A stretch of DNA of 64,000 nt, taken from assembly GCA_027489355.1 (NCBI GenBank), contig JAIXZY010000039.1:1-64000 (forward strand), read 5' to 3'. Positions within the stretch are counted from its first letter, which is position 1, and every line of letters begins with the position of its first letter. The position numbers and the translations under genes were made by a program. Below, in pieces: positions 1-64,000 of this stretch. The DNA comes from Paracoccaceae bacterium. GTDB lineage: Bacteria; Pseudomonadota; Alphaproteobacteria; Rhodobacterales; Rhodobacteraceae. Under the pieces are notes generated by a model. It worked only from the letters and a program-made list of their open reading frames with translations. It made no database searches and had not been told where the DNA came from.

Positions 1-183
1 CCTGACCTGGTGATCCGCACCAGCGGCGAGACGCGGACCTCGAACTTCCTGCCCTGGCAGGCGGCCTATGCCGAGTATGAGTTCACCGAGACGCTCTGGC
101 CGGATTTCGGGCCGGAGGAGCTGGCGAACATCGTCCAGCGATTTTCCAACCGCGAACGCCGGTTCGGCGGGGTTCTGAAGTGA
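1..183 (+). CDS. uppS: Isoprenyl (undecaprenyl) diphosphate synthase, C-terminal fragment
   Basis: Only the last 60 codons lie in the window; the 5' part is beyond the left edge. The fragment contains the conserved cis-prenyltransferase C-terminal signature: [19 protein letters not shown] near its start, then the aromatic/acidic stretch [14 protein letters not shown] and the tail [13 protein letters not shown]. In the family, the Arg-Thr-Ser-Gly-Glu-x-Arg block binds the isopentenyl diphosphate phosphates, and the enzyme makes the C55 lipid carrier used for peptidoglycan and other surface polymers. Its TGA stop overlaps the GTG start of cdsA (GTGA), as in the usual uppS-cdsA-dxr-rseP-bamA order of alphaproteobacteria, which supports the call. 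Confidence 0.93.
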
Positions 184-989
184 CGGACCCCACGCCAGCG
201 CCGTCGGGCAAGTGGGGCGACCTGCGGACGCGGATCCTGTCGGCCATTGTCATGGTGGCGGTGGGCGCGGTCGAGATCTGGCTGGGGGGGATGGCCTTCG
301 CCGCGATGGTCGTGGTCCTGACCGGGCTGATGATCTGGGAGCTGGCGACGATGACCGCGCCGCAGCGGCACCGCTCACCCGTGACACTGGCGGTGGCGGC
401 CGCGGCGGCGCTGGTGGCCGCGCTTGTCCTGCGCAGCGAGCTTGCGGCCCTGTTCCTGGCGGTTCCGTCGGTGGCCTTGCTGCTGACCCCGCGCCGCGAC
501 CGGCGGCTGGCGGGCGGTTATGCGCTGGCGATCATGTTGGCGGGCTATGGGCTGATCGCGCTGCGTGAGACGGGGGGGACGACGGTCATCCTGTGGCTGG
601 TGGCGGTCGTCGTGACCTCGGACGTGCTGGGCTATTTCGCGGGCCGGATGATCGGCGGGCCGAAGTTCTGGGAACGGATCAGCCCGAAGAAGACCTGGTC
701 CGGCACGGTCGCAGGCTGGGTCGGTGCGGCGGTCGTGGGGCTGGTGATGGTGCTGGCGGCGGGGGCGAGCTGGCTTCTGGTGCCACTTTCGGCCCTGGTC
801 GCCTTTGCCGGACAGATGGGGGACATCGCGGAAAGCTGGGTGAAGCGGCGGGCGGGGGTCAAGGACGCCTCGAACCTGATCCCGGGGCATGGCGGAGTGC
901 TGGACCGCTTCGACGCGCTGATCGGCGCGGTGGTGGTGGTGCTGGCGATCGGGCTGGTCGCGCCGGTCCACGGGCTGTTCGGGGGCTGA
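180..989 (+). CDS. cdsA: Phosphatidate cytidylyltransferase
   Basis: A 269-residue polytopic membrane enzyme that converts phosphatidate and CTP to CDP-diacylglycerol, the precursor of all phospholipid head groups. Several hydrophobic helices are visible from about residue 18 onward. The C-terminal family signature is intact at about residues 221-247: [20 protein letters not shown] followed by GVLDRFD, containing the K-R, K-D and H-G-G-x-x-D-R residues expected for the metal and CTP site. I chose the GTG start at 180 because it overlaps the uppS stop by GTGA, implying translational coupling. dxr follows after 3 nt. Nothing unusual was seen. Confidence 0.95.
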
Positions 990-992
990 TCC

Positions 993-2177
993 GTGCGCAG
1001 CCTGTCGATCTTCGGGGCCACCGGGTCCATCGGTGAGCAGACCGTCGACCTGTTGACCCGCGCCGGCGGGGCAGACGCCTACCGCGTCGTCGCGCTGACC
1101 GGTGGGCGCAATGTGGCCCGTCTGGCCGAAATGGCGCGGGCGTTGCGGGCCGAGGTGGCGGTCTGCGCCGACGATGCCGGTTTGCCGGAACTGCGGGAGC
1201 GGTTGGCAGGCTCGGGCGTCGAGGCGGCGGCAGGGACCGCGGCCATCGTCGAGGCGGCCGAGCGTCCGGCCGACTGGGTGATGAGCAGCATCGTCGGCGC
1301 GGCCGGGCTTGCTCCGGGCTTCCGGGCGCTACGGCATGGGTCCACTCTGGCGCTGGCGAACAAGGAAAGCCTGGTCACGGCCGGCCCTCTTCTGATGGCC
1401 GAGGCGGCGCGACACGACGCGCGCATCCTGCCGGTCGACAGCGAGCATTCTGCGATCTTCCAGGCGCTGGTGGGCGAGGACATCGCCGCGGTCGAGCGCA
1501 TCATCCTCACCGCCTCGGGCGGGGCTCTGCGCGACTGGCCGCTGGAACGGTTGGCGACGGCCACCGTGGCCGAGGCGCTGGCACATCCGAACTGGTCGAT
1601 GGGGCAACGGATCACCATCGATTCGGCCAGCATGTTCAACAAGGCGCTGGAAGTCATCGAGACGCGGGAGTTCTTCGGCGTCGACCCCGACCGGATCGAG
1701 GTGATCATCCACCCCGAAAGTCTGATCCATTCCATGGTCGGCTACCGCGACGGGGCGGTCATGGCACATATGGGCGCACCCGACATGCGCCATTCCATCG
1801 GCTATGCGCTGAACTGGCCCGAGCGGTCCCATCTGCCGGTCGCCCGGCTGGACCTGGCGCAGATCGGGCAGATGACCTTCCGCGCGCCCGACCTTGCGCG
1901 CTATCCCGCCCTGCGTCTGGCGCGCGAGGTGATGGCGCGGCGCGGCCTTGCCGGGGCAGCCTTCAACGCGGCGAAGGAGGTGGCGCTGGACCATTTCCTG
2001 GCGGGCGCGATCGGCTTCATGGACATGGCCGGCGTGGTCGAGGATACGCTGACCGCGCTCGACCCCGGGCTTGGCCACGAAAATGACGCCATGACCCTTG
2101 AGGATGTGCAGGCCGTGGACCATCTCGCACGGACAAGAGCGGGCGAAATTGCCCGGAAGCAGGCAGGAGAGCGGTGA
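993..2177 (+). CDS. dxr: 1-deoxy-D-xylulose 5-phosphate reductoisomerase
   Basis: A 394-residue cytoplasmic enzyme of the MEP isoprenoid pathway that rearranges and reduces DXP to 2-C-methyl-D-erythritol 4-phosphate using NADPH and a divalent metal. The N-terminal dinucleotide motif GATGSIGEQT is at about residues 8-17. The metal and substrate regions DSEHSAIFQAL (about 150), SASMFNKALEVIE (about 210) and HPESLIHSMV follow in the expected order, and length is typical. Translation starts at a GTG 3 nt after the cdsA stop. The stop codon overlaps the start of rseP. It supplies the isoprenoid precursors used by the upstream uppS product. Confidence 0.96.
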   Translation: MRSLSIFGATGSIGEQTVDLLTRAGGADAYRVVALTGGRNVARLAEMARALRAEVAVCADDAGLPELRERLAGSGVEAAAGTAAIVEAAERPADWVMSSIVGAAGLAPGFRALRHGSTLALANKESLVTAGPLLMAEAARHDARILPVDSEHSAIFQALVGEDIAAVERIILTASGGALRDWPLERLATATVAEALAHPNWSMGQRITIDSASMFNKALEVIETREFFGVDPDRIEVIIHPESLIHSMVGYRDGAVMAHMGAPDMRHSIGYALNWPERSHLPVARLDLAQIGQMTFRAPDLARYPALRLAREVMARRGLAGAAFNAAKEVALDHFLAGAIGFMDMAGVVEDTLTALDPGLGHENDAMTLEDVQAVDHLARTRAGEIARKQAGER

Positions 2178-3505
2178 TGGAAGCGATTGTGGCGGCGCTT
2201 GGCGGCACGGCCTGGACCGTGGTATTCTTCGTCATCGCGCTGTCGGTGATCGTCTTCGTGCACGAATACGGCCATTACATCGTCGGGCGCTGGTCGGGCA
2301 TCCATGCCGAGGTCTTCTCGGTCGGCTTCGGCCCGGTACTGTTCAGCCGCACCGACCGGCGCGGGACGAAATGGCAGGTCGCGGCGATCCCCTTCGGCGG
2401 CTATGTCAAGTTTCTGGGCGATGCCGATGCTTCGTCGGTGCAGAAGGCCGACGTCTCGGGCCTGACGACCGAGGAGCGGCGGCATACGATGGCGGGTGCC
2501 CCCCTCTGGGCGCGGGCCGCGACGGTTGCGGCAGGGCCGGTCTTCAACTTTGTCCTGACCTTTGTCCTGCTGGTGGGCCTTGCGCTGGCGCTTGGCATCC
2601 CGCGCGAGGAGCCGACGGTGGGCAGCCTGCGCGCCTTTCCCTTCGAGGGGCCGAGCCTGCAGCAGGGCGACGTGATCCTGGCGGTCGAGGGGCAACCGAC
2701 GCCGGACTGGGAAAGCTTCGGCGCGGTGACGGACGGGCTGAAGGGCCAGACCAGCCTTTCCTACACCGTGCGGCGCGGCGCGGACGAACTGGTGGTCAAC
2801 GGACCGCATCCGCAGGCGCCCGTGGTGGGCGAGGTGCAGATCCGGTCTTCGGCGATGGATGCGGGCATCCAGGAAGGGGACATCATCCTGAAGGCCGGCG
2901 GCCAGGACGTGCGCTACTTCGAGCAGCTCCCCGAGATCGTGGGCGCAAGCAAGGGCCAGCCGGTGGCGCTGACCGTCTGGCGGGACGGGCACACCTTCGA
3001 CCTGTCGCTGACCCCGCGCATCCGCACGGTGGACGACGGCAACGGCGGTTTCACCGAACGCTACCTTCTGGGCCTCTACTCCGGCATGTTCTTCGAACCC
3101 GCGGTGCGCAGCGTCGGCCCGTGGGAGGCCGTGTCGAACGCCGGAACCAGCATGTGGCTGATGACGACCACGACGTTCTCGGGCCTGTGGCACATGATCC
3201 AGGGCGCGATTTCCAGCTGCAATCTGTCCGGCGCGATCGGCATGGCGGAAACGGCGGGTGACGCCGCGCGCAACGGGGTGGAAAGCTTCATCGGAATGCT
3301 GGCGATCCTGTCCTTCGGCGTGGGCCTCCTGAACCTGTTCCCGATCCCGGTGCTGGACGGCGGACATCTCGTCTTCCACGCATGGGAGGCGATGACCGGC
3401 CGTGCACCGTCGGACTGGGCGCTGCGGGTGCTGATGACCATCGGACTCAGCCTTGTGCTGACGATCATGCTTTTCGGGCTGAGCCGCGATCTTCTGTGCC
3501 AGTAG
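2177..3505 (+). CDS. rseP: RIP metalloprotease RseP (site-2 protease)
   Basis: A 442-residue intramembrane zinc protease. The active-site HEYGH is at residues 29-33 inside the first transmembrane helix, and the third metal ligand lies in NLFPIPVLDGGH near residue 392. Two PDZ-like segments lie between them (about 115-300). In other bacteria the family cleaves anti-sigma factors and remnant signal peptides during envelope stress. I place the start at ATG 2177, overlapping the dxr stop (TGATG); the adjacent GTG at 2174 would add one residue. Its position just before bamA is conserved and links envelope proteolysis with outer-membrane assembly. Confidence 0.95.
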   Translation: MEAIVAALGGTAWTVVFFVIALSVIVFVHEYGHYIVGRWSGIHAEVFSVGFGPVLFSRTDRRGTKWQVAAIPFGGYVKFLGDADASSVQKADVSGLTTEERRHTMAGAPLWARAATVAAGPVFNFVLTFVLLVGLALALGIPREEPTVGSLRAFPFEGPSLQQGDVILAVEGQPTPDWESFGAVTDGLKGQTSLSYTVRRGADELVVNGPHPQAPVVGEVQIRSSAMDAGIQEGDIILKAGGQDVRYFEQLPEIVGASKGQPVALTVWRDGHTFDLSLTPRIRTVDDGNGGFTERYLLGLYSGMFFEPAVRSVGPWEAVSNAGTSMWLMTTTTFSGLWHMIQGAISSCNLSGAIGMAETAGDAARNGVESFIGMLAILSFGVGLLNLFPIPVLDGGHLVFHAWEAMTGRAPSDWALRVLMTIGLSLVLTIMLFGLSRDLLCQ

Positions 3506-3581
3506 ACTTCGCTGCGGGCGGCAACGTCGGCAAAGCCTGACCCGCTGTCCGATTGCCCTGCGGCCACAATATCTTGCAAAC

Positions 3582-3590
3582 TTATCCACA
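3582..3590 (+). promoter_or_regulatory. Consensus DnaA box upstream of bamA
   Basis: The nonamer TTATCCACA is an exact match to the bacterial DnaA-box consensus. It lies in the 161-bp gap between rseP and bamA, about 77 bp before the bamA start. No other exact copy was seen in the window. Binding by DnaA, and any effect on bamA transcription, is inference. Confidence 0.45.
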
Positions 3591-3604
3591 GTGACCGCAG
3601 GCTT

Positions 3605-3633
3605 TTGACAAAGCTTGGCTTTCCCGGTAGCTA
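3605..3633 (+). promoter_or_regulatory. Possible sigma-70-type promoter for bamA-skp
   Basis: TTGACA (3605-3610) is a perfect -35 hexamer. A 17-bp spacer leads to TAGCTA (3628-3633), a weak -10 match. It sits 15 bp downstream of the DnaA box and about 33 bp upstream of the bamA ATG. The exact -10 is uncertain, and an envelope-stress sigma factor could use the region instead. Confidence 0.4.
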
Positions 3634-3666
3634 TCCGGAAACAGATAAATTCGGCGAGGATGCAAA

Positions 3667-6018
3667 ATGCGGATGACCCATAGCGCGGCCAAGGGGCGGT
3701 CGTTCAGGGCCACGTCTCGGGCGCGTCTGCTTGCAACGGCGGTTTTCATCGGGGCGGCAACGGCTTCCACCCCCTTCCTTACCCCGGCCTTTGCGCAGGC
3801 CTTTTCCTTTTCGAACGTCACGATCGAGGGCAATGAGCGCGTCGATTCCGCGACGATCCTGAACTATGCCGGAATCAGCCGCGGCGAAGAGGTCTCGGCC
3901 GGGGGGCTGAACGACGCCTATCAGCGGATCCTGAACTCGGGCCTGTTCGAAAGCGTCGAGCTGGTGCCGCAGGGTTCGACCCTGGTCATTCGCGTCGTGG
4001 AATACCCGATCGTCAACGTCATCAGCATCGAGGGCAACAAGCGCCTGAAGGACGAGCAGCTGTCCGAGCTGATCACCTCGCAGTCGCGCCGAATCTATTC
4101 GCCCAGCCAGGCCGAGGCCGATGCCGCAGCGATTGCCGAAGCGTATCGGGTCTCTGGCCGTCTGGCCGCGACGGTGACGCCGAAGATCATCCGCCGCAGC
4201 GACAACCGGGTGGACCTGGTGTTCGAGATCACCGAAGGCAAGGTGGTCGAGAACGAGCGCATCACGTTCAACGGCAACAAGGCCTTCTCGGACCGCCGTC
4301 TTCGCCAGGTGCTGGAGACGAAGCAGGCCGGCTTCCTGCGCAACCTGATCCAGCGCGACACCTATGTGCCAGAGCGTCTGGAACTGGACAAGAAGGTGCT
4401 GACCGACTTCTACCTGTCGCGCGGCTACATCGACTTTCAGGTGCTGGACGCGAGCGCCGAACTCAGCCGCGAGCGGGATGCCACCTTCGTCACCTTCACC
4501 GTGCGTGAGGGTGTTTCCTACAACATTGGTGCCGTCTCGACCGTGTCCGAGGTCGAAGGGGTGGACGCGGCCGAGTTCGAGGCGGTTCAGAAGATCCGGT
4601 CTGGCCAGACCTACAGCCCGCTGCTGATCGACAACAACATCACCAGGATGGAAACGCTGGCCCTGAAGAAGGGGCTGAACTTCATCCGCGTCGAGCCGCG
4701 CATCACCCGCAATCCGGCGGGGCAGGTGGTGGACGTGCAATTCGCCATCGTCCGCGGAGAGCGCATCTTCGTCGAACGCATCGACATCGAAGGCAACACC
4801 ACGACGCTGGACCAGGTGATCCGGCGGCAGTTCAAGACGGTCGAAGGCGACCCCTTCAACCCGCGCGAAATCCGCCAGGCGGCGGAACGCATCCGCGCAC
4901 TTGGCTTCTTCGCCGATGCGCAGGTCAACGCCGACCAGGGCTCGGCGCCCGACCAGGTTGTCGTGAACGTCGACGTCGAGGAACAGCCGACCGGCTCGCT
5001 GTCCTTTGGTCTCAGCTATTCGGTCGCCTCCGGCACCGGCGTCAACATCGGCTTCTCGGAAACCAACTTCCTGGGCCGCGGGCAACGTTTGTCGGTGGCG
5101 ATTTCGACGGCGTCGTCGAACCAGAACTCCAGCTTCAGTTTCACCGAACCGGCGCTGCTGGGCCGCGACCTCAGTTTCTCGATCGGCGGGTTTTACCGCA
5201 CGTCGGAATCCGACTATTCGGCCTATGACACCCGCAACATCGGCTTCACCACAGGCATCGGCTTCCCCCTGGGCGAAGAGTCAACCCTGAACCTGCGCGT
5301 CGGTCTGTCCGAGGACAAGCTGTTCAACTACACGGGCGACTCGGCCATCATCCTGGACGAGGTCGAACAGGGCGCGCGGACGACCTTCTCACTTGGCTAC
5401 AGCTACGAATACGACAACCGCATCACCGGGCTGAACCCGAAAGGTGGCGTGCTTCTGCGCTTTGGCCAGGATTACGCGGGTCTGGGCGGAGACGCCGAAT
5501 ACCTCAAGACCACTGCGCTGGCGCTGGCCGAAACCAAGGTTATGAATGAGGAAGTCACGCTTCGCGCGATATTCGAGGGCGGCGCGATCACGTCGCTCGG
5601 CGGGAATGTGACGCGGGTCACCGACCGCTTCTTCGGCAACGGCAAGATCCGCGGCTTCGAGCCGAACGGAATCGGGCCGCGCGACCTTGCGGCGGCGGAC
5701 GACGACGCACTTGGCGGGAACTTCTTTGCCGTCGCGCGGTTCGAGGCGGACTTCCCGCTGGGCCTGCCCGAAGAATACGGGATCACCGGCGGCGCCTTCC
5801 TCGACGTCGGCTCGGTCTGGAGCCTGGACAACACGGCGGGCGGCCCGACCGGAACCGACGAGGTGGACGACAGCTTCATCCCGCGCGCCGCAGTCGGCCT
5901 GTCGGTGTTCTGGAACACACCCATCGGTCCGCTGCGCTTCAACTTCAGCCATGCGCTGAAGAAAGAGGACTACGACAAGGAGCAGACCTTCGACCTGACG
6001 GTCTCGACCAAGTTCTGA
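3667..6018 (+). CDS. bamA: Outer membrane protein assembly factor BamA
   Basis: A 783-residue outer-membrane protein, the core of the BAM complex that inserts beta-barrel proteins. A positively charged N-terminus and hydrophobic stretch ending near AFAQA form a signal peptide (about residues 1-39). Five POTRA-like modules follow, starting at FSFSNVTIEGNERVD. The C-terminal barrel begins around residue 439 (QPTGSLSFGLSYS) and runs to the terminal aromatic residue (VSTKF). The conserved loop-6 motif IRGF occurs near residue 659 in KIRGFEPNGIGPRD. The ATG stop-start overlap with the next gene (TGATG) shows coupling to the Skp-like chaperone. Confidence 0.97.
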   Translation: MRMTHSAAKGRSFRATSRARLLATAVFIGAATASTPFLTPAFAQAFSFSNVTIEGNERVDSATILNYAGISRGEEVSAGGLNDAYQRILNSGLFESVELVPQGSTLVIRVVEYPIVNVISIEGNKRLKDEQLSELITSQSRRIYSPSQAEADAAAIAEAYRVSGRLAATVTPKIIRRSDNRVDLVFEITEGKVVENERITFNGNKAFSDRRLRQVLETKQAGFLRNLIQRDTYVPERLELDKKVLTDFYLSRGYIDFQVLDASAELSRERDATFVTFTVREGVSYNIGAVSTVSEVEGVDAAEFEAVQKIRSGQTYSPLLIDNNITRMETLALKKGLNFIRVEPRITRNPAGQVVDVQFAIVRGERIFVERIDIEGNTTTLDQVIRRQFKTVEGDPFNPREIRQAAERIRALGFFADAQVNADQGSAPDQVVVNVDVEEQPTGSLSFGLSYSVASGTGVNIGFSETNFLGRGQRLSVAISTASSNQNSSFSFTEPALLGRDLSFSIGGFYRTSESDYSAYDTRNIGFTTGIGFPLGEESTLNLRVGLSEDKLFNYTGDSAIILDEVEQGARTTFSLGYSYEYDNRITGLNPKGGVLLRFGQDYAGLGGDAEYLKTTALALAETKVMNEEVTLRAIFEGGAITSLGGNVTRVTDRFFGNGKIRGFEPNGIGPRDLAAADDDALGGNFFAVARFEADFPLGLPEEYGITGGAFLDVGSVWSLDNTAGGPTGTDEVDDSFIPRAAVGLSVFWNTPIGPLRFNFSHALKKEDYDKEQTFDLTVSTKF

Positions 6019-6578
6019 TGCGGGCGGGACGGCGCAGGTCAGGGCGCGCGGGGCCGTTGCTTGCGGCCTTTGCGGCCTTGGCCTTTGCCAGCCATGTTCT
6101 CGCGCAAGAGGTCCAGCCGGCCCCGCTTCTGACGCTGGACCAGGACCGCTTCTTTCTGGAATCCGATTTCGGTCGCGCTGCGGCCGAGCGTGAGCGCACC
6201 GCCACGGCTGCCCTTGAACAGGAGAACAAGCGGATCGAGGCCGAGCTTGTGGCCGAAGAGCAGGCCTTGACGGAGCAGCGCAAGACCCTGTCTGCGGCCG
6301 AGTTCGCGGCCAGGGCCGAGGCCTTCGACCAGAAGGTCGAACGCATACGCTCGGAACAGGACAGCAAGGCCCGCGCGCTGACCGACGCGCGTGAGGCGGA
6401 CCGGCAGGAATTCCTGAAAGCCGCAGTCCCTGTCCTGGGCAAGCTTCTGACCGAACGCGGCGGTACGGCGATCCTGGACAAGAACCTTGTGATCGTGTCG
6501 CTGTCGGCGATCGACATCACCACCGAGGCCATCGCCGCGGTGAACGAGGCGCTGGCTGCGGAACCGCTCCAGCCGTGA
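6018..6578 (+). CDS. OmpH/Skp-family periplasmic chaperone
   Basis: A 186-residue protein with a basic N-terminus and hydrophobic leader (PLLAAFAALAFASHVLAQE), consistent with Sec export to the periplasm. A long charged, Ala/Glu/Arg-rich segment follows (about 50-140), rich in heptad-like repeats such as AAERERTATAALEQENKRIE and predicted to form coiled coil, as in the tentacles of trimeric Skp. Skp carries unfolded outer-membrane proteins to BamA. Its ATG overlaps the bamA stop, the conserved arrangement. The name Skp is by family and position; sequence conservation in this family is low. Confidence 0.9.
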   Translation: MRAGRRRSGRAGPLLAAFAALAFASHVLAQEVQPAPLLTLDQDRFFLESDFGRAAAERERTATAALEQENKRIEAELVAEEQALTEQRKTLSAAEFAARAEAFDQKVERIRSEQDSKARALTDAREADRQEFLKAAVPVLGKLLTERGGTAILDKNLVIVSLSAIDITTEAIAAVNEALAAEPLQP

Positions 6579-6662
6579 CGGGGGCAGAACTTGTCTCAGG
6601 CGGCGCGACTTGCTAGCTAGGCCGAAAGGCGGAAGGCCCGCCGGGACGGAAGGACAGACAAG

Positions 6663-7124
6663 ATGGATGCAAGCGCAGTGACGACCGCCGATCTGGACTT
6701 GATCCAGCGGATCATCCCGCACCGCTACCCGTTCCTTCTGATCGACAAGGTCAAGGACATCGTGGTGGGCGAATCCTGCGTCGGGATCAAATGCATCACT
6801 CTGAACGAGCCGCAGTTCCAGGGCCATTTCCCCGGCATGCCGATCTTCCCCGGCGTGATGATCATCGAGGCGATGGCGCAGACCTCGGGCGTGCTGGTCG
6901 GCCTGTCGATGGACCTCGTCGACAAGCAGGCCAAGGTTTTCTTCATGGGCGTCGACGGGGTGAAGTTCCGCCGCAAGGTAGTGCCGGGCGACGTGCTGGA
7001 GCTGCACGTCAAGGCGCTGCGCGGGGGCGGGCGGGTCTGGAAGTTCGAGGGTCAGGCCAAGGTCGATGGCGAACTGGCCTGCGAGGCGACGTTCATGGCG
7101 ATGTTCGACGTGCCCAAGGCCTGA
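6663..7124 (+). CDS. fabZ: 3-hydroxyacyl-[acyl-carrier-protein] dehydratase FabZ
   Basis: A 153-residue hot-dog-fold enzyme that dehydrates (3R)-hydroxyacyl-ACP in fatty acid elongation. The catalytic histidine lies in [12 protein letters not shown] and the catalytic glutamate in [10 protein letters not shown] (about residues 57-80). The N-terminal [11 protein letters not shown] is also typical. It precedes lpxA with a 3-nt gap, the standard arrangement that balances the shared hydroxyacyl-ACP pool between phospholipid and lipid A synthesis. An 84-bp gap separates it from skp. Confidence 0.97.
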
Positions 7125-7127
7125 GCA

Positions 7128-7943
7128 ATGGGTCAGGCCAGCATCCATCCCACCGCCCGCATCCACGCCTCGGCGGTGGTCGAGCCCGGCGCGGTGGTCG
7201 GCGAGGGCTGCGAGATCGGCCCGTTCTGCGTCGTGGGGCCAGAGGTGACGCTTGGCGCCCGGGTGGTGCTGAAGTCGCACGCCGTGGTGACGGGATGGAC
7301 CGAGATCGGCGACGAGACCGTGATCTTCCCTTTCGCCACCGTGGGCGAGGTGCCGCAGGACCTGAAGTATCACGGCGAACGGACCCGGCTGATCATAGGC
7401 CAGCGCTGCCGCATCCGCGAGGCGGCGACGTTGAACACGGGAACCGAGGGCGGCGGCGGGGTCACGCGGGTGGGCGACGATGTACTCATCATGACCGGCG
7501 CCCATGTCGGCCACGATGCGCAGATCGGCAACCGGGTGATCCTGGTGAACCATGTCGCCATCGCCGGCCATTGCGTGCTGGGCGACGACGTGATCGTCGG
7601 GGGCCTTTCCGGCGTGCATCAATGGGTGCGGATCGGGCAGGGCGCGATCATCGGGGCGGTGACGATGGTGACGAACGACGTGATCCCCTACGGCCTCGTG
7701 CAGGCTCCGCGCGGCGAGCTGGACGGGCTGAACCTGGTCGGCCTGAAGCGCCGGGGCATCGACCGGGCCGAGATCACGGCGCTCCGGGCGGCTTACCAGA
7801 CACTGGCGCAAGAGGACGGCAGCTTCCTGGACCGTGCGCGGAAACTGGCCGAGGAGAGCGACTCCTCGCTGGTACGTGAGATCGCCGATTTCATCCTGTC
7901 GAAGTCCGACCGCAGCTTCCTGACCCCCAAGGGGGGGCGGTGA
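7128..7943 (+). CDS. lpxA: Acyl-ACP--UDP-N-acetylglucosamine O-acyltransferase
   Basis: A 271-residue cytoplasmic enzyme that transfers an R-3-hydroxyacyl chain to UDP-GlcNAc, the first step of lipid A synthesis. The N-terminal two thirds is a left-handed beta-helix of hexapeptide repeats (for example IHPTARIHASAVVEPGAVVG). The catalytic His is expected in the segment ILVNHVAIAGH near residue 140. The C-terminal helical domain completes the usual length of about 262-271. The start lies 3 nt after the fabZ stop; the stop overlaps lpxI by GTGA. Confidence 0.97.
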   Translation: MGQASIHPTARIHASAVVEPGAVVGEGCEIGPFCVVGPEVTLGARVVLKSHAVVTGWTEIGDETVIFPFATVGEVPQDLKYHGERTRLIIGQRCRIREAATLNTGTEGGGGVTRVGDDVLIMTGAHVGHDAQIGNRVILVNHVAIAGHCVLGDDVIVGGLSGVHQWVRIGQGAIIGAVTMVTNDVIPYGLVQAPRGELDGLNLVGLKRRGIDRAEITALRAAYQTLAQEDGSFLDRARKLAEESDSSLVREIADFILSKSDRSFLTPKGGR

Positions 7944-8743
7944 GAACCGCGATCATCGCGGGCCAGGGCCGCTTGCCCGCCGCACTGGCTGCCGGGATGG
8001 CCGAGCCGCCCCTGGTCGCCGCGCTGGACGGCTTTGCCCCCGAGGGTCTGACCGTGGACCTCCGCTTCCGGGTCGAGCGGCTGGTCCCCTTTCTCCGCGC
8101 GCTGGAGCGGGACGGGATCGGGCAGGTAATCTTTGCCGGGGCCGTCACCCGGCCACGCCTTGACCCCGCGCTTCTGGACGAAGCCACGGCCGCGCTTCTG
8201 CCGCGCCTGATGGCGGCGATGCAGCAGGGCGACGACGCGACGCTGCGCGTGGTGATCGAGCTGTTCGAGGAATTCGGATTCAAGGTGGCCGGGGTCGAGG
8301 ACGTGGCCCCGGCCCTGTTGCCGGGCGCGGGCGTGCTGGCCGGGACCGTCAGCCCGCGGGATGAGGCCGACGCGGCGCGCGCCGCCGCCATCGTTGCCGC
8401 GCTGGGGGCGGTTGACGTGGGGCAGGGCGCGGTCGTGGCACAGGGGCTGTGCCTGGGCGTCGAGGCCTTGCCCGGGACCGATGCGCTTCTGGCGCAGGTG
8501 GCCGCAATCGGCGGCCTGCGACCCGATCCGGCGCGCGGGAAAGGCGTGTTCTACAAGGCTGCGAAACCAGGACAGGACCGGCGGATCGACTTGCCGACGC
8601 TTGGTCCCGATACGGTGAAGGCGGTCGCGGCGGCGGGTCTGGCGGGCCTGGCCTTTCAGGCAAGATCGGTGATCTGCCTGGACCTCGCCGGGATGCAGCG
8701 CCTTGCCGGGGAGCTGGGCCTTTTCCTCTGGGCGCGGGCGTGA
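7940..8743 (+). CDS. lpxI: UDP-2,3-diacylglucosamine pyrophosphatase LpxI
   Basis: A 267-residue member of the DUF1009/LpxI family. It starts with GTG (TAIIAGQGRLPAALAAGM) overlapping the lpxA stop. In alphaproteobacteria LpxI hydrolyses UDP-2,3-diacylglucosamine to lipid X and UMP, replacing the unrelated LpxH of Escherichia coli. The family N-terminal block and the C-terminal GKGVFYKAAKPGQDRRIDLPT segment carrying the conserved Asp are visible. The product is the substrate of LpxB, encoded next with a 4-nt overlap. This supports a tight lpxA-lpxI-lpxB translational unit. Confidence 0.93.
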   Translation: MRTAIIAGQGRLPAALAAGMAEPPLVAALDGFAPEGLTVDLRFRVERLVPFLRALERDGIGQVIFAGAVTRPRLDPALLDEATAALLPRLMAAMQQGDDATLRVVIELFEEFGFKVAGVEDVAPALLPGAGVLAGTVSPRDEADAARAAAIVAALGAVDVGQGAVVAQGLCLGVEALPGTDALLAQVAAIGGLRPDPARGKGVFYKAAKPGQDRRIDLPTLGPDTVKAVAAAGLAGLAFQARSVICLDLAGMQRLAGELGLFLWARA

Positions 8744-9861
8744 AGCTTTTCCTCATCGCGGGTGAGCCCTCGGGCGACCGGCTGGGCGCGGCGCTGATGG
8801 CGGGGCTGAAGTCCCTCGCCCCGGTCGAATTCGCCGGCATCGCCGGTCCGCTGATGCAGGCCGAGGGGATTGAAAGCCTCTTCCCGATGGAGGAGCTTTC
8901 CGTGATGGGCATTGCCGAGGTGCTGCCGAAGTATTTCCACCTGAAACGCCGCATCCGCGAGACGGCCGAGGCGGTCCTGGCCTCGGGTGCCGAGGCACTG
9001 GTAACGATCGATTCCCCCGACTTCTGCCTGCGGGTCGCCGCCCTGGTGAAGGCTGCGGACCCGGGCTTTCGCACCATCCACTACGTCGCGCCCTCGGTCT
9101 GGGCCTGGCGGCCGGGCCGGGCGGCGAAGATGGCGCCGGTCGTGGATCATGTGCTGGCGCTCCTGCCCTTCGAGCCGCCCTACATGACGGCGGCGGGGAT
9201 GACCTGCGATTTCGTCGGCCATCCCGTGGTGTCCGAACCCTTGGCCTCCGAAGCCGAGACAGCCGCCTTCACCGGGCCGGGGCCGCTTCTGCTGGCGCTG
9301 CCCGGATCGCGGCGGGGCGAGGTCACGCGCCTTGCCCCGGTCTTTGGCGAGGTGGTGGCCCGGCTGCACGCCCGGCACCCCGATCTGCGGGTCGCGCTGC
9401 CGACGGTGCGGGGCGTGGCGGACCTCGTGCGCGATCTGACGGCCGATTGGGCCGTGGCGCCGCGGATCATTCAGGACCCCGGCCAGAAGCGCGGGGCCTT
9501 CGCAGCGGCGGATGTGGCGCTGGCCGCCTCTGGCACCGTGTCGCTGGAGCTTGCGGCCAACGCCTGCCCGATGGTCATCGCCTATGACATGCATCCGCTG
9601 ACCCTGTGGCTGATGCGCCGCGCCGCGCTGATCGACACGGTGACGCTGGTGAACCTGGTCAGCGACACCCGCGTCGTGCCAGAGTTCATCGGCCCGGACT
9701 GCAGGCCCGACCTGATCGCCCCGGCCCTGGAGGCCGTGATGGCCGACCCGTCCGCACAGCGCGCGGCGATGGCCCTGACGATGCAGCGGTTGGGCCAGGG
9801 GGGCGAGCCGCCAGGCCTGCGCGCGGCGCGGTCTGTGCTGCAGGCCATAGGGAATTCATGA
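8740..9861 (+). CDS. lpxB: Lipid-A-disaccharide synthase
   Basis: A 373-residue family-19 glycosyltransferase that condenses lipid X and UDP-diacylglucosamine into the lipid A disaccharide at the inner membrane. The reading frame stays open far upstream, but I place the start at GTG 8740 (KLFLIAGEPSGDRLGAALM), because it overlaps the lpxI stop and gives the canonical N-terminus. Other family blocks are FAGIAGPLMQAEGIESLFP, HYVAPSVWAWRPGRA and the nucleotide-binding ALPGSRRGEV. It is the last gene of the envelope cluster. Confidence 0.96.
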   Translation: MKLFLIAGEPSGDRLGAALMAGLKSLAPVEFAGIAGPLMQAEGIESLFPMEELSVMGIAEVLPKYFHLKRRIRETAEAVLASGAEALVTIDSPDFCLRVAALVKAADPGFRTIHYVAPSVWAWRPGRAAKMAPVVDHVLALLPFEPPYMTAAGMTCDFVGHPVVSEPLASEAETAAFTGPGPLLLALPGSRRGEVTRLAPVFGEVVARLHARHPDLRVALPTVRGVADLVRDLTADWAVAPRIIQDPGQKRGAFAAADVALAASGTVSLELAANACPMVIAYDMHPLTLWLMRRAALIDTVTLVNLVSDTRVVPEFIGPDCRPDLIAPALEAVMADPSAQRAAMALTMQRLGQGGEPPGLRAARSVLQAIGNS

Positions 9862-9880
9862 CCCTCGCTTAGGTCATTTT

Positions 9881-9896
9881 CCGAAACGGTTTTCGG
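9881..9896 (+). terminator. Weak hairpin after lpxB
   Basis: CCGAAA, loop CGGT, then TTTCGG forms a 6-bp stem 19 bp after the lpxB stop, followed only by CGGTTT rather than a full T-run. It could end the envelope operon but is weak. Confidence 0.3.
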
Positions 9897-9988
9897 CGGT
9901 TTGATGGTATTGTTCGCAACGCCCCTATTTTCGGGCGTCTTCAAGACCTTTGCATTTCGATCTTCCTTTCCCATCCTGGAGCATTTCC

Positions 9989-11389
9989 ATGCACGGTTTC
10001 GATTACGCTTCGGCCCATGTGCCGAGAGGCCGGTTCAACACGCCCGGCCGCTTTGGCCGCATGTTTCCCTGGTTGCGCTCGCTGAAAGCCTTCGACCCGG
10101 GCCCGGACGAACTGGGCAAGGTGGGCGGCGCGATGGACGGGGGCAATCCGCCGCCCACCGACACGACGCACAACAACGACCGGATGAAGGCCGGCTACAC
10201 CTTCCTGGGCCAGTTCGTCGACCATGACCTGACTCTGGACACGACCTCGATCCTGGAACGGCAGGTCGACCTGAACGCCACCACGAACTTCCGCACCCCG
10301 GCATTCGAACTGGATTCGGTCTATGGCCTGGGTCCGGCAGTGCAGCCCTATCTGTACGATCAGGACAGGCCGGGGCAGCTGCTGGTCTCAGCCAGCGGCA
10401 GCGACCTGCAGCGCAATGCGCAGGGGCGGGCGATCATGGGTGATCCGCGCAACGACGAGAACACCATCGTCTCGCAACTGCACCTTCTGTTCGTCAAGTT
10501 TCACAACAAGGTCTACGAGACCGAGTTTGCCGACATGCCGCACGGCAAGGCGCGGTTCGAGGCGGCGCAGACTTTCGTGCGCTGGCATTACCAGTGGCTC
10601 GTGATGAACGAGTTCCTGCCGCGCCTCGTCGGGCGCCAGCGAGCGGCTGCGGCGATGGACGACCCCGGCTTCGAGTTCGAGACCGAGCACGCCTACATGC
10701 CGGTCGAATTCTCGGCAGCGGCCTACCGCTTCGGCCACAGCCAGGTGCGTCCCGGCTATGCGCTGGGGCAAGGGCGCGGCGCGGCGCTGTTCCCGGGCGA
10801 CCCCGATGCCCCCTTTGGCGCACTGGACCTGCGCGGGTTCCGGCCGGTCCTGCCCGAGCTGGAGGTCGACTGGGCCTTCTTCTTCGGCACCACGGCGCAG
10901 CCGGGCAAGAAGGTCGATACGCTGATCTCGACCGTGCTGCTGCAATTGCCCACGGGAGTCGTGCCAAAGGAAGAGCCGAACCGCCACCGCTCGCTTGCGA
11001 CGCGCAACCTGCAGCGCGGGCTCGACATGAACCTGCCGTCGGGCCAGACCGTCGCCTGTCACCTAGGCCTGCCGGTTCTTGGCGAGACAGAGTTGTGGAC
11101 CACGAACGGTGCCACAGTCGGCCGGGGTCCGGCGCCCTTGTGGTTCTACATCCTGCGCGAGGCCGAGGTCCGCGGCGGCGGGCGGCGCCTGGACGGCGTC
11201 GGGGCCGAGATCGTGGCACGGACCTTCGTGGCGCTGATGCTGAAGGACAAGGCGTCGTACCTGGTGCAAGAGCCGGGCTTCGTCCCCACGCTTGGCACGG
11301 GCGGTCGCTTCACCATGACGGACATGGTCAACTACACGCTGGGGGCGTCGCTGGTCTCCGAGGATGTGGCGACACTGCCCGGCGATTGA
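9989..11389 (+). CDS. Animal-type haem peroxidase family protein
   Basis: A 466-residue protein of the peroxidase-cyclooxygenase (animal haem peroxidase) superfamily. The distal motif GQFVDHDLTLD places the distal His at about residue 79, flanked by the Asp residues that bind calcium and haem in the family. LLFVKFHNKVYE matches the REHN-type helix. YRFGHSQVRPGY supplies the proximal His near residue 250. No signal peptide is evident. I chose ATG 9989, which has a GGAG seven bases upstream, over a TTG at 9950. Bacterial members are poorly characterised; oxidation of halides or organic substrates with H2O2 is possible. The gene is monocistronic, and its link to the lpx cluster is unclear. Confidence 0.85.
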   Translation: MHGFDYASAHVPRGRFNTPGRFGRMFPWLRSLKAFDPGPDELGKVGGAMDGGNPPPTDTTHNNDRMKAGYTFLGQFVDHDLTLDTTSILERQVDLNATTNFRTPAFELDSVYGLGPAVQPYLYDQDRPGQLLVSASGSDLQRNAQGRAIMGDPRNDENTIVSQLHLLFVKFHNKVYETEFADMPHGKARFEAAQTFVRWHYQWLVMNEFLPRLVGRQRAAAAMDDPGFEFETEHAYMPVEFSAAAYRFGHSQVRPGYALGQGRGAALFPGDPDAPFGALDLRGFRPVLPELEVDWAFFFGTTAQPGKKVDTLISTVLLQLPTGVVPKEEPNRHRSLATRNLQRGLDMNLPSGQTVACHLGLPVLGETELWTTNGATVGRGPAPLWFYILREAEVRGGGRRLDGVGAEIVARTFVALMLKDKASYLVQEPGFVPTLGTGGRFTMTDMVNYTLGASLVSEDVATLPGD

Positions 11390-11420
11390 CGGTGCCAGGG
11401 GCGGTCCCCCCGGGCCGCCC

Positions 11421-11900
11421 TTAGGGCGTCGGGGTCTCGCCGTTGATGATGGCCAGCACCTGCGGCATCAGGGTTTCCATGTTCCCGTTGATCAGCTGGA
11501 CAATCCCAGGCTGCTGCGCCGCAGTCAGCTGCGGCAGTTTCGCCATCACCGACTTGCCCTCGGGCGTGGCGTAGAAGTCGCGGAGCGCCGTGATCTCGGC
11601 CAGGGTCATCATGTCCGCCATGATCCCCGCCTGGTCGCGCATCAGTTTGGTCAGCGGCTCGGTGAAGGTGTCGAGGTAAAGCTGGCGGATCTTCGCCACC
11701 TGCTCCTCCGACAGAGTCTGCCCGCCCGCCGCGACCTGGCTCAGGATCGGCTGGTACATCGTCTCGATCATCGCGGCCATGTCGAAGCCCTGCAACGCGA
11801 GGTCGACATATTCGGCGGCGGCGGCCACGCGGTCCTCGCGGGTTTCGGCAAGGGCGGGCAGGGGCAGGGCCAGCGCGACCGCCAGCAGCAGGGATTTCAA
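11421..11900 (-). CDS. DUF2059 family exported protein
   Basis: A 159-residue protein beginning with a TTG codon whose first base overlaps the mnmA stop (TTGA), with an AAGGA sequence upstream. The N-terminus [17 protein letters not shown] is a classical signal peptide. The mature helical region ([19 protein letters not shown], then [20 protein letters not shown] near residue 115) matches the DUF2059 domain, whose function is unknown. The frame is open further upstream inside mnmA, but that extension has no coding character of its own. It is cotranscribed with mnmA. Confidence 0.8.
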
Positions 11901-13042
11901 GACGAGCGTCCTTTCCAGATCCAGCCGCCGCCGTGGATGCGGCCGCCCTCGGGGGCGTAGAAGACGCAAGCCTGACCGGCGCTGACCCCGTCTTCGGGGG
12001 ACAAAAGCTCCACCTCGGCGGTGGTCGGTCCCGTCGGGCGGATGATCGCCTCGCGCGGGGGCCGTGTGGACCGGACCTTGACCTTCAGGTGCCACTCAGG
12101 CCGGCTGTCGAAGGGGGCGTCGCCCAGCCAGTTGATCTCGCGCACCGGGATGATCCGGGTCGACAGCGCGGCCTTGGGGCCGACGATGACGCGGCGCGTC
12201 TCGGGGTCCAGTTTCACCACGTAAAGCGGCTCGCCCAGGCCGCCGATGCCCAGGCCCTTGCGCTGGCCGATGGTGTAATGGATCACGCCGCGGTGTTCGC
12301 CCAGCACGGTGCCATCCAGGTCCACGATCTCGCCCGGATCGGCCGCGCCGGGACGCAGCTTCTCGATCACCGCGGCGTAGTTGCCGTTCGGCACAAAGCA
12401 GATGTCCTGGCTGTCGGGCTTGTCGGCAACCGGAAGCCCGTATTTCGCCGCCAGCGCGCGGGTTTCCGCTTTCGAGGCCAGGTGGCCCAGCGGAAAGCGC
12501 AGGTAGGACAGCTGTTCCGGCGTTGTCGAGAACAGGAAATAGGACTGGTCGCGCGCCGGGTCGGCCGCCTGATGCAGCTCTGGTCCGTGGGCGCCGATTT
12601 TCCGCTGGATATAGTGGCCGGTCGCCATGCAGTCGGCTTCAAGATCCTTGGCCGTGGCCAGCAGATCCTTGAACTTCACCCGTTCGTTGCAGCGGATGCA
12701 GGGAACCGGGGTCGCGCCCGCAAGATAGGCGTCGGCAAATTCCTCGATCACCGCTTCGCGGAAGGTGTTTTCGTAGTCGAGGACGTAGTGCGGGAACCCC
12801 ATCGTCTCGGCCACGCGGCGGGCGTCGTGGATGTCGCGGCCCGCGCAGCAGGCCCCCTTCTTCGCCAGCGCCGCGCCGTGGTCGTAAAGCTGCAGCGTCA
12901 CGCCAACGACGTCATAGCCTTCCTCGGCCAGCATCGCGGCCACGACCGAGCTGTCGACGCCACCCGACATGGCCACGACAACCCGCGTTTCGGCGGGGGG
13001 CTTGGCAAAGCCCAGTGAGTTCAGCGGCAGGTCGCGCGGCAT
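11897..13042 (-). CDS. mnmA: tRNA-specific 2-thiouridylase MnmA
   Basis: A 381-residue cytoplasmic enzyme that inserts sulfur at U34 of tRNAs for Lys, Glu and Gln. The PP-loop ATP motif [14 protein letters not shown] is near residues 24-37. Candidate catalytic cysteines occur in [14 protein letters not shown] and [10 protein letters not shown], and the tRNA-contacting block [14 protein letters not shown] is present. Length is typical. It is divergent from sciP across 125 bp and followed by the DUF2059 gene with overlapping codons. Confidence 0.95.
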
Positions 13043-13119
13043 GACGATTGTCCGGGGTCAGGGAATGATGGGGAATATATGAAAATGCTGTGCACTCTCA
13101 ATCCCCCGTTTCAGGATTG

Positions 13120-13136
13120 ATTAAGCCTGTTCGATC
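13120..13136 (+). promoter_or_regulatory. Candidate CtrA box upstream of sciP
   Basis: TTCA (13120-13123), seven bases, then TTAAGC (13131-13136) resembles the CtrA consensus TTAA-N7-TTAACC, with one mismatch in the first half. It lies about 32 bp before the sciP start. In Caulobacter sciP is activated by CtrA, so the site is plausible. Confidence 0.4.
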
Positions 13137-13167
13137 ATTCTGCCGTGAAAGCAATGGGGGAACGGCG

Positions 13168-13446
13168 ATGTTCTTGAAACGTGTCGATGGACCGCGACAG
13201 GTCACCCTGCCGGACGGCAGCATCCTTACCCGGGCGGACCTGCCGCCCGCCGATACCCGCCGCTGGGTCGCCAGCCGCAAGGCGGTGGTGGTCAAGGCCG
13301 TGGTCTACGGCCTCATCCCCGAGAAGGAGGCGCTGGATCGCTACGCCCTGTCCGAGGAGGAATTTGCGCTGTGGCGGTCCGCAGTCACCAAACATGGCGA
13401 GGATGGCCTCAAAGTCACAGCGATCCAGAAATACAGACAACTTTAG
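13168..13446 (+). CDS. sciP: CtrA inhibitor SciP (DUF1153 family)
   Basis: A 92-residue helix-turn-helix protein (MFLKRVDGPRQVTLPDGSIL, then PPADTRRWVASRKAVVVKAV and the recognition segment ALDRYALSEEEFALWRSAV). It matches SciP/DUF1153, which in Caulobacter binds CtrA and blocks its transcriptional activation in G1 cells. ATG 13168 follows a GGGGGAACGG segment; an upstream in-frame start at 13090 would add an unconserved extension. It lies 95 bp before ctrA, the conserved order in this group. Confidence 0.93.
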   Translation: MFLKRVDGPRQVTLPDGSILTRADLPPADTRRWVASRKAVVVKAVVYGLIPEKEALDRYALSEEEFALWRSAVTKHGEDGLKVTAIQKYRQL

Positions 13447-13473
13447 GTGTTATTCGACTCTCGCTCAGGCATA

Positions 13474-13490
13474 GTAACCGGACGTTAACC
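13474..13490 (+). promoter_or_regulatory. Candidate CtrA autoregulatory box upstream of ctrA
   Basis: GTAA (13474-13477), seven bases, then TTAACC (13485-13490) matches TTAA-N7-TTAACC at nine of ten positions. The right half reads TTAACCAT, a documented form of CtrA half-site. A second GTTAAC is at 13507-13512, and a GANTC-type site (GACTC) lies at about 13456. Autoregulation and methylation control are known for Caulobacter ctrA and only inferred here. Confidence 0.55.
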
Positions 13491-13541
13491 ATTGACCGCC
13501 ACAGTCGTTAACGATGAACCACCGGAGCGGAGTTTTAAAGA

Positions 13542-14249
13542 ATGCGCATTCTGCTTGTTGAGGACGATCCCACCACCTCACGCAGCATCGAATTGATGCT
13601 GACCCATGCCAACCTGAACGTCTATTGCACCGACATGGGCGAAGACGGAATCGACCTGGCGAAGCTTTACGATTACGACCTGATCCTGCTTGACCTGAAC
13701 CTCCCGGACATGAGCGGGCATGAGGTTCTGCGCCAGGTGCGACAGGCCCGCGTGGAAACCCCGATCCTGATCCTGTCGGGCGCGGATGATACGGAAAACA
13801 AGCTGAAAGGCTTCGGTTTCGGCGCAGACGACTACCTGACCAAACCCTTCCACCGCGAAGAGCTGGTCGCCCGCATCCATGCCATCATCCGGCGGTCCAA
13901 GGGCCACAGCCAGTCGGTGATCAAGACGGGGCGCGTATCGGTCAATCTCGATGCCAAGACCGTGGATGTCGACGGCAAGGCGGTGCATCTGACCGGCAAG
14001 GAATATCAGATGCTGGAACTCCTTTCCCTGCGCAAAGGCACGACCCTGACGAAGGAGATGTTCCTTAACCATCTTTACGGCGGGATGGACGAGCCGGAAT
14101 TGAAGATCATCGACGTCTTCATCTGCAAGTTGCGCAAGAAACTGGCCGAGGCGACGGGCGGTGACAATTACATCGAAACCGTCTGGGGCCGCGGTTATGT
14201 GCTGCGCGATCCGGCGGGCGGCCAGGCCCGGCTCGCGGCCACCGCCTGA
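13542..14249 (+). CDS. ctrA: Cell cycle response regulator CtrA
   Basis: A 235-residue OmpR-type regulator. The receiver domain (1-120) has the acidic pocket E7-D8-D9, phosphoacceptor D51 in [17 protein letters not shown], and the K of TKPFHREEL. The winged-helix DNA-binding domain (about 125-225) contains [20 protein letters not shown] and the recognition segment [18 protein letters not shown], nearly identical to Caulobacter CtrA. In Rhodobacterales CtrA is generally nonessential and controls motility and gene transfer agents. The C-terminal tail RLAATA ends in small residues, as in CtrA proteins degraded by ClpXP. Confidence 0.97.
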
Positions 14250-14277
14250 TCTTTACCTTCGCGGCCCCGCCGCCTAA

Positions 14278-18500
<4,223 letters not shown>

Positions 18501-18503
18501 TCC

Positions 18504-18538
18504 GTTCCGGTCTGTTCGCAAATGTTCTTAAAAAGTTC
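18504..18538 (+). promoter_or_regulatory. SOS (LexA-type) box within a phased GTTC array
   Basis: GTTC occurs at 18504, 18514, 18524 and 18535, spaced 10, 10 and 11 bp. The last two form GTTCTTAAAAAGTTC (18524-18538), an exact match to the alphaproteobacterial LexA consensus GTTC-N7-GTTC. A TTTACA (-35-like, 18539-18544) abuts the box, and the small-protein start is 56 bp beyond its end. This placement would let LexA block transcription; LexA binding itself is inferred. Confidence 0.6.
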
Positions 18539-18593
18539 TTTACAGGCTGTAGTGGATATGAGAACAATTCGGCCACAGATCATGGAGGACGCG

Positions 18594-18716
18594 ATGAAAG
18601 ACGCCATGAAGACCCTGCTGACCCACACCCCGAAAGGCGCGATGGAGGACCTGGTGGGTGCCGCATCGCTGTTCGTGCTGCTGTTTGCCGTGCTCTCTGT
18701 GCCCGGCCTGCATTAA
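18594..18716 (+). CDS. Small single-span membrane peptide behind an SOS-type box
   Basis: A 40-residue reading frame starting at ATG 18594 with GGAGG ending 5 nt upstream; an in-frame ATG at 18582 would overlap that site. The N-terminal half is amphipathic and charged (MKDAMKTLLTHTPKGAMEDL). Residues 21-37 are a strongly hydrophobic helix (VGAASLFVLLFAVLSVP). The frame ends in TAA, and a strong terminator follows 81 bp later, so the gene looks like its own transcript after recG. I do not recognise a named family. Its size, single membrane span and LexA-type control recall SOS-induced membrane peptides such as SidA of Caulobacter and TisB of E. coli. No sequence homology is claimed. Confidence 0.65.
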   Translation: MKDAMKTLLTHTPKGAMEDLVGAASLFVLLFAVLSVPGLH

Positions 18717-18797
18717 GGTTTCTGCCCCGCGCTCTGTCCCCCAAGGCAGCGGTCCGCCTCGCCTGGCCCACCGCACGCCGTTTCCAGACGCGCTACT

Positions 18798-18836
18798 GCC
18801 GCCGCCATCCCATCGGATGTGCGGCGGCTTTTTCTT
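18798..18836 (+). terminator. Intrinsic terminator of the small-peptide transcript
   Basis: GCCGCCGC (18798-18805) pairs with GCGGCGGC (18821-18828). An inner CATCC/GGATG stem closes the loop, and TTTTTCTT follows directly. It reaches the last codon of the opposing scaffold gene. It bounds a transcript of roughly 270 nt starting near the LexA-type box. Confidence 0.8.
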
Positions 18837-19278
18837 AGGCGGCGGCCTGCGCGGCCTCCATCGCCTCGCAGACGGCTTCCAGTGCCAGCAGGATCGAGGC
18901 GTGCCGGTTCTTGTAGTCGCGGGCAGGGGCGAGGACTTCGTAGCCCTGGAACGGTGCGGCAGGAACCGGGCCACCCTCTTTCAGCATGGCACGCAGCGCG
19001 TCGCGGGCCGCCTGCAGCTCGGGCAGAGAGCGGCCGATCACCACCTCTCCCAGCACGGCGGCCGAGGCCTGACCCAGGGCGCAGGCCTTCACGTCCTGGG
19101 CGAACTCGGCCACCCGGCCGTCCTTGACCACCACATCAGCCGTGATCGTCGACCCGCATAGGGGAGAGCGCCGGCGTGCCGTGCCTTGCGGGGCGGGAAG
19201 CCGGCCGAGATGGGGGATGTCCGCGGCCAGCCCCAGGATGCGGGCGGAGTAGAGCTTGATGAGGTCGCTGTCGCTCAT
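18835..19278 (-). CDS. Iron-sulfur cluster assembly scaffold protein (IscU/NifU N-terminal type)
   Basis: A 147-residue protein with the NifU-N/IscU fold pattern. MSDSDLIKLYSARILGLAADIPHLGRL is followed by a first cysteine in PLCGSTITADVVVKDGRV, a second in VKACALGQASAAVL, and a helical C-terminus (ARDYKNRHASILLALEAVCEAMEAA). Only part of the usual three-cysteine pattern is placed as in IscU. It is therefore a divergent, alphaproteobacterial-type scaffold and not a confident IscU. No isc/suf partners are adjacent, though an IscA/ErpA-like gene lies at the right window edge. It is divergent from hisI. Confidence 0.8.
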   Translation of the reverse strand: MSDSDLIKLYSARILGLAADIPHLGRLPAPQGTARRRSPLCGSTITADVVVKDGRVAEFAQDVKACALGQASAAVLGEVVIGRSLPELQAARDALRAMLKEGGPVPAAPFQGYEVLAPARDYKNRHASILLALEAVCEAMEAAQAAA

Positions 19279-19339
19279 GGTATTCCCTCGGCTGACCCCT
19301 TATGTAGACGCGCGCCGCCTGACTGCCAAGGAGAAGCCC

Positions 19340-19711
19340 ATGCCCTTCGATCCGGCCACACTAAAGTATGATGCCGCCGGGCTGATCCCCTGCGTGGCAC
19401 AGGATGCCGTGTCGGGCGAGGTGCTGATGGTCGCCTGGATGAACGCGGCCTCGGTCCAGGCCACGCTGGAGACCCGGAAGGTCACCTACTGGTCGCGCTC
19501 GCGGGGGGCGTTCTGGGTGAAGGGGGAAAGCTCGGGGCATCATCAACGGCTGGTGGAACTGCGGGTGGACTGCGACCGGGATTGCCTGCTGGCCCTGGTC
19601 GAGCAGGAGGGGCCGGCCTGTCATACCAACCGGCGGTCCTGCTTCTATACGGCGGTCCGGGGTGGCGAGGAGGTCGAGATCATGGCCCCTGTCCACGGTG
19701 GACAAGAGTGA
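19340..19711 (+). CDS. hisI: Phosphoribosyl-AMP cyclohydrolase
   Basis: A 123-residue enzyme for the third step of histidine synthesis, opening the purine ring of phosphoribosyl-AMP. The metal-binding and catalytic cysteines appear in order: ELRVDCDRDCLLALVEQEG and ACHTNRRSCFY. The substrate region VTYWSRSRGAFWVKGESSGH is intact. AAGGAG lies 7 nt before ATG 19340, which fixes the start. The HisE phosphohydrolase domain is absent, as usual when hisI and hisE are separate. The C-terminal codons (PVHGGQE) overlap a perfect-arm palindrome described separately. Confidence 0.95.
   Translation: MPFDPATLKYDAAGLIPCVAQDAVSGEVLMVAWMNAASVQATLETRKVTYWSRSRGAFWVKGESSGHHQRLVELRVDCDRDCLLALVEQEGPACHTNRRSCFYTAVRGGEEVEIMAPVHGGQE
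19690..19704. repeat. 15-bp palindrome, copy 1
   Basis: TGTCCACGGTGGACA has perfect 7-bp arms around one base and spans the last codons of hisI. The same 15-mer, read on the other strand, recurs at 62105-62119 by the 3' end of xthA. Confidence 0.5.
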
Positions 19712-19746
19712 TAACTCCATAGAAAACAAGGACCTGTCCGTTGCCG

Positions 19747-20595
19747 TTAAGGATTTGGCAACCCGACCATCCGGCGGATGTCGGCTGGCGTCGCGCCCTC
19801 GGCCCGGTACTTCCGGATTGCCCGCGCGTCGTCACGCTTGGCCAGCCGCTTGCCGTTCTCGTTCCGGATCAGGCGGTGGTGGTGGTAGGTGGGCGTTGGC
19901 AGGCGAAAGAGATGCTGCAGGATCACCTGGACGGGCGTGAAGTCGAACAGGTCCTCGCCGCGGATCACATGGGTCACGCCCTGGTCGGCGTCGTCGAAGC
20001 TTGACGCGAGGAAATAGGCCACGATGTCCTCGCCCTTGCGCGACAGGACCACGTCGCCGATCTGACGCATCGCCTGCTCGGGGTCGACACGGTGCGCGCC
20101 ATAATGCGCGGGGCCGGTCTCTGTGAAGCTGAGATCGGCAGACGCAAGCGACTCCAGTGCGGCCGTGAGGTTCAGACGCAGCGCATCGCCGGGTTTGCGG
20201 CTTTCCATCCCACGATGGCGGCACGTCCCGGGATAGACGTTGAAGGCTACACCCTCCTGCGGGGCGGCAAGGGCCGCGCGAATGTCGGACCGGGTGCAGG
20301 AGCAGGGGTAAAGAAGTCCTTTTCCTTCAAGGGCTTCAAGGCGGGCATTGTAGCTGGAGATATGCTCTGCCTGCCGGTGGATCGGTCCATCCCAGCCAAG
20401 GCCCAGCCAGAGCAGATCTTCCTGAATCAGGACGTCCCATTCGGGTTTGCACCGCTCAAGGTCGGTATCCTCCATCCGAAGGAGGAACCGACCGCCGGCG
20501 GCGCGCGCCATGTCATGGGCAAGGATGGCGGAATAGGCATGGCCCAAGTGCAGCGGGCCAGTCGGGCTGGGGGCGAAGCGGGTTACGAAAGCCAT
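19747..20595 (-). CDS. gluQ: Glutamyl-Q tRNA(Asp) synthetase
   Basis: A 282-residue truncated relative of glutamyl-tRNA synthetase that attaches glutamate to queuosine in tRNA(Asp). The HIGH-like motif [10 protein letters not shown] occurs near residues 17-26. A zinc-site pattern is in [10 protein letters not shown] with [10 protein letters not shown]. The KMSKS-like GKRLAKRD is near 248-255. The anticodon-binding domain of GltX is missing, which distinguishes it. It overlaps the trmFO stop by 13 nt, so the two tRNA-modification genes are coupled. The 3' end converges with hisI. Confidence 0.93.
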
Positions 20596-21914
20596 GCGGT
20601 GAAGGCCGCCTTGGCGCGGTCGGTATAGGCCTTGTAGCGGTCGTGGCGTCCGCGGCGACCGCCCTTGGCGTCGATGGGCGGGAAGAGCCCGAAGTTCACG
20701 TTCATCGGCTGGAACGTCTTCGCCTCGGCGCCCCCGGTGATGTGGGTCACAAGCGCCCCCATCGCGGTCTCGGGCGGCGGCGGAGGCAACGCGCGCCCGA
20801 GAAGATCGTGCGCGGCCATTCGTCCGGCGAGGAGACCCATCGCCGCGGATTCGACATAGCCTTCGACCCCGGTGATCTGGCCCGCGAAACGTATATACGG
20901 CCGGGACTTCAGCCGCATCTGCGCGTCGAGCAGCGTCGGGGAATTGATGAAGGTGTTCCGGTGAATCCCGCCCAGACGGGCGAAGCTGGCGCTCTCCAGT
21001 CCCGGAATCATCTTGAAAACAGCGGTTTGGGCGCCATATTTCATCTTCGTCTGGAAGCCGACGATGTTGTGCAGCGTGCCCAGCTTGTTGTCGCGGCGAA
21101 GCTGGACCACGGCATAGGGTTTCACGTCCGGCTGGTGCGCGTTGGTGAGGCCCACGGGCTTCATCGGGCCGTGGCGCAGCGTCTCGCGCCCGCGTTCGGC
21201 CATGACCTCGATCGGCAGGCAGCCGTCGAAATAGCCCGCGGTTTCGCCTTCGTGGAACTCGGTCTTTTCGGCAGCGAGGAGCGCGTCGATGAACACCTCG
21301 TACTGCTCGCGCGTCATCGGGCAGTTGATGTAGGCCTTCTGCTCGTCCTCTGTCTCACCCTTGTCGTAGCGGCTTTGCAACCACGCGACCGACATGTCTA
21401 TACTTTCTGTATATACAATTGGCGCGATGGCATCGAAGAAGGCCAAGGCTTCGGCCCCGGTCGCGGCGCGGATCGACTGGGCCAGCGCCGGGCTGGTCAG
21501 AGGACCCGTGGCGATGATCCAGTGGCCGGATGAAGGAAGCTCGGTAACTTCTTCATAGGATGTGGAAATCAGCGGATGGGCTTTCAGCTTGTCCGTCACG
21601 GCCCGGGCGAAGGGATCGCGGTCCACCGCCAGCGCGCCGCCGGCCGGAAGCCGATGCTGGTGCGCCATCTCCATCACCAGGCTGCCCGCCTGACGCATCT
21701 CCCAATGGATCAGGCCCACGGCATTGCGTTCGTGGTCGTCCGAGCGGAAGGAGTTCGAGCAGACCATCTCGGCGAAGTCGCCGGTGCGGTGCGCGAAGGT
21801 GCCGGTCTTGGGCCGCATCTCGTGGATGACCACGGGGACGCCCAGGTTCGCGGCTGCCCAGGCGGCTTCGGAGCCCGCCATGCCGCCGCCGATGATGTGC
21901 AGGGGTTCAGTCAT
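20583..21914 (-). CDS. trmFO: Methylenetetrahydrofolate--tRNA-(uracil-5-)-methyltransferase TrmFO
   Basis: A 443-residue flavoprotein that makes 5-methyluridine at position 54 of tRNAs using folate and FADH2, instead of SAM-dependent TrmA. The FAD motif [20 protein letters not shown] is at the N-terminus. Family blocks [25 protein letters not shown] and [14 protein letters not shown] are present. Two GTATATAC octamers (20891 and 21409) occur in the coding sequence and force otherwise rare codons (ATA, GTA, ACA); see findings. It is cotranscribed with gluQ. Confidence 0.96.
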
Positions 21915-21940
21915 GCCGCCGATGTAGGGCGGATCGCCGG

Positions 21941-21969
21941 AAAAGGAAAGCCGGGGGACGCGCCCCCGG
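21941..21969 (-). terminator. Intrinsic terminator after the DoxX gene
   Basis: Read on the minus strand, CCGGGGG, loop CGCGT, CCCCCGG (21969-21951) is followed by CTTTCCTTTT, just past the DoxX stop at 21978 and before trmFO. Confidence 0.7.
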
Positions 21970-21977
21970 CCAAGGGT

Positions 21978-22355
21978 TCAGGCCTTGTCGAGGGCTAGCT
22001 TGCCCGCGCCGTGGGCGAAGAACATCAGGAAGGCCCCGGCGATCGAGAAGTTCTTGAGGAACATGATCATCTGGATCTGGTCGGCGAGGTTGTTGTGAAA
22101 GACGACCGCGGTGAAGAGGCAGAAAGCGGCCCCGGCCAGCGCCACCGGGCGGACCATGAAGCCAAGGATCAGGCTGAGGCCGACGGCGATCTCGAAGATC
22201 GTGGCGGGCCAGGCCAGTGCGCCGGGCAGGCCGACGGACTCGATGTAGCCGGCGGTCCCGGCGATGTCGCCCAGTTTGCCGACACCGGCAAGCAGGAAGA
22301 AACCGCCGATGAAGAGGCGGGCGATGAGCGGCGAGTAGGTCTTGAGCTGTTCCAT
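21978..22355 (-). CDS. DoxX family membrane protein
   Basis: A 125-residue protein with four hydrophobic helices: the N-terminal IARLFIGGFFLLAGVGKLGD, then GLSLILGFMVRPVALAGAAF, TAVVFHNNLADQIQMIMFLK and the last helix near the C-terminus. It fits the DoxX/DoxD family of small inner-membrane proteins of unclear redox role. I place the start at ATG 22355 with AAGGGA upstream; a longer version would add 25 soluble, unconserved residues. It stands alone between the terminator and the gyrA unit. Confidence 0.82.
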   Translation of the reverse strand: MEQLKTYSPLIARLFIGGFFLLAGVGKLGDIAGTAGYIESVGLPGALAWPATIFEIAVGLSLILGFMVRPVALAGAAFCLFTAVVFHNNLADQIQMIMFLKNFSIAGAFLMFFAHGAGKLALDKA

Positions 22356-22469
22356 GATGGTCCCTTGAGGCGCGTGGTCCCCGGTCTGTTGCCGGATGTG
22401 CGCATCTTGCATGCGGGCCATTTTGCGCAAATTCCGTGCGAGGGCAGGGCTCTTGTGCGCTGGCGCAGG

Positions 22470-22749
22470 TTAACCGAGCTTGCGCCGCTGATCCCGCACG
22501 AAGCCGACCGGGTCCGAAATGTCGCAGCCCAGCGCGGCGGCTTTCTGGAAGAAGCCTGGGGCGGGCAGACCCTCGGCCGAGAGGCGCTGGCAGAGGACCG
22601 CGGCCCGGAATGGTTTGTCCTGGGCCGCGTCCTCTTCCATCAGCGCTTCAAGCCGGGCGGTAAGCTCGCCCATGCGCAGGCCAAGTTCCCGGGCGAGGGC
22701 GCCGTAAGAGATCGTATCGCCCGCGGCGGCGAGGGCCGCGAGGCGGGCT

Positions 22750-22760
<11 letters not shown>
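22470..22760 (-). CDS. Conserved-looking small protein downstream of gyrA
   Basis: A 96-residue soluble protein whose start overlaps the gyrA stop by 11 nt, so it is translated from the gyrA message. The N-terminal half ([29 protein letters not shown]) looks like a small winged helix-turn-helix. The C-terminal half ([44 protein letters not shown]) is basic. I do not recognise a named family. A DNA-binding or methyltransferase-accessory role is possible but unsupported. Coupling to gyrA is the main clue. Confidence 0.7.
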
Positions 22761-25464
<2,704 letters not shown>

Positions 25465-25656
25465 GAGGGCGCGCGCCTTCCTTGCGGGATCAAGATTTAG
25501 CAGGCCAAAGGATACACCATCCAAGCTGTTGGGTGCAATGGCGGCTTGCGCCCCGCTTGGCAGCCATCAAGAACGAGTGCCAACATTCTGTTTTCATTGA
25601 TTTTTAAAGCGGTGATGTCATGATTCCCCAATGGGCCACCCGAAAGGAGGGAAGGA

Positions 25657-25926
25657 ATGGTCGGACGCGAGACGGAACTGATGCTGAAGGGCTATGGACT
25701 GACCACGGCGGAGCTGTATTACCGGATGCCGGATTATCGCAATGTTCTCAACAGCTTCATCTGGCAGGAGTATGACCTGGCGCCGGATTACCCGAAGCTG
25801 TTCCAGTTCATCGAGTTCTGGCAGGAAAAGATCGAAGGGCCGCTGCATTCGGTGCGGTTCACGCACAGAAAGCTGATCGCGCCGGGCGAATGGCGCAACG
25901 TCGTGGGCGAGTTCAAGGTGCATTGA
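25657..25926 (+). CDS. usg: Usg family protein
   Basis: An 89-residue protein matching the alphaproteobacterial Usg family (GYGLTTAELYYRMPDYRNVL, SFIWQEYDLAPDYPKLFQF, FWQEKIEGPLHSVRF). The family was named from an ORF upstream of trp genes in Caulobacter and its function is unknown. The start is well defined by AAGGAGGGAAGG just before ATG 25657. It is divergent from gyrA, with 192 bp between the starts, and followed after 6 bp by a dispersed palindrome. Confidence 0.85.
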   Translation: MVGRETELMLKGYGLTTAELYYRMPDYRNVLNSFIWQEYDLAPDYPKLFQFIEFWQEKIEGPLHSVRFTHRKLIAPGEWRNVVGEFKVH

Positions 25927-25932
25927 GCGGGC

Positions 25933-25951
25933 GGTGGGCGGACCGCCCACC
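25933..25951. repeat. GGTGGGC/GCCCACC palindrome, copy 1
   Basis: GGTGGGCGG, one base, CCGCCCACC: perfect 9-bp arms, 7 bp after the usg stop. It belongs to the family that recurs at 30242, 30690 and 52955, but lacks the outer TAGG/CCTA. Confidence 0.6.
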
Positions 25952-25999
25952 CCACGCGGGGTTGCGCTTTGGCCGGGCGGCGGTTAGGGCGCGTGGCCC

Positions 26000-27028
26000 A
26001 TGACGCTGCGCCCCCCATCCGCCCTGACAAGCCTTGACGCGCTGGAGCGCGCCGGTCTGACCGATCCCGCCGACCGGACGGCTCTGCAGGCGGTGACGGC
26101 GGAGTTCCGGGTGCGCATCTCGTCCGAGATGGCGCAGGTCGCCTCGCCGGGTGTGCGGGCGCAGTTCCTGCCGGACGTCCGCGAAGCGCAAGTCCTTCCG
26201 GAAGAGCTGCTCGATCCCATTGGCGACGACGCCCATGCGCCGGTTTCGGGGGTGACGCACCGCTACCCGGACCGCGCGATCCTGCATGCGACCAAGACCT
26301 GCGAGGTCTATTGCCGCTTCTGTTTCCGGCGCGAGACGGTTGGCGAAAGCGGACATCTGGGCGAGGCAGAGTTCGAGCAGGTTCTCGACTACCTGAAGGC
26401 GACCCCCGCCGTGCGCGAGGTGATCTTCACCGGGGGCGATCCTCTGGTCCTGTCGGCGCGACGATTGGGTGTGATGCTTGACCGGCTGGAGGCGCTGGGG
26501 ACGCTGGATCTGGTCCGCTTCCACAGCCGCGTGCCGGTGATCGCACCCGAACGGGTGACGGAGGCGCTGGTCACGGCGTTTGACCGCGCCTTGCCGGTCT
26601 GGCTGGTTGTCCATGTGAACCATCCCGACGAGATCACCGAGGCGGCCGCGCAATCCTTGCGGCGGTTGAACCGGGCGCGGGTTCCGCTCTTGTCGCAGAC
26701 GGTGCTTCTGCGCGGCGTCAATGCCGAGACAGAGACGCTGGAGCGTCTGTTCCGCGCGCTGATACGGCACCGGGTGAAGCCGTATTACCTGCACCACCCG
26801 GACCTCGCGAAGGGGACGGGACATTTCCGGGTGACGCTGGAAGAGGGGCAGGCGATCATGGCCGCGCTGCGCGGGAGACTGACAGGAATAGCACAGCCGA
26901 CCTATGTGCTGGACATTCCCGGCGGCCACGGGAAGGTGCCGGTCGGGCCGGGCTATCTGCGGCGCAATGGGGACCTCTGGATGGTCAGCGACCCGCAGGG
27001 ACGCGAGCATATCTATCGCGATCTCTAG
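26000..27028 (+). CDS. Lysine-2,3-aminomutase-like radical SAM protein
   Basis: A 342-residue radical SAM enzyme. The CxxxCxxC cluster motif is at residues 101-108 (TCEVYCRFCFRRETVGE). FTGGDPLVLS is the SAM-binding GGE-like block. The PLP lysine is expected in PTYVLDIPGGHGKVPVGP near residue 305. It is shorter than clostridial KamA and resembles the proteobacterial group that includes EpmB, which makes beta-lysine for elongation factor P modification. No epmA or efp is nearby, so the exact substrate is open. It converges with the arginase gene. Confidence 0.85.
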   Translation: MTLRPPSALTSLDALERAGLTDPADRTALQAVTAEFRVRISSEMAQVASPGVRAQFLPDVREAQVLPEELLDPIGDDAHAPVSGVTHRYPDRAILHATKTCEVYCRFCFRRETVGESGHLGEAEFEQVLDYLKATPAVREVIFTGGDPLVLSARRLGVMLDRLEALGTLDLVRFHSRVPVIAPERVTEALVTAFDRALPVWLVVHVNHPDEITEAAAQSLRRLNRARVPLLSQTVLLRGVNAETETLERLFRALIRHRVKPYYLHHPDLAKGTGHFRVTLEEGQAIMAALRGRLTGIAQPTYVLDIPGGHGKVPVGPGYLRRNGDLWMVSDPQGREHIYRDL

Positions 27029-27068
27029 GGGTCTCGGAAACAGTTTTCCCAAGCGCGTCGGGTTTGTT

Positions 27069-27110
27069 GCGAGTGTGAATACAGTATATGCGCCACGTAT
27101 ATACACTCGC
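27069..27110. repeat. Dyad between convergent kamA-like and arginase genes
   Basis: GCGAGTGT (27069-27076) is mirrored by ACACTCGC (27103-27110). The match continues imperfectly inward (12 of 14 positions) around an AT-rich core that contains GTATATAC. Located 40 bp after one stop and 43 bp before the other, it may be a bidirectional terminator or a protein site. There is no T-run. Confidence 0.5.
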
Positions 27111-27152
27111 AAGAAATGGTGGCGGGTCCACCAGGTGCCACCCGGTCTTGTG

Positions 27153-28076
27153 CTACTTTGCCCGCGTCGGCCGGTCGAACACCTTCTTCCCCATCAGCGA
27201 CCCGACGAGATCGACCATCAGCCGGGCGGTCATGCCGCGGTCGTCGAGGAAGGGGTTCAGCTCGACAAGGTCGAGCGAGGTCACGAGGCCGGATTCGTGC
27301 AAGAGCTCCATCACCAGATGCGCCTCGCGGAAGGTGGCGCCGCCGGGGACGGTGGTGCCGACGGCCGGCGCGATGGAGGGGTCTAGGAAATCGACGTCGA
27401 GGCTGAGATGCAGCATCCCGCCCTCAGCGCGGACGCGGTCGAGGAATTCGCGCAAGGGGGCGACGAGGCCGCGTTCGTCGATCACGCGCATGTCGTTGAT
27501 GAAGATGTCGCGTTCCTGCATGGCGGCCTGTTCGGCCGGGTCGACCGAGCGGATGCCGAACATGCAGATGCGCTGCGCGGGGACGGGGGCGGGGAAGGGC
27601 GGGAAGGCGTCGAACCCCTCGCGGCCGGCGATATAGGCCAAGGGCGTTCCGTGCAGGTTGCCGCTGGTCGTGGTGAGCGGCGTGTGGAAGTCGGAATGCG
27701 CATCGAGCCAAAGCAGGAACAGCGGCCGGTCCTGGCGCGCGGCAAAGGCCGCGGCCCCGGCCGCAGAGCCGAGCGCCAGCGAGTGATCGCCGCCCATGAT
27801 GATCGGGAAACCACCCTGCGACAGGGCGTCGTCGACCTTGTCCATCAGGGTTTCGGTCCAGGCCACTGTTTCGGCCAGGCCGTGGACGACCGGGTTGGCG
27901 CAGGCGACGGGCTTCAGCGCGGGCAGGGGAAGGTCGCCCCAATCCTCGACCGCATGGCCTTCGGCGGCGATCTCGTGGCCGATGCCGGCGACGCGGTAGG
28001 CGGACGGCCCCATCAGGCAGCCGGGCCGCTTCTGCCCGGTGTCGATGGGTGCGCCGATGAGGATACATCTGGGCAT
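27153..28076 (-). CDS. Arginase
   Basis: A 307-residue ureohydrolase that converts arginine to ornithine and urea. The binuclear manganese motifs are present: GGDHSLALGS near 115, DAHSDFHT near 146-153 and SLDVDFLDPSIAPAVG near 245. The N-terminus PRCILIGAPIDTGQKRPGC is typical. AGGAGG lies just upstream of ATG 28076. Agmatinase or formiminoglutamase activity is less likely given the arginase-like N-terminal block. It is divergent from ccmF across 176 bp. Confidence 0.9.
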   Translation of the reverse strand: MPRCILIGAPIDTGQKRPGCLMGPSAYRVAGIGHEIAAEGHAVEDWGDLPLPALKPVACANPVVHGLAETVAWTETLMDKVDDALSQGGFPIIMGGDHSLALGSAAGAAAFAARQDRPLFLLWLDAHSDFHTPLTTTSGNLHGTPLAYIAGREGFDAFPPFPAPVPAQRICMFGIRSVDPAEQAAMQERDIFINDMRVIDERGLVAPLREFLDRVRAEGGMLHLSLDVDFLDPSIAPAVGTTVPGGATFREAHLVMELLHESGLVTSLDLVELNPFLDDRGMTARLMVDLVGSLMGKKVFDRPTRAK

Positions 28077-28252
28077 GGGGGCCTCCTGCTTTCACCCGGT
28101 GTAGCGGGGCGGTCGCGCGCGTGGCAACCGGCAAATCGGCGGGATCGGCGGGTTGGGGCCGGCAGACTGGAGTGCAGACGCGGCGGAAGGGCGCAGGGCT
28201 TTCCCCTGCGGCCCCGGCGGCCTATCATGGGACCAACGACAGGAGCATCAGA

Positions 28253-30223
28253 ATGATCGTCGAGCTTGGGCATTTCGCGCTGATCCTGGCGCTCATGGTC
28301 GCGGTGGTGCAGGCCACGCTGCCGCTTTGGGGGGCGCAGACGGGGGATCGCAGGCTGATGGCGCTGGCCGGACCGGCAGCGGGGCTGCAGCTGGTGCTGA
28401 TCGCGGGGAGTTTCGCGGCGCTGACCTGGGCCTTCGTGGTTTCGGACTTCTCGCTCGCGGTGGTCGTCTCGAACTCGCACACGCTGAAGCCGATGCTGTA
28501 CAAGGTCTCGGGCGTCTGGGGAAACCATGAGGGCTCGCTGCTGCTCTGGGTGCTGATCCTGGCGATCTACGGCGCGGCCGTTGCAGCCTTCGGCACCAAC
28601 CTGCCCGAGCGGCTGAAGGCGCGGGTGCTGGCGGTGCAGGGGCTGATCGGGGTGGCGTTCATGGCCTTCCTCCTTCTGACCTCGAACCCGTTCTGGCGGC
28701 TGGCGGCGCCGCCGCTGGACGGGCAGGACCTGAATCCGCTGTTGCAAGACCCCGGATTGGCCTTCCATCCGCCGTTCCTCTATCTTGGCTATGTCGGCCT
28801 GAGCATGGCCTTCAGCTTCGCCGTGGCCGCGCTGATCGAGGGTCGGGTGGATGCCGCCTGGGGCCGCTGGGTCAGGCCCTGGACCCTGGCCGCCTGGGTC
28901 TTCCTGACGATCGGCATCGCGCTGGGGTCCTGGTGGGCCTATTACGAACTCGGCTGGGGCGGGTTCTGGTTCTGGGACCCGGTGGAAAACGCAAGCTTCA
29001 TGCCCTGGCTGCTGGCGGCGGCGCTTTTGCATTCGTCCATCGTGGTGGAAAAGCGCGAAAGCCTGAAGGCCTGGACGATCCTGCTGGCGATCATGGCCTT
29101 CGGGTTCAGCCTGATCGGGACCTTCATCGTCCGCTCGGGCGTCATCACCAGCGTCCACGCCTTCGCCAACGACCCCGAGCGCGGGGTCTTCATCCTGATG
29201 ATCCTGGGCTTCTTCACCGGCGGCGCGCTGATCCTGTTCGCGGCGCGCGCGGGAGTGATGGAGGCACGGGGCGTCTTCAGCCTGGTCAGCCGCGAAAGCG
29301 CGCTGGTGGCGAACAACATCCTGCTGTCGGTGGCGGCCTTCGTGGTCTTCATCGGCACCATCTGGCCGTTGGTCGGGACCATGCTGATGGGTCGTGACCT
29401 TTCGGTCGGCGCGCCCTTCTTCAACGCCGCCTTCTCGCCCTTCATGGTCGCGCTGGCGCTGATCCTGCCTCCCGGCGCGATGCTCGCCTGGAAACGCGGC
29501 GATCTGCGTCGGTCGCTACGGGGCCTGATCCCGGTGATGGCGCTGGTCCTGGCGCTGGGGGTGCTGGCCTATGCCATGCAAAGCGGTCGGACCGCGCTTG
29601 GCCCGGTCGGGCTGATGCTGGGGGCCTGGGTGAGCTTCGGCGCGATGGCGGACCTCTGGGCGCGGACCGGGCGGGGCGGCCTTGCGGCGAGGGCGGGGCG
29701 GCTTCTGCGGCTGCCGCGCGCGGACTGGGGCAAGGCGACGGCGCATTTCGGCCTGGGCGTCACCATCTTCGCCGTCGCCGCGATGAACTCCTGGAAGGTC
29801 GAGGACATCCGGGTGGTGCAAGAGGGCGAAAGCTTCCCGTTGGGGGCCTATGCGGTGCGGCTCGACAAGGTCGAAGAGGTGCAGGGGCCGAACTATACCT
29901 CGACGATGGGCTGGATGACGGTCACGAGCAATGGCGCGCCGGTTGCGGTGCTGACACCAGAGAAGCGCGTCTATCCGGTTGCAGGAATGCCCACGACCGA
30001 GGCCGCGATCGACTATGGCTTCACGCGCGACATCTACCTGGTGCTGGGCGACCGGCAGAAGAGCGGCGGCTGGGCGGTGCGCAGCTATATCGAGCCCTTT
30101 GCCAACTGGCTTTGGGGCGGGGCGATCCTGATGGCGCTTGGCGGCGTGCTCAGCCTGTCGGACCGGCGCTACCGCGTGGCGGCGGGGGCGCGGCGGGTGC
30201 CGTCGGGAGTGCCGGCGGAATGA
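28253..30223 (+). CDS. ccmF: Cytochrome c haem lyase subunit CcmF
   Basis: A 656-residue polytopic inner-membrane protein of the system I cytochrome c maturation pathway, delivering haem from CcmE to apocytochromes. The tryptophan-rich haem-handling motif GGFWFWDPVENASFMPWL is near residues 239-256. About a dozen or more transmembrane segments and the periplasmic block near the C-terminus (VRSYIEPFANWLWGGAILM) are visible. ATG 28253 has AGGAG upstream and gives the family start MIVELGHFALIL. The ccmH start overlaps its stop (ATGA). ccmI/ccmG are not adjacent downstream. Confidence 0.96.
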   Translation: MIVELGHFALILALMVAVVQATLPLWGAQTGDRRLMALAGPAAGLQLVLIAGSFAALTWAFVVSDFSLAVVVSNSHTLKPMLYKVSGVWGNHEGSLLLWVLILAIYGAAVAAFGTNLPERLKARVLAVQGLIGVAFMAFLLLTSNPFWRLAAPPLDGQDLNPLLQDPGLAFHPPFLYLGYVGLSMAFSFAVAALIEGRVDAAWGRWVRPWTLAAWVFLTIGIALGSWWAYYELGWGGFWFWDPVENASFMPWLLAAALLHSSIVVEKRESLKAWTILLAIMAFGFSLIGTFIVRSGVITSVHAFANDPERGVFILMILGFFTGGALILFAARAGVMEARGVFSLVSRESALVANNILLSVAAFVVFIGTIWPLVGTMLMGRDLSVGAPFFNAAFSPFMVALALILPPGAMLAWKRGDLRRSLRGLIPVMALVLALGVLAYAMQSGRTALGPVGLMLGAWVSFGAMADLWARTGRGGLAARAGRLLRLPRADWGKATAHFGLGVTIFAVAAMNSWKVEDIRVVQEGESFPLGAYAVRLDKVEEVQGPNYTSTMGWMTVTSNGAPVAVLTPEKRVYPVAGMPTTEAAIDYGFTRDIYLVLGDRQKSGGWAVRSYIEPFANWLWGGAILMALGGVLSLSDRRYRVAAGARRVPSGVPAE

Positions 30224-30693
30224 CGGGGGTTCTCAAGCGACGGTGGGCCTGGGGCCCACCCTACATCCTGGCGCTCTTCCTGGCCGTGGGGCCCGCCTTC
30301 GCGGTGCAGCCGGACGAAATGCTGGCCGACCCCGCGCTGGAAGCCCGGGCCCGCGAGATCAGCCGCGACATCCGCTGCCCGGTCTGTCAGGGCGAAACGA
30401 TCGACGACTCGAACGCTCCCATCGCGCGCGACCTGCGGATCATCATCCGCGAGCGTCTGACAGCGGGGGACAGCGATGCCGAGGTGGTGGACTACATCGT
30501 GGCGCGCTATGGCGAAGGGGTGCTGTTCAACCCGCCCGCGCAGGGGGTGAACCTGGTCCTGTGGCTTGCGGGGCCGGCGCTTCTGCTGGCGGGGATCGCG
30601 GTGGCGGTCGTGGCGAACCGGCGCCGCGTGGTGCCGGAGGCGGCGCTGACGGCCGACGAAGAGGCGCGGCTGCAGGAAATCCTGAAGCAGTAG
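30220..30693 (+). CDS. ccmH: Cytochrome c-type biogenesis protein CcmH
   Basis: A 157-residue membrane-anchored thiol-disulfide protein. The redox motif is intact in IRCPVCQGETIDDSNAPIARD near residue 47, and a C-terminal helix (LVLWLAGPALLLAGIAVAVV) anchors it, leaving the LRCxxC-type domain in the periplasm. The signal peptide contains RWAWGPPYILALF; its codons form a GGTGGGCC/GGCCCACC palindrome like the dispersed repeat family. The TAG stop is likewise the first triplet of a perfect 28-bp copy. Translation is coupled to ccmF by ATGA. Confidence 0.94.
   Translation: MTGVLKRRWAWGPPYILALFLAVGPAFAVQPDEMLADPALEARAREISRDIRCPVCQGETIDDSNAPIARDLRIIIRERLTAGDSDAEVVDYIVARYGEGVLFNPPAQGVNLVLWLAGPALLLAGIAVAVVANRRRVVPEAALTADEEARLQEILKQ
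30242..30260. repeat. GGTGGGC/GCCCACC palindrome inside the ccmH signal sequence, copy 2
   Basis: GGTGGGCC, TGG, GGCCCACC: perfect 8-bp arms, followed by CTAC as in the other copies. It encodes residues 8-15 of CcmH. It could be a captured repeat or chance resemblance. Confidence 0.45.
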
Positions 30694-30717
30694 GGTGGGC
30701 GATATCGCCCACCCTAC
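30690..30717. repeat. Perfect 28-bp palindrome after ccmH, copy 3
   Basis: The arms GTAGGGTGGGCGAT and ATCGCCCACCCTAC are fully complementary. The TAG stop of ccmH (30691-30693) lies inside. It fills most of the gap before the next gene and may act as a terminator or mRNA stabiliser. Confidence 0.75.
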
Positions 30718-30792
30718 GCACCCGCGTGACGCAGCGTCCGGCTTCACCTTCCTGTGGCGCCCGCTACTCTGCCCGAAACGCGGGAGGGACGG

Positions 30793-31563
30793 ATGGCGGA
30801 ACTGGTCAAGGTCGAGATCGAGGCGGGCGTGCACCGCATCACGCTGAACCGGCCCGAGGTGATGAACGCGCTGAACCGCGACATGCGCGTCGAGCTGCTG
30901 GCCGCGCTGCGCGCAGGCCATGCGGCGCGCGTGATCGTCCTGTCCGGGGCGGGGCGCGGGTTCTGCTCGGGCCAGGACCTGATCGATGCCGAGGGGCTGG
31001 ACGCCTCCGGGTTCGAGGCGATCCTGAACGAGGAATACGTCCCGATGATCCGCGCGATCACCGAGGCTCCGGTTCCCGTCATCGCCGCGGTGAACGGAGC
31101 GGCGGTGGGGGCGGGGGCGAACCTGGCGCTGGCCTGCGATCTGGTGATCGCCTGCGAAAGCGCGGTCTTTGTCCAGGCTTTCACCCGGATCGGGCTGATC
31201 CCCGACGCGGGCGGCACCAGCTTTCTGCCCCGCCGCGTCGGCCTTCAGCGCGCGATGGGCGCGGCGCTTCTGGCCGAACCGGTCAGCGCGCGTCAGGCCG
31301 AGGCCTGGGGGATGATCTGGGAGGCGGTCCCCGACGACCGCTTTGCCGAGGTGGTTGCCGCGCGGGCCGCGAAGCTGGCGGCGGGGCCGACCGGGGCCTA
31401 TGCGGCGCTGAAGCAGGCGATGCGCGGGGCGTTCGACCAGTCGCTCGAAGCGCAGCTTGCCGTCGAGGCGCGGCTGCAAGGGACCTGCGGTGCCAGCGCC
31501 GATTTCCGCGAGGGCGTCGCGGCCTTCCTGGGCAAGCGTCCGCCGGTGTTCTCCGGCCGCTAG
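30793..31563 (+). CDS. Enoyl-CoA hydratase/isomerase family protein (PaaG-like)
   Basis: A 256-residue crotonase-fold enzyme. The oxyanion-hole segments are SGAGRGFCSGQDL (about 52-64) and AAVNGAAVGAGANLALACDL (about 97-116). In GLIPDAGGTSFLPRRVG an Asp stands where classical hydratases carry Glu164. CSGQDL and this Asp are features of PaaG-type isomerases in phenylacetyl-CoA breakdown, suggesting isomerase rather than hydratase chemistry. ATG 30793 follows GGGAGGGA. No other paa genes are in the window, so the pathway is unknown. Confidence 0.85.
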   Translation: MAELVKVEIEAGVHRITLNRPEVMNALNRDMRVELLAALRAGHAARVIVLSGAGRGFCSGQDLIDAEGLDASGFEAILNEEYVPMIRAITEAPVPVIAAVNGAAVGAGANLALACDLVIACESAVFVQAFTRIGLIPDAGGTSFLPRRVGLQRAMGAALLAEPVSARQAEAWGMIWEAVPDDRFAEVVAARAAKLAAGPTGAYAALKQAMRGAFDQSLEAQLAVEARLQGTCGASADFREGVAAFLGKRPPVFSGR

Positions 31564-31622
31564 GAACCGATCCTCGACCCGCGCGTTGTCGGCTTCGGGC
31601 GTGTGTCGCAGGAGGGCGGGCG

Positions 31623-32834
31623 GTGGACTGGAACCGGGCTTTGACGGCGCTCTTGCGCCGGGGTGTACGCACGGGGCAGCTGGAGCTGACCTTTGCCGAC
31701 GGCTCGACCGAGGTGTTCGGTCCCGGCGGGCCACCTGCGACTTCGGTCACGCTGCATGACCCCGACCTGCCGCGGAAATTCCTGGCCCGGCCTGACCTGG
31801 CCATGGGCGAGGCCTACATGGACGGCCGCCTGACGATCCGCGACGATGATGTGCGCAGCTTCCTGACCTTCGCGCTCCGCAACGCGCGTGGCCGCCGCCT
31901 GCCGCCGCCCTTGCCGCAGCTGGTGGCGCTGGCGAAAGGCGCGCGGTCCTGGGCGATATGGAACCGGCTGGGGGTCGCGCGGCGCAACGTGGCCCATCAC
32001 TACGACATCTCGCCCGCGCTTTATGACCAGTTCCTGGGCGAGACCAAGCAATACACCTGCGCCTATTTCCGCCGGCCCGACATGACCCTGGACGAGGCGC
32101 AGGCGGCGAAGATGGCGCATATCGCGGGGAAGCTTCTGCTTCGGCCGGGGATGCGGGTCCTCGACATCGGCTGCGGGTTCGGGACACTCGCCCTGACGCT
32201 TGCGCGCGACCACGGGGTCGAGGTCACCGGGATCACCCTGTCCGAGGTGCAGCTGGCCGAAGCACAGGCCCGCGCACGCGAGGCGGGGCTGGAGGGGCAG
32301 GTGACCTTCCGCCTGCAGGATTACCGCAACGTCACCGAGACCTACGACCGCGTCGTCTCGGTCGGCATGATGGAGCATGTCGGCCTGCCGCACCTGCGGA
32401 CCTATTTCCGCAAGGTCGCCGACCTGATGCCCGAGGACGGCGTGGCGCTGATCCACTACATCGGCCGCTGGTCGCCGCCCGACACCATCTCGCCCTGGTT
32501 CAACAAGTACATCTTCCCCGGCGCCTATTGCCCGACCATCAGCCAGGCGATGCGCGTGGTCGAACGGACCGGCCTGATCCTGTCGGACCTGGAAGTCTGG
32601 CGCGGGCATTACGAACGCACCTTGCAGGAATGGCTGAAACGCTTCGACGCGAACATCGACCGGGTGCGTCAGCTGCAGGACGACCGCTTTGTCCGCATGT
32701 GGCGCTATTACCTGCAATCGGCCGAGATGGGCTTTGCCGAGGGGCATCTGGTGATCCACCAGCTGCAACTCGCCAAGGCGCGCGGCACCGTGCCGATGAC
32801 GCGCGACTACCTGTATCCGGCGCGGAACAGCTAG
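31623..32834 (+). CDS. Cyclopropane-fatty-acyl-phospholipid synthase family methyltransferase
   Basis: A 403-residue SAM-dependent enzyme of the Cfa group. The N-terminal domain includes RKFLARPDLAMGEAYMDGRL, a block typical of alphaproteobacterial members. RNVAHHYDISPALYDQFLG precedes SAM motif I VLDIGCGFGTLALTLA near residue 180. SVGMMEHVGLPHLRTYF and HYIGRWSPPDTISPWFNKYI are conserved downstream. The GTG start at 31623 follows GGAGG; the frame is open far upstream but that part shadows the preceding gene. It likely methylenates unsaturated phospholipid chains. It converges with ilvH with a 6-bp gap. Confidence 0.88.
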   Translation: MDWNRALTALLRRGVRTGQLELTFADGSTEVFGPGGPPATSVTLHDPDLPRKFLARPDLAMGEAYMDGRLTIRDDDVRSFLTFALRNARGRRLPPPLPQLVALAKGARSWAIWNRLGVARRNVAHHYDISPALYDQFLGETKQYTCAYFRRPDMTLDEAQAAKMAHIAGKLLLRPGMRVLDIGCGFGTLALTLARDHGVEVTGITLSEVQLAEAQARAREAGLEGQVTFRLQDYRNVTETYDRVVSVGMMEHVGLPHLRTYFRKVADLMPEDGVALIHYIGRWSPPDTISPWFNKYIFPGAYCPTISQAMRVVERTGLILSDLEVWRGHYERTLQEWLKRFDANIDRVRQLQDDRFVRMWRYYLQSAEMGFAEGHLVIHQLQLAKARGTVPMTRDYLYPARNS

Positions 32835-32840
32835 GTCCCG

Positions 32841-33401
32841 CTAGGCCCCGCGCTTCAGGCCCGCGACGCCGGTGCGGGCGATCTCGACCAGGCCGAGCGG
32901 TCGCATCAAGTCGGCGAAGGCGTCGATCTTCTCGGGCGTGCCGGTCATCTCGAAGACGAAGCTTTCCAGCGTGCTGTCGACCACATTGGCCCGGAAGATC
33001 TCGGCCAGGCGCAGGGCCTCGATCCGATGGTCGCCCTTGCCCTTGACCTTGATCAGCGCCAGTTCGCGCTGGACCGAGGGGCCTTCGGCGGTCAGGTCCT
33101 GCACCTCATGCACCGGGACCATGCGCTTCAGCTGCGCCTCGATCTGGTCGATCACGGCCGGGGTGCCGCGGGTGACGATGGTGATCCGGCTGCGGTGGCC
33201 GGTGTGGTCGACCTCGGCCACGGTCAGGCTGTCGATGTTGTAGCCGCGGCCCGAGAAAAGGCCGATCACGCGGGCCAACACGCCCGGCTCGTTCTCGACG
33301 ATGACGGCCAGGGTGTGGCTCTCCTCGACCTCGGACAGCGCCGAGCGGAGGTCATAGGCGGAATGGCTGGTCGAGCCCTTCTTGATGTTCAGTGCGGACA
33401 T
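32841..33401 (-). CDS. ilvH: Acetolactate synthase small (regulatory) subunit
   Basis: A 186-residue regulatory partner of IlvB. The N-terminal ACT domain (TLAVIVENEPGVLARVIGLF, SGRGYNIDSLTVAEVDHTGH) binds valine for feedback control. The C-terminal half (RELALIKVKGKGDHRIEALR, VFEMTGTPEKIDAFADLMRP) is the conserved ALS-associated domain. Length is typical for the IlvH/IlvN class in alphaproteobacteria. It is separated from ilvB by an acyltransferase gene on the same strand, an unusual intervening gene. Confidence 0.95.
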   Translation of the reverse strand: MSALNIKKGSTSHSAYDLRSALSEVEESHTLAVIVENEPGVLARVIGLFSGRGYNIDSLTVAEVDHTGHRSRITIVTRGTPAVIDQIEAQLKRMVPVHEVQDLTAEGPSVQRELALIKVKGKGDHRIEALRLAEIFRANVVDSTLESFVFEMTGTPEKIDAFADLMRPLGLVEIARTGVAGLKRGA

Positions 33402-33438
33402 GGCGTTCCTGTCTTCTGCTGTCAGTTCGGTTAGGGGC

Positions 33439-34440
33439 CTAGAAGCCGATCCAGTGCGGACGGCCGACCCGGCGGATCACGGTGTAGATGAGAAGCGGCC
33501 CGACGATCCCGGCCAGCGTGCCAAGGACCATGTGGGCCGTAAGGTCGGTGGAAAACCGGGCCAGCGCGGCCCGGGTGGCGGCGGAAAAGATCGTATGCGA
33601 CAGGTAGATGCCCATCGACGCGAGGCCGAGGAAAGTCAGGCCGCGGATCACCGTGTCCGACCGACCGGCGACCAGACCCTGGATCACCACCAGTGCGGCC
33701 AGCGCCAGCGCGATACCGAGGAGCTGGCTGGTCAACAGCGTCTGGGGCAACTGGAAGCTCAGCGCCTGCAAGGCCAGGAACAGCAGACCCGCCGTCAGCA
33801 CCGCGGCCGCTCCCCGCGGCTTCCACCCGGTCTGGCCAAGCGCAAGGCCGGTCAGGAAGGCGCCGGCATAGGTCAGGGCGCCCACGGTCCAGGCATTCAA
33901 CCCCACGGGCGTGACGCTGGAGCCGACAACCATCACCCCGGCCAGCGCCGCCCAGGCCGGGGCCGGAAGCGGGCCGGTCACCAGGCGGATCAGCGCCAGC
34001 ACGGCGATCTGCTGCAGGAACAGCGCCCAGAGGAACCAGAAATGGTCGCGCGGGGGCAGGGGGAAGAAGTAGAGCGACTGCAGCCCCGTTATCTGGCTGT
34101 TCGCCGCATCCCCCGCAGCCAGTCGCGCCGCGGTAAAGAGATAGGTCCACAGCACCAGAGGCCACAGAAGCCGCGTCACCCGGCTGATCGCCGCCTCGCC
34201 CAGCGGACGGCGCAGCACCCAGTCCTGGAAGGTGATGCCGGACAGCAGGAAGAACAGCGGCATGTGGAAATTGTAGATCAGCCTGTCCACCAGCCCGAAG
34301 AGCCGGGGGTCCCCGATCATGCCCGCGCTTTCCAGACCTCGCCAGGCATGGCCGATCACGACCAGGATGATGCCCACGCCCTTCGCCACGTCCAGCGAGA
34401 CGTCGCGGGGTCTGGGGCTGGCCTCGGCGGTCATGTTCAT
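33439..34440 (-). CDS. Acyltransferase-3 family membrane protein inserted between ilvB and ilvH
   Basis: A 333-residue polytopic protein with about ten hydrophobic helices. The N-terminus DVSLDVAKGVGIILVVIGHAW has the conserved His of the acyltransferase-3 (OafA/OpgC-like) family, and YNFHMPLFFLLSGITF follows as the second signature. These enzymes move acetyl, succinyl or other acyl groups across the inner membrane onto sugars or lipids. The substrate cannot be told from the sequence. The gene sits between the two acetolactate synthase subunit genes, preceded by a strong hairpin (34467-34492) that may set its expression apart. Confidence 0.85.
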   Translation of the reverse strand: MNMTAEASPRPRDVSLDVAKGVGIILVVIGHAWRGLESAGMIGDPRLFGLVDRLIYNFHMPLFFLLSGITFQDWVLRRPLGEAAISRVTRLLWPLVLWTYLFTAARLAAGDAANSQITGLQSLYFFPLPPRDHFWFLWALFLQQIAVLALIRLVTGPLPAPAWAALAGVMVVGSSVTPVGLNAWTVGALTYAGAFLTGLALGQTGWKPRGAAAVLTAGLLFLALQALSFQLPQTLLTSQLLGIALALAALVVIQGLVAGRSDTVIRGLTFLGLASMGIYLSHTIFSAATRAALARFSTDLTAHMVLGTLAGIVGPLLIYTVIRRVGRPHWIGF

Positions 34441-34466
34441 CCTGTCTCTGCCTTAGGCGCGTCGGT

Positions 34467-34492
34467 CGGTCCCCGGCGATCACCGGGGACCG
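34467..34492 (-). other. Hairpin in the ilvB-acyltransferase spacer
   Basis: CGGTCCCCGG (34467-34476) and CCGGGGACCG (34483-34492) form a perfect 10-bp stem with a 6-base loop. No T-run follows, so it is more likely an mRNA-stabilising or processing structure than a terminator. Confidence 0.5.
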
Positions 34493-34498
34493 GACGCA

Positions 34499-36244
34499 TC
34501 ACACCAGCACCGCGCCCGAACGGAAGGCCTCGGCGTCGGCCGACAGCAGCATCTCGTTGTGCGGCTTGCCGCTCGGGATCATCGGGAAGCAGTTCTCGTG
34601 CTTTTCGACCAGGCAGTCGAAGATCACCGGGCCGTCATAACGGATCATCTCCAGGATCGCGTCGTCCAGGTCCTTCGGGTCCTCGACCCGGATGCCCTTG
34701 CAGCCGAAGGCCTCGGCCAGCTTCACGAAGTCGGGCAACGACTCGCTCCACGAAGAGGAGTAGCGCTCGCCATGCAGAAGCTCTTGCCACTGGCGCACCA
34801 TGCCAAGGCGTTCGTTGTTCAGGATGAACTGCTTGACGGGCGCGCGGAACTGCATCGCGGTGCCCATCTCCTGCATGTTCATCAGCCAGGACGCCTCACC
34901 GGCCACGTTGATGACCAGCGCCTCGGGATGGGCGATCTGCACGCCGATCGAGGCGGGCAGGCCATAGCCCATCGTGCCGAGACCACCTGAGGTCATCCAC
35001 CGGTTCGGGTCCTCGAAGCCCAGGAACTGCGCGGCCCACATCTGGTGCTGGCCGACTTCGGTGGTGATGTAGCGGTCCATGCCCTTGGTCAGGGCCTCCA
35101 GCCGCTCCAGCGCGTATTGCGGTTTGATCGTGGTGGTGGAGTTCTTGTAGGCGAGGCACTTCACCGCGCGCCATTCGTCGATCTGCTTCCACCATTGGGC
35201 AAGCCCGCGCTGGTCGGTCTTCGATCCGCGCGCGCGCCACTGGCGCAGCACTTCCTCCAGGACGCGGGTCACGTCGCCGACGATCGGCACATCCACGCGG
35301 ATGACCTTGTTGATCGACGAGGGGTCGATGTCGATGTGCGCCTTCTTCGACTTCGGGCTGAAGTCCTTCACGCGCCCGGTGATCCGGTCATCGAACCGCG
35401 CGCCGATGTTGATCATCAGGTCGCAGCCGTGCATGGCGAGGTTGGCCTCGTAAAGCCCGTGCATCCCCAGCATGCCGACCCAGTTCTTGCCCGAGGCCGG
35501 GTAGGAGCCGAGGCCCATCAGCGTGGAGGTGATCGGGAAATTCGTCTCCGCCACGAGTTCACGCAGGAGCGCGCTGGCGCGGGGGCCAGAGTTGATGACG
35601 CCGCCGCCGGTGTAGAAGATCGGGCGTTCCGCGCTTTCCATCAGCTCGACAAGTCGCGCGATCTGGTCGGGGTCGCCCTCGGTGCGGGGCTGGTAGTGGG
35701 TGACCTTGGCCTTTTCGGCCGGGCTATAGTCCGAGGTGGCGAACTGCACGTCCTTCGGGATGTCGATCAGCACCGGGCCGGGGCGGCCGTGGGTGGCGAC
35801 GTGGAAGGCCTGGTGGATGGTTTCGGACAGCTTGGCCGTGTCCTTCACCAGCCAGTTCATCTTGGTGCAGGGCCGGGTGATGCCCACGGTGTCGGCCTCC
35901 TGGAAGCCGTCGGTGCCGATCATGAAGGTCGGGACCTGGCCCGTGAGGACCACGATCGGGATCGAATCCATCAGCGCATCCGTCAGGCCGGTCACGGCAT
36001 TGGTCGCACCGGGACCCGAGGTCACCAGCGCCACGCCGGGCTTGCCGGTCGACCGCGCATAGCCTTCCGCCATGTGGACCGCGCCCTGTTCGTGGCGCAC
36101 GAGGATGTGGCGGATGTCGTTCTGCAGGAAAAGCTCGTCATAGATCGGAAGCACCGCGCCGCCGGGATAGCCGAAGACGACCTCGACGCCCTGGTCCTTC
36201 AGGGCCTGGATCACCATCTTCGCACCGGTCATCTGCTTCGACAT
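34499..36244 (-). CDS. ilvB: Acetolactate synthase large (catalytic) subunit
   Basis: A 581-residue ThDP enzyme making acetolactate and acetohydroxybutyrate for valine, leucine and isoleucine. The catalytic Glu is in LVRHEQGAVHMAEGYAR (about 47-63). The ThDP-metal motif reads NVAGEASWLMNMQEMGTA near 450, with GEA where many relatives have GDA or GDG. The substrate-channel block ERLGMVRQWQELLHGERYS is present. AAGGAG precedes ATG 36244. A terminator and leader peptide lie directly upstream, indicating attenuation control by branched-chain amino acids. Confidence 0.96.
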   Translation of the reverse strand: MSKQMTGAKMVIQALKDQGVEVVFGYPGGAVLPIYDELFLQNDIRHILVRHEQGAVHMAEGYARSTGKPGVALVTSGPGATNAVTGLTDALMDSIPIVVLTGQVPTFMIGTDGFQEADTVGITRPCTKMNWLVKDTAKLSETIHQAFHVATHGRPGPVLIDIPKDVQFATSDYSPAEKAKVTHYQPRTEGDPDQIARLVELMESAERPIFYTGGGVINSGPRASALLRELVAETNFPITSTLMGLGSYPASGKNWVGMLGMHGLYEANLAMHGCDLMINIGARFDDRITGRVKDFSPKSKKAHIDIDPSSINKVIRVDVPIVGDVTRVLEEVLRQWRARGSKTDQRGLAQWWKQIDEWRAVKCLAYKNSTTTIKPQYALERLEALTKGMDRYITTEVGQHQMWAAQFLGFEDPNRWMTSGGLGTMGYGLPASIGVQIAHPEALVINVAGEASWLMNMQEMGTAMQFRAPVKQFILNNERLGMVRQWQELLHGERYSSSWSESLPDFVKLAEAFGCKGIRVEDPKDLDDAILEMIRYDGPVIFDCLVEKHENCFPMIPSGKPHNEMLLSADAEAFRSGAVLV

Positions 36245-36266
36245 TTCCGCGTCTCCTTAGCGCAAC

Positions 36267-36296
36267 AAAAAGCCCCCGGAAGTTTCCTTCGGGGGC
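36267..36296 (-). terminator. ilvB leader: Attenuator terminator in the ilvB leader
   Basis: On the minus strand, GCCCCCGAAG (36296-36287), loop GAAA, CTTCCGGGGGC (36282-36272) gives a GC-rich stem with one bulged C, then TTTTT (36271-36267). It lies between the ilvB promoter and its Shine-Dalgarno, so termination here would prevent ilvB expression. Confidence 0.85.
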
Positions 36297-36337
36297 GCAT
36301 GGGAACCACTATGGTCAACCGTCACCGGCCCATGCGC
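36295..36337 (-). promoter_or_regulatory. Competing (antiterminator) stem in the ilvB leader
   Basis: GCGCATGGG (36337-36329, minus), inside the end of the leader ORF, is perfectly complementary to CCCATGCGC (36303-36295). The latter overlaps the first bases of the terminator 5' arm. A ribosome stalled at the Ile/Val codons would leave this stem free; one reaching the stop codon would cover it. Confidence 0.6.
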
Positions 36338-36369
36338 TTCCTTCCTACGATGACAAGAATTCCGGCCAT
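36322..36369 (-). CDS. ilvB operon leader peptide
   Basis: A 15-codon frame, MAGILVIVGRKRMGR then TGA, preceded by GAAGGG a few bases upstream. Five consecutive codons specify Ile, Leu, Val, Ile and Val, exactly the amino acids whose synthesis the downstream gene starts. Together with the competing stem and the terminator, it has the layout of the ilv leader peptides known from enterobacteria. It begins about 20 nt after the predicted transcription start. Too short for ordinary gene callers; peptide function is as a translation sensor. Confidence 0.8.
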   Translation of the reverse strand: MAGILVIVGRKRMGR

Positions 36370-36397
36370 TTGGCCCTTCCCTTCATGTTCGGTCGGA

Positions 36398-36426
36398 ACA
36401 GTAGGCGGGGATATGCCGGGCGTCAA
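36398..36426 (-). promoter_or_regulatory. Promoter of the ilvB leader
   Basis: Minus-strand TTGACG (-35, 36426-36421), 17-bp spacer, TACTGT (-10, 36403-36398). Transcription would begin about 20 nt before the leader ATG. The remaining stretch to 36628 shows no gene that I can support; it presumably holds the promoter of the divergent GST gene. Confidence 0.6.
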
Positions 36427-36628
36427 CCGGATTTGCAATCCGAAAATGTCGCAGCCATGCGGCATTTTTGAACTTTTCTTGCGGCACGCGGCCGTCCGGC
36501 GCAACTTTCCGAACTTTCCTGCAAAAAGGCACGGTGACTGCGCGCCTTTGGGCAGGTGAAGCCCCGCAAGGCCGCGGCTAAGAACCCGATGCCGGGCGGG
36601 GTGGTCCCGCCGCAAGGGAGACTGGTAG

Positions 36629-37231
36629 ATGAAGCTGTACTATTCGCCGGGCGCGTGCTCGCTGGCCTCGCACATCACGCTGAACGAAGCAGGCGTGCCC
36701 TTCACCGCCGAGAAGGTGGACATCCGTGCGGGCAAGACCGAAACCGGCGCCGACTTCGGCAAGATCAACCCGCGCGGCGCGGTGCCGGCGCTGGACCTCG
36801 GCAACGGCGAGGTGCTGACCGAAGGCGTGGCGATCATGCAGCACGTGATGGACAGCGCGGCCCCCGGCTCGCTGCCCGCGCCGGGCACGCTGGCCCGCGC
36901 CCGTCTGGCCGAGGCGATGAACTACGTCTCGACCGAAGTGCACAAGACCTACTCTCCCTTCTTCTACGGCATCGAGGGCGAGGCGAAGGAGAAGCAGGTC
37001 GCGCTGCTGAACGCCCGCCTGCAGGTGGTCGAGGACCGGCTCGCCAGCCGCGAATGGCTTGCGGGCGACCAGTACACCCCGGCCGACGCCTACTTCTTCA
37101 CGGTGACCAACTGGTCGCAGTTTGTCGGGCACGACCTGTCGCAGTTCCCCCGGATCACCGCGCTGCGCGCCAAGGTCGCCGCGCGACCGGCGGTGCAGAA
37201 GGCGCTCCAGGCCGAGGGTCTTGCCGCCTGA
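36629..37231 (+). CDS. Glutathione S-transferase family protein
   Basis: A 200-residue cytosolic enzyme. The N-terminal thioredoxin fold begins MKLYYSPGACSLASHITLNE, with the Ser/Cys pair typical of bacterial beta-class GSTs, and GAVPALDL carries the cis-proline. The C-terminal helical domain (YTPADAYFFTVTNWSQF) has the conserved Asp. It closely resembles the second GST at 41697 in length and motifs, suggesting paralogues. It is divergent from ilvB and stands alone. Substrate unknown. Confidence 0.9.
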   Translation: MKLYYSPGACSLASHITLNEAGVPFTAEKVDIRAGKTETGADFGKINPRGAVPALDLGNGEVLTEGVAIMQHVMDSAAPGSLPAPGTLARARLAEAMNYVSTEVHKTYSPFFYGIEGEAKEKQVALLNARLQVVEDRLASREWLAGDQYTPADAYFFTVTNWSQFVGHDLSQFPRITALRAKVAARPAVQKALQAEGLAA

Positions 37232-38597
<1,366 letters not shown>

Positions 38598-38618
38598 GCG
38601 TCCGCCTTCAGGAAACGG

Positions 38619-38647
38619 AAAGGCCCCGGAGCGATCCGGGGCCTTTT
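38619..38647. terminator. Bidirectional intrinsic terminator between the TRAP genes
   Basis: AAAGGCCCCGGA, loop GCGA, TCCGGGGCCTTTT is symmetrical, with A-run and T-run on both sides. It sits 21 bp after the binding-protein stop and 22 bp past the end of the convergent permease gene. Confidence 0.9.
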
Positions 38648-38669
38648 GCCTTGCGTCCTGGGCCGGCGA

Positions 38670-40487
38670 TCAGGGGTTGATCACCGGCGCGCCCAGTTTC
38701 GGCAGCCCGCCCGGCGCAGGGGCCGCGCCATCCGCCGGAGGCGCAGCCGGGGCCGCCCCGTCGACTGCGGGCGCGCCAAGGGTCGGGGCACCAAGGGTTG
38801 GCGCTCCCGGCAGTCCCGGCAGGCCGCCCGGTGCCGCCGGAGCCGTCCCGCCTCCCGTCGCACCGGGGGCCATCGGCGTGAAGCCCGGCACCTTGATCTC
38901 GATGGTGGAGGGGTCCACCACCTCGCCCTTGTAATGCATGACCATCTGCGGGAAGGCGATGGTCAGCCCGATCATCACCACCTGGATCACCACGAACGGC
39001 GTCGCGCCCCAGTAGATCTGCCCGGTCGAGACCCCCGCCAGCCTTTCCCCCGTGACCTTGTCCACATAGGGCGCCTTGGGGGCGACCGATCGCAGATAGA
39101 AGAGTGCGAAGCCGAAGGGTGGATGCATGAACGAGGTCTGCATGTTCACCGCCAGGATCACCCCGAACCAGATCAGGTCGATCCCCAGCGCCTCGGCCGG
39201 GGCGACGAGAAGGGGGACGATGATGAAGGCAAGCTCGAAGAAGTCCAGGAAGAAGGCGAGCAGGAACACCAGGATCGAGACGACGATCAGGAACCCGGCC
39301 TCCCCCCCCGGCAGGCTGACCAGCAGATGTTCGACCCAGACATGCCCATTCACCCCGTAGAAGGTCAGCGAGAACATCCGCGCGCCGATCAGGATGAAGA
39401 TCACGAAGGCCGACAGCCGCGTGGTCGAGGCGAGGGCCTGGCTGATCACCCCGTAGTTCAGCCGCCGCTTCATCGCGGCCAGCACCATCGCGCCAAGCGC
39501 GCCCATCGCGCCGCCCTCGGTCGGCGTGGCGATGCCCAGGAAGATTGTCCCCAGCACCAGGAAGACCAGTGCCAGCGGTGGGATCAGCACGACGATGAAC
39601 TGCTGCGCAAGCCGCGACATGCTGTTCATGCCGGTGACCTTGTCGATCACCGCATAGGCATAGATCACCAGGACGCCGACCGTGGCTCCAAGGATGTCGG
39701 CGTTCGGGCCCTGGGTCGGATACAGCAGGACATGCGCCGCATAGCCGATGCCGATGCAGACGGCGATGGCGACCAGAAGCGAGGTTACGCCATGCCCCAG
39801 CGTCCGCGCCTCGGCCGGCAGCGCCGGAACCCAGTCGGGCCGCCAGATCGAGATGAAGAAGATGTATCCCATGTAAAGCCCGGTCAGCACCAGGCCCGGG
39901 ATGATTGCCCCTGCGTACATGTCGCCCACCGACCGGCCCAGCTGGTCGGCCAGCACGATCAGCACCAGGCTCGGCGGGATGATCTGCGCCAAGGTGCCAG
40001 AGGCCGCAATGACGCCCGAGGCCACCCGCCGGTCATAGCCGTAGCGCAGCATGATCGGCAGCGAAATGAGGCCCATCGCGATGACCGAGGCCGCGACGAC
40101 CCCGGTGGTCGCCGCCAGCAGCGCGCCCACGATGATCACCGCGTAGGCGAGGCCTCCGCGGATCGGCCCGAAAAGCTGGCCCACGGTGTCCAGCAGGTCC
40201 TCGGCCATGCCGCTTCGTTCCAGGATGATGCCCATGAAGGTGAAGAAGGGGATGGCCAGCAATGTCTCGTTCGACATCGTCCCCCAGACCCGTTGCGGCA
40301 TCGTGCCCAGCAGCGGCCAGTCCAGCGTGATGTTTCCCGCCGAATAGGGTGCCAGCCAGACGCCAATGGCGAAGAACAAAAGCCCGTTCGCCGCCAGCGA
40401 GAAGGCCACCGGATAGCCAAGCAGCAGAAAGACGATCAGGCTCGCGAACATGATCGGAGCCATGTTGATGGCGATGAATTCCAGCAT
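38670..40487 (-). CDS. TRAP transporter large permease subunit (DctM/TakM-type)
   Basis: A 605-residue inner-membrane sodium-driven permease. Conserved segments include PFFTFMGIILERSGMAEDL, the glycine-rich GALLAATTGVVAASVIAMGL and MHPPFGFALFYLRSVAPK. About 14 helices occupy residues 1-525. The last 75 residues are a low-complexity Pro/Ala/Gly tail with tandem GAPTLGAP units, absent from the family core. Its start overlaps the small-subunit stop (ATGA). The pair lies opposite the binding-protein gene instead of in one operon with it. Confidence 0.93.
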   Translation of the reverse strand: MLEFIAINMAPIMFASLIVFLLLGYPVAFSLAANGLLFFAIGVWLAPYSAGNITLDWPLLGTMPQRVWGTMSNETLLAIPFFTFMGIILERSGMAEDLLDTVGQLFGPIRGGLAYAVIIVGALLAATTGVVAASVIAMGLISLPIMLRYGYDRRVASGVIAASGTLAQIIPPSLVLIVLADQLGRSVGDMYAGAIIPGLVLTGLYMGYIFFISIWRPDWVPALPAEARTLGHGVTSLLVAIAVCIGIGYAAHVLLYPTQGPNADILGATVGVLVIYAYAVIDKVTGMNSMSRLAQQFIVVLIPPLALVFLVLGTIFLGIATPTEGGAMGALGAMVLAAMKRRLNYGVISQALASTTRLSAFVIFILIGARMFSLTFYGVNGHVWVEHLLVSLPGGEAGFLIVVSILVFLLAFFLDFFELAFIIVPLLVAPAEALGIDLIWFGVILAVNMQTSFMHPPFGFALFYLRSVAPKAPYVDKVTGERLAGVSTGQIYWGATPFVVIQVVMIGLTIAFPQMVMHYKGEVVDPSTIEIKVPGFTPMAPGATGGGTAPAAPGGLPGLPGAPTLGAPTLGAPAVDGAAPAAPPADGAAPAPGGLPKLGAPVINP

Positions 40488-41104
40488 CAGCGCTTGTCCC
40501 CCTCGACGTCCCGGGCGGCAAGCTGCGACACGGTCTGGGCCAGCTGCGCCCCTTCCAGCTCGGCCGCCTCATGGGCCGAGACGAAGGGATGCGGATCGGG
40601 GATCAGACCCTGCATCACCGCGATCTTCTTGATGATTTCGGAAATCGCCTGCGCGATCAGCAGGGCGAAGCCCAGGGCCAGGATCGCCCGGGCCGGCCAG
40701 ATGATCAACCCTCCGGCATTGGTCGAGATCTGGCCCGAGGTGTAGGCCTGCAGCGTGTAGGGCACCAGAAGCCAGGTCATCAGCACCACGAAGGGCAGGG
40801 TGAAGAACACATGGCCGAACAGGTCGATCCAGTGCTGGGTCCGCCGCGTCCGGGTACCGTAGAAGACGTCGATGCGGATATGTTCGTTCTGTTGCAGCGT
40901 ATAGGCCGCCGCCCCCATGAACGCCGCGCCGAACAGGTACCACTGCAGCTCCAGGAGCGAGTTCGACGACCAGTTGAACATCTTGCGCACGATGGCATTG
41001 CCCGAGCTGACAAGCACCGCCAGCAGGATCAGCCACATCACCGATTTACCGATAACCGTGTTCACGCGGTCGATCCCGCGTGAGATGGCAAGCAAGGCCT
41101 GCAT
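40487..41104 (-). CDS. TRAP transporter small permease subunit (DctQ/TakQ-type)
   Basis: A 205-residue membrane protein with four helices. GKSVMWLILLAVLVSSGNAIVRK is the first, LLELQWYLFGAAFMGAAAYT and the polar motif QNEHIRIDVFYG follow, then FFTLPFVVLMTWLLVP and ILALGFALLIAQAI. The latter polar motif and spacing are characteristic of DctQ. ATG 41104 has GGGAGGGG upstream; a much longer frame upstream has no membrane character and was rejected. It forms the structural partner of the large permease encoded next. Confidence 0.9.
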   Translation of the reverse strand: MQALLAISRGIDRVNTVIGKSVMWLILLAVLVSSGNAIVRKMFNWSSNSLLELQWYLFGAAFMGAAAYTLQQNEHIRIDVFYGTRTRRTQHWIDLFGHVFFTLPFVVLMTWLLVPYTLQAYTSGQISTNAGGLIIWPARAILALGFALLIAQAISEIIKKIAVMQGLIPDPHPFVSAHEAAELEGAQLAQTVSQLAARDVEGDKR

Positions 41105-41223
41105 CCCCAAACCCCTCCCTGTGACGGCCGCCATTGGTTCGGCGTGCCCCTGTCCAGACGCTACGGCATCTAGGGGCATCCGCCAAGAACTCAACCGAAG
41201 GGAGGGGAGAAAATGCCGTCGCG

Positions 41224-41571
41224 TCAGGCGGCTGCTGCCTTCTTCTTCAGCCGCTGGCCAACTTCGGCGATGGCCTGGATCACCGGCATGAACTCGCGCC
41301 CCAGCTCGGTCAGCGTATATTCGACGGACGGAGGCGAGGTGTCCATGACCGCGCGCAACAGGATTCCCCGCTCTTCCAGCTCGCGCAGGCGCTGGGTCAG
41401 GACCTTGGCGGACACGAGAGGGATGTCGGCGCGAAGCTCCGAAAACCGCCGGGGACCCGAGGACAGGTACCAGATGATGTTCGGCGTCCAGGCCCCGCCG
41501 ATGAAGGCCATGCAGTCGGACAAGGGGCACATCGGATGCGGCGTGCGGTTCTTGCGGCGTTTCAGCGTCAT
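41224..41571 (-). CDS. HxlR family winged-helix transcriptional regulator
   Basis: A 115-residue MarR-like regulator of the HxlR group. It has the N-terminal cysteines in PMCPLSDCMAFIGGAWTPNI (Cys15 and Cys20), the recognition region RFSELRADIPLVSAKVLTQRL and the wing VEYTLTELGREF. Members often sense reactive electrophiles or oxidants through such cysteines. It is divergent from the GST operon. The 125-bp intergenic region contains repeated GTTACC motifs, suggesting it controls both genes. Confidence 0.92.
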   Translation of the reverse strand: MTLKRRKNRTPHPMCPLSDCMAFIGGAWTPNIIWYLSSGPRRFSELRADIPLVSAKVLTQRLRELEERGILLRAVMDTSPPSVEYTLTELGREFMPVIQAIAEVGQRLKKKAAAA

Positions 41572-41589
41572 CGCAGGGTCTCGACGGTG

Positions 41590-41651
41590 GTTACCGCGCA
41601 GATACCCTATTCCGAACGTTACCGCAAGTTACCCCGTTACCAAAGGTGACC
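41590..41651. promoter_or_regulatory. GTTACC repeats between hxlR and the GST operon
   Basis: GTTACC occurs in the same orientation at 41590, 41618, 41628 and 41636, with a variant GGTGACC at 41645. The last four are spaced 8-10 bp apart, about one helical turn. They are the likely binding array for the adjacent HxlR regulator. Confidence 0.5.
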
Positions 41652-41696
41652 GGGTGCGCTAGCCAATGCAGCACCGGATAACCAAAGGAGACGGAA

Positions 41697-42305
41697 GTGA
41701 AACTCTACATCAAGCCCGGCGCCTGCTCGATGGCCTCGCACATCATCCTGGCCGAGATCGGCGGCGACTATACCGTGGAGCGGGTCGATACGGCGAATGG
41801 CGAGACCGCGAGCGGCGCGAACTACCGGGACATCAACCCCAAGGGCAAGGTCCCCGCGCTGGAGGTCGAGGGCGAGGTCCTGACCGAAGGCCCGGCAATC
41901 CTGCAATTCCTCGGGGATCGGGCGGCGAACCTCGGCCTTGCGCCCACCGGTGGAACGATGGCCCGGGCGCGGGTGAACGAGGTCCTGAACTTCACCGGGA
42001 CCGAGCTGCATATCGCATTCGGACCGCTGTTCAGCGCCACCTCGACCGACGCGCAGAAAGAGGCGGCCCGGCAGGCGGTCGCGGGCCGGCTCGACTGGCT
42101 GGAAGCCCGTCTTGCCGATGGCCGCAGCCATCTGACGGGCGAGGCCTTCACCATTGCCGACGCCTATGCCTTCGTCGTGGCGAACTGGGCCAACTTCACC
42201 GGCATCGCCCTGTCGCGCTGGCCGCGCCTGTCCGCCTTCATGGCGCGTGTCGCCGCCCGCCCGGCCGTGCAGAAGGCGCTGAAAGCCGAGGGGCTTGCGG
42301 CATGA
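41697..42305 (+). CDS. Glutathione S-transferase family protein
   Basis: A 202-residue beta-class-like GST beginning MKLYIKPGACSMASHIILAE, with KVPALEVEG as the cis-Pro segment and FTIADAYAFVVANWANFTG in the helical domain. It is a paralogue of the enzyme at 36629. AAGGAGA precedes the ATG. It is the first gene of a four-gene operon in which every junction overlaps (ATGA, TGATG, GTG within the previous gene). The neighbours suggest detoxification of an electrophile under HxlR control. Confidence 0.9.
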   Translation: MKLYIKPGACSMASHIILAEIGGDYTVERVDTANGETASGANYRDINPKGKVPALEVEGEVLTEGPAILQFLGDRAANLGLAPTGGTMARARVNEVLNFTGTELHIAFGPLFSATSTDAQKEAARQAVAGRLDWLEARLADGRSHLTGEAFTIADAYAFVVANWANFTGIALSRWPRLSAFMARVAARPAVQKALKAEGLAA

Positions 42306-42679
42306 GCGCGCCCGATTTAGCCGGGATCACCGGCGTCCTTGGACTGTACTTCGACGGTTTATACCACAGCGACACGACGCGGCTTGCCCGGGTCTTCCAC
42401 CCCAGGGCGCACTATGTCTGCGTGACGGACGGGACGCTTCTCTACCGCGACATGGCCGAGTACTTTCCGGTGGTCGATGCCCGCGTCTCGCCTGCCTCCC
42501 GGGGGGAACCGCGCCGGGACGAGATCGTGTCGGTGGACTTCGCCGGCCCTGCAACCGCCCGCGCCGTCCTGCGTTGCGTGATCGGAAACCGCCATTTCAC
42601 CGACTTCCTGACCCTGATCCATCTGGACGGCCGCTGGCAGGTGATGTCCAAGGTGTTCCATTACACGGAGGAAGGCTGA
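42302..42679 (+). CDS. Nuclear transport factor 2-like family protein
   Basis: A 125-residue protein with the NTF2/SnoaL cone-fold pattern: an N-terminal helix GVLGLYFDGLYHSDTTRLARVF, HPRAHYVCVTDGTLL, and beta strands with the C-terminal TDFLTLIHLDGRWQVMSKVFHY, a near-universal signature of the putative lumazine-binding/NTF2-like group. No catalytic assignment is possible. It starts at ATG 42302, overlapping the GST stop, so it is translated with it. Confidence 0.85.
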   Translation: MSAPDLAGITGVLGLYFDGLYHSDTTRLARVFHPRAHYVCVTDGTLLYRDMAEYFPVVDARVSPASRGEPRRDEIVSVDFAGPATARAVLRCVIGNRHFTDFLTLIHLDGRWQVMSKVFHYTEEG

Positions 42680-42891
42680 TGCCCTACGTCAACATCAAGA
42701 TCACCCGCGAGGGCGCGACGGCGGCGCAGAAGGCCGAACTGATCGCTGGGGTGACCGACCTGCTCCAACGGGTGCTGAACAAGACCCCGGCTACGACCTT
42801 CGTCGTCATCGACGAGGTCGCGTTGAAGGACTGGGGCATCGGCGGCCTGCCGGTTGAGGAGTACCGGGCCAAGGTCGCGGCCGGTGGGTGA
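42679..42891 (+). CDS. 4-oxalocrotonate tautomerase family enzyme
   Basis: A 70-residue protein beginning MPYVNIKITREGATAAQKAE. After removal of Met, the catalytic N-terminal proline is exposed as in all family members. VVIDEVALKDWGIGGLPVEEY matches the C-terminal half, with the usual ITREGATAAQKAELI active-site Arg region. The start overlaps the preceding stop (TGATG). Family members isomerise enol/keto compounds or promiscuously process unsaturated acids; the substrate is unknown. Confidence 0.92.
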   Translation: MPYVNIKITREGATAAQKAELIAGVTDLLQRVLNKTPATTFVVIDEVALKDWGIGGLPVEEYRAKVAAGG

Positions 42892-43330
42892 CGGCGTCCG
42901 CCATGCGGTGCTGATGTTCGCGGCGGGGATGGGCGTGCCTCTCCTCGCCGCACTCAACGCGGCGCTGGGGCAGAGGCTCGGCTCACCCATCGCTGCCGGG
43001 GCGATCATGTTCGCGGTCGCCTTCGCCTGCGCACTGGCCGTTCTGGTGGTAACGGGTCAGGGGCCCGCGCTGGCCCGTATCCCCGGACAGCCGCCGGTCC
43101 TGTTCATGGCCGGGGCGCTGATGGTCTTCTACCTGCTGTCGATTACCTTCGTCGCCCCACGCTTCGGGTTGGGCAACGCGATCCTGTTCGTGCTTCTGGG
43201 CCAGATCGTGAGCTCCACCGTGATCGACGCCACGGGCCTCATGGGCCTCGCCGCCCGCCCGGTGAGTCCGACGCGGCTTCTGGGCCTTGGCGTGATGGCC
43301 GTGGGGATCGTCCTCAGCCAGCGCGGCTAG
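42884..43330 (+). CDS. Small DMT-family (YdcZ/DUF606-type) membrane transporter
   Basis: A 148-residue protein with five hydrophobic helices. The N-terminal FAAGMGVPLLAALNAALGQRLGS is the hallmark block of the DUF606/YdcZ group, followed by ALMVFYLLSITFVAPRFGLG and GNAILFVLLGQIVSSTVIDATG. I start it at GTG 42884, inside the end of the tautomerase gene. Such proteins act as dimers or fused pairs, but here only one unit is present. It may export a product of the operon. Confidence 0.82.
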   Translation: MGDGVRHAVLMFAAGMGVPLLAALNAALGQRLGSPIAAGAIMFAVAFACALAVLVVTGQGPALARIPGQPPVLFMAGALMVFYLLSITFVAPRFGLGNAILFVLLGQIVSSTVIDATGLMGLAARPVSPTRLLGLGVMAVGIVLSQRG

Positions 43331-43351
43331 CCGAATTCTCGAAAATTCCGG
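43331..43351. repeat. AATT-TCGA palindrome between convergent genes
   Basis: CCGAATTCTCGAAAATTCCGG forms an imperfect dyad directly after the transporter stop and 10 bp before the convergent VOC stop. It resembles the third unit of the array at 56442-56509 and may terminate both genes. Confidence 0.5.
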
Positions 43352-43360
43352 CCCCCCCGG

Positions 43361-43750
43361 TCAGCCCGCGCGCGGCCCGATAAGGTCCCAGCGGTTGCCA
43401 AACGGATCGCGCCAGACGGCGACGCTGCCATAGGACTCGTGCCGCGGCTCTTCCTCGAACGCCACCCCTGCGGCCCGCATCGCGGCGTGGTCGCGGGCGA
43501 AGTCGTCGGTTTCAAGGAACAGGAACACGCGCCCGCCCGCCTGGTTGCCGATGGCCGCCTGCTGCATTGGCCCTTCGGCCCGCGCCAGCACCAGCCGCAC
43601 CCCGCCGCCCGAAGGCTCTACCGTGACCCAACGCTTCCGGCCCTGGTCGATGTCCTCGACCAGCCGGAAGCCAAGCGTGCCGACATAGAAGGCGATTGCC
43701 GCGTCATAGTCCGGCACGACCAGCGCCAGGGCCGAGATGCGCGAGGTCAC
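43361..43750 (-). CDS. VOC (glyoxalase/bleomycin resistance) superfamily protein
   Basis: A 129-residue protein of two beta-alpha-beta-beta-beta units: [24 protein letters not shown] at the N-terminus, and [20 protein letters not shown] with the C-terminal [16 protein letters not shown]. The terminal PFGNRWDL block is the classical VOC metal/substrate region. The start is GTG 43750, overlapping the bpt stop (GTGA); an upstream extension inside bpt has no VOC character. Specific activity unknown. Confidence 0.88.
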
Positions 43751-44574
43751 AGCCGGGTGTCGGGCAGGCTGATCTTCGCCACCTGTTCGGCAATCGGGTC
43801 GACGGACAGGGGGTGCAGGTCCGCGGCGTGGTCCGCCGGATCGCCCATCGGCACCCATTCGCCGCCCTTGTAGATCTCCAGCGCCGAGAAGCCCGCCTTG
43901 TAGCCCATCTTCCGGCTGCCGGGGACCCAGTAGCCCAGGTAGACATAGGGCAGCCCCGCCTCGCGCGCGATGGCGATATGGTCGAGGATGACATAGGTCC
44001 CGAGGCTCATGTCCGTCAGGTCGGGATCGTAGAAGCTGTAGACCATCGACAGCCCGTCGTCGAAGACATCGGTCAGGCAGACGGCGGTCAGCGGACGCCC
44101 GCGTTCGCCCTCGGCCGGAGGGCGGGTGTATTCGATCACGCGGCTCTTGATCGGCGTCTCCTCGATCATCGCGGCGAATTCGAAGATGTCCATGTCTGCC
44201 ATGCCGCCGTCGGCGTGGCGCTGGTCAAGGTAGCGACGGAAGAGCGCGAACTGGTCTTCCGTGGCCCAGGGAGAGGTCGCGTTGCGGCGCAAGCCTGCGG
44301 CCTTCTTCAGCACCCGCTTCTGGGTGCGCGAGGGTTCGAAATCCGCCACCCGGATGCGGGCGGAAAGGCAGGCCGAACATTCCGCGCAGGACGGGCGGTA
44401 CAGCACGTTCTGGCTGCGGCGGAAGCCCTGCTTCGACAGGGTGTCGTTCAGCTTCTGCGCATGTTCCCCCTGCAACGCCGTGAACAGCTTCCGCTCCATC
44501 CGCCCCGGCAGGTAGGGGCAGGGCTGCGGCGCCGTCACGTAGAACTGGGGCGTCAGGGGAAGAGAGTGGCGCAT
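43747..44574 (-). CDS. bpt: Aspartate/glutamate leucyltransferase (Ate1 family)
   Basis: A 275-residue enzyme of the bacterial N-end rule that attaches leucine to N-terminal Asp or Glu, marking proteins for ClpAP. The N-terminal cysteines lie in CPYLPG and [21 protein letters not shown], the Ate1 signature. The C-terminal transferase domain includes [20 protein letters not shown] and [17 protein letters not shown]. Length equals the family norm. Followed by a VOC gene with a 4-nt overlap. Confidence 0.94.
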
Positions 44575-44646
44575 TTCGTCCGGACTGGGGTTGGAACGGG
44601 CGCAAGCCTAGCAAGGCAAATCGCTTCCGCCAAGCTTCCTTTCAGG

Positions 44647-44682
44647 AAAAGGAAAACCCGCCCGTGCGGGGACACGGGCGGG
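44647..44682 (-). terminator. Intrinsic terminator after the DUF2852 gene
   Basis: On the minus strand, CCCGCCCGTG, 6-base loop, CACGGGCGGG is followed by TTTTCCTTTT. It lies 24 bp after the stop of the DUF2852 gene and before bpt. Confidence 0.85.
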
Positions 44683-44705
44683 GCAGGGTGCGCGTCGTCA
44701 GGCGG

Positions 44706-45173
44706 TCAGTATTCGCCCGGCCGCGCGCCCGTCTCGGGCTTCACTTCGGCATCCTGCGCGGACGTGGCCTTGGCGCGTTCGTCCATGAAGCTGTCGAACT
44801 CGGCCTTGTCCTTCGAGGTCCGCAGCCGCTGCAGGAAGGCCTCGAACGCCTCCTGCTCTTCTTCCAGACGGCGCAGCGCCTCGGCCTTGTAGTCGTCGAA
44901 GGCGCGGTTGCCGGTCGGCTGGCCCGCGCGCATCGCGTGGCGGCCCCAGGAGTGGTCGTGCATGTGGCGGCGGTGGCCGCAGGATCGTGCGAACATCTGT
45001 TTTCCCCAGATCATGTAGGCCAGCAGGGCAAGCCCCACGGGCCAGAAGACGATGAAGCCCAGGACCATCGCGGCGATCCAGGCCCATTTGCCGCGCTGGT
45101 CAAGCCAGGCCTCGCCACGGCGGAAGGAGGAACGGATCCCGCCATGCCGGGCGGTGTCGGTGGTGGTGTACAT
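44706..45173 (-). CDS. DUF2852 domain protein, single-span membrane protein
   Basis: A 155-residue protein. After a short basic head, WAWIAAMVLGFIVFWPVGLALLAYMIWGKQMF (about 30-60) is one long or two hairpin membrane helices. A His-rich stretch HRRHMHDHSWGRHAM follows, and the C-terminal part (FDDYKAEALRRLEEEQEAFE) is a charged helix with coiled-coil character. It matches DUF2852, function unknown. It is monocistronic: a terminator lies downstream, and two matching dyads (45190-45208 and 45249-45267) lie upstream. A very long antisense frame through glnE that runs into this gene is an artefact. Confidence 0.85.
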   Translation of the reverse strand: MYTTTDTARHGGIRSSFRRGEAWLDQRGKWAWIAAMVLGFIVFWPVGLALLAYMIWGKQMFARSCGHRRHMHDHSWGRHAMRAGQPTGNRAFDDYKAEALRRLEEEQEAFEAFLQRLRTSKDKAEFDSFMDERAKATSAQDAEVKPETGARPGEY

Positions 45174-45189
45174 CGGCGGGTCTCCAGTG

Positions 45190-45208
45190 ATGTGAATGTC
45201 TTTCACAT
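45190..45208. promoter_or_regulatory. Operator-like dyad 1 upstream of the DUF2852 gene
   Basis: ATGTGAA, five bases, TTCACAT: perfect 7-bp arms, starting 17 bp upstream of the DUF2852 start codon. Same arms and spacing as dyad 2; no other copy seen in the window. Confidence 0.65.
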
Positions 45209-45248
45209 GGGGGAAGATGGACCCGCCCCGCCCACCGCGCAAGAGGAT

Positions 45249-45267
45249 ATGTGAAGTATTTTCACAT
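45249..45267. promoter_or_regulatory. Operator-like dyad 2 upstream of the DUF2852 gene
   Basis: ATGTGAA, five bases, TTCACAT, with its centre 59 bp from that of dyad 1 and 26 bp beyond the stop codon of the ybaK-like gene. Probably flanks or overlaps the promoter. Confidence 0.65.
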
Positions 45268-45292
45268 GTGCGCGCCGCAGGCGATTTTCCGC

Positions 45293-45760
45293 CTAGAGCG
45301 TGAAGTCCTCGACCCGCGCGGCAGTGGCCTGCACCAGGTCGCGCGGGGCGATGCGGAACATGTGCCGCGGAGTGCCGGCAGCGGCCCAGACCTCGGCAAA
45401 GTCCAGAAGCCGGGGGTCGAGGAAGGTGGGCGAGGGCGTCAGATGTCCCAGCGGCGCCACCCCGCCGATGGCAAAGCCCGTGACGGCGCGGACGACCTCG
45501 ACCTCGGCCCGCGACAGCGCCTCGCCGGCAAGCGCCGCGGCCCTCGTCGCGTCCACCCGGTTGCCCCCTGCGGTCAGGAACAGGAACAGCCGCCCGCTTT
45601 CGCCCTGGAACAGGATCGACTTCACGATCTGGTCGATGGCGACCCCCGCATCCGCCGCCGCCGCCTCGGCCGTGCGGATTTCGCCCTTCGCCTCTACCGG
45701 CGCGGCCTCCAGCCCCGCCGCCCGCAAGGCCGCCACCACCCGCGCCAGGGATTTCGACAT
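45293..45760 (-). CDS. YbaK/prolyl-tRNA deacylase-type editing protein
   Basis: A 155-residue protein of the YbaK/ProX superfamily that removes misacylated amino acids from tRNA in trans. The conserved Lys lies in IDQIVKSILFQGESGRLFLF (near 55), and the glycine loop AIGGVAPLGH near 110 binds the CCA end. The start is ATG 45760 (MSKSLARVVAAL); the open frame upstream lacks a ribosome site. Substrate class (Cys-, Ala- or Ser-tRNA) cannot be fixed by eye. It is divergent from glnE. Confidence 0.88.
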   Translation of the reverse strand: MSKSLARVVAALRAAGLEAAPVEAKGEIRTAEAAAADAGVAIDQIVKSILFQGESGRLFLFLTAGGNRVDATRAAALAGEALSRAEVEVVRAVTGFAIGGVAPLGHLTPSPTFLDPRLLDFAEVWAAAGTPRHMFRIAPRDLVQATAARVEDFTL

Positions 45761-45824
45761 TCCGGCCTCCGTCTTTGCCTGCCCGACTGTTGACCCTTCC
45801 GGCCCGCCGCCGCAAGGTCCGCGC

Positions 45825-48614
45825 ATGACCCTTGCCGCCCGCATCACCCGCCTGCCCATCCCCTTCGACACCGCCGCTGCCGCCGACCTGCGCGCCGATC
45901 TGCCCGGCTTCGCGCCCGAGGTGATGGACCTCCTCTCTGCCACCGCCGCCTGCAGCCCCTACCTGCGCGGCCTGATCCAGCGCGAGGCCGACTGGCTGCG
46001 CCTGGCCGTCGATGCCCCCGAGGCCGCCCTCGACGCCGCGCTCTCTGCCGCCGATGGGCTGTCCGCCGAGGCCCTGCCGCTTGCCCTGCGCGAGGCCAAG
46101 CGCCGCGTCGCCCTCCTCGCCGCGCTGTGCGACCTGGGCGGCGCCTGGCCTCTGGAACAGGTGACAGGCGCGCTTACCCGCCTGGCCGACAAGGCCGTCC
46201 ACCTTTCCCTCACCACCCTCGTCGCCGAAGAAATCCGCCGCGGCAAGCTGCCCGGTGCCACCCCCGACGACGCCGCCACGGCAGGCGGTATGGTCGCGCT
46301 GGCGATGGGCAAGATGGGGGCAGGGGAGCTGAACTATTCCTCCGACATCGACCTCATCTGCCTCTTCGACGAAACCCGCTACCCGGGCGAGGAACAGGAG
46401 GCCCGCGCAAGCTTCATCAAGGTCACGCGCCGGATGACCGCGATCCTCTCCGATGCGACCGACGGCTACGTCTTCCGCTCGGACCTGCGGCTCCGCCCCG
46501 ACGCCTCGGTCACGCCCGTCTGCCTGTCGATGGCCGCGGCGGAGGCCTATTACGAGGCCGAGGGCCGCACCTGGGAACGCGCGGCCTACATCAAGGCCCG
46601 CCCCTGCGGCGGCGATCTTCAGGCCGGGGAAAGGTTCCTCAAGACCCTCACCCCTTTCGTCTGGCGCAAGCACCTCGACTTCGTGGCGATCCAGGACGCA
46701 CACGACATGCGGCTCCGCATCCGCGACCACCGGGGCCTGCACGGGCCGATCACGGTCGAGGGTCACAACATGAAGCTTGGCGCGGGCGGTATCCGCGAGA
46801 TCGAGTTCTTCACCCAGACCCGCCAGCTCATCGCCGGGGGCCGCGACCCGTCGCTTCGCGACCGTACCACCGTCGGTGGCCTTGCCGCACTGGCCGCGAA
46901 AGGCTGGGTCCCGCACGAGGTTGCCGAGGAACTCACCACCCTCTACCGCGCCCACCGCGAGGTCGAACACCGGCTCCAGATGGTGAACGACGCCCAGACC
47001 CATTCCATGCCCACCACGCCCGACGGCGTCGCCCGTATCGCCGCCTTCTGCGGCCAGACCGAGACCGACTTCCGCGCGGGCCTTCTGGACCGCCTCGCCC
47101 GCACCGACCGCCTGACCGAGGGCTTCTTCTCCCCCGGTGCCGTGGAAGAAGGCCCCGAACTGTCGGACAAGGCGCGCGAGATCACGCGGGGCTGGGAAAG
47201 CTACCCCGCCCTGCGGTCGGACCGCGCACAAGCCATCTTCCGTCGCCTGCGCCCCCGGTTCCTGAAGGGCCTCGCCCGCGCCGCCAACCCGGACGAGGCA
47301 CTGACCGCGCTGGACGGCTTCCTCGCCAAGCTGCCCGCCGGGGTCCAGCTCTTCGCGCTCTTCGAGGCGAACCCGACGCTCATCGACCTGATCATCGACA
47401 TCGCCGGTTCGGCCCCCGCGCTGGCCCAGTACCTCGCCCGCAACGCGGCTGTCCTGGACGGGGTGATCGGCGGCAGTTTCTGGGGCGACTGGCCGGGAAC
47501 GGCTGCGCTGCGCGCCGAATTGGCCAGCCGCATTGCCAGCGCCCCCGATTACGAAGGCCGCCTCGACATGGCCCGACGCTGGATGAAGGAATGGCACTTC
47601 CGCATCGGCGTCCACCATCTGCGCGGGCTGATCGACGGGTTCGAGGCCGGCAAGCAGTACGCCGACTTGGCCGAGGCTGTGGTGCAGGTCATCTGGTCCG
47701 AGGTCTTGGGGGACTTCGCCCGCAAGCACGGAGCCATGCCAGGCCGAGGTGCCGTCGTCATCGGGATGGGGTCAATGGGCGCGGCGCGGCTCAATGCGGG
47801 GTCCGACCTCGACCTGATCGTGATCTACGACGACCAGGGGGTCGAAGGCTCGGACGGCCCTCGCCCCTTGGCCACGCGCCCCTATTACTCCCGCCTCACG
47901 CAGGCGCTGGTCACGGCACTGACCGCGCAGATGCCGGAAGGCCGGCTTTACGAGGTCGACATGCGCCTCCGCCCCTCGGGCCGCGCGGGTCCGGTGGCGA
48001 CGAGCCTCCAGAGCTTCACCACCTACCAGGAAACCGAGGCCTGGACCTGGGAACATCTCGCCCTGACCCGCGCCCGGGTGCTGGCGGGCGAACCGACGCT
48101 TGCCGGCGAAGTGGAAGCCTTCCGCCGCGAACTCCTCGCCCGTAAAGGGCAGGGCGCGTGCGTGAAGCCCGACGTAGCTGAGATGCGCGCGCGCTTGGCT
48201 GCGGCGAAGCCAGCGCAAGGAGCGTGGGACGCGAAGAACGGCCCCGGTCGGATCATGGACATCGAACTGGCCGCCCAGACCGTCGCGCTGCTTGCCGGCA
48301 GCCCCGCGCGCAGCGTCGAACGCCAGCTTGCGGCGTCGGCGGGGCGTATCATGCCGGATTCCGACATGCAGAGCCTCAGCTCAGGCTACAGGCTGATGTG
48401 GCGGCTGCATTGCGCCGCACGGCTGCTCAGTGAGCGCGCGCTGGACTGGGACAGCCTGGGCGAGGGCGGCCGCGCCTTCCTCTTGCGCGAGACCGGCGCG
48501 GCGGATGCAGGGGCGCTGGCCCAAGAGCTGGCGCAGGCGGTCGCGCGGGCAGAGGCCGCCGTGACGCGGCTGGTGGGGGTTGCAGATGGGGAGACGGGCG
48601 ATGGAACTGCGTGA
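45825..48614 (+). CDS. glnE: Bifunctional glutamine synthetase adenylyltransferase/deadenylase
   Basis: A 929-residue enzyme that adds or removes AMP on glutamine synthetase in response to PII. Two nucleotidyltransferase domains are intact: GKMGAGELNYSSDIDLICLF near residue 162 (deadenylase half) and GMGSMGAARLNAGSDLDLIV near 650 (adenylylase half). HEVEHRLQ-type EVEHRLQMVNDAQTHSMP lies between them. ATG 45825 gives the usual N-terminus; the upstream open frame overlaps the divergent ybaK-like gene and is rejected. The next gene starts inside its last codons. Confidence 0.95.
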   Translation: MTLAARITRLPIPFDTAAAADLRADLPGFAPEVMDLLSATAACSPYLRGLIQREADWLRLAVDAPEAALDAALSAADGLSAEALPLALREAKRRVALLAALCDLGGAWPLEQVTGALTRLADKAVHLSLTTLVAEEIRRGKLPGATPDDAATAGGMVALAMGKMGAGELNYSSDIDLICLFDETRYPGEEQEARASFIKVTRRMTAILSDATDGYVFRSDLRLRPDASVTPVCLSMAAAEAYYEAEGRTWERAAYIKARPCGGDLQAGERFLKTLTPFVWRKHLDFVAIQDAHDMRLRIRDHRGLHGPITVEGHNMKLGAGGIREIEFFTQTRQLIAGGRDPSLRDRTTVGGLAALAAKGWVPHEVAEELTTLYRAHREVEHRLQMVNDAQTHSMPTTPDGVARIAAFCGQTETDFRAGLLDRLARTDRLTEGFFSPGAVEEGPELSDKAREITRGWESYPALRSDRAQAIFRRLRPRFLKGLARAANPDEALTALDGFLAKLPAGVQLFALFEANPTLIDLIIDIAGSAPALAQYLARNAAVLDGVIGGSFWGDWPGTAALRAELASRIASAPDYEGRLDMARRWMKEWHFRIGVHHLRGLIDGFEAGKQYADLAEAVVQVIWSEVLGDFARKHGAMPGRGAVVIGMGSMGAARLNAGSDLDLIVIYDDQGVEGSDGPRPLATRPYYSRLTQALVTALTAQMPEGRLYEVDMRLRPSGRAGPVATSLQSFTTYQETEAWTWEHLALTRARVLAGEPTLAGEVEAFRRELLARKGQGACVKPDVAEMRARLAAAKPAQGAWDAKNGPGRIMDIELAAQTVALLAGSPARSVERQLAASAGRIMPDSDMQSLSSGYRLMWRLHCAARLLSERALDWDSLGEGGRAFLLRETGAADAGALAQELAQAVARAEAAVTRLVGVADGETGDGTA

Positions 48615-48876
48615 GGCGGACCCGAAGGGACTGGTCCGGGAAAGCTACCGGATCGAGGGGATCACCCCCGGCGAATGCCGGTCGATCTTCATGGACTGGG
48701 CGCTGTCGATCCCCGTCGGCACGCCTGTGGCGGATGCCGTCCGCACGCTCATCGCGACCTACGGCACGCCGAACCCCGACCACCCGATGACCGCGGTCCT
48801 GCACCAGGCCCTGACCGCCCCCGAGGCCCCCCGTCGCCGCGGGGGACGCATCGGCCGTCAGAACCTCGCGCCTTAA
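48601..48876 (+). CDS. Small protein translationally coupled to glnE, function unknown
   Basis: A 91-residue soluble protein starting at ATG 48601 within the last codons of glnE, with GGGGAG upstream. Residues 20-70 (YRIEGITPGECRSIFMDWAL, VADAVRTLIATYGTPNPDHP, MTAVLHQALTAPE) look like a compact helical domain. The C-terminus is basic and disordered (PRRRGGRIGRQ). I do not recognise a named family. Coupling to glnE hints at nitrogen metabolism but proves nothing. Its stop overlaps that of the convergent eda gene by 4 nt. Confidence 0.75.
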   Translation: MELREADPKGLVRESYRIEGITPGECRSIFMDWALSIPVGTPVADAVRTLIATYGTPNPDHPMTAVLHQALTAPEAPRRRGGRIGRQNLAP

Positions 48877-49517
48877 CCGCGGGGCAGGGCGGCCGCTTCC
48901 CGGGCCAAGGTGGTGATCGCCGCCCAGTCGCCCTTCGCCATCGCGTCCTTCGGGGCCACCCAGCTGCCGCCGACGCAGAGGATGTTCTTCAGGCCCAGGT
49001 AGTCCGGCGCGATCTTCAGGCTGATCCCGCCCGTGGGGCAGAACTTCACCTGCGGAATGGGCGAACCGATGGACTTCAGGTAAGCCGACCCCCCCGCCTG
49101 CTCCGCCGGGAAGAACTTCTGCACCGTGTAGCCCTTTTCCAGCAGGGCCATGATCTCGGACGCCGTCGCGGCCCCCGGCAAGAGGGGCAGCCCCTCATCC
49201 TCGCAGGCTGCGATGAGCCGGTCGGTCGCGCCTGGAGAGACCCCGAAGGTCGCCCCCGCCGCCTTCGCGGCCTTCACATCCGCAGGCGTGAGCAAGGTCC
49301 CCGCACCCACGACGCCGCCCGGCACCTCGGCCATCGCCCGGATCGCGTCCAGCGCCACGGGCGTGCGCAGCGTCACCTCCAGCGCGGGCAGCCCCCCCGC
49401 CACCAGCGCCTCGGCCAGGGGCTTCGCATGGGCCATGTCGTCGATCACCAGGACCGGGACGACAGGGGCAAGGCGGCAGATCCTGGCGGCTTCGACGGAT
49501 TGCTGGGCGGGGGTCAT
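48873..49517 (-). CDS. eda: 2-dehydro-3-deoxy-phosphogluconate (KDPG) aldolase
   Basis: A 214-residue class I aldolase that splits KDPG into pyruvate and glyceraldehyde 3-phosphate. The catalytic Glu region PALEVTLRTPVALDAI is near residue 45. The Schiff-base lysine is in YTVQKFFPAEQAGG near 135, and the phosphate-binding KFCPTGGI block is present. It lies 150 bp downstream of edd on the same strand, with a large inverted repeat in between that may reduce readthrough. Together they form the Entner-Doudoroff pathway. Confidence 0.95.
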   Translation of the reverse strand: MTPAQQSVEAARICRLAPVVPVLVIDDMAHAKPLAEALVAGGLPALEVTLRTPVALDAIRAMAEVPGGVVGAGTLLTPADVKAAKAAGATFGVSPGATDRLIAACEDEGLPLLPGAATASEIMALLEKGYTVQKFFPAEQAGGSAYLKSIGSPIPQVKFCPTGGISLKIAPDYLGLKNILCVGGSWVAPKDAMAKGDWAAITTLAREAAALPRG

Positions 49518-49564
49518 GGCGGCTCCTTCAGGCCCCGGCGTCGGGGCGGGTGGAAAAGGCGGGC

Positions 49565-49641
49565 GCCTCCGGCGGGAGTATTTGGGAAAAGAGCAAGGTG
49601 CCTGCGGATTTGCTCTTTTTGAAAATACTCCCGCCGGAGGC
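49565..49641. repeat. Large inverted repeat between edd and eda
   Basis: Arms 49565-49596 and 49610-49641 are nearly complementary. Each combines GCCTCCGGCGGGAGTATTT with an AAAGAGCAA/TTGCTCTTT segment. The embedded T-run makes it look like an intrinsic terminator. A partial relative (TTGCTCTTTT through AAATACTC) is at 61894. Confidence 0.75.
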
Positions 49642-49667
49642 CGCCACGGCTGGGTTCGGCGCGGCGG

Positions 49668-51473
49668 TCACAGAACCAGCGCGCCGCCGGTGTCTGCGGA
49701 CCCGGCATGGCGGCGGAAGGCGGCGAAAAGCTCGCGGCCGATCCCGTGTTCGTTGGCGGAAAGGTCGGCGACCACCGGCGGGCGACTGTCGAAATCGGCA
49801 GCAAGGACAGTCAGCGTTCCCGCCACTGCGTCCAGCCGGACGATATCGCCATCGCGCAGGCGCGCCAGCGGCCCGCCCGCTGCCGCCTCGGGCGCGACAT
49901 GGATCGCCGCCGGGACCTTGCCCGAGGCGCCAGACATTCGCCCGTCCGTCACCAGCGCCACCTTGAGCCCCCGGTCCTGCAGGACCGACAGCGTCGGGGT
50001 CAGCGAATGCAGCTCGGGCATCCCGTTCGCCTGCGGCCCCTGGAAGCGGACGACGACCACGGTGTCCGACGTGAACTCTCCGGCCCGGAAGGCGGCCTTC
50101 ACCGCGTCCTGGCTGTGGAACACCCGTGCCGGGGCCTCGATCACATGCCGCTCGGGCGCCACCGCCGAGACCTTGATCACCCCGCGCCCGAGGGTGCCGG
50201 TCAGCAGTTTCAGCCCGCCCGAGGCCGCAAAGGGCTCGGAGGCCGGGCGCACCACCTTGTCATTCAGGCTCGCCTTCGGCCCGTCGCGCCAGGTCAGGCG
50301 GCCCTCGGTCAGCACCGGCTCCTGCCGGTAGGCGGCCAGTCCGTCGCCCGCCACCGTCTTGGCATCGGGGTGCAGCAGGCCCGCGTCCAGAAGCTGCGAG
50401 ATCAGGAACTGCAGGCCACCGGCCGCATGGAAATGGTTCACGTCGGCAAGCCCGTTGGGATAGACCTTGGCCATCAGCGGCACGGCCTCGCTGAGGTCGG
50501 CGAAGTCCTGCAGGTCCAGGAGCACGCCCGAGGCGCGCGCCATCGCGGGCAGGTGCAAAACCAGGTTGGTGGATCCCCCCGTCGCCATCAACCCGACGAT
50601 CCCGTTCACATAGGCGCGTTCGTCCAGGATCTCGCCCACCGGGCGGAAGTCGTTCCCAAGCGCCGTGATCGCCGCCGCGCGCTCCACCGCCGCCACGGTC
50701 AGCGCGTCGCGGAGCGGCGTGCCGGGGTTCACGAAGCTGGCGCCCGGCAGATGCAGGCCCATGACCTCCATCAGCATCTGGTTGGTGTTGGCCGTGCCGT
50801 AGAAGGTGCAGGTGCCCGGCCCGTGATAGCTGGCCATCTCGGCCGCCATCAGCTCCTCGCGCGTCGCGCGGCCCTCGGCATAGGCATTGCGCACGCGCGA
50901 CTTCTCGTCGTTCGGGATGCCGCTGGTCATCGGGCCCGCGGGCACAAAGACCGCGGGGAGATGCCCGAAGGTCGCCGCCGCCATGATCAGTCCGGGGACA
51001 ATCTTGTCGCAGACGCCAAGATATACCGCCGCGTCGAAACAGTTGTGGCTCAGGGCCACCCCGGCCGCCAGCGCGATCACATCGCGCGAGAAAAGCGACA
51101 GCTCCATCCCGGGCTGGCCCTGCGTGACCCCGTCGCACATCGCGGGAACGCCACCCGCGACCTGAACCGTCACACCTGCCTTGGCCGCCGCCGCGCGGAT
51201 CAGGTCCGGGTAGCGCTCGAAGGGCTGGTGCGCGGACAGCATGTCGTTGTAGGCCGTCACGATCCCCAGGTTCGGCACCTTGGCATCGGCCAGCGCCGCC
51301 TTGTCCGCGCCCATCGCCGCATAGGCATGGGCCTGGTTGCCGCAGCTCAGATGCGCGCGGACCGGACCCATCGACACGGCCTTCGCCATCCTCTCCAGGT
51401 ACAGCCCGCGAGAGGCCTCGGAACGGGCGCGGATGCGGTCGGTGACGCGGTCGATGGTCGGATGCAATGTCAT
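49668..51473 (-). CDS. edd: Phosphogluconate dehydratase
   Basis: A 601-residue iron-sulfur dehydratase of the IlvD/Edd family that converts 6-phosphogluconate to KDPG. Cluster cysteines are expected in [32 protein letters not shown] and [11 protein letters not shown]; all are present. The C-terminal [20 protein letters not shown] is the second family signature. I start it at ATG 51473 ([14 protein letters not shown]); a 13-residue upstream extension has no ribosome site. A GTTAGCGCTAAC operator lies 45-56 bp upstream. Confidence 0.95.
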
Positions 51474-51517
51474 GGCGGATCCTGCGGCAAGCCTTCCCGG
51501 TGCCTTTACCATTGGCC

Positions 51518-51529
51518 GTTAGCGCTAAC
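51518..51529. promoter_or_regulatory. LacI-type operator upstream of edd
   Basis: GTTAGCGCTAAC is a perfect 12-bp palindrome with a central CG step, the form recognised by many LacI-family repressors. It is correctly placed to control edd. No LacI gene is in the window. Between here and 51740 no gene is supported. Confidence 0.6.
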
Positions 51530-51740
51530 AACCCCGTTCTCGCGACTCGTCGCGCGAACCTGATCCACAGCGTCAGAAGGCAGCTCAGTCTAATCGGGCT
51601 GCGGCAGAATCCAACCACCCAATCTTTCGACCGGACCATGCGTTGCGTCCCGCGACCGACGGGCAACCGCTCAAGCAACCTTCCGGGCGGGCGCGAAAGC
51701 GGCTATGGGGCGTGGGAAGCGCCGTCCGAAGGGGAGAGCC

Positions 51741-52958
51741 ATGTCGGAACATGAAGGTCAGGGCTGGGGACGCCCCGTCGTGCGGCTGAAGCCCAAGGCC
51801 GAGGCGCGGGCGATCCGCCACGGCTTTCCCTGGGTCTATGCCGATGAACTGGTGACCGACCGGCGGACGCAAGGGCTGACACCGGGCACGCTGGCCGTGC
51901 TTGAAGATGGCGAACGGCGGCCGCTCGGCCTTGTCACCGTGAACGTCCGCTCGAAGATCATCGCGCGGATGCTGGACCGCGACCCCGAGGCAGAGGTGGA
52001 CGAGGCCTGGTTCGCCGACCGGCTGACGCGCGCGCTGGGGCACCGGGCGCGGCTCTATGCCCAGCCCTTCTACCGGCTGGTCCATGCCGAATCCGACGGA
52101 TTGCCCGGCGTGGTCATCGACCGGTTCGGGGATGTGGCGGTGGTCCAGCCCAACGCCGCCTGGGCCGAGGCGCAGCTGCCCGCGCTGGTCGCAGCCCTGA
52201 CCGCGGTGAAGGGCGTGGGCACGGTGATCAAGAACGGCTCGGGCCGGGCGCGAGGGCTGGAGGGCTTGGCCGAGGAGATGACCGTGCTCCACGGGACTGC
52301 TACGGCCGCACCGATCCCGGTGCCGATGAACGGCGCGACCTACATGGCCGACCTGATGGGAGGGCAGAAGACCGGCCTCTTCTTCGACCAGCGCGAGAAC
52401 CATGCCTTTGCCGCCCGTCTGGCGCGCGGCGCGCGGGTGCTGGACGTCTTTTCGCATGTGGGCGGCTTTGCCCTGGCAGCCCTGGCCGGGGGCGGGGCGC
52501 AGGCTCTGGCCGTCGACGCCTCGGCCGCGGCGCTGGCGCTGGCGGGGCAGGGGGCCGAGACGTCGGGCTTCGCCGGCCGCTTTTCCACCCGGCAGGGCGA
52601 CGCCTTCGAGGTGCTCGAGGCGCTTGGCGCGGAAGGCGCGCGCTTCGACCTGGTGATCTGCGACCCGCCCGCCTTCGCGCCGTCGAAACCCGCCCTTGAG
52701 GCGGGCCTGCGCGCCTACGAACGCATCGCACGTCTTGCCGCGCCGCTGGTGGCGCCAGGGGGTTACCTGGTGCTCTGCTCCTGCAGCCATGCCGCGGACC
52801 TGCACGCCTTCCGCAACGCCAGCGCCCGCGGGATCGGGCGGGGCGGGCGGCGTGGGCAGATCATCCACACGGGTTTTGCCGGGCCGGACCATCCGGTGCT
52901 GCCGCAGCTTGCGGAAAGTTCGTATCTGAAGGCGCTGGCCTTCCGGCTGGACGGGTAG
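51741..52958 (+). CDS. Class I SAM-dependent rRNA methyltransferase (RlmI-like)
   Basis: A 405-residue enzyme with an N-terminal PUA domain (VVRLKPKAEARAIRHGFPWVY) and a Rossmann methyltransferase domain. GLFFDQRENHAFAARLARGA and VLDVFSHVGGFALAAL form the SAM site near residue 235, and CDPPAFAPSKPAL is motif IV. In E. coli RlmI makes m5C1962 in 23S rRNA. AAGGGGAG precedes ATG 51741. The catalytic Cys of m5C enzymes may be in VLCSCSHA near 346. Its TAG stop is part of a dispersed palindrome. Confidence 0.9.
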   Translation: MSEHEGQGWGRPVVRLKPKAEARAIRHGFPWVYADELVTDRRTQGLTPGTLAVLEDGERRPLGLVTVNVRSKIIARMLDRDPEAEVDEAWFADRLTRALGHRARLYAQPFYRLVHAESDGLPGVVIDRFGDVAVVQPNAAWAEAQLPALVAALTAVKGVGTVIKNGSGRARGLEGLAEEMTVLHGTATAAPIPVPMNGATYMADLMGGQKTGLFFDQRENHAFAARLARGARVLDVFSHVGGFALAALAGGGAQALAVDASAAALALAGQGAETSGFAGRFSTRQGDAFEVLEALGAEGARFDLVICDPPAFAPSKPALEAGLRAYERIARLAAPLVAPGGYLVLCSCSHAADLHAFRNASARGIGRGGRRGQIIHTGFAGPDHPVLPQLAESSYLKALAFRLDG

Positions 52959-52982
52959 GGTGGGCAATACTGCCCACCCTAC
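52955..52982. repeat. 28-bp palindrome at the rlmI-PIN junction, copy 4
   Basis: GTAGGGTGGGCA and TGCCCACCCTAC arms around four bases, near-identical to copy 3. It contains the stop of the rlmI-like gene and the only evident start (GTG 52960) of the PIN gene. Confidence 0.75.
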
Positions 52983-53556
52983 GCCCGCGCGGGGCGCGCC
53001 GAAGGCCGTCCTCGACGCCTGCGTTCTTTACCCCACCATCCTGCGCGAAATCCTGCAGGGCGCGGCTGAGGCCGGGCTCTTTCAAGCGGTTTTCTCGGAC
53101 CGCATCCTGCGCGAATGGGTGCTGGCGACGGCCAAGCTCGGCCCCGCCGCCCCCGCCATCGCCGAGGGCGAGGCCGCCACGCTGCGCGCGACCTTCCCAC
53201 GCGGACTGATCCGCGAACACCCCGAGATCGAGGCGCGCCTTCTGCTGCCCGACCCGAACGACCGCCACGTCCTGGCTACCGCCATCGCCAGCGGCGCCGA
53301 CGCCATCGTCACCTTCAACGCCCAGGACTTTCCCGGCCATGTCCTTGCCGCCGAGAGCGTCACGCGCCGCGACCCGGACGGGTTTCTGTGGGAGATGCAC
53401 TCCCGCCACCCCGAGGCGATGGCGCGCATCGTCGAAGCCGTGCGGGCGAAGGCCGAGGCGATCTCGGGCCAGCCGCAACCCCTGAAGGCGCTTCTGAAAC
53501 GCGCGCGGCTTTACCGGCTGGGCAAGGCGCTCGGCATCCAGGCCCAAATTCCTTAA
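52960..53556 (+). CDS. PIN domain protein (start codon inside a dispersed repeat)
   Basis: A 198-residue putative ribonuclease. The PIN core begins PKAVLDACVLYPTILREILQ with the first acidic residue, ILREWVLAT supplies a mid-domain block, LLLPDPNDRHVLATAIASGADAIVTFN holds the acidic cluster and NAQDFP is the final PIN motif. A C-terminal extension follows (about 140-198). Between the preceding stop and the conserved domain the only ordinary start in frame is GTG 52960, inside the repeat. Its TAA stop lies in another palindrome. No antitoxin is adjacent, so it need not be a toxin. Confidence 0.8.
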   Translation: MGNTAHPTPARGAPKAVLDACVLYPTILREILQGAAEAGLFQAVFSDRILREWVLATAKLGPAAPAIAEGEAATLRATFPRGLIREHPEIEARLLLPDPNDRHVLATAIASGADAIVTFNAQDFPGHVLAAESVTRRDPDGFLWEMHSRHPEAMARIVEAVRAKAEAISGQPQPLKALLKRARLYRLGKALGIQAQIP

Positions 53557-53592
53557 GCAAGGAATTTGCCAAATTTCTTGCTTAAGAAATTT
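53546..53592. repeat. Two tandem AAATT-centred palindromes
   Basis: 53546-53567 and 53571-53592 are each 22-bp dyads with nine-base arms (AAATTCCTT/AAGGAATTT and AAATTTCTT/AAGAAATTT), three bases apart and similar in sequence. The PIN stop is inside the first. The M48 stop follows at 53598, so they may end both convergent genes. Confidence 0.75.
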
Positions 53593-53597
53593 GCCCC

Positions 53598-54284
53598 TCA
53601 CCCCACCCAGCGCGCTTCATTGGCCTCAATCGCCGCGATGCGCTCCTCGGTCTGCGGGTGGCTCAGAAGCCAGGCCGGCACCCCCTGGCCCGCATTCCGG
53701 GTCAGCGGCCCCAGCTTGCGGAACAGCGACTTCTGCGGCCCCGTCCCGATGCCGGTCTTGATCAGAAGCGCGCTGGCATAGGCATCCGCCTCGAACTCGT
53801 CCCGCCGGCTGAGCCGCGCCATCAGCGCCGAGGCGATCAGGTTGGCGATCCAGATCCCGACGATCGGCAGCACGCGGTTCAGCACGGCCGACAGCATCAC
53901 GAAGACCGCGTTCTGCCCGGTGAAGTCGATCATCCGCCGCCGCATGTGCCCCATCGCGACATGGCCCAGCTCATGCGCGATCACGCTGGCCAGCTCCTGA
54001 TCCGTCACCGCGCCCCGCGCCCGCTGGTCCAGGAAGCCGCGCGTCAGGTAGATCCGGCCGTCCGGCGAGGCGAGGCCGTTCACCGGCTCGACCTCGAAGA
54101 CCCGGACCTCGATCCGCTCGACCCCCAGCGCCGCCGCCATCCGGTCGGCCAGCCGCTGCAACTCGGCGTCGCGCAGGGGGACCGACTTCTCCTCCAGCAC
54201 CTTCTTCGTCCGCCAGACCGAAAGCTGCATCATCAGGACGGCATAGCCGACCGCCAGCAGAAGCGAGAGGAGAAGGGCGCTCAT
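53598..54284 (-). CDS. M48 family zinc metallopeptidase
   Basis: A 228-residue membrane-linked protease. An N-terminal helix (SALLLSLLLAVGYAVLMMQL) precedes a domain with the zinc motif HELGH at about 115-119 in ASVIAHELGHVAMGHM. A second helix pair follows near 145-170 (VFVMLSAVLNRVLPIVGIWI). The third ligand is Glu in SRRDEFEADAYAS, and the C-terminal SHPQTEERIAAIEA is typical. It resembles HtpX/Oma1-like quality-control proteases but lacks the full HtpX topology. ATG 54284 is chosen; the longer frame overlaps dedA. Confidence 0.88.
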   Translation of the reverse strand: MSALLLSLLLAVGYAVLMMQLSVWRTKKVLEEKSVPLRDAELQRLADRMAAALGVERIEVRVFEVEPVNGLASPDGRIYLTRGFLDQRARGAVTDQELASVIAHELGHVAMGHMRRRMIDFTGQNAVFVMLSAVLNRVLPIVGIWIANLIASALMARLSRRDEFEADAYASALLIKTGIGTGPQKSLFRKLGPLTRNAGQGVPAWLLSHPQTEERIAAIEANEARWVG

Positions 54285-54315
54285 GCCCGGGATATAGGCC
54301 GGAGCCCCGCCCGGT

Positions 54316-54909
54316 TCAAACCCCCGTCCGGGGGCCGCTGAAACGCCAGTAGCCCAAGGCCACCGCCGCCCCAAGCCCGCCCACCATGCCAAGGACGGAC
54401 CCCAGCATGTCGCTTGCCGCCTGGATGTTGCCGGCAAAGCCATAGCCCGTGCCCACGTATAGCCCCGCCCAGACCGCCTCGCCCGCCACGCCCGCCGCCG
54501 TGAAGCGCGCCCAGCCGTAGCCCGTACTGCCCGCCAGCAGGTTCACCCAGGGCCCCAGCGGGCTGACCAGCCAGCGCGAGAGGAAGACCGCCAGAACGCC
54601 CTGCCGGTCCATCAGCGCGTCCGCCCGCGCCAGCAGCCGGTCCCGGCCCGGATCGGCCCGCAGCCGCGTCAGCAAGGACAGCCCCAAGCCGCGCCCCGAC
54701 CAGTAACCCAGCTGGTCCCCCGCCACCGCTCCGGCCGCCGCGGCACCGAAGGCCTGCCACAGGTCCAGGTCCCCGGCGGCCGCGAAACCTCCGGCCGTCA
54801 GCATCAGGATCGAGGCGGGCAGGGGCAGGGCGAGGCAGGACAGGAACGTCGTCGCCGCCAGGATCAGAAGCCCGTACTGCGGCACCAGGCCCAGCAGGAC
54901 CTCGGTCAT
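54316..54909 (-). CDS. DedA family inner membrane protein
   Basis: A 197-residue polytopic protein. The N-terminal hydrophobic hairpin (LLILAATTFLSCLALPLPAS) is followed by GAAAAGAVAGDQLGYWSGRG, the G-x-x-x-G-D-x-x-x-Y motif characteristic of DedA/VTT proteins. FLSRWLVSPLGPWVNLLAGS then follows, with the conserved Arg, Pro and Gly residues. Family members act as lipid scramblases or support proton-motive force and polymyxin tolerance. Its start overlaps the stop of the upstream membrane-protein gene by 4 nt. Confidence 0.9.
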   Translation of the reverse strand: MTEVLLGLVPQYGLLILAATTFLSCLALPLPASILMLTAGGFAAAGDLDLWQAFGAAAAGAVAGDQLGYWSGRGLGLSLLTRLRADPGRDRLLARADALMDRQGVLAVFLSRWLVSPLGPWVNLLAGSTGYGWARFTAAGVAGEAVWAGLYVGTGYGFAGNIQAASDMLGSVLGMVGGLGAAVALGYWRFSGPRTGV

Positions 54910-55253
54910 TGCGACCCCGCCCGCATGCCAGCCAGGGCCGCCTCGACCTCGGCGATCACCTCATCGACCGGCACGCCCCGATCCGCTGCGATCTCGGCCA
55001 GCGTCTGCGGCTGCCCCTTCACCTGGGGCTGCGGCAGTCCCGCCGCCACGTCCAGCTCCCGCGGCTCGACCCCCCAGGAACGGGCCACATAGCCCACCGT
55101 CATCCAGCCCTGCACCGGCATCTCGCGGTGCGTGGACCAGTAGACCGTGTAAAAGACCAGCCGCCCCGCAAAGAACAGCGTCACCGCGCAGGCCAGCACG
55201 AAGGCCGAGGTCAGCCGGGGCCGCGCCCGCCAGGCGCTGAAAAGCCGTTTCAT
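54906..55253 (-). CDS. Membrane-anchored protein of unknown function in the VWA-DedA operon
   Basis: A 115-residue protein. One N-terminal helix (LTSAFVLACAVTLFFAGRLVFYTVYW) is followed by a periplasmic or cytoplasmic domain with MPVQGWMTVGYVARSWGVEP and TLAEIAADRGVPVDEVIAEVEAALA. It is a plausible conserved Rhodobacterales protein; no named family was recognised. ATG 55253 overlaps the VWA stop (4 nt), and its own stop overlaps dedA, so four genes from the VWA gene to M48 probably form one operon. Confidence 0.75.
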   Translation of the reverse strand: MKRLFSAWRARPRLTSAFVLACAVTLFFAGRLVFYTVYWSTHREMPVQGWMTVGYVARSWGVEPRELDVAAGLPQPQVKGQPQTLAEIAADRGVPVDEVIAEVEAALAGMRAGSQ

Positions 55254-56431
55254 CGCAGCTCTCTCACCCCGCGCGCCAGACCGTCCAGCGTCATCGGCAC
55301 CATCCGGTCCTCGAAGATCTCTCGGATCAGGGCGGTCGAGCGGGTGTAGCCCCATGCGCGTTCCTCGACCGGGTTGATCCACAGGTGATGCGGCCATTGC
55401 GCGCGCAGCCGGCGCAGCCAGACCTCGCCCGCCTCAGGGTTCCAGTGTTCGTTCGCCCCGCCGGGATGGGTGATCTCATAGGGCGACATCGCCGCGTCCC
55501 CCACCAGGATCAGCCGCCAGTCCGGCCCGTAAGTGCGGATCACCTCCCAGGTCGGCGTCTGGTGGTCCCAGCGGCGTCGGTTGTCGCGCCACAGACCCTC
55601 GTAGACGCAGTTGTGGAAGTAGAAGACCTCCAGATGCCGGAACTCGGCCCTGGCGGCGGTGAACAGCTCTTCCATCACCCGCACATGCGGGTCCATCGAC
55701 CCGCCGATGTCCAGAAGCAGCAGCACCTTGACCGCGTTGCGCCGTTCCGGCCGGGTCTGCACGTCCAGCCAGCCTTGCGCGGCCGTTGCCCGGATCGTGC
55801 CGTCCAGGTCCAGCTCCTGGTCCGCCCCTTCGCGCGCCCAGCGGCGCAGCCGGCGCAGGGCAAGCTTCATGGTCCGCGTGCCGATCTCGGCGTCCCCGTC
55901 CAGGTTGCGGAACTCACGCCGGTCCCAGACCTTGACCGCGCGCTGGTGGCGGCTTTGATCCTGCCCGATCCGCACGCCTTCGGGGTTGTAGCCATAGGCC
56001 CCGAAGGGCGAGGTCCCGGCCGTGCCGATCCACTTCGACCCGCCCTGGTGGCGGCCCTTCTGTTCGGCCAGCCGCTGCCGCAAGGTCTCCATCAGCTTGT
56101 CGAACCCGCCCAGGGCCTGGATCGCCGCGCGTTCCTCGGCCGACAAATGGCGCTCGGCCAGCTTTTCCAGCCAGTCGCGCGGCAGGTTCAGCGCCTCCAG
56201 CACCTGTTCGACCGTCACGCCCTCAAGGCCCGCGAAGGCGCGGGCAAAGGCGCGGTCGAAGCGGTCGATGTGGCGCTCGTCCTTGACCAGCGTCAGCCGG
56301 GCAAGGTGATAGAACCCCTCCACGTCATAGATCACCAGCCCCGCCGCCAGAGCTTCGAGAAAGCTCAGGAATTCGCGCAGGGAAACCGGCACCCCCTCTT
56401 CCCGCAAGGTCTGGAAGAACGGCAGGAACAC
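55250..56431 (-). CDS. VWA domain (CoxE-like) protein
   Basis: A 393-residue cytoplasmic protein. The N-terminal helical region (VPVSLREFLSFLEALAAGLV) is typical of CoxE-like partners of MoxR ATPases. The von Willebrand A domain begins near 225 with VLLLLDIGGSMDPHVRVMEE, where the metal-site DxSxS is changed to DxGxS. RLILVGDAAMSPYEI holds a downstream metal-site Thr/Asp-like segment. MoxR-VWA pairs act as chaperones inserting cofactors or assembling complexes. The likely MoxR partner is at 59177, about 2.7 kb upstream on the same strand. Confidence 0.88.
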   Translation of the reverse strand: MFLPFFQTLREEGVPVSLREFLSFLEALAAGLVIYDVEGFYHLARLTLVKDERHIDRFDRAFARAFAGLEGVTVEQVLEALNLPRDWLEKLAERHLSAEERAAIQALGGFDKLMETLRQRLAEQKGRHQGGSKWIGTAGTSPFGAYGYNPEGVRIGQDQSRHQRAVKVWDRREFRNLDGDAEIGTRTMKLALRRLRRWAREGADQELDLDGTIRATAAQGWLDVQTRPERRNAVKVLLLLDIGGSMDPHVRVMEELFTAARAEFRHLEVFYFHNCVYEGLWRDNRRRWDHQTPTWEVIRTYGPDWRLILVGDAAMSPYEITHPGGANEHWNPEAGEVWLRRLRAQWPHHLWINPVEERAWGYTRSTALIREIFEDRMVPMTLDGLARGVRELR

Positions 56432-56441
56432 GGCTCAACCC

Positions 56442-56509
56442 CCGATTTCGTCGAAGAAATCGGACCGGAGCCTTCGAAGGCTCCGCAGCGGAATTTTCGA
56501 AGATTCCGC
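56442..56509. repeat. Array of three adjacent TCGAA-centred palindromes
   Basis: Dyads at 56442-56463 (CCGATTTC...GAAATCGG), 56466-56485 (perfect 20-mer with TTCGAA centre) and 56488-56509 (one mismatched pair). They fill most of the gap between the two-helix miniprotein stop and the VWA start, in a transcribed strand. Units have similar length and centre but different arms. Confidence 0.7.
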
Positions 56510-56523
56510 CCCGCGCCCGGCCA

Positions 56524-56694
56524 TCAGACGCGCAGCATCCTGTCGAGGTAGATGGTCACGAACAGCCCCATCAACGCGAAGATCAGCCCGTGCACGAAAG
56601 CGTACTGCAGGATGTCCGCCATCTTGCCACCCCGCGCCCGGGCCCTGAGACCCCCGCCGATCGCCCCCAGAAGAAAGCCGCCGATCACGAACAT
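56524..56694 (-). CDS. Two-helix membrane miniprotein
   Basis: A 56-residue frame: MFVIGGFLLGAIGGGLRARA, a basic Gly-rich turn (RGGK), then ADILQYAFVHGLIFALMGLFV and TIYLDRMLRV. It has two hydrophobic segments with a positively charged cytoplasmic loop, giving N-out/C-out topology by the positive-inside rule. Pattern and length recall small conserved membrane proteins of Rhodobacterales, sometimes mislabelled apolipoprotein acyltransferase. An internal ATG (56622) would give only the second helix. It lies between the DUF2927 lipoprotein and the VWA gene on the same strand. Confidence 0.65.
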   Translation of the reverse strand: MFVIGGFLLGAIGGGLRARARGGKMADILQYAFVHGLIFALMGLFVTIYLDRMLRV

Positions 56695-56723
56695 GCTGCC
56701 CCATTTCCGGGGCCGTCCGCCCC

Positions 56724-58031
56724 TCAGCCCGCGCGCCCCGCCACGGCGGCGATGTCGCGCATCCGGGCCTGGACCACCTTGTCAGGGCCGAAGCCATAGC
56801 GTGCGTAGGGCGCACTGTCCATGCGCAGCGCCGCCGCAGCCTGCGGGTTGCCAAGCGCGTCCATCGCCTCGGCCTTGATCAGCATCAGCGTCGCCAGAAG
56901 GGCTGCGTTCTCGTGCCGGCGCACGACCGGAATGGCGCGGTCGGCCAGCCGTGCGGCCTCGTCGGGCAGGCCCCCGGCCAGCGCCATCGCGGCCATCTGC
57001 ATGTCGACATGCGCCAGTTGCAGCTCGCCCCCCGGCAGGCGGGCATAGATCGCCGCGGCCTGATCGAAAGCCTCCATCGCGCGGCCGGGGTCGGTTCCCG
57101 CCGCCAGCCGCCCGACGGCGAACCAGCTGAAGGCCGTCCGGCTGTCGCCCCAGCCCGAGGCCAGCGCGATCCCCAGCGCCCGTTCTGCCGCCGCCCTGCG
57201 AGAGGCGACCGAACCACTGCGTCCCAGTGCCGTCTCGATTGCCCGCGTCCAGTCTGGGGAAGCACCGCCCGTGGCCGCCGAGGTGCCCAGCTGCGCCGCA
57301 ACCTCTTCGCGGCTCATGCCGCTGGCCAGCGCGGGCGAATAGGTCAGCCGCAGGATATCCATGTCGAAGCCGGTCAGCACCGAATGGAAGTTGTCGTCGT
57401 TGAACACGCTGTCCGGCAGGCGATACAGGTCGTTCAGCGGCCCCAGCGCCTGCGCCAGTTCCTCGTGCAGGCAGTCGCGGATTTCCTGCGGGCTGGTGTC
57501 GGCGGGGATGAAGATCGCCGCCCGCTCGCGCCGGGTGACCTCCGCCCAGTCCACGGCGTCCGAGTTGCGCTGCCGGCGATACTCGGCCAGAGAGCTGACA
57601 TTCGGCACCACGAAGCAGGCCGCGGTCGGCGCCAGTCGCCGCAACGCCGCGCGCGAGGTGAACTCGACCGTGATGGTGGCCGCGCCGGTCGTGGGACGGA
57701 TGTCGATCCCGGCCTCGCCTTGCAGTCGGCCGATCAGCTCGCCCAGATCGCGCGACGCGGTCGCCGGAACGCTGCCCGTCATCGCCACGGTGACCGGTCC
57801 CTCGAACCGGCTGAAGGTGGCAAGGCCGCGGCCGCTTTCCATCGCGAAGGTCAGGTCCATGAAGTCGCGCGCAAGGGTCGATCCCGCAGCCGGTGCGGCG
57901 GCCAGCCGCAGTCCTCCGGGCGCGCCAAAGCCGACCCCGACCTCTGCCGGAGGGCGGTTCTTCGACACCTGCGCCGGCGGAGCGCAGGCAGAGACCACGC
58001 AGAACGCAGCAAGAAGCAGGGGCAGGCGCAT
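56724..58031 (-). CDS. DUF2927 domain lipoprotein
   Basis: A 435-residue exported protein. The leader MRLPLLLAAFCVVSAC ends in a lipobox with Cys16, so it is probably a lipoprotein. Residues 60-280 match the DUF2927 pattern: RDFMDLTFAMESGRGLATFS, and IRDCLHEELAQALGPLNDLY with an HEExxQ-like segment that may be metallopeptidase-derived. The C-terminal part (about 290-430) is made of TPR-like helical repeats (RAMEAFDQAAAIYARLPGGE, ALLATLMLIKAEAMDALGNP). Function unknown; envelope location inferred. Confidence 0.82.
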   Translation of the reverse strand: MRLPLLLAAFCVVSACAPPAQVSKNRPPAEVGVGFGAPGGLRLAAAPAAGSTLARDFMDLTFAMESGRGLATFSRFEGPVTVAMTGSVPATASRDLGELIGRLQGEAGIDIRPTTGAATITVEFTSRAALRRLAPTAACFVVPNVSSLAEYRRQRNSDAVDWAEVTRRERAAIFIPADTSPQEIRDCLHEELAQALGPLNDLYRLPDSVFNDDNFHSVLTGFDMDILRLTYSPALASGMSREEVAAQLGTSAATGGASPDWTRAIETALGRSGSVASRRAAAERALGIALASGWGDSRTAFSWFAVGRLAAGTDPGRAMEAFDQAAAIYARLPGGELQLAHVDMQMAAMALAGGLPDEAARLADRAIPVVRRHENAALLATLMLIKAEAMDALGNPQAAAALRMDSAPYARYGFGPDKVVQARMRDIAAVAGRAG

Positions 58032-58313
58032 CGAAATGTCCGTCAGGCAGCGACCCCGGCAGCAGGGGCAGTGCAAGTGTCCGGCCCGGCAGCCCTGCGA
58101 GTCAATTCGGGAAAAATCCCGGATTTACGGGCCACTACCCCTCGCGGTTGAAGTGGGGCAGGGCGCAGGATGTGCGTTGCGCGCTCACGGAATGTTACAA
58201 ATCCGATAATTTCCGACCCGCTGTTTCGTCCCGGCAAGGTGACGCGCCTGATTCGGGTTGATCTTGCACGCCTTTTGAATTACCTATAAGAAATATAACC
58301 CACAGGCGATTGC
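58032..58313. other. Divergent spacer between the DUF2927 and ArsR genes
   Basis: No gene is supported. Near the ArsR start is an AT-rich patch with TTGCAC (58264), TATAAG (58285) and TATAAC (58294); spacings are not canonical, so the promoter is unresolved. The patch is the likely operator of the ArsR regulator. Confidence 0.4.
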
Positions 58314-58658
58314 ATGTCCGACCCCCTGTCCCGCACCTTTCTTGCGCTTGCCGATCCGACCCGGCGGGCGATCCTGTCTCAGATCGCCGACGGGCCGCTC
58401 ACCGTGAACGATCTCGTCGCCGCCAACCACCTGTCGCAGCCGGGGATCTCCAAGCATCTCAAGGTGCTCGAGGAGGCGTGCCTGATCCGCCGCGAGCGGG
58501 TGGCCAAGACCCGCCCGGTGCATCTCGACCCCGCAGGCCTGCAAGGCGCCGCCGCCTGGATCGACCATTACCGCCAGCACTGGCAAGGGGCCTTTGACCG
58601 GATCGACGCCCTGATCGCCCGCCTGCAAGACGAGGAGACGAAGCATGGACGACAATGA
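58314..58658 (+). CDS. ArsR-type winged-helix regulator (SRPBCC-linked class)
   Basis: A 114-residue repressor-like protein: SRTFLALADPTRRAILSQIA at the N-terminus, recognition helix HLSQPGISKHLKVLEEACLI, and wing RRERVAKTRPVHLD. It lacks the metal-binding cysteines of ArsR/SmtB sensors and ends in AWIDHYRQHWQGAFDRIDAL, a tail characteristic of the subgroup encoded next to AHSA1/SRPBCC proteins. Its stop overlaps the next gene by 14 nt. The ligand is unknown, possibly bound by the partner. Confidence 0.9.
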   Translation: MSDPLSRTFLALADPTRRAILSQIADGPLTVNDLVAANHLSQPGISKHLKVLEEACLIRRERVAKTRPVHLDPAGLQGAAAWIDHYRQHWQGAFDRIDALIARLQDEETKHGRQ

Positions 58659-59199
58659 GGCCAACGCCCTCCGCCTGACCCGTCACTTCGCCGGCCCGCC
58701 CGCGCTGGTCTGGGCGATCTGGACCCGGCCCGAGCTCATCCGCTCCTGGTTCGGCTCATCGCACGGCTTCCGCGCCCATGACATCGCCGTCGATCTCCGC
58801 CCCGGCGGCAACTGGTCGCTGCGCAATGTGAACGGCTCCGTCACCGAACACGTGGGCGGCACCTACCACGAGGTCGAACCGCACCGCCGCCTGTCCTACT
58901 CGTACCACTTCCGGGGCACAGACTTCTTCTCGGTGGTCTCCGCCGACCTCACCCCGGATGGCGACGGAACCCGGCTCGACTTCCTGCAGACCGGCTTCCC
59001 CGACGCGCAAGCCCGCATCGAGCACGCCCGCGGTTGGCCCCATGCGCTGAAGGTCATGTCCGAGGCGCTCCTTGCCATGCACGGCATCGGCACGCTTTGG
59101 CCCAGACTGCCCGAGAAGACCCACCTCGACGGTGTCGCCCGCGACCTCGAAGCCGCCCGCGCCCGCCTGGCCGAAGCTACCGCTGACCCCGCGCCATGA
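58645..59199 (+). CDS. SRPBCC (AHSA1/START-like) domain protein
   Basis: A 184-residue hydrophobic-pocket protein. LRLTRHFAGPPALVWAIWTRPELIRSWFG and GGTYHEVEPHRRLSYSYHFR match the AHSA1 group, with the C-terminal helix QARIEHARGWPHALKVMSEA. The first 150 residues fill the domain; the last 30 are an Ala/Arg-rich helix. It is coupled to the ArsR gene by overlap, a recurrent two-gene cassette whose physiological role is unclear. The 3' end overlaps the convergent MoxR gene by 23 nt. Confidence 0.88.
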   Translation: MDDNEANALRLTRHFAGPPALVWAIWTRPELIRSWFGSSHGFRAHDIAVDLRPGGNWSLRNVNGSVTEHVGGTYHEVEPHRRLSYSYHFRGTDFFSVVSADLTPDGDGTRLDFLQTGFPDAQARIEHARGWPHALKVMSEALLAMHGIGTLWPRLPEKTHLDGVARDLEAARARLAEATADPAP

Positions 59200-60016
59200 A
59201 GGCCAGCCGCTCGAACAGTTGCACATCCTGCTCGTTCTTCAGAAGCGCCCCGTGCAGCTTCGGCAGCGCGCTCTTCGCGTCCTTCCGCAGGTCCTCCGGG
59301 GCCAGGTCCTCGGCCAGAAGCAGCCGCAGCCAGTCCAGCACCTCGCTGGTCGAGGGCTTCTTCTTCAGCCCCGGCACCTCGCGCAGCTCGTAGAACTGCG
59401 TCAGCGCCGCGGTCAGCAGCCGATCCTTGATGTCGGGGAAATGCACCCGCACGATCGCGGCAAGCGTGTCGGCATCCGGGAAGCGGATGTAGTGGAAGAA
59501 GCAGCGCCGCAGGAAGGCGTCCGGCAGCTCCTTTTCATTGTTCGAGGTGATGATCACCACCGGCCGATGCCGCGCCGTCACCGTCTCGCCGGTCTCATAG
59601 ACGTGGAACTCCATCCGGTCGAGTTCCTGGAGAAGGTCGTTGGGAAACTCGATATCCGCCTTGTCGATCTCGTCGATCAAGAGGACCACCCGGCCCTTGG
59701 CCTCGAAGGCCTGCCAGAGCTTGCCCTTGCGGATGTAGTTGCGCACCTCGTGCACCCGCGCATCCCCGAGCTGGCTGTCGCGCAGCCGGCTGACCGCATC
59801 GTATTCGTACAAGCCCTGCTGCGCCTTTGTCGTGGACTTCACGTGCCATTCGATCAGCGGCATCCCCAGCGCCGCCGCCACCTGTCGCGCCAGTTCGGTC
59901 TTGCCCGTCCCCGGCTCTCCCTTGACCAGAAGCGGCCGCTGCAGGGTCACCGCCGCATTGACGGCAATCGCCAGGTCCTCGGACGCGACATAGGTTGCGG
60001 TAGACGAAAACTTCAT
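59177..60016 (-). CDS. MoxR family AAA+ ATPase
   Basis: A 279-residue ATPase. Walker A GEPGTGKT is at residues 33-40, Walker B VVLLIDEIDKADIEFPNDLL near 105, and sensor 1 VVIITSNNEKELPDAFLRRC near 150, with the arginine finger in FLRRCFFHYIRFPD. The C-terminal lid includes PSTSEVLDWLRLLLAEDLAP. MoxR proteins work with VWA partners; the CoxE-like protein at 55250 is the probable one although they are separated by five genes, two of them on the opposite strand. Confidence 0.92.
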   Translation of the reverse strand: MKFSSTATYVASEDLAIAVNAAVTLQRPLLVKGEPGTGKTELARQVAAALGMPLIEWHVKSTTKAQQGLYEYDAVSRLRDSQLGDARVHEVRNYIRKGKLWQAFEAKGRVVLLIDEIDKADIEFPNDLLQELDRMEFHVYETGETVTARHRPVVIITSNNEKELPDAFLRRCFFHYIRFPDADTLAAIVRVHFPDIKDRLLTAALTQFYELREVPGLKKKPSTSEVLDWLRLLLAEDLAPEDLRKDAKSALPKLHGALLKNEQDVQLFERLAFMARGQR

Positions 60017-60189
60017 CGCGGTTTCAACATCCTGTTTCCCGGCCTTTCACAAACCCTACCCATGCCCAGAAAATGTCGCAACCGCTAGTGACAATGCCCC
60101 GGCCTTGGGATACATGCCCGCCCAACAGGAGCGCGTCGATGACAGAAGCCCACCTGTCGGAGGCATCCGGCGCGAAGGAGAGTGTTTCG

Positions 60190-60612
60190 ATGAAGGCCGA
60201 GGTTTTCCTCCCCGATGATTATCGTCCCGCCGAGGACGAGCCGTTTATGAACGATCGCCAGCTTGAATATTTCCGTCGCAAGCTTCTGGTCTGGAAACAG
60301 GAACTCCTGGACCAGTCCGCGGAAACCATCGACAGCCTGCAGGAAAGCGCCCGCAACGTCCCCGACATCGCCGACCGCGCCTCCGAAGAGACCGACCGTG
60401 CGCTGGAACTGCGCACCCGCGACCGGCAGCGCAAGCTGGTCGCCAAGATCGACGCCGCGCTGCGCCGGATCGAGAATGGCGAATTTGGCTATTGCGAAGT
60501 CACGGGCGAACCGATCAGCCTCAAGCGCCTCGATGCGCGCCCCATCGCCACGATGACGCTGGAAGCGCAGGAAAAGCATGAACGCCGCGAGAAGGTCCAT
60601 CGCGACGACTGA
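60190..60612 (+). CDS. dksA: DksA-type RNA polymerase-binding transcription factor lacking the zinc finger cysteines
   Basis: A 140-residue regulator that binds the RNA polymerase secondary channel and acts with ppGpp. The coiled-coil tip PDIADRASEETDRALELR keeps the two Asp and Ala residues needed for activity. In the zinc-finger region, only Cys102 of the four usual cysteines remains (GYCEVTGEPISLKRLDARPI). This single-cysteine form is known in Rhodobacter and remains functional there. ATG 60190 follows AAGGAG and matches family N-termini; an ATG at 60139 would add 17 residues. Confidence 0.93.
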   Translation: MKAEVFLPDDYRPAEDEPFMNDRQLEYFRRKLLVWKQELLDQSAETIDSLQESARNVPDIADRASEETDRALELRTRDRQRKLVAKIDAALRRIENGEFGYCEVTGEPISLKRLDARPIATMTLEAQEKHERREKVHRDD

Positions 60613-60687
60613 TCGCCTCCCGGCGACAACTTGCGCCATTGACGCCGGGCCAGTGGTCCGGCGTTGTCGTCTCAGGGGGATGCAGAG

Positions 60688-61878
60688 ATGAGCCTGATCG
60701 GCCAACCCGTCACCGTCATCGGCGCAGGCGTCGCGGGCCTCGCCGCCGCCCGCGCGCTGGCGATGCGCGGGGCGCAGGTCACCGTGCTGGAACAGGCCGA
60801 CGCGATCCGCGAGGTCGGCGCGGGGCTGCAGATCTCGCCCAACGGCGCCTGCGTGCTGCGCGCCCTCGGCTTGCAGGGCGCGCTTGACGCCGCCTCCATC
60901 CGGGCCGCGGCGGTGCAGCTTGTCGACGGCCCGACGGGCGACCCCGTCACCCGACTTGACCTTGCCCGCCTGCGTCCCGGCCAGGGCTATCATTTCCTGC
61001 ACCGCGCCGACCTGATCGCGCTCTTGCTGAAAGGGGCCGAAGAGGCTGGCGTCACCCTTCGCCTCCTGTCCCGCATCGACCGCGTGGACCTCTCCGGCCC
61101 GCATCCCGTCGTGACGCTGGAAGGCGGCGAGCGGATCGAAACCCCGCTCCTGATCGGCGCGGACGGCCTGCACTCCAGGACCCGCGCCGCGCTGAACGGC
61201 TCCGAGACGCCGTTCTTCACCCACCAGGTCGCCTGGCGCGCGGTCATCCCCTGCGAAGCCGAAGCCTCACCCCTGGCCGAGGTCCACATGGGTCCCGGTC
61301 GCCATCTCGTCAGCTATCCGCTGCGCGGCGGCACCTTGCGCAACATCGTGGCGGTGGAAGAACGCGCGAAATGGGCCGAGGAAAGCTGGACCCTCCGCGA
61401 CGACCCGATGGACCTGCGGCTTGCCTTTGCCGGGTTCTCGCCCCGTGTCCGCGGCTGGCTCGACCGGGTCGAGGATCCCTGGCTCTGGGGCCTCTTCCGT
61501 CACGCCGTTGCCCAGACCTGGGTGCGGCCGATGGGGCAGGGCGGGGTGGCCCTGCTCGGGGATGCTGCGCACCCGACGCTGCCCTTCCTCGCGCAAGGCG
61601 CCTCGATGGGGCTCGAGGACGCCTGGGTCCTGGCGCAGTGCCTTGCCACCCACGACAGCCCCGCCGCCGCGCTTGCCGCCTACCAGTCCGCGCGCAAGCC
61701 GCGCACCACCCGTATCGTCGCAGCCGCCAACACCAACGCCCGCGCCTATCATCTCTCGGGTCTGCCCCGGATGATCGGCCACGCCGGCCTCCGCGCGCTC
61801 GGCCGGCTCGCGCCCGGGACGATGCTCAGCCGCTTCGACTGGCTCTACGATCACGACGTGACCGCTTCGCCACCATAA
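60688..61878 (+). CDS. FAD-dependent monooxygenase (salicylate hydroxylase-like)
   Basis: A 396-residue class A flavoprotein hydroxylase. The FAD motif VTVIGAGVAGLAAARALAMRG is at the N-terminus. The DG motif LLIGADGLHSRTRAALNG is near 160, and the second FAD-contacting block GGVALLGDAAHPTLPFLAQGASMGLED near 290 is intact. It fits 3-hydroxybenzoate/salicylate-type hydroxylases using NAD(P)H; no aromatic-pathway gene is adjacent, so the substrate is open. It follows dksA by 75 bp. Confidence 0.9.
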   Translation: MSLIGQPVTVIGAGVAGLAAARALAMRGAQVTVLEQADAIREVGAGLQISPNGACVLRALGLQGALDAASIRAAAVQLVDGPTGDPVTRLDLARLRPGQGYHFLHRADLIALLLKGAEEAGVTLRLLSRIDRVDLSGPHPVVTLEGGERIETPLLIGADGLHSRTRAALNGSETPFFTHQVAWRAVIPCEAEASPLAEVHMGPGRHLVSYPLRGGTLRNIVAVEERAKWAEESWTLRDDPMDLRLAFAGFSPRVRGWLDRVEDPWLWGLFRHAVAQTWVRPMGQGGVALLGDAAHPTLPFLAQGASMGLEDAWVLAQCLATHDSPAAALAAYQSARKPRTTRIVAAANTNARAYHLSGLPRMIGHAGLRALGRLAPGTMLSRFDWLYDHDVTASPP

Positions 61879-62126
61879 GGACCATCGCCGTCCTTGCTCT
61901 TTTCGGAAATACTCTCTGGGGGTCCGGGGGGCGAAGCGCCCCCGGCGACCGAGCCGGTTGGCCGCAGGCCAGAGGCGAGACAAGAGGCTCGCGCCGCAGG
62001 CGCTCGATCTGACAGGCGCAGGCCCCGGGACAGGCCGCCCGGAAACCTTTCCAATTCCCTAACGTCCGCGGCCAAGTCCTTGACGAATAAGGTGGAACGG
62101 AAAATGTCCACCGTGGACACTTCCCC
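61879..62126. other. Repeat-rich spacer between monooxygenase and xthA genes
   Basis: Contains TTGCTCTTTTCGGAAATACTC (61894-61914), a relative of the edd-eda repeat. A GGGGGC-loop-GCCCCC hairpin (61924-61945) and the second TGTCCACCGTGGACA palindrome (62105-62119) follow. Frames crossing it on both strands are low-complexity and rejected as genes. Confidence 0.6.
62105..62119. repeat. 15-bp palindrome, copy 2
   Basis: TGTCCACCGTGGACA, the reverse complement of the copy at 19690, 8 bp past the xthA stop. Flanks are unrelated. Confidence 0.5.
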
Positions 62127-62906
62127 TCAGGCAGCGATCTCCACCCAGACCGGCACGTGATCCGACGGCTTGTCTCCGCCCCGCACCGCCTTGTCGATCC
62201 CGGCCCCCTCCAGCCGATCCGCCGCCTGGGGCGAGCACATCACATGGTCGATCCGGATGCCGTTGTTCCGCTCCCAGGCCCCCGCCTGGTAGTCCCAGAA
62301 GGTGTAGACCCCCGGCGAAGGATCCCGCACCCGCACCGCATCCGTCAACCCCAGGTGCGCCAGCCGCCGGAACGCCGCCCGGCTCTCCGGCAGGAACAGC
62401 GCATCGTTGACCCAGATTTCCGGCTTCGCGGCATCCACGTCCTGCGGGATCACGTTGTAGTCGCCCAGACAGATGAAATGCTCCTCCGCCGCCAGCAGCT
62501 CCCGCACCCGCGCTTCCATCCGCGCCATCCAGGCCAGCTTGTAGTCATACTTCGGCCCCGGAGCCGGGTTCCCGTTCGGCAGATACAACCCGCAGACCCG
62601 CACGGGCCTTCCTGCATCGACCACCGCCTCGATCCAGCGGGACTGCTCGTCGCTGTCATCCCCCGGCAGCCCCCGCCGCACGTCCGACAGGGGCAGCTTC
62701 GACAGGATCGCCACCCCGTTGAACCCCTTCTGCCCGTGCGTCTCCACCCGGTAGCCCATCGCCTCGATCTCGGCGCGCGGAAAGCCCTCGTCCACCGACT
62801 TGATCTCCTGCAGGCAGACCACGTCCGGCGCCGCTTGCTCCAGCCAGGCCCGCAGCGCATCGATCCGCGCCTTGATCCCGTTGATGTTGAACGTCGCGAG
62901 CTTCAT
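62127..62906 (-). CDS. xthA: Exodeoxyribonuclease III
   Basis: A 259-residue AP endonuclease of base-excision repair. Metal and catalytic residues are readable: MKLATFNINGIKARIDALRA (Asn7), VVCLQEIKSVDEGFP (Glu34), CGLYLPNGNPAPG (Tyr), GDYNVIPQDVDAAKP (Asp-Asn) and the terminal GIRIDHVMCSP with SDHVPVWVEI (Asp-His). ATG 62906 is the family start. It lies 46 bp from the upstream unknown gene on the same strand. Confidence 0.96.
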   Translation of the reverse strand: MKLATFNINGIKARIDALRAWLEQAAPDVVCLQEIKSVDEGFPRAEIEAMGYRVETHGQKGFNGVAILSKLPLSDVRRGLPGDDSDEQSRWIEAVVDAGRPVRVCGLYLPNGNPAPGPKYDYKLAWMARMEARVRELLAAEEHFICLGDYNVIPQDVDAAKPEIWVNDALFLPESRAAFRRLAHLGLTDAVRVRDPSPGVYTFWDYQAGAWERNNGIRIDHVMCSPQAADRLEGAGIDKAVRGGDKPSDHVPVWVEIAA

Positions 62907-62952
62907 CCCAGGGTCCTCCACCAGCCAACCCTAGGCCGGGGCGCACGAAGGC

Positions 62953-63669
62953 TCAACCCACGTCACGCAACGGCAGTGCCGCCGCCGCCAGCCACATCGC
63001 GTCCAGCCGGTCCAGCGCCGCGACGTCGAAACGCCCCGGTTCCTCCCAGTACCGGCCCGAGGGGACCAGGTAATCCAGCTCCCGCTCGACGGCCAAGGCG
63101 GCCTCGACCAGGGCCGCATCCCCCGCAAAGGGCACCGCCCCTGCCACACCCGCCTGCGTCGCCCGCGGAAACACCAGCCGCGACGGCCCGGTCGACAGGT
63201 TCACCATCGCGCAGCCCTGCCGTGCCGCCAGCAGCATCAGCCGCGCAGCCTTGGCCTCCAGGCTCCGCAGCGTCACGTCGGGCCGCAGGGGATCAGGCGT
63301 TCCCGATCCATAGAAATGCGTCGGCCCGGCCTTCGGGTAATGCATGTCGCAGCCATAGACCGCGATCACCGAGGGCCGCAGCGCCGCCAGTGCCCAGTAG
63401 GCCGCGGTGAAAGCCATCGTCGCCCCGGCATAGACGAACCCGCCATACAGGTTCTGCGCCGGAACGAACTCTGCCTCCGTCACGATGCGCTGACCCGGCC
63501 CGGCGACCGCCTGCCGCTCTGGCGGGAAATCGTAGGGATGTATCGCCACGTCCCAGTCAGGCCTGATCCGCCAGGCGTTGTTGATCGCCAGCACCAGGTC
63601 GAACGGCTCCCGCGGCCAGGCCGCCGCCGACGCCGCCATCGGCGCCGAGCCGAGCATCAATACGCGCAT
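62953..63669 (-). CDS. Unknown protein, possibly a glycosyltransferase-like Rossmann fold
   Basis: A 238-residue soluble protein beginning MRVLMLGSAPMAASAAAWPR. The pattern of an N-terminal glycine-rich loop, then LVLAINNAWRIRPDWDVAIH, GGFVYAGATMAFTAAYWALA and VIAVYGCDMHYPKAGPTHFYG, resembles proteins of the DUF115/sialyltransferase-like class, but I cannot assign a family firmly. The central segment with Gly-Cys-Asp-Met-His and Thr-His-Phe-Tyr-Gly could form an active site. It precedes xthA in the same direction and follows the IscA-like gene by 60 bp. Function not claimed. Confidence 0.65.
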   Translation of the reverse strand: MRVLMLGSAPMAASAAAWPREPFDLVLAINNAWRIRPDWDVAIHPYDFPPERQAVAGPGQRIVTEAEFVPAQNLYGGFVYAGATMAFTAAYWALAALRPSVIAVYGCDMHYPKAGPTHFYGSGTPDPLRPDVTLRSLEAKAARLMLLAARQGCAMVNLSTGPSRLVFPRATQAGVAGAVPFAGDAALVEAALAVERELDYLVPSGRYWEEPGRFDVAALDRLDAMWLAAAALPLRDVG

Positions 63670-63729
63670 GATTGTCCCTCGATCAGCCGTTGCCAGACAG
63701 CTAGCGCATCGCGACGGCACGGCGAGGGG

Positions 63730-64000
63730 TTACAGCGAAAAACTCGTTCCGCAGCCGCAGCTTGACTTGGCGTTCGGGTTCTCGATGACGAAGCGCGCAC
63801 CGATCAGCTCGTCGGTAAAGTCGATCACGGCGTTGGACAGGAAGGGCAGGCTGACCTGGTCAACGACAACCTTCTGGCCGTCCTTCTCCAGCACCAGATC
63901 GTCCGCCGCCGGATCGTCCAGGGTGATCGAATACTGAAATCCCGAACAGCCCCCGCCATCCACCGCCACGCGCAGGGGCTTTACCTCACCCGTCGCCTCG
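63730..64000 (-). CDS. Iron-sulfur cluster carrier protein (IscA/ErpA family), partial
   Basis: The C-terminal 89 or so codons of an A-type carrier; the 5' end lies beyond the right edge. All three family cysteines are visible: one in VAVDGGGCSGFQYSI and two in the terminal SSCGCGTSFSL. FVIENPNAKSSCG is the usual last block. Such proteins pass Fe-S clusters from a scaffold to target enzymes; the IscU-like protein at 18835 may be a partner but is far away. ErpA and IscA cannot be separated by eye here. Confidence 0.92.
   Translation of the reverse strand, partial: EATGEVKPLRVAVDGGGCSGFQYSITLDDPAADDLVLEKDGQKVVVDQVSLPFLSNAVIDFTDELIGARFVIENPNAKSSCGCGTSFSL

What the first reader, a model, noticed from the sequence alone, without database searches (positions are those of the whole stretch)
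18504..18836. Candidate SOS-induced 40-residue membrane peptide with a phased GTTC array
Seen: GTTC at 18504, 18514, 18524 and 18535 (10, 10, 11 bp apart). The last pair is an exact GTTC-N7-GTTC. Then come a short ORF with a good ribosome site and one strong membrane helix, and a strong terminator 81 bp after it. Known: GTTC-N7-GTTC is the LexA box of alphaproteobacteria, and LexA-controlled membrane peptides (SidA, TisB) halt division or depolarise the membrane. Inferred: this may be an undescribed DNA-damage effector, located right after recG. The extra GTTC units suggest cooperative LexA binding or a second regulator.
Basis: partly seen in the sequence, partly recalled or inferred. Interest (0 to 1): 0.75.

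Follow-up and report, generated by a model that had tools for sequence, protein, structure and literature searches.

The report
SOS-controlled membrane peptide of Rhodobacteraceae
Next to the DNA-repair gene recG, most members of a large bacterial family carry an unannotated 40-residue membrane peptide behind what looks like a DNA-damage (LexA) switch and followed by a conserved folded RNA; it may be a brake on cell division while DNA is repaired.

Summary
GTTC array, 40-aa ORF with one membrane helix, and terminator are where stated. The ORF is a gene: purifying selection (median dN/dS 0.21); found in 31 of 32 genomes of the genus and 357 of 394 of the family; no credible homolog among the class genomes sampled outside the family. 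recG lies just upstream in 44 of 45 distant loci.

GTTC-N7-GTTC lies upstream in 30/30 genus and 43/45 family loci, at most 2 in any shuffle run. A third GTTC and an inverted second box over the probable -10 are also conserved, though the second box is degenerate in the window species. lexA and recA of the same genome have the same box upstream.

New here: the 3'UTR is a conserved structured RNA. Its two arms pair better within than between species (p 7e-13; three control pairs p 0.14-0.82) and it shows mostly unpaired CUGYCY motifs. No Rfam family reaches threshold.

Best reading: an SOS division inhibitor that works like Caulobacter SidA. LexA control is well supported by sequence; induction and target are untested. 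No paper found in the held library describes it.

The parts
18514..18517 (+). third GTTC half-site (GTTC-N6-GTTC-N7-GTTC)
   Evidence: 29/30 genus and 33/45 family loci; 66/80 pattern-selected loci
18504..18507 (+). fourth GTTC, not conserved, probably chance
   Evidence: genus alignment
18524..18538 (+). LexA-type box 1, GTTC-N7-GTTC
   Evidence: 30/30 and 43/45 loci; same box upstream of lexA and recA of this genome
18538..18543 (+). probable -35 (CTTTAC), touching box 1
   Evidence: CTTKAC directly after box 1 in 30/30 and 33/45 loci; promoter-like site
18562..18576 (-). inverted second LexA-type box, GAAC-N7-CCAC (degenerate in this species); overlaps the probable -10 (AACAAT, 18563-18568)
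   Evidence: GAAC-N7-[GC]AAC in 29/30 genus loci (window species is the exception) and 40/45 family loci
18584..18589 (+). ribosome-binding site GGAGGA
18594..18716 (+). gene for the 40-aa peptide, N-terminal basic part and one C-terminal membrane helix
18717..18796 (+). conserved structured 3'UTR RNA with a long-range helix and CUGYCY-type motifs
18797..18836 (+). intrinsic terminator (stem 18797-18828, then TTTTTCTT)
16416..18500 (+). recG, upstream neighbour (start codon inferred)
   Evidence: Pfam RecG_dom3_C, DEAD, Helicase_C; upstream in 44/45 family loci

Best explanation
A stand-alone gene of the SOS regulon. In undamaged cells LexA sits on GTTC-N7-GTTC beside the -35, probably helped by the third GTTC and by an inverted second box over the -10, and keeps the promoter shut. 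After DNA damage LexA is cleaved and an mRNA of roughly 265 nt is made. It encodes a 40-aa peptide: a basic cytoplasmic N-terminal helix and one uncharged C-terminal membrane helix, N-in/C-out, with conserved D19, G22 and P37. The peptide most likely pauses cell division by binding a membrane divisome protein of the FtsW/FtsI/FtsN group, as SidA does in Caulobacter. The mRNA ends in a conserved folded RNA whose role is open (stability or regulation). Shown here by computation: conservation, selection on the coding frame, the box and its sharing with lexA and recA, pairing of the RNA arms maintained between species. Inferred: LexA binding, induction, start and end of the transcript, topology, and above all the divisome target.
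For: Peptide in 31/32 genus and 357/394 family genomes; dN/dS 0.207 median; single site next to recG (44/45; 78/80 within 400 bp). Box 1 in 30/30 and 43/45 loci, box 2 in 29/30 and 40/45. Same box before lexA and recA, and at or near an IMS polymerase, a DNA polymerase III alpha-type protein, a UvrD helicase and a photolyase in this genome. One hydrophobic C-terminal helix, K/R only on the N side in 76/76 peptides; AlphaFold helices 2-11 and 14-35, mean pLDDT 79. Precedent: SidA, a 29-aa inner-membrane SOS division inhibitor acting on FtsW, and filamentation of a Caulobacter lexA mutant due to sidA (passages of PMC4211646, and PMC12700426).
Against: No experiment. GTTC-N7-GTTC occurs 108 times in the genome against 69 for the reversed control, so single matches are weak. 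The second box is degenerate in the window species. No detectable similarity to any known family. 16 of 20 genomes examined without a peptide match keep LexA, so the peptide is dispensable there or too diverged. The conserved RNA is not explained by this model.
Confidence: 0.5

Rival explanations
1. The transcript has two functions: besides coding for the peptide, its 3' element is a trans-acting regulatory RNA that offers several unpaired CUGYCY motifs to target mRNAs or a protein during the SOS response. Not exclusive of the best explanation.
For: A nearly unchanged 20-nt block in 30 species; arms pair better within than between species, p 6.6e-13, 77/90 loci, controls null; CTGTCCC 38 vs 1.6 expected and CTGCCTG 44 vs 1.4 in 45 family UTRs; motifs 72% unpaired vs 43% background; single strong match in the genome.
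Against: No target search was made; no evidence of a separate stable RNA; CTGCCTG is not enriched in the window's own genus (1 vs 0.9); no Rfam relative. Structure could serve only stability or termination.
Confidence: 0.27
2. A TisB- or DinQ-like toxic peptide that depolarises or disturbs the inner membrane and slows metabolism after DNA damage.
For: SOS-type promoter and a short single-helix membrane peptide; DinQ is an SOS-regulated toxic single-transmembrane peptide (abstract of PMC3567139 in the listing).
Against: Near-universal single locus and purifying selection fit a checkpoint gene better than a toxin-antitoxin pair; no antisense RNA family found on either strand and no minus-strand promoter-like site in 18300-19100, though neither excludes an antisense RNA; the last 12 residues carry no K/R in 76/76 peptides, whereas TisB has charges in its helix (recalled).
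Confidence: 0.2
3. The peptide is an SOS-induced regulator of some other membrane protein (transporter, protease, kinase or respiratory complex) rather than of the divisome.
For: Small membrane peptides often regulate larger membrane proteins (general knowledge); conserved D19, G22 and P37 suggest a specific contact.
Against: No partner is suggested by the neighbours, which are housekeeping genes.
Confidence: 0.2
4. The boxes are used by a regulator other than LexA, so the gene is not SOS-controlled.
For: Third GTTC and fixed 27-bp spacing to GAAC in 62/75 loci go beyond a plain LexA site; DNA-damage control without LexA is known for didA (passages of PMC4211646).
Against: The same box lies before lexA and recA of this genome, and recA has a similar two-sided arrangement.
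Confidence: 0.08
5. Chance ORF and chance box.
For: In the window alone about two such boxes are expected; no protein family matches.
Against: Conservation and selection.
Confidence: 0.01

Closest known systems
SidA of Caulobacter crescentus (29 aa, LexA-controlled, acts on FtsW)
   Same: Tiny inner-membrane peptide with one predicted helix behind a GTTC-N7-GTTC LexA box in an alphaproteobacterium (passages of PMC4211646 and PMC12700426)
DidA of Caulobacter crescentus (71 aa)
   Same: DNA-damage-induced single-helix membrane division inhibitor (passages)
   Different: DidA is SOS-independent and interacts with FtsN; here a LexA-type box
DinQ and TisB of Escherichia coli (type I toxins under LexA)
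   Same: LexA-controlled short single-helix membrane peptides (DinQ: abstract; TisB: recalled)
   Different: Those have small antisense RNAs; here none was found, and the gene is near-universal in its family at one locus
YneA (Bacillus) and SosA (Staphylococcus)
   Same: SOS-induced membrane-bound division inhibitors (abstracts in the listing)
   Different: Other phylum, larger proteins (recalled); no sequence relation tested
SgrS/SgrT-type dual-function RNAs (recalled)
   Same: Short transcript with a small ORF and a structured, terminator-ended RNA part
   Different: Different stress; here the RNA part follows the ORF; no trans function shown

Membership tests
LexA (SOS) regulon of alphaproteobacteria | GTTC-N7-GTTC in the promoter, conserved in orthologs | tested here: met
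   30/30 genus, 43/45 family loci
LexA (SOS) regulon of alphaproteobacteria | LexA encoded in the genome and known SOS genes carrying the same box | tested here: met
   lexA found; box 33 bp before the lexA match and 94 bp before the recA match
LexA (SOS) regulon of alphaproteobacteria | LexA binding and RecA-dependent induction by DNA damage | not testable with these tools
   needs gel shift and mitomycin C RNA-seq
SidA | Short single-helix inner-membrane peptide under LexA | tested here: met
   by prediction only:
SidA | Sequence homology to SidA | tested here: inconclusive
   SidA itself not compared; 332 class genomes outside the family gave only seven weak hits, E 0.004-0.05
SidA | Binds FtsW and blocks division | not testable with these tools
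   needs two-hybrid and microscopy
Type I toxin-antitoxin (TisB, DinQ) | Antisense RNA antitoxin | tested here: inconclusive
   Rfam scan of both strands without match over threshold; no minus-strand promoter-like site; neither excludes one
Type I toxin-antitoxin (TisB, DinQ) | Toxic when expressed | not testable with these tools
   needs expression
Dual-function RNA | Small ORF followed by a conserved RNA structure and terminator | tested here: met
   that both lie on one transcript is inferred
Dual-function RNA | RNA part regulates targets in trans | not tested
   no genome-wide target search was made

The most novel reading that the evidence does not exclude
A DNA-damage-induced dual-function transcript near-universal in Rhodobacteraceae: one LexA-controlled RNA that codes for a 40-aa membrane peptide which stops division, and whose folded 3' part, with typically two to four mostly unpaired CUGYCY motifs, acts as a regulatory RNA of the SOS response.
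Probability: 0.25. Interest if true: 0.88.

Novelty: new variant of a known kind. Interest (0 to 1): 0.72.

Why it matters
[quoted passage not shown] Here is a candidate effector in about nine of ten sampled genera of one large family, without a Pfam or NCBIfam model. It comes with a two-sided LexA-type operator and an RNA element for which Rfam has no family, so a peptide function and an RNA function can both be tested in ordinary laboratory species.

Tried and rejected
Rejected: the 64-aa reading from the ATG at 18522 inside the box, because the conserved protein starts at 18594. Rejected: weight for the fourth GTTC (18504), not conserved. Rejected: pairing of the 3' RNA with the peptide's own ribosome site, own vs swapped p 0.37 and 0.49. 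Taken as noise: the seven class hits outside the family, E 0.004-0.05; five in open frames of 174 aa or more, one across a stop codon, one in a 58-aa frame. Rfam near-hits sX11 (15 bits, threshold 70) and RsmY (11, threshold 57) are far below threshold. The fold of the presumed whole transcript is not unusual (z -0.44). The UTR with terminator has z -5.61, but without the terminator only -2.72, 2 of 200 shuffles folding as well. The genus RNA model R1 matches 40 of 45 family loci at E below 0.1 and none of 30 control loci below 1.7, but much of the score seems to come from the terminator. Within the genus the long-range helix hardly varies, so that alignment gives no covariation for it. Tests of single loci against shuffled arms are not decisive (median p 0.055 genus, 0.055 family, 0.1 pattern loci); the swap test over 90 loci is. 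CTGCCTG is not enriched in the window's genus. The unpaired background is not matched for composition.

Selection effects: 30 of 31 matching genus genomes gave a locus. The 45 family loci (L063-L108 without L091, a same-genus locus) are the best-scoring matches, not a random sample, and hold near-duplicates (L100/L101, L066/L093, L094/L096). UTRs: 30 genus, 45 family, 74 of 80 pattern loci; searches used 90 of 102 after thinning. One search used 75 of 80 pattern peptides plus the window's; the structure prediction used 45 of those 75 plus the window's. LexA was sought in 20 of the 37 genomes without a peptide match (only these were listed) and in 20 with strong matches. The dN/dS median uses 416 of 435 pairs (synonymous difference between 0.05 and 0.7).

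Papers: PMC6473078, PMC4211646 and PMC12700426 were seen as passages found by search terms; others only in search listings with abstract starts. Searches for a prior description. Two papers likely to bear on it (the 2004 proteobacterial LexA regulon study and the 2016 Rhodobacter capsulatus lexA study) are not held; supplements and most subscription journals could not be seen, so absence from print is not established.

Full report
1. The observation. The four GTTC units, the exact GTTC-N7-GTTC (18524-18538), the 40-codon ORF (18594-18716) with GGAGGA in front, and the terminator 80 nt after the stop are as described. In the window alone the box is not significant (1 found, mean 1.81 in shuffles). 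GTTC-N6-GTTC-N7-GTTC occurs once in the window, and an extended motif built on it occurs once in the genome with up to 3 mismatches.

2. The ORF is a gene. It is found in 31 of 32 genomes of the genus; the miss is a 59% complete genome. A genus profile finds 212 of 394 family genomes at E <= 0.1; a profile of 43 diverse members finds 357 of 394, about one genome per genus, at E <= 0.01 (318 of 347 good-quality ones). Of 337 class genomes only the five of the family (own genome included) have strong hits. Over 30 species of the genus mean column entropy by codon position is 0.549, 0.235 and 1.072, and median dN/dS is 0.207. Of 20 genomes without a profile match, two (G089, G054) still have the promoter followed by a diverged hydrophobic peptide ORF; the other 18 had no promoter match. 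Paracoccus amoyensis has a short version of 31-32 aa. Pfam, NCBIfam, PHROGs, PADLOC and PDB sequences give nothing credible.

3. The place is fixed. recG lies upstream in 44 of 45 distant loci; the downstream neighbours of the window, a divergent 147-aa ORF and hisI, are matched in 37 of 45 within the stretch held. The ORF resembles NifU/IscU proteins by recall; Pfam did not name it at E 1e-5. The promoter pattern, scanned over the genome-contig collection, gave at least 117 stretches; the 80 listed carry titles of Rhodobacterales taxa or of unassigned alphaproteobacterial or pseudomonadotal bins. A script found recG within 400 bp upstream in 78 of 80 and the peptide ORF in 78 of 80. Of the exceptions, one more recG lies about 545 bp upstream, one locus shows none, and both missing peptides are there, one cut off by the locus end and one short.

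4. The switch. In loci chosen by the peptide alone, GTTC-N7-GTTC is in 30/30 (genus) and 43/45 (family), the third GTTC in 29/30 and 33/45, and GAAC-N7-[GC]AAC in 29/30 and 40/45. GAAC starts exactly 27 bp after the last GTTC in 62 of 75 loci. CTTKAC follows box 1 in 30/30 and 33/45. The inverted box would cover the -10, whose exact place is uncertain; in the window species it is degenerate (GAAC-N7-CCAC). In the same genome GTTC-N7-GTTC stands 33 bp before the lexA match and 94 bp before the recA match. It is also at or near the predicted starts of an IMS (ImuB-like) polymerase, a DNA polymerase III alpha-type (DnaE2-like) protein and a UvrD helicase, and at the start of a photolyase. It occurs 108 times in the genome against 69 for the reversed control, so a single match means little. 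The recA promoter has GTTC-N7-GTTT followed by an inverted GAAC-N7-GAAC, a similar two-sided plan. LexA is found in 20 of 20 genomes with the peptide and 16 of 20 without, at most a weak hint of joint loss.

5. The peptide. All 76 peptides analysed have a hydrophobic C-terminal stretch (median best 19-residue Kyte-Doolittle mean 2.21, minimum 1.86), at least one K/R in the first 18 residues and none in the last 12, which by the positive-inside rule suggests N-in. D19 and G22 are invariant and L26, L34 and P37 nearly so in 46 sequences. AlphaFold gives helices 2-11 and 14-35, mean pLDDT 79, pTM 0.42, lower confidence (63-73) for the first 20 residues.

6. The RNA. The UTR contains a block of about 20 nt almost unchanged in 30 species. 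With the terminator the window's UTR folds better than all 200 shuffles (z -5.61); without it z is -2.72. Across the family the sequence differs, yet the first 45 nt pair with the last 32 nt before the terminator better than with partners from other species: median -22.5 vs -17.0 kcal/mol, p 6.6e-13, 77 of 90 loci; three control region pairs give p 0.14, 0.56 and 0.82. In 45 family UTRs CTGTCCC occurs 38 times (1.6 expected) and CTGCCTG 44 times (1.4 expected); in the window's genus CTGTCCC is enriched (27 vs 1.6) but CTGCCTG is not (1 vs 0.9). 290 CUGYCY motifs are 72% unpaired against 43% for all positions; 87 of 90 UTRs have at least one, 69 of 90 two to four. A terminator was recognised in 147 of 149 UTRs. 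In this genome the model has one strong match (E 6e-27) and two at about 0.5. Rfam has no match above threshold.

7. Mechanism. A two-sided LexA-type operator around the -35 and -10 suggests tight repression. Near-universality, purifying selection and fixed place fit a checkpoint gene better than a toxin-antitoxin pair, and Caulobacter shows that a tiny LexA-controlled membrane peptide can be the main SOS division inhibitor (passages). I favour division arrest at 0.5; the divisome target is by analogy. The RNA element is well supported, its role open.

8. Novelty. LexA-controlled membrane peptides are a known kind; this family, its operator plan and its RNA element were not found in the searches made. 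The Dinoroseobacter shibae study predicted LexA sites in silico; its main text does not contain the word recG, but its supplementary table was not seen.

Noticed in passing
L123, about 1365-1406 (upstream of recA, own genome): The recA promoter also has a two-sided arrangement: GTTC-N7-GTTT followed by an inverted exact GAAC-N7-GAAC.
   Followed up: no
genomes G039, G060, G064, G198 (same family): Neither a LexA match nor a peptide match was found in these four genomes; G060 and G198 are at least 97% complete, so LexA may be lost there.
   Followed up: no
L031, 1501-1515 (own genome): A GTTCTGTTTTTGTTC box lies about 80 bp before an ORF that looks like a helix-turn-helix regulator by eye; no family search was made.
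   Followed up: no
L121, 1459-1473 (own genome): A GTTC-N7-GTTC box lies at the start of a DNA photolyase and before a divergent ORF, so light repair may be SOS-linked in this genome.
   Followed up: partly
window 18835-19278 (-): The conserved downstream neighbour, a 147-aa ORF, gave no Pfam match at E 1e-5 although it is conserved in place.
   Followed up: no
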